Assembly (NCBI GenBank): GCA_902536065.1
Contig: CACAVZ010000008.1
Location: forward strand, 1 to 44,800
Length of the DNA stretch: 44,800 bases
Direction of reading: 5' to 3'
Source of the DNA: an uncultured Synechococcaceae cyanobacterium
Lineage (GTDB): Bacteria > Cyanobacteriota > Cyanobacteriia > PCC-6307 > Cyanobiaceae
Shown: piece after piece, positions 1 to 44,800 of the stretch
Numbering within the stretch: position 1 is the first letter of the stretch
Layout: each line of letters opens with the position of its first letter
Notes under the pieces: generated by a model
What the model was told of the DNA's origin: nothing
Seen by the model: the letters and a program-made list of their open reading frames with translations, nothing else
Databases searched by the model: none
Program-made: the position numbers and the translations under genes

Positions 1-1089
1 TTAGAAGAACAAAATATTCAAGTTATTGAAACTTGGGATAACTTATTAGTAGAACCTTTAAAAATATTTTCCGGAAATAATAAACCTTATTCAGTTTATG
101 GGCCTTTTTATAAAAACCTTAAATCAAAAATGAATTTATTAGGTCCATATGACCAATATAAAGCTGTTTTCCAGTTTAAAGATATAGATAATAAACTCAA
201 AGGAAATAAGACAATAAATTCATCTGATTCGGTTCTGGAGAAATTTATCAAAAATATCAAATTTCCTGGTTCTAATATTTGTCCATGTAGACCTGGAGAG
301 AATGCTGCAGAAACATTATTAGAAAACTTCATTAATGAAAAAAAAATATATTCTTATAATTCCGCTCGAGATTTTCCTTCCCATAATGGGACATCTTTTC
401 TAAGTGCATCTCTCAGATTCGGCACCATTAGCATTAGAAAAATTTGGAACGCCACATTAAATGTAAATTCAGATTTTGCAAATCAAAGAAATTATCTATC
501 AATTGAAACTTGGCAAAAAGAACTTGTTTGGCGCGAATTTTATCAACATTGCTTATTTCATTTCCCAGAGCTAGAGAAAGGTCCTTATAGAAAAAAATGG
601 GATAACTTTCCATGGCAAAACAATAATGTATGGTTTCAGCATTGGAGCAACGGAGAGACTGGAGTTCCTATAGTTGATGCGGCAATGCGTCAACTAAATA
701 GTACTGGCTGGATGCATAACAGATGTAGGATGATAGTCGCTTCATTTCTGGTAAAAGATCTAATATGCAATTGGCAAATGGGCGAGAAAAAATTTATGGA
801 GACTTTGGTTGATGGAGACTTAGCTGCAAATAACGGGGGATGGCAGTGGAGCGCCAGTAGCGGTATGGATCCAAAACCACTTAGAATTTTTAATCCATAT
901 ACCCAAGCAAAAAAATTTGATCCTATTTGCGAATATATAAAATATTGGATTCCTGAATTATCTAAAGTGTCAAATTCAGAATTATTAAATGGGGAGATAT
1001 CTAATTTAGAAAAAAATAATTATCCAAGCCCAATTGTCAATCACAACATACAACAAAGATTATTTAAATCACTTTATGCTGAAATTTGA
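1..1089 (+). CDS. phrB: Deoxyribodipyrimidine (CPD) photolyase, 5' truncated by window edge
   Basis: Light-driven repair of cyclobutane pyrimidine dimers using FAD. The reading frame is open from base 1, so the start and most of the N-terminal antenna-binding domain lie outside; 362 residues are visible. The C-terminal FAD domain is complete: WQKELVWREFY, GVPIVDAAMRQL, GWMHNRCRM and ANNGGWQW followed by DPKPLRIFNP. The Asn in ANNGGWQW is the residue seen near FAD N5 in CPD photolyases rather than the Asp of plant cryptochromes, so a repair enzyme is favoured over a photoreceptor (family knowledge). The 3' end overlaps the convergent aminotransferase gene by 16 nt, leaving no room for a terminator. 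Confidence 0.93.
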   Translation, partial: LEEQNIQVIETWDNLLVEPLKIFSGNNKPYSVYGPFYKNLKSKMNLLGPYDQYKAVFQFKDIDNKLKGNKTINSSDSVLEKFIKNIKFPGSNICPCRPGENAAETLLENFINEKKIYSYNSARDFPSHNGTSFLSASLRFGTISIRKIWNATLNVNSDFANQRNYLSIETWQKELVWREFYQHCLFHFPELEKGPYRKKWDNFPWQNNNVWFQHWSNGETGVPIVDAAMRQLNSTGWMHNRCRMIVASFLVKDLICNWQMGEKKFMETLVDGDLAANNGGWQWSASSGMDPKPLRIFNPYTQAKKFDPICEYIKYWIPELSKVSNSELLNGEISNLEKNNYPSPIVNHNIQQRLFKSLYAEI

Positions 1090-2279
1090 ATTTCCTCTAT
1101 ACAATTCTTTAAAACTTTGTTTAAATTTTCTGCTACATAAACTTGCTCTTCGTAAGAAATTTCAGGAAACATTGGAAGACTAAGAACTTCTGTACAAATT
1201 CTCTCTGTATTAATAAGTTTTGTTCTAGAAAAATTATTATTTTTGTAAGCTATTTGGGCATGTATTGGAATTGGATAATAAATAATTGAATTAATACCTT
1301 TTTCAAAAAGTTGTTGTTTTACCAAATTCCTTAAGGAAAAGTATTTTTTGCAATCAGTATCAAATAAATTTGAAAAATCTTCATTTAAAGAATATTTATC
1401 GTTTCTTAATTTGATTACAAATTGATTCCAAGAATGGGAAATTGAATCAGAGCTAATTTTTGGAAAACTAACAAATGGATTTTTTTCTAATAAATCAAGG
1501 TAATTATTAGCAATTTTTTGGCGATTATTAATCCACTTAGAAATATATTTAATTTTAATGTTTAATATGGCAGCTTGAATGGTATCGAGTCTGCTGTTAT
1601 ATCCTATTTGGGTATGATGATATCTTATTGGGCTACCATGAACAGCCAATTCTCTAATTTTTTTTGTAATCTTCTGATCTGAAGTTGTTACTGCTCCACC
1701 ATCTCCAGCAGCTCCTAAATTTTTAGTAGGGAAAAAGCTAAAACAGCCTATATCACCGATACTACCAACTTTGGAAGTTTCCCACATTGTGCATGTTGCC
1801 TGAGCACAATCTTCGATTACTTTTAAGTCATATTTCTTTGCCAAATATTTTATCAAGGTCATATTCACTGCATTACCAAATAGATGAACTGGCATAATTG
1901 CCTTGGTATTAGAATTTATTTCTTGTTCTATTAGTTCAGTATTAATGAGATAAGTTTCTGGATCTATATCTACCAAAACAGGATTAGCACCAACTGCACT
2001 AATAGCCTCTGCAGTAGCAAAAAAGCTAAAAGATGAGGTAATAACTTCATCACCTTCACCAATATCTAATGCGCGCAAAGCTAATACTAGAGCATCAGTT
2101 CCACTATTACATCCAATAGTATTTTCAACGCCAATCAGATTAGAAAAACTCTCCTCAAATCTGGCAATTTCTTGTCCTCCAATATACTGCCCCCCTTTTA
2201 AAACTTTAGAAACCTCACTCTCAATTTCAGAGCCAATTTCTTGGAACTGCCTATCTAAAGTAAATGGAGGTATCTGCAT
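1074..2279 (-). CDS. DegT/DnrJ/EryC1/StrS family PLP-dependent sugar aminotransferase
   Basis: A 401-residue fold-type I aminotransferase of the family that transaminates nucleotide-linked keto-sugars for surface polysaccharides. Visible signatures are NSGTDALVLALRAL near residue 58 (phosphate-binding region), IEDCAQATCT near 155, and SFFPTKNLGAAGDGG, in which K186 is the expected Schiff-base lysine. The length is normal for the family (370-400). The ATG start is at 2279. No other sugar-nucleotide genes flank it, so the exact substrate cannot be given. It may be transcribed behind the redoxin gene, 53 nt upstream on the same strand, or on its own. Confidence 0.9.
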   Translation of the reverse strand: MQIPPFTLDRQFQEIGSEIESEVSKVLKGGQYIGGQEIARFEESFSNLIGVENTIGCNSGTDALVLALRALDIGEGDEVITSSFSFFATAEAISAVGANPVLVDIDPETYLINTELIEQEINSNTKAIMPVHLFGNAVNMTLIKYLAKKYDLKVIEDCAQATCTMWETSKVGSIGDIGCFSFFPTKNLGAAGDGGAVTTSDQKITKKIRELAVHGSPIRYHHTQIGYNSRLDTIQAAILNIKIKYISKWINNRQKIANNYLDLLEKNPFVSFPKISSDSISHSWNQFVIKLRNDKYSLNEDFSNLFDTDCKKYFSLRNLVKQQLFEKGINSIIYYPIPIHAQIAYKNNNFSRTKLINTERICTEVLSLPMFPEISYEEQVYVAENLNKVLKNCIEEIQISA

Positions 2280-2332
2280 AGTAAATATATTAACCCTAAA
2301 CCATATTTCTATGGGTAAAAAAAATTTTTAAT

Positions 2333-2926
2333 TCATTTAAACCAACTTGGTTCTTCACCAGGAGTCCATTTTATATTGCAATCTAAAGAAGGTATCTGAT
2401 TTAAAGGATAAGAATTATCTTGATTCAAATCTTTTACAGCAGAGCGCAAATCTTTTCCAGATAGAGGGATATTATTACCTGGTCTACTATCATCTAATTG
2501 GCCATGATAATACAATAAAAAAACACCATCTCCTTCATTTGAAAAAAGATAAAAATCTGGGGTGCAAGCCGCTTTTAATTTCTTAGCAAAATTTTGATTT
2601 TCATCATATAGATAAGGAAAACTCCATCCCTGTGTTTGTGCTTGTAATCTCAAATTTTTAGGAGAATCTGAAGGATGAGTGACAATATCATTACTAGAAA
2701 TCGCTACTGTTTGAACTGTATTTTCAATTTCTTTACTTAAGGTGAAAATTTGATTCTCAATATATTTAACAAATGAGCAATGGGCACAAATAAACATTAA
2801 AAGTAAATGCCGATTATCTAGATTATGAGAATTAAAATATTCATTTTTTGAAGAATTAGCATTTAATATTTCGAAATTAGGTAATTGAAAACCTAATGCC
2901 AAAACCATAGAATTTGTTCTTACCAT
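2333..2926 (-). CDS. Redoxin / thioredoxin-like protein of the PRX_like1 type
   Basis: A 197-residue thioredoxin-fold protein, likely a thiol-dependent reductant or peroxidase. The sequence LLMFICAHCSFVKYIENQ (C47 and C50 in a CxxC) corresponds to the FICNHCPYVK signature of the AhpC/TSA-like PRX_like1 group. The C-terminal DCNIKWTPGEEPSWF matches the characteristic GCSIKWKPGNEP tail of that group. The usual NHCP is AHCS here, so the Pro of the motif is lost. I start at the ATG at 2926; a TTG two codons upstream (2932) would add Met-Ser only. It diverges from fabI across about 100 nt. The physiological partner is unknown. Confidence 0.8.
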   Translation of the reverse strand: MVRTNSMVLALGFQLPNFEILNANSSKNEYFNSHNLDNRHLLLMFICAHCSFVKYIENQIFTLSKEIENTVQTVAISSNDIVTHPSDSPKNLRLQAQTQGWSFPYLYDENQNFAKKLKAACTPDFYLFSNEGDGVFLLYYHGQLDDSRPGNNIPLSGKDLRSAVKDLNQDNSYPLNQIPSLDCNIKWTPGEEPSWFK

Positions 2927-3031
2927 GCTCAAGTTAAAAATTCTTTGATATTTGAAAATTATTGTATATTTTGCAGTAATCCGTAAAGATAGGTACTTTT
3001 ATATAGGAGAATAATAGAAATAATAAACAAA

Positions 3032-3814
3032 ATGCTTCTAAATCTAACTGGCAAAAAAATTCTTGTTACGGGAATTGCCAACAATCGTTCAATAGCATGG
3101 GGTATCGCTCAACAACTTTCAAAAGCTGGCGCAGAGCTTGGAATCACATATTTGCCTGATGATAAGGGAAGATTCGAGTCTAAAGTTAGAGAACTAACTG
3201 AACCTTTAAACCCATCGTTATTTTTGCCTCTTGATGTTCAAAATCCAGCTCAAATTGAAGAAATCTTTAAAAATATTAAAGAAAATTGGGGGCAAATTGA
3301 CGGATTAGTTCACTGCCTAGCATTTGCAGGGCGCGATGAATTGATTGGAGATTATAGTGCTACCACTTCAGAGGGTTTTGATAGGGCTCTTAATATAAGT
3401 GCGTATTCGTTAGCACCTTTATGTAAAGCAGCAAAACCACTTTTTAGTGATGGTGCTGGAGTTGTCTCATTAACTTATTTAGGCTCAGAAAGAGCGATTC
3501 CTAACTATAACGTGATGGGAGTTGCTAAAGCAGCTTTAGAAGCTTCAGTAAGATATCTTTCTGCAGAACTTGGTCCCGAAAAACAAGTCAGAGTTAACGC
3601 AATAAGTGCTGGGCCTATAAGAACACTTGCGAGTTCTGCTATAGGTGGCATTTTAGATATGATTCACAATGTTGAAGAAAAGGCTCCTTTACGCAGAACA
3701 GTCACCCAAACAGAAGTAGGTAATACAGCTGCTTTTTTATTAAGTGATCTCTCTAGCGGCATTTCAGGCCAAACAATTTATGTTGATGCTGGTTACTGCA
3801 TCAATGGAATGTAA
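3032..3814 (+). CDS. fabI: Enoyl-[acyl-carrier-protein] reductase (NADH)
   Basis: Catalyses the last reductive step of each type II fatty acid elongation cycle. The 260-residue length is standard for FabI. The N-terminal cofactor loop GIANNRSIAWG (residues 14-24) is the FabI-specific variant of the SDR glycine motif. The catalytic pair appears as YNVMGVAK (Y159, K166), with the extra FabI tyrosine at Y149. The C-terminal SGISGQTIYVDAGYCI is typical. It lies 20 nt before hisB on the same strand, so the two are probably co-transcribed although the pathways are unrelated. An AGGAG lies 22 nt before the ATG, too far to be a normal ribosome binding site for this start. Confidence 0.97.
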   Translation: MLLNLTGKKILVTGIANNRSIAWGIAQQLSKAGAELGITYLPDDKGRFESKVRELTEPLNPSLFLPLDVQNPAQIEEIFKNIKENWGQIDGLVHCLAFAGRDELIGDYSATTSEGFDRALNISAYSLAPLCKAAKPLFSDGAGVVSLTYLGSERAIPNYNVMGVAKAALEASVRYLSAELGPEKQVRVNAISAGPIRTLASSAIGGILDMIHNVEEKAPLRRTVTQTEVGNTAAFLLSDLSSGISGQTIYVDAGYCINGM

Positions 3815-3834
3815 ACTAAGTTTTTTGCATAAAA

Positions 3835-4440
3835 ATGTCATCTCTAAGGCAATCTGAAATAAAAAGAAAAACGAATGAAACAGATATTTCTGTATTTGTA
3901 AACTTAGATGGAAATGGGATTTCTGAGATTGATACCGGAATACCCTTCTTAGATCATATGCTTCATCAAATATCCAGTCATGGTTTGTTCGATTTAAAAA
4001 TAAAAGCAATTGGAGATACCCATATTGATGATCATCATACAAATGAAGATGTAGGAATCGCATTAGGCAAAGCATTTTCAAAAGCCTTGGGAGAAAGAAA
4101 AGGAATAAGCAGATTTGGACATTTCTTTGCCCCATTAGATGAAGCATTAGTTCAAGTCACTTTAGACTGCTCTGGTAGACCGCATCTATCTTATGATCTT
4201 CAATTAAAAGCCCCTAGAATAGGAAATTATGATACTGAACTAGTAAGAGAGTTTTTTATTGCCTTTGTAAATAACAGCGGTATTACTCTGCATATTAATC
4301 AAATACGAGGAAGTAATTCACATCACATAGTTGAGGCGTGCTTTAAAGCTTTTTCAAGAGCAATGAGAATGGCTACCGAGATAGATCCAAGAAGATCTGA
4401 TTCAATTCCAAGCAGTAAAGGAATGTTAGAAAAACAATAA
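3835..4440 (+). CDS. hisB: Imidazoleglycerol-phosphate dehydratase
   Basis: Sixth step of histidine biosynthesis: dehydration of imidazoleglycerol phosphate to imidazoleacetol phosphate. The 201-residue protein is monofunctional, without the phosphatase domain of the enteric fusion. Metal-binding signatures of the Mn-dependent family are present: [30 protein letters not shown] and [17 protein letters not shown] start, 20 nt after the fabI stop. No other his gene is in the window, consistent with dispersed his genes in cyanobacteria. Confidence 0.97.
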
Positions 4441-4513
4441 AATAGGAATTTTTTTCGAATCAGCCACAATTCAGTTGATTTTTGGCGAAGATAGATAAAG
4501 TGATTATTTTGTT

Positions 4514-5998
4514 GTGACTAATTTACAAGATAAAAAAATTGATAAACTCAATATTTTTAAAAAAGAAGATTGGTCAAGTGCTTATCAAAATGTAGAAAAG
4601 GAGTTAACTAAAGAGCCTCTAAAAATTAGCAAAGGTAACAATATTAAAAATTTAAATGGAACACTATTAAGAAATGGACCAGGAATATTAGAGAGAGGTG
4701 GACAATGGGTTCATCATCCATTTGATGGTGATGGGATGATAACATCCATACAATTCGAAAATGGTCAGCCATTATTAACAAATAGATTTGTTAAAACTAA
4801 AGGTTATTTGGAAGAAGAAAAAATAGATAAATTTATTTATAGAGGTGTTTTTGGAACACAAAAAAATGGAGGAATTTTAAATAATGCATTAGATCTTAAA
4901 TTCAAGAATATCGCTAATACACATGTCATTAAATTAGGAGATGAAATTCTCGCATTATGGGAAGCAGCAGGTCCACATGCATTGGATCCTGATAGTCTTG
5001 AAACTATTGGTTTAACAACATTAAAAGGAGTACTCAAGCCTAACGAAGCATTCAGTGCTCATCCCAAAACAGACCTAAACTCAAATGCATCTTCAGAACT
5101 TTTAGTAACTTTTGGAGTACAAACCGGGCCAAAAAGTACCATTAGATTAATGGAATTTGATAATGCTGGTACAAATTCTGGAGAGCTCATTTTCGACAGA
5201 AAAGATACCTTTAATGGCTTTGCATTCCTTCATGATTTCGCAATTACAACTAATTGGGCAATATTTTTACAGAATGCTATTGATTTCAATCCTCTTCCAT
5301 TTGTAATGGGTCAAAGAGGAGCAGCACAATGTCTAAAGTCAAACTCAAACAAAAAGGCAAAGTTTTTTATCATCCCCAGAGAAAGTGGATTATTTAGAGG
5401 ACAGCCTCCTTTAACAATAGATGCTCCAGAAGGATTCGTTTTTCATCATGTAAACGCATTTGAAAAAGATTCCAAAATCGTATTAGATAGTATTTTTTAT
5501 GATGATTTCCCATCAGTTGGTCCAGACGAGAATTTTAGGGATATTGACTTTGACAAATATCCAGAAGGAAAACTGAAAAGATCAATTATCGATCTAAAGT
5601 CAAAAATTTGTGAACTTGAAACTTTCAGTGAACAATGTTGTGAATTTGCTGTTGTTAATCCTAAAAACTTAGGATTAAAAGCAACTTTTAGTTGGATGGC
5701 AAGCACATCTCAAAAACTGGGGAACGCTCCACTTCAAGCAATAAAAAAAATAAATTTAACTACTAAAGAAGAAATTTTTTGGTCAGCAGGTCCAAGTGGG
5801 TTTGTTAGTGAACCAATTATGGTTCCTTCAGAAAACTCTTCAAAAGAAGATGAGGGATTTTTATTTATACTTCTATGGAACGGAGAAAGAAGAGGAAGCG
5901 ATTTAGTAATATTAGACTCAAAAGATTTAAAAGAATTAGCTGTTTATGAATTACCTATTTCAATTCCTCATGGCCTTCATGGATCTTGGGTTAATTGA
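4514..5998 (+). CDS. Carotenoid oxygenase (RPE65/apocarotenoid oxygenase family)
   Basis: A non-heme iron dioxygenase that cleaves carotenoids or apocarotenoids at a conjugated double bond. The 494-residue length is close to that known for Synechocystis apocarotenoid-15,15'-oxygenase (about 490). The four iron-ligand histidines fall in the expected contexts: SAHPKTD (H173), AFLHDF (H230), FHHVNAF (H301/302) and the C-terminal IPHGLHG (H486). The start is a GTG at 4514; the 73-nt gap after hisB probably carries its own promoter, but I cannot pick one. Substrate and cleavage position (retinal-forming or other) cannot be read from sequence alone. It ends 2 nt before the convergent rdgB stop. Confidence 0.9.
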   Translation: MTNLQDKKIDKLNIFKKEDWSSAYQNVEKELTKEPLKISKGNNIKNLNGTLLRNGPGILERGGQWVHHPFDGDGMITSIQFENGQPLLTNRFVKTKGYLEEEKIDKFIYRGVFGTQKNGGILNNALDLKFKNIANTHVIKLGDEILALWEAAGPHALDPDSLETIGLTTLKGVLKPNEAFSAHPKTDLNSNASSELLVTFGVQTGPKSTIRLMEFDNAGTNSGELIFDRKDTFNGFAFLHDFAITTNWAIFLQNAIDFNPLPFVMGQRGAAQCLKSNSNKKAKFFIIPRESGLFRGQPPLTIDAPEGFVFHHVNAFEKDSKIVLDSIFYDDFPSVGPDENFRDIDFDKYPEGKLKRSIIDLKSKICELETFSEQCCEFAVVNPKNLGLKATFSWMASTSQKLGNAPLQAIKKINLTTKEEIFWSAGPSGFVSEPIMVPSENSSKEDEGFLFILLWNGERRGSDLVILDSKDLKELAVYELPISIPHGLHGSWVN

Positions 5999-6000
5999 AT

Positions 6001-6576
6001 TTAAGAAAAAATTTCAATTAAATCTGGAATAATTATTTTTAATGCTTTACCTCTATGACTACAAGAGTCTTTAATATCATTATTCATTTCTGCGAAAGTT
6101 AATCTGGTAGAACTCTCCTCAAAAATTGGGTCATACCCAAAACCACTTTTTCCTCTGGGGTTTAAAATAATATTGCCATGACATTTGGCCTCCGATTCAA
6201 TAATGACCTCACCATTTGGGGAACAAACACAAATATTAGCAATAAAAAAAGCACTTCTATTTTGAACTCCATCAAGTTCTCTTAAAACTCTTTCAATTCT
6301 CTTCTGATCATTTTCTGCATATCTAGATGAGTAAATGCCAGGCTTACCACCTAGTGCTTCAATACAAATTCCTGAATCATCTGCTATTGAAAAATTTTTT
6401 GTTTTTCTTGAAACTTCACTCGCTTTTTTAATTGCATTATCTCTAAATGTCAGTCCATCCTCTTCAACTTCTAATGATTCTGGCTGGAGTAATAATTTAC
6501 AATTAACTCCAGCAAGCAATTTCTTATATTCTTCAATTTTGCCTTTATTCTTACTCGCTAAAAATAAATTTTTCAT
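6001..6576 (-). CDS. rdgB: XTP/dITP diphosphatase (non-canonical purine NTP pyrophosphatase)
   Basis: Hydrolyses dITP, dXTP and XTP to the monophosphates, cleansing the nucleotide pool. The 191 residues match RdgB/HAM1 length. Signatures are LASKNKGKIEEYKKLL (substrate loop, residues 6-21), IADDSGICIEAL (catalytic metal-binding acids), KPGIYSSRYA, and GKSGFGYDPIFE. ATG start at 6576, only 2 nt after the stop of the phosphohexomutase on the same strand, so the two form a tight operon. Confidence 0.96.
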   Translation of the reverse strand: MKNLFLASKNKGKIEEYKKLLAGVNCKLLLQPESLEVEEDGLTFRDNAIKKASEVSRKTKNFSIADDSGICIEALGGKPGIYSSRYAENDQKRIERVLRELDGVQNRSAFFIANICVCSPNGEVIIESEAKCHGNIILNPRGKSGFGYDPIFEESSTRLTFAEMNNDIKDSCSHRGKALKIIIPDLIEIFS

Positions 6577-6578
6577 CC

Positions 6579-8033
6579 TTATTTTCCTGCCAAATTAATA
6601 AATTCTTGACCCCACTCTAATACCTCAATTAGATAAGATTCTTTTGGTGCTTCACAATATAACCTTAAAAGGGGTTCAGTGCCTGAAAACCTAAAAAGAA
6701 GCCAAAAATTTTTATTAATTCTCAACTTTATTCCATCAATCTTTGAGATACTTTTTAACTTGTGATTATTAATCTTATCAGGAATATTATGTATGATAAA
6801 TTCTCTTACATAATTTTTTTCTGACTGATTTGGAAATTTAATATCAATTCTTTTATAGAAACTTGGCCCAAAATCTTTTTGTATTTCATCTAAGGATTGA
6901 TACAAATATTGAGATTTTTGAGCAATTCCATTTAATAAAACCATAGCTGCATATAAAGCATCTCTTTCCGGCATGAAATCACCAAAACCAACACCTCCAG
7001 ATTCCTCTCCTCCAATAAATATTTTCTCTTTAATCATTTTTTTTGCAATATGTTTAAAGCCAACTGGAAGTTCAAAAACATCTCTATTTTGACTCTCTGA
7101 TATATTTTTAATAATATCTGAACAACTAACAGTCTTTAAAACTGGATAAGAATTATTTTTAATTTCGCCCAAATAGCTAATAAAGTATGGGAGTAAATCT
7201 TGCATACTAGAGTATCTTCCTTTTTCATCAATTGCCGCAATTCTGTCGCCATCACCATCAAATATAATTCCTAGAGTTTTTACTTCATTTTTTGAATTTT
7301 TAATTAGTACTTGATTTAGATCATCTACATAATTTAAAAGAGGTTCAGGAGGGTTTCCTCCAAAAAAAGGATCTGCATTTTTTCTGATCTCTGAAACAAC
7401 TCCTAAATCATTAGAAGCAAAAATCTCAGCAATACAATTTGCAGCTGAACCATGCATAGAATCTACAAAAATTTTCATTTTCATTTTTTTCAATTTATTT
7501 GAAATAAAGTCAATATCAAAAAGGGATTTGATCCTATCCAAATGAAACTTCTTAATATCTACCAATTTATTAACACCATCTTTCTTTTCAATTGAATTGC
7601 CAAGCATCAATCTTTTTTCAATTTCAGTTGTAAAAGATTCGTCAACAGAACAACCATTAAAGCTCTTTATTTTCAGACCCAGCCAATTATATGGATTATG
7701 ACTTGCTGTAATTACTAAGGCTCCTAAACAACTGACTTCTTTAACATAAAAACTACAAGAGGGTGTCGTAACAAAACTATTAGAGAGAATCGGCTCGAAA
7801 CCACATCCTCTTACAAAAGGAACTATTTGCTTAGCAAATTCACTTGCCATAAATCTACGATCATATCCAATTATAATTTTCTTTGAATTAGCTTCTTTAT
7901 AGTATTGATAATGCAACTCTTGGCATGCCGCAACAACAACTCTTGAAAGATTTGATAGATTAAAATCAAATCCAATTATTCCTCTCCAACCATCAGTTCC
8001 AAATTTTATTTTATCTAACTTATCAACTGTCAA
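6579..8033 (-). CDS. Phosphoglucomutase/phosphomannomutase family protein
   Basis: An alpha-D-phosphohexomutase, 484 residues, interconverting hexose 1- and 6-phosphates. All four family loops are visible: TASHNPYNW with the phosphoserine at S111, FDGDGDRIAA (Mg binding), GGEESGGVG (sugar specificity) and FRFSGTEPLLRL (phosphate binding). It is distinct from glmM at 39.5 kb, so this one more likely acts on glucose or mannose phosphates; which one cannot be decided here. The predicted start is a TTG at 8033, just ahead of FGTDGWRG, the family's usual N-terminal motif. It is the first gene of a two-gene unit with rdgB. Confidence 0.9.
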   Translation of the reverse strand: MTVDKLDKIKFGTDGWRGIIGFDFNLSNLSRVVVAACQELHYQYYKEANSKKIIIGYDRRFMASEFAKQIVPFVRGCGFEPILSNSFVTTPSCSFYVKEVSCLGALVITASHNPYNWLGLKIKSFNGCSVDESFTTEIEKRLMLGNSIEKKDGVNKLVDIKKFHLDRIKSLFDIDFISNKLKKMKMKIFVDSMHGSAANCIAEIFASNDLGVVSEIRKNADPFFGGNPPEPLLNYVDDLNQVLIKNSKNEVKTLGIIFDGDGDRIAAIDEKGRYSSMQDLLPYFISYLGEIKNNSYPVLKTVSCSDIIKNISESQNRDVFELPVGFKHIAKKMIKEKIFIGGEESGGVGFGDFMPERDALYAAMVLLNGIAQKSQYLYQSLDEIQKDFGPSFYKRIDIKFPNQSEKNYVREFIIHNIPDKINNHKLKSISKIDGIKLRINKNFWLLFRFSGTEPLLRLYCEAPKESYLIEVLEWGQEFINLAGK

Positions 8034-8112
8034 ATTTAAAAGTTCCTTTATTTCTTCTAATTATCTATATTAATTTATATAAGTAAAATTTAAAACCGCC
8101 TTAAAGATTAAT

Positions 8113-9531
8113 TTGAATTCCCTTCATTTAAAAAGTTTTATAAGATGTAAAAGAAAAGCATGGCTAGATTTTAAGGGTAAAAAATCTAATGAAATTTGGT
8201 CTACGCATAAAGCTATAGACAAAGTTAATCAGTTTCAAATTTTCTCTAAATTATGTAATGGTGAAATATATACAGGATTAAAAGCATGCAAAAATGGTTA
8301 TCAAGGGGTGATTGGATTAAAAATAAAAGGGAATTTTTTCCAAAATACTAATGCAGAGATACGCCCTCAATTACTTCTAAAGACTAGCGGCATAAGTAAA
8401 TGGGGACCATATAAATATTTACCTGCTGTTTATAAGTTAGGCCACAAAACAACTAAAGAACATTTGTTCGACCTAGCTTTCAGTTCTATTATATTTGGCA
8501 CTTTTCAAGAATCTAAAATTGACAAAGGATTAGTAATCTCGAGTTTTGGTAATAAAGTTAATGTTGAAGAAATTTATTTAAACAAAAAATTAAAAAGAAA
8601 AGCTATAAATCTTTTATTAAGTTTGAATGAATGCTTGGAAGGATTTATGCCCGAAATAACTCAAGATAGAAAAAAATGTACTATTTGTTCATGGCAAAAT
8701 TTTTGTGACAAAGAAGCAAAAGCAAATGGATATCTAACAGATATAGATGGAATAGGATCCAAAACTGCCTTATTACTAAAAACAAATGGAATATCTAATA
8801 CCAAAACATTAGCTTCATATGACATAAAAAAACTTGGAGAGAAATTATCTAAATTCAACGACCAAAAGTATGAAAAAGCGAGCATATTTGTAAAGCAAGC
8901 ACAAGCATATATCTCTGGAGAACCATATTTCATTTCTAATAAAAATAATAAGGAAGATCTATTAGAAAAAATATGTTCGGGATTTTATATATTTGATATT
9001 GAGTCAAATCCAGATGAAAAGCATGATTTTTTATATGGATTTTTAAAAGTAAATAATTTGTCTATAAAAAAAGAAGATCTTATTTATGAACCAATCTTAG
9101 ATCTTAAAAACAATAAAGGAGAATCTTACAGGCAAATTATTGAAATACTTTTTTCACACAAGGAATGGCCAGTTTTGCATTACGGAGAAACTGAAAAAAT
9201 AGCAATAATTAATATTGCTAAAAACCTAAATTTTAGTTTTGAAGAAATTGATTCACTTGCCTCAAGATTTATTGACTTACATACCTTAATAAGAAAGTCT
9301 TGGATATTACCAATAAAAAACTATGGCTTAAAAACTGTTTCTAATTGGCTTGGGTTCGCATGGGTGCAGAAAAATGTAAGTGGCTCGAAAGCACTTTATT
9401 GGTGGATTCAATATCAAATTACAGACAACGAAATATTTTTAAAAAAAATTATCCAATATAACAAAGATGATTGTTTGGCTACTCTAAAAATTGCAGAATA
9501 TTTAATCAAAGATCAATTAAAGAAAAATTGA
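8113..9531 (+). CDS. TM0106-family protein: RecB-like nuclease fused to a YprB-type exonuclease
   Basis: A 472-residue, two-part nuclease-like protein of unknown cellular role, probably in DNA repair. The N-terminal half resembles Cas4/RecB-type domains with a four-cysteine cluster (C12, C189, C192, C198) that in relatives binds 4Fe-4S. A helix-hairpin-helix region follows (IDGIGSKTALLLK, about residues 211-223). The C-terminal half is an RNase H-like exonuclease with FDIES (D295, E297) and YNKDDCLATL near the end. The usual PD...(D/E)xK residues of the RecB domain look changed (P85-Q86; V106-Y107-K108), so that half may be inactive. TTG start at 8113. The 3' end overlaps the convergent ygfZ by 15 nt. 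Confidence 0.78.
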   Translation: MNSLHLKSFIRCKRKAWLDFKGKKSNEIWSTHKAIDKVNQFQIFSKLCNGEIYTGLKACKNGYQGVIGLKIKGNFFQNTNAEIRPQLLLKTSGISKWGPYKYLPAVYKLGHKTTKEHLFDLAFSSIIFGTFQESKIDKGLVISSFGNKVNVEEIYLNKKLKRKAINLLLSLNECLEGFMPEITQDRKKCTICSWQNFCDKEAKANGYLTDIDGIGSKTALLLKTNGISNTKTLASYDIKKLGEKLSKFNDQKYEKASIFVKQAQAYISGEPYFISNKNNKEDLLEKICSGFYIFDIESNPDEKHDFLYGFLKVNNLSIKKEDLIYEPILDLKNNKGESYRQIIEILFSHKEWPVLHYGETEKIAIINIAKNLNFSFEEIDSLASRFIDLHTLIRKSWILPIKNYGLKTVSNWLGFAWVQKNVSGSKALYWWIQYQITDNEIFLKKIIQYNKDDCLATLKIAEYLIKDQLKKN

Positions 9532-10353
9532 TCCTACAGATTTATTGATAATAATTTTTCCAAAAATTTCCGAAAAAAAATAATTTCCTTCCTCTAAATA
9601 TTTTCTTTTTATCATTGCTAAACCTTTTATTTGAGAATCTGATTTAAAAAAACTAGTGATTTTGCCTACAGAAATATCCTTGGCAGAATTTATATATAAA
9701 TTTTTATCTTCAACGTCTAAATTCAAATTAGATTCTAATGATCTCCAAGTTCTTATTTCCTGTTTTAAAGAAGAAACATTTTTTATTTTTGACATTGTTT
9801 CTTGCCCTAAATAACAACCTTTATTAAAATCTATAAGATCTTGTAACCCAAGCTCAAGAGGATTATTTTTTCCGTTTATTTCCATTCCTAATGAGGGTAT
9901 TGCCTGATTAATCTTCCAAAGTTTTAAATCATTGGGATTTAGTAAATTTAGTTTATTTTTATATATTTCAAATTCTTTATCTTCTTTTTTGAAGAAAATA
10001 GGCTGGTAAGTTCTCCATGAACTAGATTCATCAATTTCCTGAATTCTATTTATTAAGAAAGGTTCACTTAGAAATACATCATCCACTGGAAAAATAATTT
10101 GATTAAAGTAATTAATTATTTCATTAGTGTTACCCGCCAAAATAATTACTTCAAAGTTTCTTTCTAAAAAAATAATTTCAATTAATGACCTTAGAACTCC
10201 ATTTGGAGTTAACCAACAAGTTTTGATAACTTTATTTTCTGAATCAAGAATATTACCTGTTGTTATTCCATTCAAAAATTTTCTAGCATCTTTTCCAGTA
10301 ATAGAAAAACAATCAAATTTTTCAAGCCAAAACTTTTTTTTTATATCTTTCAT
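9517..10353 (-). CDS. ygfZ: YgfZ/GcvT-like folate-binding protein
   Basis: A tetrahydrofolate-dependent protein of the GcvT fold that assists Fe-S cluster assembly or repair in bacteria (family knowledge). The diagnostic YgfZ motif KGCYLGQE occurs near residue 180 of 278, with the cysteine thought to be essential. N-terminal FSITGKDARKFLNGITTGN matches the start of the family. The glycine cleavage catalytic pattern is not evident, so GcvT itself is unlikely. ATG start at 10353; it lies 10 nt after the pyrE stop on the same strand and is probably co-transcribed with pyrE. Confidence 0.88.
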   Translation of the reverse strand: MKDIKKKFWLEKFDCFSITGKDARKFLNGITTGNILDSENKVIKTCWLTPNGVLRSLIEIIFLERNFEVIILAGNTNEIINYFNQIIFPVDDVFLSEPFLINRIQEIDESSSWRTYQPIFFKKEDKEFEIYKNKLNLLNPNDLKLWKINQAIPSLGMEINGKNNPLELGLQDLIDFNKGCYLGQETMSKIKNVSSLKQEIRTWRSLESNLNLDVEDKNLYINSAKDISVGKITSFFKSDSQIKGLAMIKRKYLEEGNYFFSEIFGKIIINKSVGSIFL

Positions 10354-10363
10354 TTTGAAGTAA

Positions 10364-10924
10364 TTATAAAAAGTCTTTTATTGTAAAAAGACTCTTTAAT
10401 TTAACATTTTCATCTTCAAGGGCTTCTAATCCCCCTTCTTGCCTATCAACTATAGACAAAACTTCCTCAACAACATAATTATTTTCGCGTAACTTTTTTA
10501 TTGCTTTTATCACTGAACCAGCAGTTGTTACTACATCCTCTAAAACAGTTACCAAAGTTCCTTCTTCTAATGTAGGGCCCTCTATTCCAGCTTTAGTGCC
10601 GTATTGTTTTATTTCTTTCCGAATTATTAAACCATTAAGTCCTAATCCTTGCGAAGCTGCTTTAACGATTAATCCACTTACTATAGGGTCTGCACCTAAT
10701 GTCAATCCTGCTACAGCTTTTGACCTTGAGTCCTTTAACTCTAAAAATAAATCACTTATTAAGTTTAAGCCTTCGCCATTTAATGACACTGGTTTACAGT
10801 TCAAGTAATGACTGCTTTTTTTTCCTGAAGATAAAGTGAAGTTTCCTTTCTTGTAAGATTTTTGAATTAACTGTTTTAACAATTTTGATTTATTTAAATC
10901 ATACTTATCCGAAAATTTTCCCAT
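10364..10924 (-). CDS. pyrE: Orotate phosphoribosyltransferase
   Basis: Fifth step of de novo pyrimidine synthesis: orotate plus PRPP to OMP. The 186-residue length is slightly short but within range. The PRPP-binding loop [13 protein letters not shown] (about 124-136) is intact, and [16 protein letters not shown] near residue 34 is the typical N-terminal segment. ATG start at 10924. It is the first gene of a pyrE-ygfZ pair and diverges from tRNA-Met across a 141-nt AT-rich spacer. Confidence 0.96.
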
Positions 10925-11026
10925 TATTAAAAGTTAAATCTATATTTAAAGATTAGAAGAAAAAAAAGAAATCTCACAAAAACTTCCAAATGAGGTATTT
11001 TTTGAAATATTATTTTTATATTGTAT

Positions 11027-11054
11027 ATTGAAATTCAATGTAATTAAAATTACA
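11027..11054. repeat. Two adjoining short inverted repeats upstream of tRNA-Met
   Basis: ATTGAA-A-TTCAAT (11027-11039) is followed directly by TGTAATT-AA-AATTACA (11039-11054), 11 nt before the tRNA. They lie in the pyrE/tRNA-Met spacer where both promoters must be. They could be operator-like sites, or chance palindromes in AT-rich DNA. No T-run follows, so a terminator is unlikely. Confidence 0.35.
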
Positions 11055-11065
11055 TAAATTCCATT

Positions 11066-11138
11066 GGGGGTGTAGCAATCTGGTGAATGCACCAAACTCA
11101 TAATTTGGCTAAGGCGAGTTCGATCCTCGCCACCCCCA
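11066..11138 (+). tRNA. tRNA-Met (CAT)
   Basis: A complete 73-nt cloverleaf: acceptor GGGGGTG/CACCCCC, short D stem GCA/TGC, anticodon stem CCAAA/TTTGG with loop CTCATAA, variable CTAAG, T stem GCGAG/CTCGC with TTCGATC loop, discriminator A. CCA is not encoded. The G1-C72 pair and lack of three G-C pairs in the anticodon stem exclude the initiator. An elongator Met tRNA is most likely; a tRNA-Ile2 with lysidine-modified CAT cannot be excluded by eye. The next gene starts 18 nt downstream. Confidence 0.9.
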
Positions 11139-11156
11139 TTATTCATTTGTCATTGA

Positions 11157-12425
11157 ATGAAAATAACTCTACTTTTATTTCTTTTATTTCTACCAGCTTT
11201 TTTCGCAGCGAGTGAACTCTCTTTTTTATTAATAAGGCCAAGTAAAGTTTTAAGGTTAATAGAAGAAAAAAAGAAAGGGGCATTTTCAATTTTAAAAATT
11301 CAAAAACGTTTTAGATCTTCACTAATTGCTTCTCAATTTGGAGTAACAATTTCATTAATTGCAATTGGATGGCTCAGCAATAACCTTGCTAATGATTATT
11401 GGAAAAGCAATATTTTATCAAATAGATTTTATGATCTTCTATTATTTTTATTTGTTGTTTTAGTTGTTACTCTTGTTTCTGGACTCATTCCAAAAGCTTT
11501 AGTAATTAACAATCCAGAATCTGCTGCATTAAGGTTAACCACAATATTCGATGCCGTGAGAAAAGCTATGAATCCTATAGTGAAAACAATAGAATTCTTT
11601 GCTAGCGCCTGTTTAGGCTTGTTCAATTTAAATACCAAATGGGATTCTTTAAACTCTGGTTTATCTGCAGGAGAATTAGAAACTCTTATAGAAACAGATA
11701 ACGTAACAGGTTTAAAACCAGATGAGAAGAATATTCTTGAAGGGGTTTTTGCTTTAAAAGATACACAGGTTAAAGAAGTGATGATTCCAAGATCTGAAAT
11801 GGTAACTTTGCCAAAAAATATAACTTTTTCAGAACTAATGAAACAAGTAGATAAAACTCGTCATGCTCGCTTCTTTGTCATTGGTGAGTCTTTAGATGAT
11901 GTATTAGGTGTATTAGATTTACGTTATCTAGCTAAGCCAATATCAAAAGGTGAAATGGAAGCCGATACATTATTGGAGCCCTTCCTTTTACCTGTAACAA
12001 AAATAATAGAAACAAGTTCCTTAGCGGAAATATTACCCATAGTAAGAGAATATAATCCTTTCTTACTAGTAGTAGATGAACACGGTGGAACAGAGGGTCT
12101 AATAACTGCGGCGGATCTAAATGGAGAAATAGTTGGAGATGAAATGCTCAATTCTAGAATTTATACAGATATGAAAATGTTAGATAATTTCTCTAGAAAA
12201 TGGTCAATAGCTGGAAAATCAGAAATTATAGATATCAATAAAAAGTTAGAATGTTCTATTCCAGAAGGTGCAGACTACCATACTCTTGCTGGATTTCTGC
12301 TAGAAAAATTTCAAATGGTTCCAAAAATTGGCGACGTTTTGGATTTTAATAACATTAAATTTGAAGTTATTTCAATGTCAGGCCCAAAAATTGATCGTGT
12401 TAAAATTATTCTCCCTAAAAGCTAA
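11157..12425 (+). CDS. CNNM/HlyC-CorC family membrane protein with CBS pair
   Basis: A 422-residue inner-membrane protein of the hemolysin C/CorC family, in relatives linked to Mg or Co export. Domain order: a DUF21/CNNM transmembrane region with hydrophobic helices near residues 1-20, 50-75 and 95-115; a tandem CBS module at about 195-320 (VMIPRSEMVTLPKNITF; FLLVVDEHGGTEGLITAADL); and a C-terminal CorC_HlyC domain (AGKSEIIDINKKL to the end). The ATG start is only 18 nt after tRNA-Met, so it is probably read through from the tRNA promoter. The transported ion is not shown by sequence. Confidence 0.88.
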   Translation: MKITLLLFLLFLPAFFAASELSFLLIRPSKVLRLIEEKKKGAFSILKIQKRFRSSLIASQFGVTISLIAIGWLSNNLANDYWKSNILSNRFYDLLLFLFVVLVVTLVSGLIPKALVINNPESAALRLTTIFDAVRKAMNPIVKTIEFFASACLGLFNLNTKWDSLNSGLSAGELETLIETDNVTGLKPDEKNILEGVFALKDTQVKEVMIPRSEMVTLPKNITFSELMKQVDKTRHARFFVIGESLDDVLGVLDLRYLAKPISKGEMEADTLLEPFLLPVTKIIETSSLAEILPIVREYNPFLLVVDEHGGTEGLITAADLNGEIVGDEMLNSRIYTDMKMLDNFSRKWSIAGKSEIIDINKKLECSIPEGADYHTLAGFLLEKFQMVPKIGDVLDFNNIKFEVISMSGPKIDRVKIILPKS

Positions 12426-12481
12426 ATGTGACTTCCCATAGAGGATAATAAAATGATAATTACATATATGGATTTAAAGTC

Positions 12482-13486
12482 ATGCAACCAACCTCATCAC
12501 CCGTAAAGGTTGGAGTCATAGGTATAGGAAATATGGGATGGCATCATGCTCGAGTACTAAGTTTACTCAAAGATGCAAATCTCATTGGAGTCGCAGATCC
12601 AAATGAAGAGAGAGGCAAATTAGCTATTGAGCAATTTCAATGTGAATGGTTCAAGAATTATAAGGACCTAATTCCAAAAGTTGATGCTATCTGTATCGCT
12701 GTCCCTACACTACTTCATCAAAAAGTAGGACTAGATTGTCTCAAGGGAGGTGCTAACGTTCTCATTGAAAAACCAATCGCAGCTAACGAATTGGAAGCAA
12801 AATCTTTAATACAGGCTGCTAATGCAAGTAACTGTCTATTACAAGTTGGGCATATTGAAAGATTTAATCCTGCTTTTAGAGAATTAAATAAAATAGTAAA
12901 TAATGAAGAAATTGTTGTTTTAGAAGCAAGGAGGCATAGTCCTCATGCAGACAGAGCAAATGATGTATCTGTAGTAATGGATTTAATGATTCATGACATT
13001 GATCTTATTTTGGAGCTTGTAAACTCAAAAATACAAAAATTAGCAGCAGTTGGAGGAAGAAATAGCGAAGGATTAATAGATTATGTCAATGCTACTTTAG
13101 TTTTTAAAAATAATGTTATTGCAAGCCTAACTGCAAGCAAAATGAGTCACAAAAAAATTAGAAGTTTAAGTGCTCACTGCCAAAATGGCCTAGTAGAAAC
13201 TGATTTCTTAAATCACTCTTTACAAATCCATCGAAAGTCTCATGAATCATACACAGCAGAGCATGGAGAATTAGTTTATAGAAATGATGGATATGTCGAA
13301 GAAGTTAGTACAACCTCCATTGAACCTCTTTATGCAGAACTGGAGCATTTTCTTAAGTGCGTTCAGGGCAAAGAAATACCTGAGGTAGATGGTGAACAAG
13401 CCTCAAGAGCATTAAAAATTGCTGATTTTATAGAGAGCGCTGTAGAGAATTCTGGAGATGCAATTTTACTTGAAAATCCCGTCTAA
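12482..13486 (+). CDS. Gfo/Idh/MocA family oxidoreductase
   Basis: A 334-residue NAD(P)-dependent dehydrogenase-like protein. It has the Rossmann loop GVIGIGNMGWHHA (residues 11-23), the family EKPIA motif (E96, K97, P98), GHIERFNPAFREL, and MDLMIHDIDLILEL with the Asp/His pair typical of the substrate site. The ATG start at 12482 lies 56 nt after the CNNM gene. Substrates in this family range from sugars to inositols and tetrapyrroles; nothing nearby points to one. Confidence 0.85.
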   Translation: MQPTSSPVKVGVIGIGNMGWHHARVLSLLKDANLIGVADPNEERGKLAIEQFQCEWFKNYKDLIPKVDAICIAVPTLLHQKVGLDCLKGGANVLIEKPIAANELEAKSLIQAANASNCLLQVGHIERFNPAFRELNKIVNNEEIVVLEARRHSPHADRANDVSVVMDLMIHDIDLILELVNSKIQKLAAVGGRNSEGLIDYVNATLVFKNNVIASLTASKMSHKKIRSLSAHCQNGLVETDFLNHSLQIHRKSHESYTAEHGELVYRNDGYVEEVSTTSIEPLYAELEHFLKCVQGKEIPEVDGEQASRALKIADFIESAVENSGDAILLENPV

Positions 13487-13512
13487 TAGTAACAATCTAA
13501 ACTTTAAGAATT

Positions 13513-13653
13513 TTATTTAAATCCAACTGCAGCTTGCCAAACAAACACTAATAAAAAGAAAAATAAAGGAATCAGTGGAAGAACATCAACAGTTGGAGCA
13601 AAGGCCTTATAAGCCTCGGGCAATTCAGCGAATGTATTAAATAGAATGAGCAC
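13513..13653 (-). CDS. psbK: Photosystem II reaction center protein K
   Basis: A small single-span PSII core subunit in the thylakoid membrane. I translated the spacer between the oxidoreductase and tgt: 46 residues, with the PsbK signature [20 protein letters not shown] followed by a hydrophobic helix and WQAAVGFK at the C terminus. The start is a GTG at 13653 preceded by AAAAAG; no ATG is available because an in-frame stop lies five codons upstream. It follows tgt by 33 nt on the same strand, so tgt and psbK are likely co-transcribed. The pre-sequence removed in other organisms is short here. Confidence 0.93.
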
Positions 13654-13686
13654 CTTTTTGATAATTTAATTAATTATGATAAGACG

Positions 13687-14805
13687 TTACCACGTATGGT
13701 GAGCAATAGAGGATGTTTTCCAAGGAGCGAAATCATTTGTAAAACAATTATCTCTAATTGCGGTAGAAATTGCATTGGTAAATCTTATTAAGTGAGCAAT
13801 ATTATGCAAACTTATGAGACTAAGACCTAATATTTCGTCATTTCTAATTAGGTGATGCAAATATGCTCGAGAATAGGATTTACAGGTTTCACATTTACAA
13901 GTTTTGTCAATCGGAGAAAAGTCATTTTTAAATCGAGCATTTCGCAAATTCAATCTTTCATCATTAAAAAATGCAGTCCCATGTCTGCCTAGTCTTGTAG
14001 GCAAAACACAGTCAAATATATCGAATCCATTAGCAACAGCTAAAGAAATTTCTTTTAAAGAGCCAATTCCCATTAAATATCTTGGTTTATTTATTGGTAA
14101 GAATTTCGGGACGTAATTTATTACACTATGTATTTCTTCTACTGCCTCGCCAACACTTACACCTCCCACTGCTATTCCTGGAAGATCAAAAGAACTTGTA
14201 TATTTTGCGCTATATTCTCTCAATCTCGGATACTTTCCACCCTGTACTATACCGAATAATGCTTGATTGGATTTCTGATGAGTCTCAACACATTTTTGCA
14301 ACCATGAATGCGTTCTTTCTAAAGAATCCTCAATATCATTTTCGTTAGCTGTATGCGGAGGACAATGATCAAAAGCCATTGCAACATCCGATCCAAGATC
14401 CATTTGAATCTGTATTACTTTTTCAGGTGATAAAAAAACATGACTACCATCTCTTGGATTTTTAAATTCAACGCCTTTATCAGAAATATTATTTAATTTG
14501 GCCAAACTAAAGACTTGATATCCTCCTGAATCAGTAAGAATAGGATTAGGCCAATTCATGAACTTATGTATTCCGCCAGATTCTTTAACTAGTTTTTCGC
14601 CCGGTTGTAAATGAAGATGAAAGGTATTTGAGAGAATCATTTCTGATCCTGTAGAGGTTAACTGCTTAGATGAAATTCCTTTAACCGTTGCCAAAGTACC
14701 AACAGGCATAAATTTTGGGGTGTTTACCTGACCATTTGGTGTATGAAATATACCAGTTCTTGCCGCTGTATTTCTGCAATTCGATGTAATTTCAAATTCA
14801 AACAC
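13687..14805 (-). CDS. tgt: Queuine tRNA-ribosyltransferase (tRNA-guanine transglycosylase)
   Basis: Exchanges G34 in GUN-anticodon tRNAs for the queuosine precursor. The 372-residue length is standard. Signatures: [16 protein letters not shown] (base-binding Asp), [43 protein letters not shown] (nucleophilic Asp region) and the zinc site [20 protein letters not shown] start at 14805. It lies immediately upstream of psbK, an arrangement I associate with marine picocyanobacteria. Confidence 0.97.
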
Positions 14806-14901
14806 GATAATTTATAAATTTTTTGAACCTTTTCATTAATCTACCCTATTATTTAATATTGAATCTATTTTTATCTCATCAAAAAATTTTTAATAAAAAA
14901 T

Positions 14902-15642
14902 TTGGCAGGATCTTGGATTTTCTATACTACATTTCCAAAGATACCTTTAATTAATCCCGAATTTAAAAATATTGCACAATTTGCGCCGCCTTTAGGATTT
15001 TTGATTGGAACAATACAGAGTTATATTTTTCTTTTTTTAAGAACAAACTCTTGGTCAATTTATGCATCTGCATTAATTTGTTTGGCTTCAGGATATTTAA
15101 TTACTGGTGGTCTACACATTGATGGTTTAATGGATACTTTTGATGGAATTTTTGCGGGTAAAAAGAAACGTTTAAAAGCCATGAAAGACAGTAAAGTTGG
15201 GTCCTTTGGCGTTCAAGCTTTAGTTTTTATAACTTTAATTCAAATGGCTTGCATACTGAAAATTCAAAACCTAATTTTTCTTGTTTTACCTATATGCTTA
15301 TTTTGGGGAAGATTTTCAAACTTATTTTTTATAGAAAAGTTTAAATATATAAGTTACAAGAAAAAATCTATTAGTCACAAAAAGTTTTGGAATGGTTTTA
15401 AAAAAGAATCTTTGATCTCTATTTTTTTTCTTTTAATTTTCATTCCATACCAATTAGTTTCAATTACATCCCAAGCAATATTAATTAAATTTTTAATTCT
15501 TATTTTGGTTGGTATTTTTCTAAGCTATTCTATCCCAAAAATACTGGGTAATAAAATTGGAGGCTTTAATGGAGATGCTTGCGGTGCAAGTGTTGTACTA
15601 GTTGAAACTGCAATGTTGTTTATGCATGCAATTCTTTTATAG
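14902..15642 (+). CDS. cobS: Adenosylcobinamide-GDP ribazoletransferase (cobalamin synthase)
   Basis: Final assembly of the cobalamin nucleotide loop, an integral membrane enzyme. The 246-residue protein has the family motif GGLHIDGLMDTFDGIFAGKK followed by MKDSKVGSFG, and several hydrophobic helices. The listed start is a TTG at 14902, giving MAGSWIFYT; the frame stays open back to 14863 with only ATC/ATT-type codons, so a slightly longer N terminus is possible. It overlaps the convergent histidine kinase gene by 23 nt. Its presence fits an organism that makes its own (pseudo)cobalamin. Confidence 0.92.
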   Translation: MAGSWIFYTTFPKIPLINPEFKNIAQFAPPLGFLIGTIQSYIFLFLRTNSWSIYASALICLASGYLITGGLHIDGLMDTFDGIFAGKKKRLKAMKDSKVGSFGVQALVFITLIQMACILKIQNLIFLVLPICLFWGRFSNLFFIEKFKYISYKKKSISHKKFWNGFKKESLISIFFLLIFIPYQLVSITSQAILIKFLILILVGIFLSYSIPKILGNKIGGFNGDACGASVVLVETAMLFMHAILL

Positions 15643-16756
15643 GTAATTCTAAATAGAAAATATTTTTCTTCTTAAGATTTTCAAATTTCTCAGTATTTTT
15701 AATTGAGTCATTTTCCAGCAATCTCAATTCCCCTCCAATTTGTTTTGCTAATTTTCTCGCCAAAAAAAGTCCCACACCAGTACCGTCCTTCTTCTTGGCC
15801 GCGGATCCTCTAAAACCTTTTTCAAAAATTTTCTCTTTTTCATTTTTGGTTATTTTTTTACCATCATCAAATATACAAATTCCATTACTCGTAATTGCGA
15901 GTCCAATTTCAGAATCTTTTTGGGCGTATTTAAACGCATTTTCTAATAAATTGGCCACAATTTCGGCAATTACAGCATATCTTGCCTTTAATGGCGATAT
16001 AGTCCAATCAGGCCAAAGAGAAGGTTCATTCCAATCTCTATTCTCTAAGTTCGCATTAGCTTTACCCCTTTCTAATATTGGCCTCAATAAACTCTGAACA
16101 GTAATTAACTTTTTATTATCTAAATTTGGTGGTAATAATAATCTTTCCTCTCCAATTTCTATAGGCAGTTGAATAGGCGCATTTAATTGCGCAAAAGAAT
16201 CCATATATTGATTAATTTGTTTTTGCTCTATTATCATCCGTTCGACGATTTCAATAGAGTCATTATCTGAACCAAGTCTTTTTATTAGTAATTTTGCATA
16301 TGTCCTAATAGCAGCCAATGGATTCCTTAATTGATGGATAATGACATTCACCTGATTTTTTAAATAATTGATTTCTTCATTTTTATTTTGACGTTCTAAT
16401 TCGATAGATACACATTTAGCTAAAGATATTGAAAGGGCTTTTAATCTAGAATCAAGAGATATTGGCCAATTACCCCCTTTCAAATCAGTTTCTACCCTAA
16501 GGACACCAAGTAGAATATCGTTTTCTTGTAGAGGGTACCATCTTCTATTAGGCGATGAAACCTTTAGTGAGGGATCATCTTCTATTGAAGTAAGTAACCT
16601 ATCAATTTCTGGCCATTGACCAATCATTTCAAAAGATGCTTTAGTTCCCTGCTTAGCTGAAGCAAGATACATAACTAAATTAGTCACGCCCATTGAGCAA
16701 CCAAAACTCTCTAGCTGTTTTAAAATTAGTTCTTCAAATTTTTTTGAAAGGTTCAT
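15620..16756 (-). CDS. Sensor histidine kinase, Hik2/CSK-like
   Basis: A soluble two-component kinase of 378 residues without transmembrane segments. Residues 1-115 look like a divergent GAF-type sensor region containing C20. A coiled segment and H-box HQLRNPLAAIRTYAKLL follow, with the phospho-acceptor H141. The ATPase domain shows the N box IVANLLENAFKYA (N273), IFDDGKK and DGTGVGLFLARKLAKQIGG. The H-box and cytosolic GAF layout resemble Hik2, the cyanobacterial relative of chloroplast sensor kinase, which responds to redox state; that orthology is my inference. No response regulator is adjacent. ATG start at 16756. Confidence 0.82.
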   Translation of the reverse strand: MNLSKKFEELILKQLESFGCSMGVTNLVMYLASAKQGTKASFEMIGQWPEIDRLLTSIEDDPSLKVSSPNRRWYPLQENDILLGVLRVETDLKGGNWPISLDSRLKALSISLAKCVSIELERQNKNEEINYLKNQVNVIIHQLRNPLAAIRTYAKLLIKRLGSDNDSIEIVERMIIEQKQINQYMDSFAQLNAPIQLPIEIGEERLLLPPNLDNKKLITVQSLLRPILERGKANANLENRDWNEPSLWPDWTISPLKARYAVIAEIVANLLENAFKYAQKDSEIGLAITSNGICIFDDGKKITKNEKEKIFEKGFRGSAAKKKDGTGVGLFLARKLAKQIGGELRLLENDSIKNTEKFENLKKKNIFYLELPIKELHA

Positions 16757-16833
16757 AATTAATGAAATTTTGAGGAATTTTTTTTAAAAAAAACTTGAAA
16801 AAGGGCTTGTAAAATATGAAAAAAGTATTAAGA

Positions 16834-17009
16834 TATATAAAGAGGTCTGACTTTAGCCAGCCTTAAATATGAGTATTTAATCATATTTTAAGCTACATCA
16901 GGGGTTGATGGGTCCTCTATGTAATTTGAAGTGAATTTAAAATCACATATATAAGATTAGTAAAAACTAATAAGACTAATCTCATTAATAATTTCAGGAG
17001 TACCAATCA
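16834..17009 (+). promoter_or_regulatory. Candidate promoter and long foldable 5' leader of the DUF3155 gene
   Basis: The longest non-coding stretch in the window (16757-17009). A TATATAA at 16834-16840 is a plausible -10, giving a leader of roughly 160 nt. Local hairpins by eye: an imperfect stem around 16845-16862; a strong stem 16862-16872/16881-16892 (AAATATGA...TCATATTT plus CTT/AAG across one bulged T); CATCA-GGGGT-TGATG at 16896-16910; GTGA...TCAC at 16931-16946; and AGATTAGT/ACTAATCT at 16954-16982. The ribosome binding site AGGAG is at 16996-17000. It does not match a riboswitch or a known cyanobacterial sRNA that I recognise. Confidence 0.45.
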
Positions 17010-17378
17010 ATGTCAAAAAAAAGAAAAAGAATCAGCAGAAGAAGATTGGCTGGCCAAAGAGTAATGGCACATGTACCTATTTATCATATCGAAACTGGCA
17101 AACATAAACCAGTTACAGCAGCAAGAAGATTCATAGCTGAAAATGGTCTCTCTGCACCTTCAGTTTTCAATGTCAGAAGAAATGAACACACCACCGATAG
17201 ATTTTTTTGGGGTGAAAAAGGGTTATTTAGCGCCCAATATGCTGAAGAAAATCATTTTTTGTTTCCATCACTAAAAGTGGTAGTAGAAGGAATTGGTGAA
17301 GAAAAAATATTTGAAGGTTTAGAACTTACTGCAGATGATTGGGAAGAGATTGAAGAGTACGAATATGCTTTTGTTTAA
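17010..17378 (+). CDS. DUF3155 protein, cyanobacterial conserved
   Basis: A 122-residue conserved protein of unknown function. The N terminus is very basic (KKRKRISRRRLAGQR), the middle has PVTAARRFIAENG and RRNEHTTDRFFWGEKGLF, and the C terminus is acidic (DDWEEIEEYEY). This layout matches the cyanobacterial DUF3155 family as I know it. A basic tail could bind nucleic acid, but that is inference only. ATG start with AGGAG nine nucleotides upstream, one of the clearest ribosome binding sites in the window, behind a long leader. The stop overlaps the convergent esterase gene by 4 nt. Confidence 0.85.
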   Translation: MSKKRKRISRRRLAGQRVMAHVPIYHIETGKHKPVTAARRFIAENGLSAPSVFNVRRNEHTTDRFFWGEKGLFSAQYAEENHFLFPSLKVVVEGIGEEKIFEGLELTADDWEEIEEYEYAFV

Positions 17379-17992
17379 AAAATATTATTCATATTAGAAC
17401 TTATAAAATCTATTAAATTTGGATCTATTTGATGGGATCCCTCGAATTCTAATAATTCACAAAATTTGGATGACTTACTTTTTACTTTTTCATAAATAAC
17501 CTTTGAAGCATCCATAGGCACCACATCATCAAATAAACCATGACTAATAATGAATGGTGGACATTTCTCTCCAGGGACCCAATTTGGGTGAGGATAACCA
17601 CTACAAGCAACAATTAATCCAAAATTTAAATTGAATCCTGCATCAATTGCCATCGCCGCCCCCTGAGAGAACCCCAACAAAATTGTTTTACTTAATGGAA
17701 TCTGATCAGTATCAAATTTTTTTAATGTAACTAAAAGTTTATTTACTTCAACCTTAGCTCCATTCCAATCATGAGGGTATAATCCATACCACTGTCTTCC
17801 CTGACCACTTGGATGTAGTCCAGGAGCTCGCAAAGAAATTAACTCAAAATCAAGATTAATTTTTTCTGTAATCTCCTTTCCAAGCATTAAAAGGTCATCT
17901 GAATCAGCTCCCCAACCATGAATCAAAATAATTCGATGCGTTGCAGTTTGAGAGCTAATCGAGACAAATTCATGATTGATATCATATTTCAT
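17375..17992 (-). CDS. Phospholipase/carboxylesterase family alpha/beta hydrolase
   Basis: A 205-residue serine hydrolase related to acyl-protein thioesterase and carboxylesterases. It shows IHGWGAD (oxyanion region), the nucleophile elbow GFSQGAA with S109, an Asp in HGLFDDVVP (about 155) and the His in EGSHQ (H187), completing the triad. No signal peptide, so cytosolic. ATG start at 17992; it diverges from purH by 33 nt. Natural substrate unknown. Confidence 0.87.
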   Translation of the reverse strand: MKYDINHEFVSISSQTATHRIILIHGWGADSDDLLMLGKEITEKINLDFELISLRAPGLHPSGQGRQWYGLYPHDWNGAKVEVNKLLVTLKKFDTDQIPLSKTILLGFSQGAAMAIDAGFNLNFGLIVACSGYPHPNWVPGEKCPPFIISHGLFDDVVPMDASKVIYEKVKSKSSKFCELLEFEGSHQIDPNLIDFISSNMNNIF

Positions 17993-18025
17993 GTTTATAT
18001 TCTTAAGTAAGTAAACTTTTCCATA

Positions 18026-19579
18026 ATGTCTTCAATAGCTTTAGTAAGTGTCTCTGATAAAAAAAATATAATCCAATTTTGTAAGGAATTAGTAGAACAA
18101 TATAATTATAAAATTCTATCAAGTGGAGGAACGGCCAATCATCTCTTAGAGGCAAAAATCCCAGTTATTAAAGTTGCAGATTTTACTAATTCCCCAGAAA
18201 TTCTTGGGGGTAGAGTAAAAACTCTACATCCAAAAATACACGGAGGAATATTAGCAAAAAGAACAGATGAAGAACATAAAAAAGATGTAGAGAATAATGA
18301 TCTTGAACTTATTGACTTGGTAATCGTCAATTTATATCCTTTTAAGAAAACCGTAGAGCAGGGATCCACATGGGAAGATGCTATTGAAAATATTGATATC
18401 GGAGGGCCATCTATGATTCGTTCTGCGGCTAAAAATCACAAAGAAGTTTCCGTTTTAGTCGATCCTAGTCAATATCAAGAATTTCTTGAAGAAAGTAAAA
18501 AAGGGAAATTAAAGGAATCATATAAAGCAAAATTAGCCCTTGAAGCTTTTCAACACACAGCTGATTATGACACTGCAATATCTAGTTGGATAAGTAAAGA
18601 AAGAGGTTTACAATCATCTAAATATATAGAGTCTTATCCACTAATCAAAACTTTAAGATATGGAGAGAATCCTCATCAAAAAGCTTTTTGGTATGGTTTA
18701 GATAACATTGGATGGAATTCAGCAGAACAATTACAGGGTAAAGAATTAAGCTACAACAATCTATTGGATCTTGAATCGGCACTTTCAACAGTTTTAGAAT
18801 TTGGCTATGCAGAAAAAGATGAACTTACAAGAGACACGTTTGCATCTGTCATTCTGAAACACAATAATCCTTGTGGTGCCTCCCTTGGTAATTCAGTCTC
18901 TCAAGCATTTTTGAATGCTTTGGAATGCGACTCTGTAAGTGCATTTGGAGGAATAGTTGCTTTTAATGCAAATGTAGACAGTGAAACCGCAATGAACCTC
19001 AAAGATATCTTTTTAGAATGTGTTGTAGCTCCATCTTTTGATGCTGAAGCTCTAGAAATCTTAAAAATTAAAAAGAATTTAAGAATTTTAAAGTTATCCA
19101 AAAATCAACTGCCAAAAAATAATCAAATTTCTACTAAATCAATAATGGGAGGATTACTCGTCCAAGATACTGATGATAGTGAAGAAGAAACTGAAAGTTG
19201 GATTTCAGTAACTAATAAAAATCCTAGTAATCAAATTTACTTAGATCTAAATTTTGCATGGAAAATTTGTAAACATGTGAAATCTAATGCGATTGTTATT
19301 GCAAAAGACCAAAAAACTATCGGTATTGGAGCTGGACAAATGAATAGAGTTGGAGCAGCAAATATTGCGTTAAAAGCAGCTGGAAAATTATGTTCTGATG
19401 CTGTCTTAGCTAGCGATGGGTTTTTCCCATTTGCAGATACTGTAGAACTTGCAAATGAATATGGAATAAAAGCTATTATCCAACCTGGAGGAAGTCTAAG
19501 AGATCAAGAAAGTATTGATATGTGTAATTCTAAGGGAATCTCTATGGTATTTACAAAGAAAAGACATTTCTTACATTAA
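18026..19579 (+). CDS. purH: Bifunctional AICAR formyltransferase / IMP cyclohydrolase
   Basis: Last two steps of de novo purine synthesis. The 517-residue length is standard. The N-terminal IMP cyclohydrolase (MGS-like) domain covers about residues 1-145 with ILSSGGTANHL and GGRVKTLHPKIHGG. The C-terminal formyltransferase domain carries LRYGENPHQ, the catalytic ILKHNNPCG, SAFGGIVA and the terminal QPGGSLRDQE. ATG start at 18026. It ends 1 nt before the stop of the convergent DoxX gene. Confidence 0.97.
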   Translation: MSSIALVSVSDKKNIIQFCKELVEQYNYKILSSGGTANHLLEAKIPVIKVADFTNSPEILGGRVKTLHPKIHGGILAKRTDEEHKKDVENNDLELIDLVIVNLYPFKKTVEQGSTWEDAIENIDIGGPSMIRSAAKNHKEVSVLVDPSQYQEFLEESKKGKLKESYKAKLALEAFQHTADYDTAISSWISKERGLQSSKYIESYPLIKTLRYGENPHQKAFWYGLDNIGWNSAEQLQGKELSYNNLLDLESALSTVLEFGYAEKDELTRDTFASVILKHNNPCGASLGNSVSQAFLNALECDSVSAFGGIVAFNANVDSETAMNLKDIFLECVVAPSFDAEALEILKIKKNLRILKLSKNQLPKNNQISTKSIMGGLLVQDTDDSEEETESWISVTNKNPSNQIYLDLNFAWKICKHVKSNAIVIAKDQKTIGIGAGQMNRVGAANIALKAAGKLCSDAVLASDGFFPFADTVELANEYGIKAIIQPGGSLRDQESIDMCNSKGISMVFTKKRHFLH

Positions 19580-19580
19580 A

Positions 19581-20141
19581 TTATGTTGACTTTGGATAAT
19601 ATGTAATTTTATTAGTTTTTCTGAATAAAGAGAGCCTACCAGGACCTGCGCATAGAAAGTATAAAGAAATAGCCCCATATATAAAAGACAATTCGAAAGC
19701 ATAATTATGACCTTCAACCACTGCCAGTGGAAAACCTTCTAGTCCAGTATCTAGGAGATGAAAATATACCGCAAATGCCATTGTGGAGAATAAACCAAGA
19801 GACGAAAGCCTAGCAAAAATTCCTAAAGCCAATCCTGCTGGGCACAATAACTGAGTAATTGCAGCTCCAAAAGTCCAAATTACAGGATCACCTGGTAAAA
19901 ATGGGAAGTATTTACCAACTACAAACTCAGCAAAACCCTGTGGATCCTGAAGTTTCTCTAAGCCATGATGAATCATCAAAGCGCAAAAACCTATTCTTAA
20001 AACAAAAATTGATAATTCTCCAAGGATATTTACTTCTGACCCTGAAGATGGACCAGCAACTACAACTTCGACTTTTTGAGGAGCTTTTGTTCTATTAATA
20101 CTGGCAGTTTGAGCTGGATTAGTTTGTGCTTTGTCTTCCAT
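19581..20141 (-). CDS. DoxX family membrane protein
   Basis: A 186-residue membrane protein of the DoxX/DoxD-like family with about four transmembrane helices (starting near residues 48, 85, 110 and 150). The first helix is followed by LMIHHGLEKLQDPQGFAEFV, the typical family segment. The first 45 residues are polar, rich in Ala, Thr and Lys, and probably cytosolic. The function in cyanobacteria is not established; relatives elsewhere are linked to thiol redox and quinone-related enzymes. ATG start at 20141, 105 nt after the ispH stop on the same strand; the spacer is plain AT-rich sequence. Confidence 0.82.
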   Translation of the reverse strand: MEDKAQTNPAQTASINRTKAPQKVEVVVAGPSSGSEVNILGELSIFVLRIGFCALMIHHGLEKLQDPQGFAEFVVGKYFPFLPGDPVIWTFGAAITQLLCPAGLALGIFARLSSLGLFSTMAFAVYFHLLDTGLEGFPLAVVEGHNYAFELSFIYGAISLYFLCAGPGRLSLFRKTNKITYYPKST

Positions 20142-20245
20142 ACTTTATTATTTTTTCATTATTCTAGTTAATAAAGTAGATGTTTTGGAATTATCTGATT
20201 AATAAATTTAAAAAACTAAGCAATATAATAAATAAAATAATAAAT

Positions 20246-21442
20246 TCAGGAAGCAATATCAATTAACTTTTCAATAACGTCAGCAACAACCTTATCAGGA
20301 GTAGATGCCCCTGATGTAATTCCAACATTAATATTCCCACTAGGCAAAAAATTATTTTTAAGTTCCAAATCTGATCCAAGTGGTTTATGTAATATTGAAT
20401 TTTCTTCAACTGATATTCTTTCTGGCGTATCTATATGAAAAGAAGAAATATTCTTAGTAATTGCTATTTCTTGTAAATGAGTAGTATTAGACGAATTGAA
20501 GCCGCCTATAACTACAAGAATATCAAGATCTTCATCAACCAAAGAAAACATTGCATCTTGTCTTTCTTCAGTTGCATCACAAATTGTATTAAACGCTAAA
20601 AAGTGACTATTGAGATTTTCTGGTCCAAATTTTTTTAACATTGTTCTTTCAAAAACCTTCCCAATTTCTTCGGTCTCACTCTTAAGCATAGTTGTCTGAT
20701 TAGCAACTCCCACTCTATCTAAATCTTTATCAGGATCAAATCCATCAGAACAAGCTTTAGAAAATTTGTTCATAAACTCATTTCTGTTGCCTTTGCCCAG
20801 AATATATTCAGATACATAATTTGCTTCATCTAGATCAAGTACAACTAAATACTTACCCGCAAATGAACTAGTAGCAAGAGTCTCCTCATGTTTGAATTTC
20901 CCATGAATTATAGATGTGAAAACATGTTTTTTATGTTTCTCAACTGTATGCCAAACTTTTGAAACCCAAGGGCAAGTTGTATCTATAATATGGCATCCTT
21001 TCTCATGTAGAAGTTTCATTTCTTGAACAGTAGCTCCGAAAGCAGGCAATATAACCACATCCCCATTAGAAACTAACGAAAAATCCTTAATTCCATTTTT
21101 AGCTGCAATGAATTTTACATTCATTTTTCTTAAATGATCATTAACAGAGGGGTTATGAATTATTTCGTTTGTGATCCAAATATTCTCATTAGGATAATGC
21201 CTCCTTGTCTCATAAGCCATTGCTACAGCCCTTTCAACTCCCCAACAAAAACCAAAGGCTTGGGCTAACTTTATGTTGAGCCTCCCCTTTGTAAAATTAA
21301 AACCGTTATCTCTAATAGAACTTATCAAATCACTTTGGTAAGCGTCTTCTAAAGCTTGAGCTCTTTTTGTTGGAGAATCGAAACCTCTTCTGTTGTATCT
21401 ATCAGAATGATGAAGAGATCTTCTAAAAGCTTGTGTATCCAT
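20246..21442 (-). CDS. ispH: 4-hydroxy-3-methylbut-2-enyl diphosphate reductase
   Basis: Last step of the MEP pathway, forming IPP and DMAPP for carotenoid, phytol and quinone synthesis. The 398 residues are longer than the roughly 310 of enteric IspH, as is usual for cyanobacteria and plastids, because of an N-terminal extension. The three cluster cysteines are in [12 protein letters not shown] (C66), [11 protein letters not shown] and [20 protein letters not shown] and GGFNSSNT are also conserved. ATG start at 21442. The amt1 terminator sits directly upstream, so ispH probably has its own promoter within about 35 nt, or depends on read-through. Confidence 0.97.
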
Positions 21443-21477
21443 TGTTTGATATTACAACATTTTCAATAATTTTTCCC

Positions 21478-21511
21478 AAAAAAAAAGAAACCTGACATAA
21501 GTCAGGTTTCT
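21478..21511 (-). terminator. Strong intrinsic terminator of amt1
   Basis: An 11-bp perfect stem AGAAACCTGAC/GTCAGGTTTCT with a 4-nt loop (21486-21511), followed on the minus strand by nine T residues. It lies 21 nt after the amt1 stop codon and is the only textbook rho-independent terminator I find in the window. Confidence 0.93.
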
Positions 21512-21531
21512 AAAATCAATCCTAAGTTAGA

Positions 21532-22992
21532 TTATTTAGCAGATGCGAAGTCTGGATATGCTTCCATTCCGTGCTCTCCTATATCTAGACCTTGAGTCTC
21601 TTCCTCTTCAGATACTCGGATTCCACCGAATAATCCTCCAATTACAGACCAAGCGATCCAGCAAGTAACTAGAGTCCAGATAGCATAAGCTGCAGCACCA
21701 AGAGCTTGAATTAGAAGAAGGCTAATACCTCCACCATTAAACAAACCCATACCAGCACCATCTCCTTGTACAGCTGTACCCCATAGACCGATTACTACGG
21801 TACCCCATACACCACAAACTCCGTGAACAGAGAATGCACCTACAGGATCATCGATCTCAGCAGCATCAAGAGCTGCAACAGAGAATACAACGATAATTCC
21901 ACCAACTAGACCTGCGAACCAGGCTCCAGCAAGTGTCATATCGCCACAACCAGCAGTGATACTAACTAATCCAGCAAGGATTCCATTAATAATCATTGTA
22001 AGGTCAGGCTTTCCAGAAGTTAATGTTGAAACAATAGTTGCTCCAATTGCTCCAGCTGCTGCTGCCAAAGTAGTTGTTACAGCAACATATGGAACCCATT
22101 GGTCCATAGCAAGTTGAGAACCGGGGTTAAATCCATACCAACCTATCCATAGAACTAATGCACCCAAAGTAGCTATAGCCATGTTATGTCCTGGCATAGC
22201 CTGAGGTTTTCCATCAGAGTATTTGCCAATTCTTGGTCCGAGAAGCATTGCTCCAACAAGACCTGCCCATGCTCCAACTGAGTGAACAATTGAAGATCCA
22301 GCAAAATCAACAAAACCTAAAGAATCAAGCCAGCCACCATTCCATTTCCAGCTACCAGCAATTGGATAAATAAATGCTGTTAATACAATCGCAAAAACAA
22401 CAAATTCTCCGAATTTAACTCTTTCAGCAACAAGACCGGAAACGATAGTTGCTGCAGTTCCTGCAAATGCAGACTGGAACAAGAAATCAACAGTTGGGAC
22501 TAATCCAGCATCAGTTACCATATCTGCAGTAACTGTTGGATCAAAAAATAAGCCTCCAAAATACAGCCATCCGTCAGCTACACTTCCTCCGTACATTAAT
22601 GAATAGCCGATAAACCAATAAGAAGTTACAGCTAGAGCAAATACGAATAGGTTTTTAGCAAGGATGTTCACAGCGTTCTTAGAACGGCACATACCTGCCT
22701 CAACCATAGCGAAACCGGCGTTCATAAAGATCACTAGAATAGTAGCGATCAAAAGCCATAAATTGTTAGCAAGAAAAGCTGCATTCAACTCAGGTAAATC
22801 AGCTGCATGAGCTGAAAGATTAAAAATACCTAAACCAAACAAAGCTAAAGGAACAGTTGCAAGCCACAACATAGAGCGGTTTGAACTAAATCCTCGAATA
22901 CTCCTCAAAAGGAGCATAGGTCCATTGACAAGACTTGCATCTTGAAGTTTGGACCTAGAGCGCCTTTGAGGCGTTTGCAAAGCAGTGGTCAT
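21532..22992 (-). CDS. amt1: Ammonium transporter
   Basis: High-affinity ammonium uptake through the inner membrane, Amt/Mep/Rh family. The 486 residues include a long N terminus ending in a signal-peptide-like segment (LALFGLGIFNLSAHA-AD, about residues 49-65), then eleven predicted helices. Signatures: NAGFAMVEAGMCRSKN, the two pore histidines in SSIVHSVGAWAG and FSVHGVCGVWGT, and WIGWYGFNPGSQLA. ATG start at 22992. Its codon use looks less A/T-ending than that of its neighbours, consistent with high expression. Transcription is expected to be NtcA-activated (box at 23076) and to stop at the strong terminator at 21478. Confidence 0.96.
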   Translation of the reverse strand: MTTALQTPQRRSRSKLQDASLVNGPMLLLRSIRGFSSNRSMLWLATVPLALFGLGIFNLSAHAADLPELNAAFLANNLWLLIATILVIFMNAGFAMVEAGMCRSKNAVNILAKNLFVFALAVTSYWFIGYSLMYGGSVADGWLYFGGLFFDPTVTADMVTDAGLVPTVDFLFQSAFAGTAATIVSGLVAERVKFGEFVVFAIVLTAFIYPIAGSWKWNGGWLDSLGFVDFAGSSIVHSVGAWAGLVGAMLLGPRIGKYSDGKPQAMPGHNMAIATLGALVLWIGWYGFNPGSQLAMDQWVPYVAVTTTLAAAAGAIGATIVSTLTSGKPDLTMIINGILAGLVSITAGCGDMTLAGAWFAGLVGGIIVVFSVAALDAAEIDDPVGAFSVHGVCGVWGTVVIGLWGTAVQGDGAGMGLFNGGGISLLLIQALGAAAYAIWTLVTCWIAWSVIGGLFGGIRVSEEEETQGLDIGEHGMEAYPDFASAK

Positions 22993-23011
22993 AAAAAAAA
23001 ATTAGATCTGC

Positions 23012-23033
23012 AAAAAAACAGTTTGTGCTGTTT
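23012..23033 (-). promoter_or_regulatory. Small hairpin with T-run in the amt1 5' leader
   Basis: On the minus strand AAACAG-CACAAA-CTGTTT is followed by four more T residues, between the predicted transcription start (about 23040) and the amt1 ATG. The stem is only six mostly A-T pairs, so it is a weak terminator or attenuator candidate at best. The left arm is part of GGAAACA, a heptamer known from Yfr2-type cyanobacterial sRNAs. Confidence 0.3.
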
Positions 23034-23046
23034 CCTTTCAAATTTA

Positions 23047-23052
23047 AATTTA
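23047..23052 (-). promoter_or_regulatory. Predicted -10 element of amt1
   Basis: TAAATT on the minus strand fits the TAN3T -10 of NtcA-activated promoters and lies exactly 23 nt downstream of the NtcA box. There is no recognisable -35, as expected for class II activation by NtcA. It predicts a start near 23040 and a leader of about 48 nt. Confidence 0.75.
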
Positions 23053-23075
23053 TTCAAAAAACTTATCCGTGTCTA

Positions 23076-23089
23076 GTAGTTGTTTATAC
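23076..23089 (-). promoter_or_regulatory. NtcA binding site upstream of amt1
   Basis: GTA-TAAACAAC-TAC on the minus strand is a perfect match to the NtcA consensus GTA-N8-TAC. Spacing to the TAN3T -10 is 23 nt, the canonical arrangement for NtcA-activated cyanobacterial promoters. It implies that amt1 is induced when 2-oxoglutarate signals nitrogen limitation. Confidence 0.88.
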
Positions 23090-23128
23090 CATTTTTATAC
23101 TTGCACCTTAAAAAATTATTTGGTAAAT

Positions 23129-23914
23129 TTAAAAATTATTTTTTTTGGATTTCAAAATATCAAGTTTTACGCCATATTTCAAAGGTTTAATTCCATTCCA
23201 TGATACGTGGTCTTTATGAAATTCAAAGGAACATGGAATAGTTATCATTCCTGCACATAATGATTCTCTAAAAAGATTGCCGTACAAGGGATCTGCATCA
23301 TCTCCAGGAGCAAAAAAACAAGCATCTTTTCTTGTAATACAAAGTACTAAAACACTTTTACTTTCAGGAATTAATTCCTTTAATTCAATAAGGTGTTTTT
23401 GACCTCTTTTCGTTACTGTATCTGGGAATAGAGCTACATTTTCTTTAATCCAAGTAGTATTTTTAACCTCAATATAAATGTTACGTTTATCAGGATTTGA
23501 AGATTTTGGAGTTAAAAAAAAGTCAATTCTGCTTTTTTTATCTTTTCCATAAGGGACTTCAGATTTAATTGTCTCTATTTCTCCTATTATTTGTTTTAGT
23601 AAATTTTTCTCAATAACCTTTTTGATTAACTTATTTGCAAATAAGGTATTAATTCCCACCCAAACCTCCTCATTTTTTGCATCTAAAACACATACCTGTT
23701 CCCAAGTGAAAGGTAATTTTCTTTTTGGAGAAGGGGAAACACTTATTCTTACTTTTGCTCCTTCACTTAAAAGTCCTTTCATTGGTCCTGTATTAGCACA
23801 ATGAGCAGTTACTACCTCTCCACTCTCTAATTTTATGTCTGCGAGAAACCTTTTATACCTCTTAATTAAAACCCCTTCAATTAATGGATCAAATTGAATA
23901 ATCCGATCATTCAT
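23129..23914 (-). CDS. sfsA: SfsA family DNA-binding / sugar fermentation stimulation protein
   Basis: A 261-residue SfsA homolog. The family was named for an E. coli effect on maltose genes; its fold combines an OB-like N-terminal domain with a nuclease-like C-terminal domain, and its role in cyanobacteria is unknown. Visible conserved parts are [11 protein letters not shown] (about 40-50), the acidic and lysine residues in SRIDFFL and [23 protein letters not shown], and the terminal [15 protein letters not shown] start at 23914. It diverges from murJ by 31 nt. Confidence 0.92.
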
Positions 23915-23945
23915 AAATATGTCGTTAGTTAAAAATCAAATATAA

Positions 23946-25565
23946 TTGAAACTTAAAGTTCTTGACCAATTTAGACAAATCCAAATGCATGCATTTTTAA
24001 AAAATAATGTTTTTTCAATTTCATTTGGTACTAGTCTTAGTAAATTAGCTGGATGTATAAGACAAATATTTATAGCTGCTGCTTTTGGAGTTGGGTTAAC
24101 ATACGACGCATTTAATTATGCATATATAATTCCAGGTTTTTTGCTAATAATCATTGGAGGGATTAATGGTCCCTTACATAACGCAGTCGTTGCAGTTCTA
24201 ACTCCCCTTAACAAAAAATATGCAGGGATTGTTTTAACTCAAGTAAGCATAAAACTTTCGATATTATTAATTGGTTTAGCTATATTGATATATTTGAATT
24301 GCAGTTTATTAATTGAATTATTAGCCCCCAATTTAAGTTACGAAGCTAAATCTATTGCCACTTACCAATTACAAATACTAACACCTTGCATCCCTTTATC
24401 CGGATTCATAGGTTTAAGCTTTGGCGCCTTAAATTCCCAAAGAAAATTCTTTTTATCAAGTATAAGTCCAGCTATAACTAGTTTAACTATTATTTTTTTT
24501 ATTTTATTTAGTTGGATTTTCAACCAAGAAAATACATCTTCTAAATTCTTTAATTACAACGGATTACTGGCATTTGCAACATTAACAGGAACTTTAATTC
24601 AGTTTGTTGTTCAAATTTGGGGAATAAATAAAATTGGTCTTTTGAGATTAAAGTCAACCTTCAATTTATTTAAAAGTGAAGAGAGGAGGATTTTCAAACT
24701 AATTATTCCAGCATCTATCTCATCAGGTCTAAGTCAAATTAATGTTTTTATCGATATGTTTTTCGCTTCAAGTTTTCAAGGCGCAGCATCTGGACTAGCT
24801 TACGGAAACTTTCTTATACAAGCCCCCTTAGGCATATTATCTAACTCCTTGATTCTGCCATTACTTCCAAAATTCTCAAAATTGAGAAGTAAAAAAGACG
24901 AAAGAGGCCTCCAAAAACAATTGATATCTGGGATAGAGTACTGTTTTTTGACAGCTATTTTTTTAACCGGATTTTTCATAACATTCAATAATCAAATCGT
25001 ACAATTAGTTTTTCAAAGAGGATCATTTGATTATTCAGCAACTTTAAAAGTTAAGAATATATTAATTGCTTATGCAGTTGGCGTACCCTTTTATCTTTAT
25101 AGAGATTTATTAGTAAGAACTTACTATTCAATAGAAAAAACAAATTTCCCTTTTAAATCTTCATTTGCAGGGATAATATTTAATATTTTTTTTGATTGGT
25201 TTTTAATTGGTGCCCCAATTAAGAATTTTGGGAATCTTTCTCCTTATAATTTCGGAGTCGTGGGAATAATTTTATCTTCAGTAATAGTAAACTTTATTGT
25301 TTGTATTTTTCTTTCTTTTAATCTGCGAAATGAAAATATCAATTTGCCTAACTTCGATTTATTGAAAAAAATTAGCCTCATGTCATTATCAGCACTTATA
25401 GGGAGCACATTTTGTTTTAGTATTCTCAAAGCTACGAAAAACTTCAATTCAAATCTAGGAGAATTTTTATTATTAATATTTGGATCTCTATCTTTTTTTG
25501 TAATTTATTTTTTACTTACAAAATTCTTGAAAGTAAATAAATTAAAATTTAAGATAAAGATTTAA
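23946..25565 (+). CDS. murJ: Lipid II flippase MurJ (MviN)
   Basis: Inner-membrane flippase exporting the peptidoglycan precursor lipid II. The 539-residue protein has about 14 hydrophobic helices, with the family N terminus SFGTSLSKLAGCIRQIFIAA and QLVFQRGSFDYSA near residue 355, a characteristic MurJ motif. The first predicted codon is a TTG at 23946; an ATG at 23985 (MHAFLKN) would remove 13 residues and is equally credible. The stop overlaps the convergent DUF3181 gene by 4 nt. Confidence 0.93.
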   Translation: MKLKVLDQFRQIQMHAFLKNNVFSISFGTSLSKLAGCIRQIFIAAAFGVGLTYDAFNYAYIIPGFLLIIIGGINGPLHNAVVAVLTPLNKKYAGIVLTQVSIKLSILLIGLAILIYLNCSLLIELLAPNLSYEAKSIATYQLQILTPCIPLSGFIGLSFGALNSQRKFFLSSISPAITSLTIIFFILFSWIFNQENTSSKFFNYNGLLAFATLTGTLIQFVVQIWGINKIGLLRLKSTFNLFKSEERRIFKLIIPASISSGLSQINVFIDMFFASSFQGAASGLAYGNFLIQAPLGILSNSLILPLLPKFSKLRSKKDERGLQKQLISGIEYCFLTAIFLTGFFITFNNQIVQLVFQRGSFDYSATLKVKNILIAYAVGVPFYLYRDLLVRTYYSIEKTNFPFKSSFAGIIFNIFFDWFLIGAPIKNFGNLSPYNFGVVGIILSSVIVNFIVCIFLSFNLRNENINLPNFDLLKKISLMSLSALIGSTFCFSILKATKNFNSNLGEFLLLIFGSLSFFVIYFLLTKFLKVNKLKFKIKI

Positions 25566-25852
25566 TTTTTAAAAAAACTTTCCAAAATCTCCTCTAATTC
25601 TTGAATTTGTGAGTTAGTGATTAAATTAATCAGTGGAATACTTTTAAGACCATCCCCTACCTTTACATTTATTGCTTTCAAACTTAATTTTGCAGCCCCC
25701 AGTGGGCCTAGATCTTTGTTGCTGATACATTCAATAGCGAGAATCCTAGCTAGGCCAGCGTCCCCAAGATACAAATTCCACTTTTCTACTTTAATAAAAA
25801 TCTTTTCGGAAATAACATTTTCTAGATCACTTATACGTATCTGAGAGTCCAT
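25562..25852 (-). CDS. Small cyanobacterial conserved protein, DUF3181-like
   Basis: A 96-residue soluble protein. The segment IFIKVEKWNLYLGDAGLARILAIEC near residues 19-43 and the Leu-rich C terminus match what I recall of the cyanobacterial DUF3181 family; the function is unknown. No membrane helix or catalytic motif is visible. ATG start at 25852. It follows the small membrane protein gene by 14 nt on the same strand and is likely co-transcribed with it. Confidence 0.65.
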   Translation of the reverse strand: MDSQIRISDLENVISEKIFIKVEKWNLYLGDAGLARILAIECISNKDLGPLGAAKLSLKAINVKVGDGLKSIPLINLITNSQIQELEEILESFFKN

Positions 25853-25866
25853 AAATATAAATTAAT

Positions 25867-26118
25867 TTAAGTTGATTTTTTTGAAGTATCTTTAGGTTTT
25901 TTTATAATTACGAAAAGTAAATGGGAACCCAAAAGAACTGACCAGATAATTGCAAAATTATTAAAATAGCCGATTTCATATTTAATCTCTTTTAAAAGCC
26001 ATGTGCCACTTACAATCGCAGTAAATATCATGCAGTGAATAACAAAATTTACTATTCGAGAAAAATGTTTATAGATAGGATCTTCTAAATCACCATTTCC
26101 GTACCACTTTATAGGCAT
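25867..26118 (-). CDS. Small two-helix membrane protein, conserved in picocyanobacteria
   Basis: An 83-residue protein that I do not assign to a named family. It begins MPIKWYGNGDLEDPIY, has one hydrophobic helix at about residues 25-42 and another at about 53-70, and ends in a lysine-rich tail, so both ends are probably cytosolic. Similar short proteins with a W-Y-G-x-G start occur in marine cyanobacteria as I recall. ATG start at 26118. First gene of a pair with the DUF3181-like gene. Confidence 0.65.
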   Translation of the reverse strand: MPIKWYGNGDLEDPIYKHFSRIVNFVIHCMIFTAIVSGTWLLKEIKYEIGYFNNFAIIWSVLLGSHLLFVIIKKPKDTSKKST

Positions 26119-26165
26119 ATTAATAATTTAGATTGTTAATAATAGATATTTTACCCGAAATCTAG

Positions 26166-26195
26166 TTGACTAAGAGACCCTGAAACAGAGATATT
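26166..26195 (+). promoter_or_regulatory. Possible promoter of tRNA-Arg
   Basis: TTGACT (26166-26171) and GATATT (26190-26195), 18 nt apart, resemble sigma-70 -35 and -10 elements, 10 nt before the tRNA. The -35 is good and the -10 poor, so the exact -10 is uncertain. Confidence 0.35.
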
Positions 26196-26205
26196 ACATA
26201 ATTAT

Positions 26206-26279
26206 GCGCCTGTAGCTCAGTGGATTAGAGCACCTGACTACGGATCAGGGTGTCGGGAGTTCGAATCTCTCCAGGCGCG
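26206..26279 (+). tRNA. tRNA-Arg (ACG)
   Basis: A complete 74-nt cloverleaf: acceptor GCGCCTG/CAGGCGC, D stem GCTC/GAGC, anticodon stem CCTGA/TCAGG with loop CTACGGA, variable GTGTC, T stem GGGAG/CTCTC with TTCGAAT loop, discriminator G. The ACG anticodon is normally edited to ICG and reads CGU, CGC and CGA. CCA is not encoded. Confidence 0.96.
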
Positions 26280-26356
26280 TTTAAAATTCTGAAATATTCT
26301 TTTTATATTTTTCTAAAAAATATCGTCTATATTATGGGTATTACTTATCAAATTCA

Positions 26357-27628
26357 ATGAATATCCTCCAAAATCTTAAAGAAAGTGATCCAGTAATATC
26401 AAATTTTATCAACTCTGAAAAAAATAGGCAGGAAACTCATCTTGAGTTAATCGCAAGCGAAAATTTCGCATCAACTGCCGTTATGCAGGCTCAAGGTTCC
26501 GTCCTTACAAATAAATATGCAGAGGGATTACCTCAAAAAAGATATTACGGGGGATGTGAATTTGTTGATGAAATCGAAGAATTAGCTATTCAGAGAGCGA
26601 AAAAATTATTCAATGCAAATTGGGCTAATGTTCAACCCCATAGTGGAGCGCAGGCAAATGCTGCTGTTTTTCTAAGTTTACTTAAACCTGGCGACACAAT
26701 AATGGGGATGGATTTATCTCATGGTGGACACCTAACTCATGGGTCTCCAGTAAATATGAGTGGTAAGTGGTTCAATGCAGTTCACTATGGTGTAAATAAA
26801 GAAACTAGTGAATTAAATTTTGATGAAATAAGAGAGATAGCTCTTGAAACAAAACCAAAATTGATCATATGCGGATATTCTGCTTATCCAAGAACAATCG
26901 ATTTTGAATCATTTAGAAATATTGCAGATGAAGTTGGTGCTTACTTAATGGCTGATATTGCACATATTGCTGGTCTTGTGGCAAGTAAACTTCACCCAAA
27001 TCCAATACCTTATTGTGATGTAGTAACTACAACTACTCATAAAACATTAAGAGGGCCTAGAGGGGGACTTATCTTATGTAAAGATGCAGAATTTGGAAAG
27101 AAATTTGATAAATCTGTTTTCCCTGGAACTCAGGGTGGGCCCCTCGAACATATAATTGCTGCTAAAGCAGTTGCATTTGGAGAAGCCTTGCAGCCAGATT
27201 TCCTAAATTATTCCCAACAAGTAATAAAAAATGCAAAAGTTCTAGCTTCAACTTTAATAAATAGAGGTATTGATATCGTGAGTGGCGGTACTGATAACCA
27301 TATTGTTTTACTCGATTTAAGAAGTATCAATATGACTGGTAAAATTGCTGACTTGCTTGTAAGTGAAGTGAATATCACTGCAAATAAAAATACCGTTCCA
27401 TTTGACCCTGAATCACCTTTTGTAACAAGCGGACTAAGGTTGGGAACTGCTGCTTTAACTACTAGAGGCTTTAGTGAGAATGCATTTGCTGAAGTTGGCG
27501 AAATTATTGCTGATAGATTACTTAACCCAGAAGATTCACTTATTGAAAGTCAATGTAAAGAAAGAGTTCTAAACTTATGTAATCGTTTTCCTCTTTATGA
27601 AGGCAAACTTGAAGCATCAATTAAATGA
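26357..27628 (+). CDS. glyA: Serine hydroxymethyltransferase
   Basis: PLP enzyme converting serine and THF to glycine and 5,10-methylene-THF, the main one-carbon source. The 423-residue length is typical. Visible: [43 protein letters not shown], and [15 protein letters not shown] with the PLP lysine near residue 230. ATG start at 26357. It heads the run glyA-cinA-leuC-leuD, overlapping cinA by 4 nt (ATGA), so the two are translationally coupled. Methylene-THF from this enzyme is a substrate of ThyX at 38.2 kb. Confidence 0.98.
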
Positions 27629-28899
27629 GTCCTAACTCCAAGGGAGTTGAAATTCTTTCTATTGGAACAGAGCTACTCCTAGGAAATATTATAAATACAA
27701 ATGCTCAATGGATTTCTGAACAGTTATCTCAATTAGGCTTAAATCACTTTAGGCAATCAACTGTAGGTGATAATTGTGATCGAATTATAAAAGTAATTCA
27801 AGAGATATCGAAAAGAAGTAATCTTCTAATTACAACGGGTGGTTTGGGACCTACCCCAGATGACTTAACTACTGAAGCAATAGCCAAATCTTTTAATGTA
27901 TCTCTTTTTGAAAGACCGCACTTATGGGATGAAATTAAACAAAAACTTCCAAACTCAAAGCTCAAAGACGATTCCTCCAGCTTAAGGAAACAATGTTTCT
28001 TCCCAAAAAATGCTCAAATAATTAATAATCCTAGGGGCACTGCTCCAGGAATGATATGGGAACCAATAAAAGGATTTACTATTCTTACTTTCCCTGGAGT
28101 ACCTAGTGAAATGAAAACTATGTGGAAAGAAACTGCGTATGATTTCATTAAAACTAAATTCTCAGATAGTTATTCCTTTTTTTCAAATACTCTTAAATTT
28201 GCTGGTATTGGAGAGTCTAGTGTTGCTGAAAAAATTAATGATCTATTAAATCTTCAAAACCCAACGGTTGCTCCATATGCAAACTTAGGAGAAGTTAAAA
28301 TCAGAATCACCGCGCGAGCAAAGAATGACCTAGAAGCAAAAAATATAATTAAGCCTGTAAAAGAAAAATTAAAAAAAGATTTTTCAGAGTTTATTTTTGG
28401 AGAGGATAACGATACTCTGCCAAACGTTTTAATAAAAGAATTAGCCAAAAGAAATGAAACTATTGTTTTTGCTGAATCCTGTACAGGAGGTCTTCTATCT
28501 TCATCTCTAACATCAATATCAGGTTCATCTCGAGTTTTTCAAGGTAGTGTTGTTTCCTATAGTAATGAACTAAAAAATTCATTATTAAATATTTCTGAAG
28601 AAAAGCTTATAAAATATGGAGCTGTTTCTGAAGAAGTTTGTGAGGCCATGGCAATTAATGTAAAAGAGAAATTAGGAGCGGATTGGGCAATAGCAATTAG
28701 CGGAATAGCTGGTCCTAATGGAGGCAGTCAAGATAAACCAGTTGGACTTGTCTATATTTCAATTTCAGGACCGAATAATCATATAACTAATTTAAAAAAA
28801 ATATTTAACTCAACTAGAAACAGAATTGAAATTCAAACACTAAGTGTAAATGTGTGTTTGAACAGCCTCAGATTAATCTTATTATCAAATAGTAAGTAG
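27625..28899 (+). CDS. cinA: CinA family nicotinamide-nucleotide amidohydrolase-like protein
   Basis: A two-domain protein of 424 residues: an N-terminal molybdopterin-binding-like (COG1058) domain ([32 protein letters not shown]), linked in relatives to ADP-ribose/NAD metabolism, and a C-terminal CinA domain ([28 protein letters not shown]) that in relatives deamidates nicotinamide mononucleotide. Both halves look intact. ATG start overlapping the glyA stop by 4 nt. A link to competence, suggested by the family name, is not supported by anything nearby. Confidence 0.92.
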
Positions 28900-28911
28900 C
28901 TTTTTTACAAA

Positions 28912-30321
28912 TTGAGTAAAGATACCTTATTTGATAAAGTTTGGAATTTACACAAAGTTTCCAGTCTTCCTGGTGGCTCAGATCAAATTTTTATTGGTCT
29001 TCACTTAATCCATGAAGTAACAAGTCCTCAAGCATTTGGCGCTTTAAAAGACAAAAGTTTAACAGTAAAATTTCCTAGTAGAACTGTGGCCACAGTTGAT
29101 CACATTGTGCCAACAGATAATCAAAGCAGGCCTTTCAAAGATAATCTTGCAGAGCAAATGATTAAAACACTTGAAAAGAACTGCTTTCAACATAAAATAA
29201 AATTTTTTAATATTGGTAGTGGAAGTCAAGGAATAGTACATGTAGTAGCTCCAGAATTGGGGCTAACTCAACCTGGGATGACAATCGCTTGTGGAGATTC
29301 ACATACTTCAACTCATGGGGCTTTTGGGTCAATTGCTTTTGGGATAGGTACAAGCCAAGTAAGAGATGTTCTTGCAACCCAAACCATCGCAATGAATAAA
29401 TTAAAGGTAAGGCAAATTTGGTGCGAAAATCAATTATCTAATGGGGTTTATGCTAAGGATTTAGTTCTTCATATTATTAATAAACTCGGTGTAAAGGCCG
29501 GGGTGGGGTTTGCATATGAGTTCGCAGGGCCTGCAATCAATGAATTATCAATGGAAGAAAGAATGACTATATGCAATATGTCTATTGAAGGAGGAGCAAG
29601 ATGCGGCTACATAAACCCTGATGAAAAGACCTTTAGTTACATGAAAAATAAATTATGCGCACCAAAAAATGAAAATTGGGGAAAAGCTCTCACATGGTGG
29701 AAATCACTAAAAAGCGACGAAGACTCAATTTATGATGATGTAATTAAAGTAGATGCCTCTAAAATAGAACCAACCGTTACCTGGGGGATTACTCCAGGCC
29801 AAAGTATAGGCATTAATCAACAAATCCCTCTTTTAGATGAATTATCCCCAAATGACAAATTAGTTGCTGAAGAGGCTTATGAATATATGAGTTTCAAGCC
29901 AGGACAATCAATAAAAGATATTCCGGTAGAGGTTTGTTTCATAGGAAGTTGCACAAATGGGCGAATCAGTGACTTAAGAGTCGCAGCTAAAGTATTAAAA
30001 GACAAAAAAGTATCAAAGAATGTAAAAGCATTTGTAGTCCCAGGTTCTGAAAAAGTAGCCAATGAAGCGAAACAAGAAGGTCTAGATAAGATATTTAAGG
30101 ATTCTGGATTTCAATGGAGAGAACCAGGATGCTCAATGTGTTTAGCTATGAATTCAGATAAGCTAATAGGTAATCAAATTAGTGCTAGTTCTAGTAATAG
30201 AAATTTCAAAGGAAGACAGGGATCTCCTAGCGGGAGAACACTACTCATGAGTCCAGCAATGGTTGCTGCTGCTGCAATTAATGGGAAAGTAAGTGATGTT
30301 CGAGACCTATTAAATAAATGA
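28912..30321 (+). CDS. leuC: 3-isopropylmalate dehydratase large subunit
   Basis: Isomerises 2- to 3-isopropylmalate in leucine synthesis with LeuD, using a 4Fe-4S cluster. The 469-residue length is standard. The cluster cysteines are in [13 protein letters not shown] and [21 protein letters not shown] is the aconitase-family signature. The start is a TTG at 28912, since [13 protein letters not shown] follows as in homologs. It overlaps leuD by 4 nt (ATGA), consistent with one-to-one subunit synthesis. Confidence 0.98.
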
Positions 30322-30941
30322 AATCAGAGTTTACCCCACCAATTGGGAAAATCACACAAATAAACGGGCAATGTATATCATTGATTGGTAACGATATTGA
30401 TACAGATCGAATAATTCCTGCGCGTTTTTTAAAGTGTGTAAACTTTAATTCATTGGGTCAATCTGTTTTCGAAGACGATAGATCAACTTTAAAAGGACAC
30501 CATCCTTTTGATCTAGAGAAAAACAAAAATGCCACAATACTTATTGTTAATAGCAATTTTGGATGTGGTTCTAGCAGAGAACATGCCCCTCAAGCACTTA
30601 TGAGATGGGGTATAAGAGCAATAATAGGAGAGAGCTTCGCAGATATTTTTTATAGTAATTGTATTGCAATTGGCATTCCATGTTTTACGCTTTCGAAGGA
30701 ATTAATACAAAAAATTCAAAAAAATAAAGATGATAAATTTTTATTTTTAGAAATTGATCTAAAAAAATCCTTAGCAAAATCAAAAGATTTAAATTTCAAT
30801 CTTGAAATTAAGGAAAGCTCAAGAAAAATGTTCTTATCAGGAGAATGGGATGCTACTTCAACGCTGCTTGATAATGAAAATTTAATAGAAAATAAATTTA
30901 ACCAATTACCTTATATAAAATTTAATACTAATTTGCTATAG
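30318..30941 (+). CDS. leuD: 3-isopropylmalate dehydratase small subunit
   Basis: Swivel domain subunit of isopropylmalate isomerase. 207 residues with [16 protein letters not shown] near the start, [15 protein letters not shown] (substrate loop) and [19 protein letters not shown] start overlapping leuC. Its TAG stop directly abuts the stop of the convergent outer-membrane protein gene with no base between, so no terminator exists between them. Confidence 0.97.
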
Positions 30942-32939
30942 CTATTTAAATCCAAATAAATCAAAAGAAATTCCTCCAGATTGATTATGAGGTTGATAAA
31001 AAATACCAAATTCATATGATCTTTTTTTCCAATTTAATGAGATTTTAGAGTCTATAAATTTGCCATAATCGTCTGAAGCAGTCGTAAAGTTTAAAGTTCC
31101 ACTACTTTTGAGAATAACTGGTCCAAATAATTGCTGATCAAAAGAAATAAATAAGGTAAATTTTTCATAATTATGATCAAATTTAAAAACACTTTCCCCA
31201 CTCATAAATTTATAGAAAGGGAAAAAATTTATACGAGTATAGTCAAAAGATTTATTTTTAAAATTACCAAATATTAATTCTGGGCCTATACCTAAACCCA
31301 AATATTCTTGATGATTTCCATTTTCGTAGTAAGAATATGATGCTTCTAATCTTTTATTAACGGTTAATCCTTTAGTAATTGGTTCAGGAATATATTTATA
31401 TGAAACATCAATAGATTTATTTTTAGGATCTTTAATACTAACTGGAAATTTCTGATCGAAAGAGTAAAAAAAGTTAGCTTTTGTATTTGTTACTAAATTT
31501 TTTGTATTTAATGCCTCTGCTTTTACATTTGCTAAACCTAAAGATAAAAATTGTGTCCTCTTAATGCCATTAACAAGCCAAATGTTTTCTTTTTGCAGTT
31601 TTGAACCATAAAGTAAGTAAATTTCAGATTCACCTAATGAACCATTCCATATCCTTTCTCTATAAATTCCATCTAAGCTCATATCCCATTTTGAATCTAA
31701 AACGTTAATCGCTTTACTGAATTTTGTATGCACTCTTAAAGCATCTGAAAATTTATTAACATCAAAAGAATTAAGAGCCTTATTTATTTCCAAATCCCAA
31801 TTGTCTATTTTGCCTTTTATCTTAGATTTCAAAGCAAAATTATCTTCAAAATTTGCATTTCTCTTCACCTTCTCTGAAGTTATTGATTCATTTTTTTTAA
31901 CAAAACTTTTTGTATATCCTTTCAGTGCACGTTGAATCAAGAATTGAAGTTCTAAATCAAGAACAAATTCATCAAATATATCTATAGAATTTAATCTCCT
32001 GCCAATAAAATAACCATCCTTATCTAAATTCTCGTATCCTAGATTCCATCTATTGTCAATTTGGGTATTATTTAAATCAAAAGCTCTATCACCTATCCAA
32101 AAAGGAATTGATACTTTTTCATCAAATGTTAAATAATTTAATGAGGACTTAAATCTTAGTTTCTCATTAGATGGATAAATTTCTAATGAATTAATTTCTA
32201 TTTGCACTTGTTTAAATTCAAGTAAATCATTACTTAGAAATGCCTGTTTACTTTTCCATTTTTCCCCATCTATAGTAATTTTATCTGTTAAAAATAACCA
32301 ATTCTCTACTTTGTTTGGAGTATATAAAACTTCCTTTTTGTTTAACTTAAGTAGACTTTCTATTTTATTAGAATCCAATAAGCTGAACTTCAAGGATAAG
32401 TCATCAATTAACGTATTGGTATTAATAAATCCCTCAACATCTAATAAATAACCCTTTTCAGTAATAAAACTATACTCTAATTGAGAAACTTTAAAAACTT
32501 GATCCCCTAGGATTAGTTCTATATTCCCTTGAGCACTAATTTTTTTATTAAATTTATCGAAAATTATATTATCGGCTTTAAAGATTTTTCCTCTGTATGT
32601 TAGCTCTGCGTTACCTTCAGCATAAATAACTTCATTGACTTCGGACTGTTTATCAGACTGGATTACTAATTCTTTTTTATTCTCACTAATTTCTGCTGAG
32701 AGTAGATCCGTATCTTTCTTTAAAAATTTATCATTGTCTGAAAATTGAAAAAAATTATCAAAAAATTGTTTTGATATTGATGTCTCTATAATTTTTGATT
32801 TTTTTCCCCCAATTATTTCGGGGGATAAATTATCTTCGCTACTATTAATTTTCTTTAAATCAGCAGAGTTTGAGGGCTGTACTAAATTAATAAATAAAAA
32901 AAAGGAGAATATTAGTTTTTTTGAAATTCCTGAGATCAA
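30942..32939 (-). CDS. LptD/OstA-like outer-membrane protein (DUF3769 type)
   Basis: A 665-residue secreted protein. A signal peptide (residues 1-25, cleavage after SNSA) is followed by a low-complexity linker. Next comes an OstA/LptA-like beta segment at about 95-170 (YAEGNAELTYRGKIFKADNI; AQGNIELILGDQVFKVSQLE). The rest alternates short polar and aromatic strands typical of an outer-membrane barrel, ending GGISFDLFGFK. This matches cyanobacterial LptD-like proteins, which lack a typical enterobacterial LPS pathway. The start is a TTG at 32939. LPS or another envelope lipid as cargo is inference. Shorter than most LptD (750+). Confidence 0.75.
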   Translation of the reverse strand: MISGISKKLIFSFFLFINLVQPSNSADLKKINSSEDNLSPEIIGGKKSKIIETSISKQFFDNFFQFSDNDKFLKKDTDLLSAEISENKKELVIQSDKQSEVNEVIYAEGNAELTYRGKIFKADNIIFDKFNKKISAQGNIELILGDQVFKVSQLEYSFITEKGYLLDVEGFINTNTLIDDLSLKFSLLDSNKIESLLKLNKKEVLYTPNKVENWLFLTDKITIDGEKWKSKQAFLSNDLLEFKQVQIEINSLEIYPSNEKLRFKSSLNYLTFDEKVSIPFWIGDRAFDLNNTQIDNRWNLGYENLDKDGYFIGRRLNSIDIFDEFVLDLELQFLIQRALKGYTKSFVKKNESITSEKVKRNANFEDNFALKSKIKGKIDNWDLEINKALNSFDVNKFSDALRVHTKFSKAINVLDSKWDMSLDGIYRERIWNGSLGESEIYLLYGSKLQKENIWLVNGIKRTQFLSLGLANVKAEALNTKNLVTNTKANFFYSFDQKFPVSIKDPKNKSIDVSYKYIPEPITKGLTVNKRLEASYSYYENGNHQEYLGLGIGPELIFGNFKNKSFDYTRINFFPFYKFMSGESVFKFDHNYEKFTLFISFDQQLFGPVILKSSGTLNFTTASDDYGKFIDSKISLNWKKRSYEFGIFYQPHNQSGGISFDLFGFK

Positions 32940-32962
32940 TGTAAATAAATTTTATTAAGAGA

Positions 32963-33091
32963 TTAATCCTGAGGACTTTCTAAATCTTTTCTATTTGGTG
33001 TTCTTGTTGGATCACTTGCTAAAAATCCGAAAAGAAAAATTCCTACGAAGAAAAAAACGATTGTGTAAACAGAAATTTTTAAGGCAAGCAT
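32963..33091 (-). CDS. psbI: Photosystem II reaction center protein I
   Basis: A 42-residue single-helix PSII subunit near D1. The translation begins [17 protein letters not shown] and ends [17 protein letters not shown], the well-conserved PsbI pattern. ATG start at 33091. A consensus TATAAT lies 20 nt upstream. It sits 24 nt before the LptD-like gene on the same strand, which may be read through from it. Confidence 0.96.
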
Positions 33092-33111
33092 TGAAATAAA
33101 TAGCAGACAGA

Positions 33112-33117
33112 ATTATA
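33112..33117 (-). promoter_or_regulatory. Predicted -10 element of psbI
   Basis: A perfect TATAAT on the minus strand, 20 nt before the psbI ATG, implying a leader of about 14 nt. No clear -35 hexamer is found 17 nt upstream, which is common for AT-rich cyanobacterial promoters. Confidence 0.5.
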
Positions 33118-33146
33118 TTTTATTAAATTTATAATTAAACTATGGT

Positions 33147-33162
33147 AAAAAGTTTACTTTTT
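33147..33162 (-). terminator. Weak hairpin after psbN
   Basis: AAAAAG-TAAA-CTTTTT on the minus strand, 36 nt after the psbN stop. Six pairs, nearly all A-T, with the T-run inside the stem; it could be a weak terminator or a chance repeat. Confidence 0.25.
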
Positions 33163-33198
33163 GTATTTTTGGAAAATTTTGAAATACTTTAATAGTTA

Positions 33199-33351
33199 TT
33201 AATCATCATGATCATCCCAAGGATCTGTAAGCTTAGCTGCTTTTGGTCCAAAAGCGGTCCAGAGTCCAAAACCTGTTAAAGCTAAAAGTATTGCCAGAAT
33301 TGTTACTGCTATAGAAACTGCTGGATCCGGAGTAGATGATAAAGTTTGCAT
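33199..33351 (-). CDS. psbN: Photosystem II assembly factor PsbN
   Basis: A 50-residue single-helix thylakoid protein that assists PSII assembly rather than being a stable subunit (established in plants). The translation begins MQTLSSTPDPAVSIAV, has a helix with ALTGFGLWTAFGP, the hallmark segment, and ends DPWDDHDD. ATG start at 33351. It is divergent from psbH, the conserved psbN/psbH opposite-strand arrangement of cyanobacteria and plastids. Confidence 0.96.
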   Translation of the reverse strand: MQTLSSTPDPAVSIAVTILAILLALTGFGLWTAFGPKAAKLTDPWDDHDD

Positions 33352-33391
33352 CAATTTTGCTAAGTTTGTAAACAATTTATGTATTAGTTCT

Positions 33392-33399
33392 TATACAAT
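33392..33399 (+). promoter_or_regulatory. Possible -10 element of psbH
   Basis: TATACAAT, 32 nt before the psbH ATG in the 80-nt psbN/psbH spacer. It fits a sigma-70 -10 (TATACA or ACAAT register); no convincing -35 is seen. Confidence 0.4.
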
Positions 33400-33431
33400 A
33401 GCGAAATAATATTCGATTTTGTGAATTTAAC

Positions 33432-33632
33432 ATGGGTCAAAAAACAGCCTTAGGAAGTCTTTTAAAAGCAATTGGCAATTCAGGACAAGGAAAAGTTGTA
33501 CCTGGTTGGGGAGCAGTTCCTATTATGACAGTCATAGGAATACTACTTTTAGTTTTTTTAGTGATTCTCCTACAAATTTATAATCAATCACTACTTTTAC
33601 AAGGTTTCTCAGTTGATTGGAACGGAAACTAA
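33432..33632 (+). CDS. psbH: Photosystem II phosphoprotein PsbH
   Basis: A 66-residue single-helix PSII core subunit. It begins [20 protein letters not shown], continues [15 protein letters not shown] into the transmembrane helix, and ends [13 protein letters not shown]. The phosphorylated N-terminal extension of plant PsbH is absent, as in cyanobacteria. ATG start at 33432. A weak hairpin with a T-run follows at 33683. Confidence 0.97.
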
Positions 33633-33682
33633 AAACGAGAAAATTTTAAAAACAGGAATAAATGCATTTAAAAATTGCTTTT

Positions 33683-33707
33683 TCTAAAGGCTATTTTTAG
33701 ATTTTTT
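33683..33707 (+). terminator. Possible terminator of psbH
   Basis: TCTAAA-GGCTATT-TTTAGA followed by six T residues, about 50 nt after psbH. The stem is only six pairs, so efficiency would be low. The rest of the 148-nt psbH/pth spacer shows no gene. Confidence 0.4.
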
Positions 33708-33780
33708 GTTTCTATTTAATCATTTATAATTTAAGGAAGATTATTTATAATTCTCAATAAAAAAGATTTTAAAATAGATC

Positions 33781-34383
33781 ATGAATGAAATATATTTAAT
33801 TGGGTTAGGAAATCCTGGAAAAAAATATTCAAAAAACAGACATAATATTGGTTTTTTACTTCTTGAAAATTTCTCGAAGAAATATAATTCAAATTTTTTG
33901 TTAAAAGAAAAAATTAAATGTTTCTTCTCGGAATTCAAAGTAAATAATTACACTTACAGATTATTTTTACCAAATACGTATATGAATAATAGTGGTGATG
34001 CTGTACGAGCAATAGTGGATTGGTACAAAATTAATTTAGATCAGATTTTTATAATTGTAGATGATAAAGATCTCCCTCTTGGGAAAATTAGATTTAGAAA
34101 AAAAGGAAGCTCAGGTGGCCATAATGGGCTTAAAAGTATTATTGAAAAATTGCAAACTAATAATTTTAATAGAATAAGAATTGGTATAGGATCCCCACCG
34201 TTAATGAAAGGAAAAAATAATTTCAATACTATTTCCCATGTATTAGGGGATATTTCTCTAGAAGAAAAATCAATTTTGGATAACGTATATGAGAGAGTAA
34301 TAAAATCCTTAGAACAATTAAATACTAGAAAAGAAGAAAGTATTATAAATGAATTAAATTCTTTTGAAAAAGACCAAATTTAA
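33781..34383 (+). CDS. pth: Peptidyl-tRNA hydrolase
   Basis: Releases tRNA from peptidyl-tRNAs dropped by ribosomes. 200 residues with the family start YLIGLGNPGKKYSKNRHNIG (catalytic His H22), NTYMNNSGDAV, VDDKDLPLGKIRFRKKG and SSGGHNGLKSI. ATG start at 33781. The DUF3146 gene begins 3 nt after its stop, so the two are co-transcribed. Confidence 0.97.
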   Translation: MNEIYLIGLGNPGKKYSKNRHNIGFLLLENFSKKYNSNFLLKEKIKCFFSEFKVNNYTYRLFLPNTYMNNSGDAVRAIVDWYKINLDQIFIIVDDKDLPLGKIRFRKKGSSGGHNGLKSIIEKLQTNNFNRIRIGIGSPPLMKGKNNFNTISHVLGDISLEEKSILDNVYERVIKSLEQLNTRKEESIINELNSFEKDQI

Positions 34384-34386
34384 CAA

Positions 34387-34644
34387 ATGCGGCCTAAACC
34401 AGAGACTATAGCTAATTTAAGTGTTAATGAATATTGCTTCTCCAAAAGGCAAATTAAGGGAGTTGTTAAAGCTAGCCAATTCAAATGGACTTTTACATGG
34501 TCTTTTAATGAAGGTTTATTATTAGTTAATCCTCCTTTGGGTAGGGCATTAATTGAGGATGCCTTATTAAGATTTTTGTTGAAAAATGATTATGAATTAG
34601 AAGCAGGTAATGAGTATAATTTCACTATTTCAGCCAAGTTTTAA
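34387..34644 (+). CDS. DUF3146 protein, cyanobacterial conserved
   Basis: An 85-residue soluble protein of unknown function. QIKGVVKASQFKWTFTWSF, PPLGRALIEDALLRFLL and the ending LEAGNEYNFTISAKF agree with the cyanobacterial DUF3146 family as I know it. ATG start 3 nt after pth. Its 3' end overlaps the convergent RuvX-like gene by 20 nt. Confidence 0.8.
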   Translation: MRPKPETIANLSVNEYCFSKRQIKGVVKASQFKWTFTWSFNEGLLLVNPPLGRALIEDALLRFLLKNDYELEAGNEYNFTISAKF

Positions 34645-35062
34645 AATCCATATTTTCATTCAAGGTAAACTTCATCTTGCAATAATCTTCTAAAATTATC
34701 AAGGCTGATATTGCATCAAGATTTTTATTAAGAATAAAAACATCTCTCGGAATTAAAAACTTGAAACCATTAATTGGAAAAAGTTCGAAATATCTTGCTT
34801 TAGCTCTATAAGTAGTATTTTTTTCTTCAAAAGTTATTATTTCTTTTTTAAAAAAATTAAGTTTTTTTCTAATCTCTCTACTTGTTGTACCGTTACCAAT
34901 AATAATTTTTGATATTTTTTCAACAGTATCTAAATTTCTGACATAATCCTCAAGTAATTCACTTTTAAGAATGATGGCTTCATAAATTTTTTTTTCACTT
35001 ATTTCAGCTAAAACTAACCCACATTTAAATTTACCAGGATCGATAGAGATTAATTTAAGCAT
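34625..35062 (-). CDS. RuvX/YqgF-like RNase H-fold protein
   Basis: A 145-residue protein with the RuvC/YqgF fold. Three acidic positions expected for metal binding are present: D8 in SIDPGKFKCGL, E80 in FEEKNTTYRAKARYF and D116 in LDAISALIILEDY. YqgF itself processes the 5' end of 16S rRNA; this cyanobacterial relative has not to my knowledge been assigned a substrate, so I give no symbol. ATG start at 35062. It lies 6 nt downstream of the DUF3084 gene and forms a unit with it. Confidence 0.78.
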   Translation of the reverse strand: MLKLISIDPGKFKCGLVLAEISEKKIYEAIILKSELLEDYVRNLDTVEKISKIIIGNGTTSREIRKKLNFFKKEIITFEEKNTTYRAKARYFELFPINGFKFLIPRDVFILNKNLDAISALIILEDYCKMKFTLNENMDFKTWLK

Positions 35063-35068
35063 ATGAGA

Positions 35069-36028
35069 CTATAATTTAGTAATGTTCAAATCAACTATTA
35101 TTGGGTCTGCTGTTTTACTATCTTTTAAAGATATTACCTGTAATCTATATTTATTATTTTGATTTATATTTACCGAATCTCTAATTTTTTTAATAAAGTC
35201 ACCTCTCGTAGTAATTTCGTTAACAATCGATCCTCGTAACTTGATTTTATCGCTAGTTTTTCTTAATAAGGTTTTAATTTTTGAATTTATATTTTTATAA
35301 TCAAGATCTTTTTTTTCAATAATTTCGTTCAAAATGACTTCACCTCTCCTTGCAATAATTTTATTTTGCAGCAATTCTGGGTATACAAAAACAAAATTAT
35401 CTCCCTTCAAAACATTAGTTGCTGATTTAACTAATATGATCCAATTTCCCCCTTTTGCCGTTACCCCTTCAATTTCAGAAATATCACTAGGTCTCCACAA
35501 AAGAATACTTTTTATTTCTTTTTTACTAGGGGTTACAATTTTTTGAACATATCTATCTGCACTATTAATAATTTTTCTTAGATCCAATTTTATATTTGGA
35601 TTAGAAGTAAGTTGTGCAATAAATAAAGTTTGCCCTCTTTTAAAAACTACATTTCCTCTTCTAAATTCTTTAACATCACTTTTTAGTTTGTTTAATTCCT
35701 TTTCTTTATTATTAATCTTATCTTCAAGCTTCTTCCTTTCTTCCTGCAAAGGAAGAAGAGCCTTTTTACTTTCATCTAATGTTTTTTGTAAAAAAGGAAT
35801 ATCAACGAAAAGTCTTTGTCTAAATTCTTCACTAACTAAAATCAAAAGTCCTATAGATATTGCACTAATAAAGCTTCCAGTTATTATCGTTATGATTGTG
35901 GCAGTTTTTTTTGGTCTTAATTTTAAAATACTAAATCTTGCTTTACCAATCTTTGTACCAAGTAGATCTCCAAATGGTGCGATTAATCCTCCAAGTATTA
36001 TTAGAAAGACAATTAAAATCCAGGCCAC
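35069..36028 (-). CDS. DUF3084 membrane-anchored coiled-coil protein
   Basis: A 319-residue protein. Two N-terminal hydrophobic helices (about 1-20 and 42-66, flanking the basic LKLRPKKTAT) are followed by a coiled coil at about 85-122 (KKALLPLQEERKKLEDKI...) and a C-terminal globular part. This is the cyanobacterial DUF3084 layout; the function is unknown, possibly envelope- or division-related. The start is a GTG at 36028. It sits between ntcA and the RuvX-like gene on the same strand, an order I recall as conserved in marine cyanobacteria. Confidence 0.85.
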   Translation of the reverse strand: MAWILIVFLIILGGLIAPFGDLLGTKIGKARFSILKLRPKKTATIITIITGSFISAISIGLLILVSEEFRQRLFVDIPFLQKTLDESKKALLPLQEERKKLEDKINNKEKELNKLKSDVKEFRRGNVVFKRGQTLFIAQLTSNPNIKLDLRKIINSADRYVQKIVTPSKKEIKSILLWRPSDISEIEGVTAKGGNWIILVKSATNVLKGDNFVFVYPELLQNKIIARRGEVILNEIIEKKDLDYKNINSKIKTLLRKTSDKIKLRGSIVNEITTRGDFIKKIRDSVNINQNNKYRLQVISLKDSKTADPIIVDLNITKL

Positions 36029-36067
36029 ACTATTTCATACACTCAATACATCATAATTAATAATGAA

Positions 36068-36802
36068 TCAATTAAATCTTTTTGCAAGAGCTATTGGGTC
36101 AAATACTGTTATCTTTTTTCTTTCAATAGTCAGGAGACCGGAATCTTTTAAATCTCCCAATAATCTTGTAATCGTAACCCTTGTAGAACCAATAGCTTCT
36201 GCAATAGCTTGATGTGAAAGTCTCAAATCTATTGTAATACCTTTTTCACCTGCAACTCCAAAGTCTCTACAAAGAACCATTAAAAAACTTACCAAGCGAG
36301 AAGACATATCTCTATGAGTAAGAGTCTCTATCATTGTTTCTGTTTGCAGAATCCTACTTGAAAGGCCTTGCAGCAATAATAATCCTACTGATGCATCTTC
36401 CTCTATTGCTCTTAAAACAGAAGTCGCAGGAGCTGTAATCATTTCAACTCTTGTAAATGCTATGGAATGATAAAAACGATCAGATCTATGGCCTGTTAGA
36501 AGAGATAAAACGCCAAAGAGGCTATTTTCTCTTAAGAGAGCAACAGTTATTTCTTCACCTGACTCATAAACTCTCGACAACCTTACTGCTCCTCTTCTTA
36601 TAAGATAAACCCTCTCAGCAGGATCTCCAGGAAAAAATATTGTTTTAGATCTCTCAACCATTTCTGTGCTAGCACCCTCTAGACCTTTAATTACTTCCAT
36701 TAAAGATCTATTGATTGGGAAGCGCTCTCCAACAGAGTTAATTTTACTTTGTCCGGATTGTTGCGAATTAAAACGATTCAATCCTCGAGAAGAAGGTATC
36801 AT
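36068..36802 (-). CDS. ntcA: Global nitrogen regulator NtcA
   Basis: CRP-family activator that senses 2-oxoglutarate and controls ammonium, urea and glutamine synthetase genes. 244 residues: an N-terminal extension, a cyclic-nucleotide-binding-like beta barrel ([39 protein letters not shown]), a dimerisation helix and the C-terminal helix-turn-helix [20 protein letters not shown], which is diagnostic for NtcA. ATG start at 36802. Its own promoter carries a near-consensus NtcA box (36852), implying autoregulation. Confidence 0.98.
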
Positions 36803-36823
36803 AAATATCTTGACTATTAAAAA

Positions 36824-36829
36824 AATTTA
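36824..36829 (-). promoter_or_regulatory. Predicted -10 element of ntcA
   Basis: TAAATT on the minus strand (TAN3T), 22 nt downstream of the NtcA-like box and 22 nt before the ATG, implying a leader of about 15 nt. Confidence 0.65.
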
Positions 36830-36851
36830 AGAAGGCACCCTGAAATATCTT

Positions 36852-36865
36852 GTATCAACAGTAAC
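36852..36865 (-). promoter_or_regulatory. NtcA autoregulatory box upstream of ntcA
   Basis: GTT-ACTGTTGA-TAC on the minus strand differs from GTA-N8-TAC at one base and lies 22 nt before a TAN3T -10. ntcA is known to be autoregulated in cyanobacteria, and the spacing matches the amt1 promoter. Confidence 0.72.
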
Positions 36866-36944
36866 AATTTTCAATTCTTTTCTATATGTATGTAGATTGC
36901 TTTTAACTAGAATAAACTTTCACTTCGCTTTTTTAAGTAAAATT

Positions 36945-36960
36945 ACACTATATGCAGTGT
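36945..36960 (+). promoter_or_regulatory. NrdR-like box 1 upstream of the BtuR-like/dcd/thyX operon
   Basis: ACACTATATGCAGTGT agrees with the published NrdR consensus acaCwAtATaTwGtgt at 14 of 16 positions by my count; it sits inside a longer inverted repeat (TTACACT...AGTGTAA, 36943-36962). It covers the likely -35 region of the operon promoter. NrdR represses ribonucleotide reductase and related genes in response to (d)ATP. Confidence 0.65.
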
Positions 36961-36975
36961 AAATAAATTCAATTT

Positions 36976-36991
36976 ATACTGTATATAGAAA
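36976..36991 (+). promoter_or_regulatory. NrdR-like box 2, overlapping the -10
   Basis: ATACTGTATATAGAAA matches the NrdR consensus at 11 of 16 positions, with a good core but a poor right end. It starts exactly 31 bp after box 1, the three-helical-turn spacing known for paired NrdR sites. The TATACT at 36975-36980 is a likely -10, so bound repressor would block RNA polymerase. It ends 14 nt before the ATG. Confidence 0.5.
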
Positions 36992-37005
36992 AGAAATCTA
37001 AAATA

Positions 37006-37587
37006 ATGGTGATTAGTTCATCCAATAGTTATTCCAAAAGAAATTCTGATGTAGTAAAAATAAGTTCTAATAATAAAATTAACTTAAAAAGATTTAAACA
37101 TAATGGGCAAATCCAAATCTATCAATCTTCGTATAGAGGAAGTTATTCAACTATTATCAGAGACTCTCTAAGAAATGCTGCTCTTGGAAGGAAAGTACTA
37201 TTAGTACAATTTATGAAAGGAGGGGTTAAGCAAGGGATAACTAATGCCATAAAACTATGTGGCAATTTAACTTGGGTAAGATCATCAAATTCCTTTGATC
37301 AATATCATTCCGAAGAAATAGAAAAAAATGAAAATTTAAAAAAATCTATTCATGAATCTACTTATGAATTATGGAATTTTTGCAAAAAAGAATTACTTTC
37401 TGGTGAAAATGATCAAATCATACTTGATGAAATTTTTCTTGCAGTTAAGATGAAAATTATCGAAAAAGATGATTTGATTTCAACACTTGAAAACCGATTT
37501 ATATCAGGAGATGTAATCCTTACTGGTACAGATATTCCTAAAGATTTACTATTAATGGCAAACCAAATTACCGAACTTCGTTCATAA
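37006..37587 (+). CDS. BtuR/CobO-like cobalamin adenosyltransferase homolog lacking Walker A
   Basis: A 193-residue protein aligning without gaps to the P-loop region of ATP:cob(I)alamin adenosyltransferases. QIYQSSYRGSYSTI (36-50) stands where the family has a TGNGKGKTT loop, and GRKVLLVQFMKGG (61-73) is nearly unchanged. The Walker A Lys is S46 here and most loop glycines are lost. The acidic pair in IILDEIFLAV (D141, E142) and the tail VILTGTDIPKDLLLMAN remain family-like. ATP binding in the normal way seems unlikely, so a regulatory or carrier role, or decay, must be considered. ATG start at 37006; dcd begins 4 nt after its stop. Confidence 0.75.
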   Translation: MVISSSNSYSKRNSDVVKISSNNKINLKRFKHNGQIQIYQSSYRGSYSTIIRDSLRNAALGRKVLLVQFMKGGVKQGITNAIKLCGNLTWVRSSNSFDQYHSEEIEKNENLKKSIHESTYELWNFCKKELLSGENDQIILDEIFLAVKMKIIEKDDLISTLENRFISGDVILTGTDIPKDLLLMANQITELRS

Positions 37588-37591
37588 AAAA

Positions 37592-38185
37592 ATGCTTAAA
37601 AATGATCTCTGGATAAATCAAAAAGCCTCTGAAGGGATGATAAATCCATTTCAATCAAATTTGGTTCGACATCTTTTCCCTGATAATAAACAAAAGCCAG
37701 TTTTAAGTTACGGATGTTCCTCTTATGGATATGATTTAAGACTGTCATCAAAAGAATTCCTAATTTTTAGACATATACCAGGCACTGTGATGAATCCCAA
37801 AAAGTTTAATCCTAATAATTTAGAACATACCATTCTTCACCACGATGAAGATGGAGACTTTTTTATTCTTCCTGCACATTCCTATGGTTTAGGAGTGGCC
37901 TTAGAAAAAATGAAAGTCCCAGAAAATATTACTGTAATTTGTATAGGTAAAAGTACATACGCGCGATTAGGAATCATAGTTAATACAACGCCTGCTGAAG
38001 CAGGATGGGAAGGTCACCTAACTTTAGAATTTAGCAATAGTTCTGGTGCAGATTGTAGAATTTATGCTAACGAGGGAATCTGCCAACTACTTTTTTTTGA
38101 AGGTGACCCATGTTCTACAACCTATGATGACAGAAAAGGTAAATATCAAAATCAACCAGAGAAAGTGACTCTAGCAAAAATTTAA
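37592..38185 (+). CDS. dcd: dCTP deaminase
   Basis: Converts dCTP to dUTP, feeding dTMP synthesis. 197 residues with the family motifs SYGYDLRLS, GKSTYARLGIIVNTTPAEAG and WEGHLTLEFSN (catalytic Glu region). The trimeric dCTP deaminase/dUTPase fold is expected. Extra dUTPase activity, as in some bifunctional Dcd, cannot be judged. ATG start 4 nt after the BtuR-like gene and 1 nt before thyX, so the three form one operon. Confidence 0.94.
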   Translation: MLKNDLWINQKASEGMINPFQSNLVRHLFPDNKQKPVLSYGCSSYGYDLRLSSKEFLIFRHIPGTVMNPKKFNPNNLEHTILHHDEDGDFFILPAHSYGLGVALEKMKVPENITVICIGKSTYARLGIIVNTTPAEAGWEGHLTLEFSNSSGADCRIYANEGICQLLFFEGDPCSTTYDDRKGKYQNQPEKVTLAKI

Positions 38186-38186
38186 A

Positions 38187-38819
38187 ATGAGCAAAGTTGA
38201 ACTAATTTCGCTAACTCCTGATGCAGAAAAAACAATGGCTTACATTGCAAGAGTTAGCAATCCAGGCAATCAGAAGAATGAAGATTATTCAAAATTATTG
38301 AGTTATTGCATTAAAAATGAGCACTGGAGTGTCTTTGAACAGTCATTTATGACCTTACAAATAGAAACTAATAGAGGAATTGCAGCTCAAATTCTAAGAC
38401 ATAGATCATTCACTTTTCAAGAATTTTCTCAAAGATACGCAGATAGTTCTCAATTAGGTAATATTCCCTTGCCAGAATTGAGAAGACAAGATCTTAAAAA
38501 TAGACAAAATTCAATTCCCGACCTTCCTGATGAATTAAAAAAACGATTTAATGAAAAAATTTCTTTACATTTTAAATCTGCTTCAGAATTATATGAACAA
38601 TTACTTTCTGAAGGAATAGCTAAAGAATGTGCAAGATTTGTTTTACCATTAGCAACACCAACGAGAATCTATATGTCTGGATCATGCAGATCTTGGATAC
38701 ATTACATTCATTTAAGATCAGCCCATGGAACTCAAGAAGAGCATAAATCTATTGCCCAGAATTGCAAGTCTATTTTCAAAAAAAGTTTCCCGACTGTATC
38801 AAAATCTCTTGATTGGTAA
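38187..38819 (+). CDS. thyX: Flavin-dependent thymidylate synthase
   Basis: Makes dTMP from dUMP with FAD, NADPH and methylene-THF. 210 residues with the ThyX motif RHR-(X)7-S: RHRSFTFQEFSQRY (R71-S81). CRSWIHYIHLRSAHGTQEEHK near residue 165 is also typical. ATG start 1 nt after dcd. With Dcd supplying dUTP for dUMP, the operon covers consecutive steps to dTTP. It ends 3 nt before the convergent thioredoxin-like gene. Confidence 0.97.
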   Translation: MSKVELISLTPDAEKTMAYIARVSNPGNQKNEDYSKLLSYCIKNEHWSVFEQSFMTLQIETNRGIAAQILRHRSFTFQEFSQRYADSSQLGNIPLPELRRQDLKNRQNSIPDLPDELKKRFNEKISLHFKSASELYEQLLSEGIAKECARFVLPLATPTRIYMSGSCRSWIHYIHLRSAHGTQEEHKSIAQNCKSIFKKSFPTVSKSLDW

Positions 38820-38822
38820 GAG

Positions 38823-39368
38823 CTATCCATGACTTCGAGGTGTAAATTGAATATTTTTATTATCTTTGATTTGTGAAAATTCAGCATTAATAATTTCCTC
38901 ATAAGGTTTCTCTTCTTTCTCTAGATCATTAATAGATTTTCTTATTTTCATTTCATCTTGTTTACCAATAAAGGTTGATATTAGATTACCCTTTTTATCA
39001 AAAAGATTAACTTGAGGAATCCCGTTGACAGAAAACTTCTGAATGTAATTAGCCCATTTTTGATTATCAACATTTAAGAAAACAAAATTAATATCTTTTT
39101 CATATTCATCTTTAAAAGCAGAAACTTGTGGAGCCATTTCTTTGCAAACTTCACACCACTCAGCATAAAATTCCAGAAATGTTGGTTTATTATTTGTAAA
39201 AGCTATTTCAGGGTCAACAGATAATTCGCCAAAACTCTTTAGTAGATAAGTTGATTTAAAAAATAGATTTTTAAACAAAAGCATTGAAATCAAAACAATA
39301 GATATAATCAAACCAAGCATTATTTTTAAGTTTGTCTTTAGAATTGGCTCTCGACTTTCAGATTGCAC
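38823..39368 (-). CDS. txlA: Membrane-anchored thioredoxin-like protein, TxlA/HCF164 type
   Basis: A thylakoid thiol-disulfide protein related to HCF164, which delivers reductant for cytochrome assembly in the lumen. An N-terminal membrane anchor (IMLGLIISIVLISMLLF) is followed by a thioredoxin domain with FYAEWCEVCKEMAPQ as active site and the cis-Pro in NGIPQVNLF. I choose a GTG at 39368 (181 residues), because the anchor then begins about 15 residues in, as in TxlA homologs; a TTG at 39413 would add 15 residues. No strong ribosome binding site separates the two options. Confidence 0.82.
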   Translation of the reverse strand: MQSESREPILKTNLKIMLGLIISIVLISMLLFKNLFFKSTYLLKSFGELSVDPEIAFTNNKPTFLEFYAEWCEVCKEMAPQVSAFKDEYEKDINFVFLNVDNQKWANYIQKFSVNGIPQVNLFDKKGNLISTFIGKQDEMKIRKSINDLEKEEKPYEEIINAEFSQIKDNKNIQFTPRSHG

Positions 39369-39507
39369 TATTAAGGTATTAGTAACTATTGATATCTTAA
39401 ATAAGTTGAACAAATAAAGAGAATTTAAATCTATAAGCTTTTAATCAACTGATAAAATAAATACTTAATAGGTATGAAAAAATTTCTTTGATTCCTGAAA
39501 TCTAATT

Positions 39508-40866
39508 ATGCAATCAATCTTTGGAACTGATGGAATAAGAGGAAAATTTAACGAAGAGATAACTTATTCTCTAGCCTTCAAAGTAGGTTATGCTCTAGGT
39601 TCAACTATAGAAAAGAAAAATCCAATATTAATTGGAAGAGATACAAGAATTAGTGGAGATATTCTGCTTCAGGCAATAACACAAGGTATAAATGAAAGTG
39701 GCAAAAAATTTATAAATCTTGGAATCTGTCCAACCCCAGCTATACCTTTTTTAATCAAAAAAGAGAAATTAAGCGGTGGGGTCATGATATCTGCAAGTCA
39801 TAATCCGCCAGAATATAATGGAATAAAAATTTTTGACCATAATGGTCAAAAAATTACTAAAAATTTTGAGAGTAAAATTCAAAAAATAATTGAAGAGTTA
39901 AAACAAAATATATCAATTCCTACAAAAGTGGTCCCCCTAAAAACAAATAAAGATCTTATGGATACTTATATTAAAAGCCTAATCCAAACAATGGATGGAG
40001 AAAGTTTGAGCGGGTTAAGAATAATATTAGACACATGTTATGGATCAGCGACAACTTGCGCAAAAAAAATTTTTCAGTCTCTTGGTGCTGATGTAAAAGT
40101 TATCAATAACTCTAAAAATGGTTTGAAAATTAATTTGAATTGTGGTTCTACTAACCTCGGTCCGTTAAAAAAAGCATTAAGAGATAGTCCTTCAGATATG
40201 GGATTCAGCTTCGATGGAGATGCCGATAGAGTAATTGGAATCGATTCAAAAGGCAATATTCTTGATGGAGATCATATTCTTTTTCTTTGGGGTAGAGAAC
40301 TTATGGAACAAAAAATTCTCACAAATAATCTACTAATATCAACGCAAATGGCAAACTTAGGTTTTGAAAAGTCCTGGAATAAAATTGGGGGAATTTTATA
40401 TAGAACTGATGTAGGAGATAAATATGTTCATGACGCAATTAAGAAAAAAAGAGCTGTTTTAGGAGGTGAGCAGTCAGGTCATATACTTTCAAAAATTAAT
40501 AACTTTTCTGGTGATGGGATATTGACTGCACTTCAAATTTCTAAATTTTGTAAAAAGAAAAATATTAATTTAAATGATTGGCTTAAAAGTAGTTTCGAAC
40601 CTTTTCCTCAAAAACTAACTAATATTAAATTAGATGTTAATTTTAATAAATTAAATTCAAAAAATAAAATCTTAATTGATGAATCTATAAAAAATATTCA
40701 GGCAATATATTCTAATAATTGTAGAGTTTATATAAGGCCTAGCGGTACAGAGCCTTTAATAAGAATTCTAGTTGAGGCCAAAAATCATAAGGAAGTTAAT
40801 TCTTTATCAAGCGAAATAACAAAAAAACTTTTTTTAGAAATTGATAAAATAACAAATCAACGATGA
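39508..40866 (+). CDS. glmM: Phosphoglucosamine mutase
   Basis: Converts glucosamine-6-P to glucosamine-1-P for UDP-GlcNAc, peptidoglycan and lipid A synthesis. 452 residues with the start FGTDGIRG, the phosphoserine loop [12 protein letters not shown] (S97), [20 protein letters not shown] and [15 protein letters not shown], the GlmM-type version of each loop. ATG start at 39508. It diverges from txlA and ends 1 nt before the trmB stop. Confidence 0.96.
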
Positions 40867-40867
40867 A

Positions 40868-41497
40868 TTAAATTTTTATATAAATTTTTTCATAAATATC
40901 AAGTTGGTTAACAATCACATACTTTTCCCTATTAGTTTTAACTTTAATTGGATTAAAACTTTCGGAACAATTAAAATCCTTTTTATCTATTGTTTTAAAA
41001 TGAAAATTACTTGATATAGTGCAATCCATATAATCGAATAAATCCTTTACATCTGTTTTTATAAAAATTAGGGTGCCTTTTTGCAATGAAGTTGAGAGCA
41101 TATTAATAAACCCTGGCTGGATTACACGCCTTTTATAATGCCTCTTTTTAAACCAAGGATCAGGAAAATTAAAAGATATACTTTTTAGATTTTTGATAAC
41201 AAATTTATTTTGGACATCATTCAAAATATTATTAGCATTACCAAATATAAAATATAGATTTTTGATTTCTCTTTCAATAACTTTTAATTTAGCATTTTTG
41301 ACTAATTTCTCACGGATTTCAATTCCTAAATAATTCCAACTGGTATTAACTAAAGCTAAATCAAATAGAAACTCACCAGCAGCACAACCTATATCCAAAT
41401 GAAGATTCGATTTAGAATCACCAAACATTTCGCTCAAAGAAGGTATTCTCTCAATTTGATTAAAATTACTACTAAGAGGATTAACATGCTGTCTCAT
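40868..41497 (-). CDS. trmB: tRNA (guanine-N7)-methyltransferase
   Basis: Methylates G46 in the tRNA variable loop. 209 residues with the SAM-binding [28 protein letters not shown] and the diagnostic [20 protein letters not shown], where the usual PDPWPKKRH has Phe for Pro. ATG start at 41497. The 122-nt spacer to the divergent DUF3177 gene is AT-rich and must hold both promoters; I see no further gene in it. Confidence 0.95.
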
Positions 41498-41619
41498 ACA
41501 ATTATCAATATTTTCCTAGGCAATAATATCAGGATGCATAATATTCATAACTATGACAATAGTAAGTTCAAAAGTGACAGTTTGATGTTTAATTATTATG
41601 TGTTTAAAAAGAAAAAGTT

Positions 41620-42243
41620 TTGAACGTTTTTAATCAACTTTCTATTTGGGTATCATTTCAACTTTCAATAATTTTCCTTATTGGTATTCCTTTTACTCTA
41701 TCCTTCTGGTCAATTAAAAAAAGAAATAAAGCAGTTATTAAGCTTCTATCAATTTATTGGAAAGTCTCCCTTTTATTTTTTATAAGCCTTCTACTTTTAA
41801 TAGGAAAATATAATTATGCTCTCGTGATAACAAATATTTCAACATTATTAATAACAGCTTCAGTTTGGTTTTGGAACGATATTAATGATGAATTAAGAGA
41901 ATATGATTTTTCTTACTCCCTTACAACCACGACAAAAATATGGAGATGGACGATAACTTTTATAACTCTCAATTTCTTTATTCAGAGTTTAAAAAACTTT
42001 AACTGCTTTTCTTTTATTAATTCAGATGCTTGTGCAATATGGCTTCAACCTTCTTCAAATTTATACATTATTATAAAAAATTTATTTAGTTTTTTCTTTG
42101 GAGCTAACTTTACCGAGCCGATATCAAAATTCTTAGGATTATTTTCATTATTAATATATATTTTAGGCCTTATTCAATGGACAATAATAAAATTACCTAA
42201 AAATGGAAGAAACTCTTACTTCTCAGAAAATGGCAAAAATTGA
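41620..42243 (+). CDS. DUF3177 integral membrane protein
   Basis: A 207-residue protein with about five to six transmembrane helices, rich in Trp and Phe, and conserved WFWNDINDE in the middle loop. This fits the cyanobacterial DUF3177 family; its function is unknown. The predicted start is a TTG at 41620 (MNVFNQLSIWVSF). It overlaps the next small gene, whose start lies inside its last codons, so the two are translationally coupled. Confidence 0.72.
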   Translation: MNVFNQLSIWVSFQLSIIFLIGIPFTLSFWSIKKRNKAVIKLLSIYWKVSLLFFISLLLLIGKYNYALVITNISTLLITASVWFWNDINDELREYDFSYSLTTTTKIWRWTITFITLNFFIQSLKNFNCFSFINSDACAIWLQPSSNLYIIIKNLFSFFFGANFTEPISKFLGLFSLLIYILGLIQWTIIKLPKNGRNSYFSENGKN

Positions 42244-42538
42244 TTTAATAAATAGTCTTGAAAAAATAAGTTCCGAGATGCCTGATAGGATACTTAAACT
42301 AGAGGGATTCATTCTAAAAGAAAATCAAAAAGAACAATTAGAAATAATTATTTTCAGAGGATACAGTAGCTCTACAACTCATCCAATTGAAATAGATTCA
42401 GAAAAGAAAGTAATAACACTTTCTCATATAATTAAAAACTTTAAACTTTATAAAGCACCGTTAACAGAAACCGAAGAAAATTTTATCAGAGAAAATAGAG
42501 ACTCAGTTTTCTTTTTGAATCAAAAAAACTGGATTTAA
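42230..42538 (+). CDS. Small conserved soluble protein (cyanobacterial/plastid type)
   Basis: A 102-residue protein of unknown function with [18 protein letters not shown], a pattern shared with conserved cyanobacterial and chloroplast proteins that I think are catalogued as DUF7734; that label is uncertain. No membrane helix or catalytic motif. I start at the ATG at 42230 ([10 protein letters not shown]), overlapping the DUF3177 gene by 14 nt; an earlier ATG at 42203 would give 111 residues and a 41-nt overlap. The stop overlaps ileS, on the other strand, by 4 nt. Confidence 0.65.
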
Positions 42539-44800
42539 ATAAATTCAAAATTAATAATATTTGAACATCTTTTGCATAATTTTGAATTTTGGACTCCATT
42601 AAAAGTTTCTTTTTGATAATGCCAACATCTATCACATTTTTGACCTTGAGCTTTATTTATTTGAATTTTACCGAGTGAATTGTTATCAATAATCAGAGAA
42701 TTCTCTGACAAATCGGATACCACTTGGAAATTTGATACTATAAGCCAATCTCTAAACAAATCTACATCTTGATTGCCAAATTCTTTTAGCCAAGTAAGTG
42801 AATCTTTTAAACCTTTATCTTCAGGTAAATAATTAACTTCAGTTTCCAAAGCTGCTCCAATTATTTGTTTGTTCCTACATCCTTCTATAGCCTTGTTAAT
42901 TTCAACTCTCAAATTTCTTAAATTTGCAATATGCTCATTAAGTATTTGATTTTTCCATGACTGCGAAAATGTTGGCCATCCTCTTTGAAAGACTGATTTT
43001 TCTTTAGTTGAATATGGAATATTTTGCCAAATATCTTCAGCCATGTGACAAAGCACTGGAGAAATAAGTACGGCTAAATTTTCAACAACTTTTGACATGA
43101 CGAACTGACAAGATCTTCTTCTAAATTCCGATTTAGAACTTACATATAACCTATCCTTCGCAATATCCAAATAAAAATTTGAAAGATCTACAACGCAAAA
43201 ACTTTGTAAAATTTGGAAAAATTTTGAAAATTCATAATTTTCATAAGCATTAGATATTTGCTCCGTAACATCAACTAATCTGCCTAACATCCATTGATCT
43301 AAGAGAGGCAATTGCTCAATTTCAAAACTATCAATTTTAGGATCATAATCATGAATATTACCTAGAAGATATCTTGCAGTATTTCGAACTTTTCTATAAA
43401 CGTCTGAAAGTTGCTTGAGTATATTTGAACCAATTGGGACATCTACTGAATAATCTACAGAGCTTACCCATAACCTTAAAACATCAGCACCATAAGCAGG
43501 ATCAGTTTTTTTATTATTACCTCCATTAATAATTATATTTGGGTCAACAACATTTCCTAAAGATTTGCTCATTTTTCTTCCGTTTTCATCAAGTGCAAAA
43601 CCATGAGTTAAAACTTTCTTATATGGAGGTTTATTATTGACCGCAACAGATGTTAGCAAAGATGACTGAAACCATCCTCGATGTTGATCTGAGCCCTCTA
43701 AATAAAGATCTGCTGGATACTTTAATTCACTTCTTAGTTCACATACTGCGGCCCAGCTAGATCCTGAATCGAACCAAACATCCATTGTATCTGTTCCTTT
43801 TTTCCATAAATCAGATTCTTTTGCATAATTTTCTGGCAAAAGACTCTTGACATCCCAATCCCACCAAATATCTGCTCCATGTTCACTAAAAAGTCCTTGA
43901 ATATGATTAATTATCTCTTTGTTAAGGAGAATGTCATTACCATTTTTTTTATAAAAAACTGGAATAGGGACTCCCCATGACCTTTGTCTAGAAATACACC
44001 AATCTCCTCTACCAACAACCATAGAATAAATTCTTTTCTTTCCAGTCTCTGGCATCCATTCAACATCTTCTATTGCCTTTAATGCAGATGATCTAAAGCC
44101 ATTTACAGATGCAAACCATTGTTCTGTTGCCCTAAAAATAGTTGGTTTTTTGGTTCTCCAATCATACGGATATCTATGCTTATAATTTTCTAGAAATAGA
44201 AGCAAATTATTTCCTTTTAAATGTTCTATAATTAAATCATTTGCATCTTTCAGGACATTTGATCCTTTAAATTGACCTGAATATCCATTTAAGTCACCTT
44301 TTTCATCAACGACACATGTTATTGGTAAATCATATTTTTGACCCACATTAAAATCATCTATCCCATGACCAGGCGCAGTATGAACAATTCCAGTACCTGA
44401 TTCTGTGGTAATATAATCTCCTCCAATTACAATTCTGCAAATTTTGTTTTTAGAGGGATGTTGATATTCAATATTTTCCAATTTGGAACCTACAACTTCT
44501 AAAAGCACTTTGAAATCTTTATTCAATTTCTTACTAATTTCAGAAGATAAATCCTCAGCAAAAAGGTAAATTTTCTTCTCTTCATCGATAGCAAAAACGT
44601 ACTTCATTTTTGGATTTACTGCAACTGCTTCATTTGCAGGTATGGTCCAGGGAGTAGTGGTCCAAATAGTTATGAAAGAATTATTTTGAAAAAAATCTTT
44701 TTGGATATTAAGGTTTTCTTGGATGAAATTTAAAAGAATATCCTGAGGTATTTTAGTGATTTTTAATAAAACATAAATACTTTTTGAAAAATGTTCATCA
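42535..44800 (-). CDS. ileS: Isoleucyl-tRNA synthetase, 5' part cut by window edge
   Basis: Class I synthetase charging tRNA-Ile. About 754 C-terminal residues are visible; the frame is open to the window end, and the N-terminal HIGH motif lies outside. Visible in order: [16 protein letters not shown] (editing-domain entry), [14 protein letters not shown] (editing site), [44 protein letters not shown] (catalytic KMSKS) and the C-terminal zinc finger CDRCW...CKRC. This is the bacterial IleS1-like arrangement. No T-box leader can be judged, since the 5' end is missing. Confidence 0.97.

Follow-up and report, generated by a model that had tools for sequence, protein, structure and literature searches.

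The window, by which we mean the whole 44.8-kb stretch of DNA that was analysed, belongs to a Prochlorococcus genome. It contains a 203-bp gap with the divergent ntcA gene on one side and an operon of three genes on the other, and within this gap lie two boxes of the NrdR type (Table 1). The operon genes, encoding a BtuR/CobO-family paralog, a dCTP deaminase and a thymidylate synthase, are tightly packed on the plus strand, with intergenic distances of 4 and 1 bases. A first-pass annotation of this DNA had described a BtuR-like/dcd/thyX operon, and its family assignments stand (PF02572, TIGR02274 and TIGR02170), whereas the first gene turned out to be a paralog that lacks the P-loop.

Table 1. 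Coordinates of the two boxes, the surrounding promoter features and the flanking genes in the window.
Feature	Positions	Strand	Remarks
ntcA, divergent neighbour	36068..36802	-	TIGR03697 above cut-off
NtcA-site-like element GTATCAACAGTAAC	36852-36865		by eye
AT-rich block TTTTTTAAGTAAAATT adjoining box 1	36929..36944		98-100% conserved per position, 81 sequences
NrdR-type box 1, ACACTATATGCAGTGT	36945-36960	+	
Presumed weak -35, TGCAGT	36953-36958	+	by eye; overlapped by box 1
Spacer between box 1 and box 2	36961..36975		15 bp; start-to-start 31 bp
Presumed -10, TATACT	36975-36980	+	by eye; overlaps box 2
NrdR-type box 2, ATACTGTATATAGAAA	36976-36991	+	
BtuR/CobO-family paralog without Walker A P-loop	37006..37587	+	PF02572, E 1.8e-21
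dcd, dCTP deaminase	37592..38185	+	TIGR02274 above cut-off
thyX, FAD-dependent thymidylate synthase	38187..38819	+	TIGR02170 above cut-off

The best NCBIfam model for the first gene is PRK07414, below its cut-off, and the Walker A P-loop (GxGKGKT) is absent from it. The shorter motif GK[ST] is likewise absent from all 80 relatives, and no P-loop was seen in the printed orthologs of other families, three wrong-frame rows being excluded. Besides it, most of the 36 genomes searched encode one protein that matches PF02572 strongly and another with two domains, and the strongly matching protein carries the P-loop in 28 of 30 loci; in the incomplete assembly of the window, the operon paralog was the only member of the PF02572 family found. 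A circuit in which the first gene supplies adenosylcobalamin to NrdJ was dropped, because the P-loop is missing and other genomes have a separate paralog that bears it. The first gene of the operon therefore probably does not encode the cobalamin adenosyltransferase, and its linkage to dcd and to the putative operator suggests a place in dNTP metabolism.

Two 16-bp elements, 31 bp apart from start to start and agreeing with the NrdR consensus at 14 and 11 of 16 positions, had been claimed in the first-pass annotation. The sequence confirms them, box 1 scoring 14/16 and box 2 scoring 11/16 against the consensus, which we take to be ACACWATATATWGTGT; only the start of box 1, given as 36943, has to be moved by two bases, to 36945. 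The two boxes are the sole pair in the window with a summed score of at least 24 at spacers of 14-17 bp. They had been described as tandem boxes in helical register, and the 15-bp spacer lies inside the 14-17 bp that NrdR is reported to accept (PMC12051234). The notion that box 2 is an inverted copy of box 1 was abandoned, since in the window the 11-bp core gave no such match at up to one mismatch.

A chance resemblance in AT-rich DNA would find some room in the simulations, where 3 of 200 Markov-simulated windows reach a pair score of 25 (spacers of 14-17 and 24-27 bp counted) and 7 of 200 reach a single box of 14. When 203-bp gaps were simulated, however, none of 5000 reached the pair score and one reached the single box. 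The presence of box 1 in all 81 sequences compared, together with the pairs found in other families, both described below, already contradict a chance origin, which we regard as scarcely credible. Conservation is the stronger evidence for the box pair than the chance simulations.

It is plausible that the boxes cover the presumed -35 and -10. The AT-rich block next to box 1 is near-invariant though it lies outside the NrdR box, and it is perhaps an upstream promoter element or a piece of the ntcA promoter; beyond this 16-base block, on its upstream side, conservation among the 81 sequences is lower. Towards ntcA, 50 bp upstream of the gene, the NtcA-site-like element has 5 of the 6 fixed bases of GTAN8TAC, which we presume to be the NtcA site, and is a possible candidate for an autoregulatory site of ntcA.

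Conservation within Prochlorococcus

The comparison across relatives that had been proposed with the first-pass annotation bore out the pair. The loci found in the genus, with MIT 9401 and MIT 9302 among the named relatives, came to 195, and the window was aligned with the best 80 of them. Box 1, part of which served as the anchor of this alignment, is present in all 81 sequences and varies at 2 of its 16 positions. Box 2 is found best at a spacer of 15 bp in 78 of the 81 sequences and at 17 bp in the other 3; its score in the relatives is mostly 9-10 of 16, against 11 in the window.

Of 61 genus genomes, 47 contain exactly one match to a strict pattern for the pair, and the reversed pattern used as control gave 0. 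The 30 places fetched from these 47 are all located at most 150 bp upstream of the BtuR-family gene. Three of the 14 pattern-negative genomes were inspected, and in these box 1 is kept and box 2 altered, with the spacing unchanged.

nrdR and the promoters of nrdJ

An nrdR gene was to be expected if the first-pass annotation was right. It was not found in the window's own assembly, which is 70.7% complete, but it is present in 126 of 151 genus genomes and in 50 of 51 of the near-complete ones. A search for further paired boxes, above all upstream of nrdJ, had been suggested too. In other genera of the family, the top-scoring pair before nrdJ has a spacer of 15-16 bp in 26 of 30 loci, with scores of 17-22 and counted without a shuffle control; in this genus nrdJ is preceded by a degenerate pair only, with 10 and 10 of 16 positions at a spacer of 15 bp. 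That pair is nevertheless the best in 20 of the 21 genus loci scored, 10 of the 31 loci having been left unscored as the start was not recognised.

The monomeric NrdJ of the window genome is detected by TIGR02505. PF02867 proved the wrong model for monomeric NrdJ, finding nothing in the window genome and missing that of S. elongatus too. The nrdJ leader of the window genome (L122, about 1640-1745) shows strong conservation across the genus, centred on the degenerate NrdR-type pair. On account of this conservation we asked whether the leader might be a riboswitch or otherwise structured, and rejected the idea: there was no Rfam match at this place in the three loci searched, and the leader of the window genome folds no better than its shuffles (z +1.08). 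Glutamine-II riboswitches were seen near nrdJ in relatives, at L092 642-703 on the minus strand and at L095 4556-4617 on the plus strand.

Thirty-seven boxes, hand-picked from the nrdJ promoters of other genera and excluding the operon itself, were used to build a matrix. With this matrix, box 1 ranks first of the 44,785 positions in the window, scoring 15.6 bits where the second-best position reaches 10.4, while box 2 ranks only 1232nd and the summed score of the pair is fifth in the window. A single-box pattern gave 28 matches in 61 family genomes against 24 in the reversed control, and the count is therefore uninformative; position alone is telling, with 17 of the 28 matches adjoining the BtuR-family gene.

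Spacing of the boxes in the family and beyond

The NrdR proteins of four species are reported to bind box pairs whose spacer measures 14-17 or 24-27 bp, and to bind pairs at other distances two orders of magnitude less well (PMC12051234). Elsewhere in the family, the operon is preceded by box 1 and a weaker conserved element, GCTANATT, over the presumed -10. When this element was allowed anywhere within 54 bases downstream of the best box 1, the spacers in 54 loci were 25 bp (10 loci), 26 bp (37), 27 bp (1) and 16 bp (2), with 4 loci unresolved; a second count, in which only spacers of 15, 16 and 24-27 bp were permitted, gave 49 loci at 25-27 bp, 3 at 16 bp and 2 unresolved. All spacer-16 loci belong to genus g6, and one of them has a box 1 of only 8/16. 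The spacing thus agrees with the 14-17 / 24-27 bp rule, both at the 15 bp of the window and at the 16 or 25-27 bp of the other genera, and the short forms of Prochlorococcus (15 bp) and g6 (16 bp) are one helical turn apart from the others. Among 25 aligned NrdR sequences, one of them a fragment, no indel was seen in the interdomain linker to match the short spacer.

This distribution bears on whether NrdR binds box 1 only, box 2 being a conserved -10, with a control that is weak or activating as has been proposed for topA. The weakness of box 2, both in the genus, with its low rank in the matrix search, and in the other family genera, where it scores 6-10 of 16, would fit such an arrangement, and a one-box topA has been reported in Pseudomonas aeruginosa (PMC4409342). 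The distances between the two elements, on the other hand, are 15, 16 or 25-27 bp with nothing seen in between, which is unexpected under plain conservation of a promoter. NrdR has moreover been described as unable to bind one box (PMC12051234), and both inner arms are strong in other families. We consider binding to box 1 only as unlikely.

Some of the family loci carry a further element. A LexA-like box, RGTACNNNDGTW, touches or nearly touches box 1 on its upstream side in 10 of the 54 loci, all of them GC-rich (L216, L218, L227, L230, L231, L240, L241, L246, L250 and L251); the likeness was judged against what we assume to be the LexA motif. The operon may also be under SOS control in these genera. 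Other regulators do act nearby, to judge from this box, and as the case for NrdR binding here is made from sequence, a different regulator with a similar palindrome could be thought to control the operon. Against this, the matrix derived from the nrdJ promoters ranks box 1 first, and the spacings match the helix-phase rule of NrdR; we hold such control to be very improbable.

An NrdR operator is also the reading to which the other cyanobacterial families point. Fifty-six of their genomes have a dcd match, and 51 were examined, five not having been fetched. The BtuR-family gene precedes dcd in 35 of the 51, and in 27 of these 35 genomes (12 of 16 families) a significant pair is found at 25-27 bp, compared with 1 of the 16 genomes in which the paralog is not upstream of dcd; significance was set at p<0.05 against 300 simulated sequences, and genomes of one family are not independent. 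With the spacer left free from 8 to 44 bp, the best pair falls at 24-27 bp in 24 of 35 genomes with the paralog upstream vs 3 of 16. The strong parts of the boxes in these families are the inner arms, CTAGTGT in box A and ACGCTANAT in box B. No significant pair was found in families f4, f6, f9 and f25, which have the gene pair, nor in one genome of f15. In the class set, nrdR is absent from six further genomes, all six of them also without a dcd match, as are 15 of the 78 class genomes in total; since five of the six come from one family, this co-absence amounts to at most two independent cases.

Predicted control and relation to known NrdR operators

Taken together, the conserved boxes, the near-universal nrdR of the genus, the nrdJ pairs of other genera and the pairs across families support the regulator named in the first-pass annotation. 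The box pair is very likely an NrdR operator that represses the paralog/dcd/thyX operon with dATP feedback, where binding, repression, dATP sensing and the position of the promoter are the parts that we infer. Laid on the promoter of the operon, the two boxes would be occupied in helical register, when dATP is plentiful, by NrdR loaded with ATP and dATP, and the bound repressor would block RNA polymerase there. With falling dNTPs, the operon would be released along with nrdJ. The dNTP feedback would in this way extend to the conversion of dCTP to dUTP and to the synthesis of dTMP, beside ribonucleotide reduction.

The NrdR operators of E. coli nrdHIEF, Streptomyces nrdRJ and the nrd operons of Streptococcus and Listeria served as the reductase set for comparison (PMC12051234). 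The operator described here resembles them in having two 16-bp boxes, spaced by whole helical turns (15-16 or 25-26 bp), over a promoter (PMC12051234), and differs from them in its genes, a BtuR-family paralog with dcd and thyX in place of a reductase, and in a box 2 that is weaker than box 1. With topA of Pseudomonas aeruginosa it shares an NrdR-type box at a non-reductase gene, but topA carries a single box and its control is described as activation (PMC4409342), whereas the operon here has two boxes and repression is expected. The targets treated in the consulted sections of PMC12051234 are reductase promoters, and topA as another target is doubted there. In our reading, the operon would be an ancient and conserved target of NrdR outside the reductase genes.

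According to the first-pass annotation, this operon is not known as an NrdR target, and no such description was found in the open-access literature searched. RegPrecise, as far as its consulted description goes, covers NrdR in >25 taxonomic groups and includes a cyanobacterial collection of 14 genomes (PMC3840689); its NrdR regulogs are computed NrdR regulons, and the cyanobacterial one may already list the operon. While NrdR operators as such are well known, the change of spacing by one turn and the P-loop-less partner are less expected. A wider account, to which we give an even chance, is that an early cyanobacterial ancestor had a second NrdR operator, kept ever since before an operon for dTMP supply whose leading gene, the P-loop-less BtuR paralog, is an unrecognised part of dNTP metabolism, and that in picocyanobacteria the spacing has shifted by a full helical turn on at least two occasions (15 bp in Prochlorococcus, 16 bp in g6), as a natural replicate of the helix-phase rule.

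NrdR has been described as a reductase repressor; with a conserved operator at genes other than the reductase, feedback by dNTPs would also reach the supply of dUTP and dTMP in very abundant photosynthetic cells. This would fit the diel swing of NrdJ in Prochlorococcus MED4, which is 18.1-fold in mRNA and 8.5-fold in protein and is reported as the strongest protein oscillation of 312 genes measured (PMC3430701). Joint control would be useful given so strong an oscillation, and dcd and thyX are predicted to swing diel together with NrdJ. The uncharacterised BtuR paralog is flagged by its position as a likely dNTP-related protein, and the natural operators of three and four turns are suited to tests of the helix-phase rule.

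The operon was also encountered in contigs from viral collections. On three short ones (L392, L410 and L411), its host end passes, inside thyX, into a phoH-type cyanophage region, and L392 carries the box pair as well. These junctions most probably arose during assembly, at the thyX that both sides share, host-phage recombination being the less likely origin. On another such contig (L406, 9388-9403, minus strand), a strong NrdR-type pair with 14 and 13 of 16 positions at a spacer of 15 bp lies in other surroundings.
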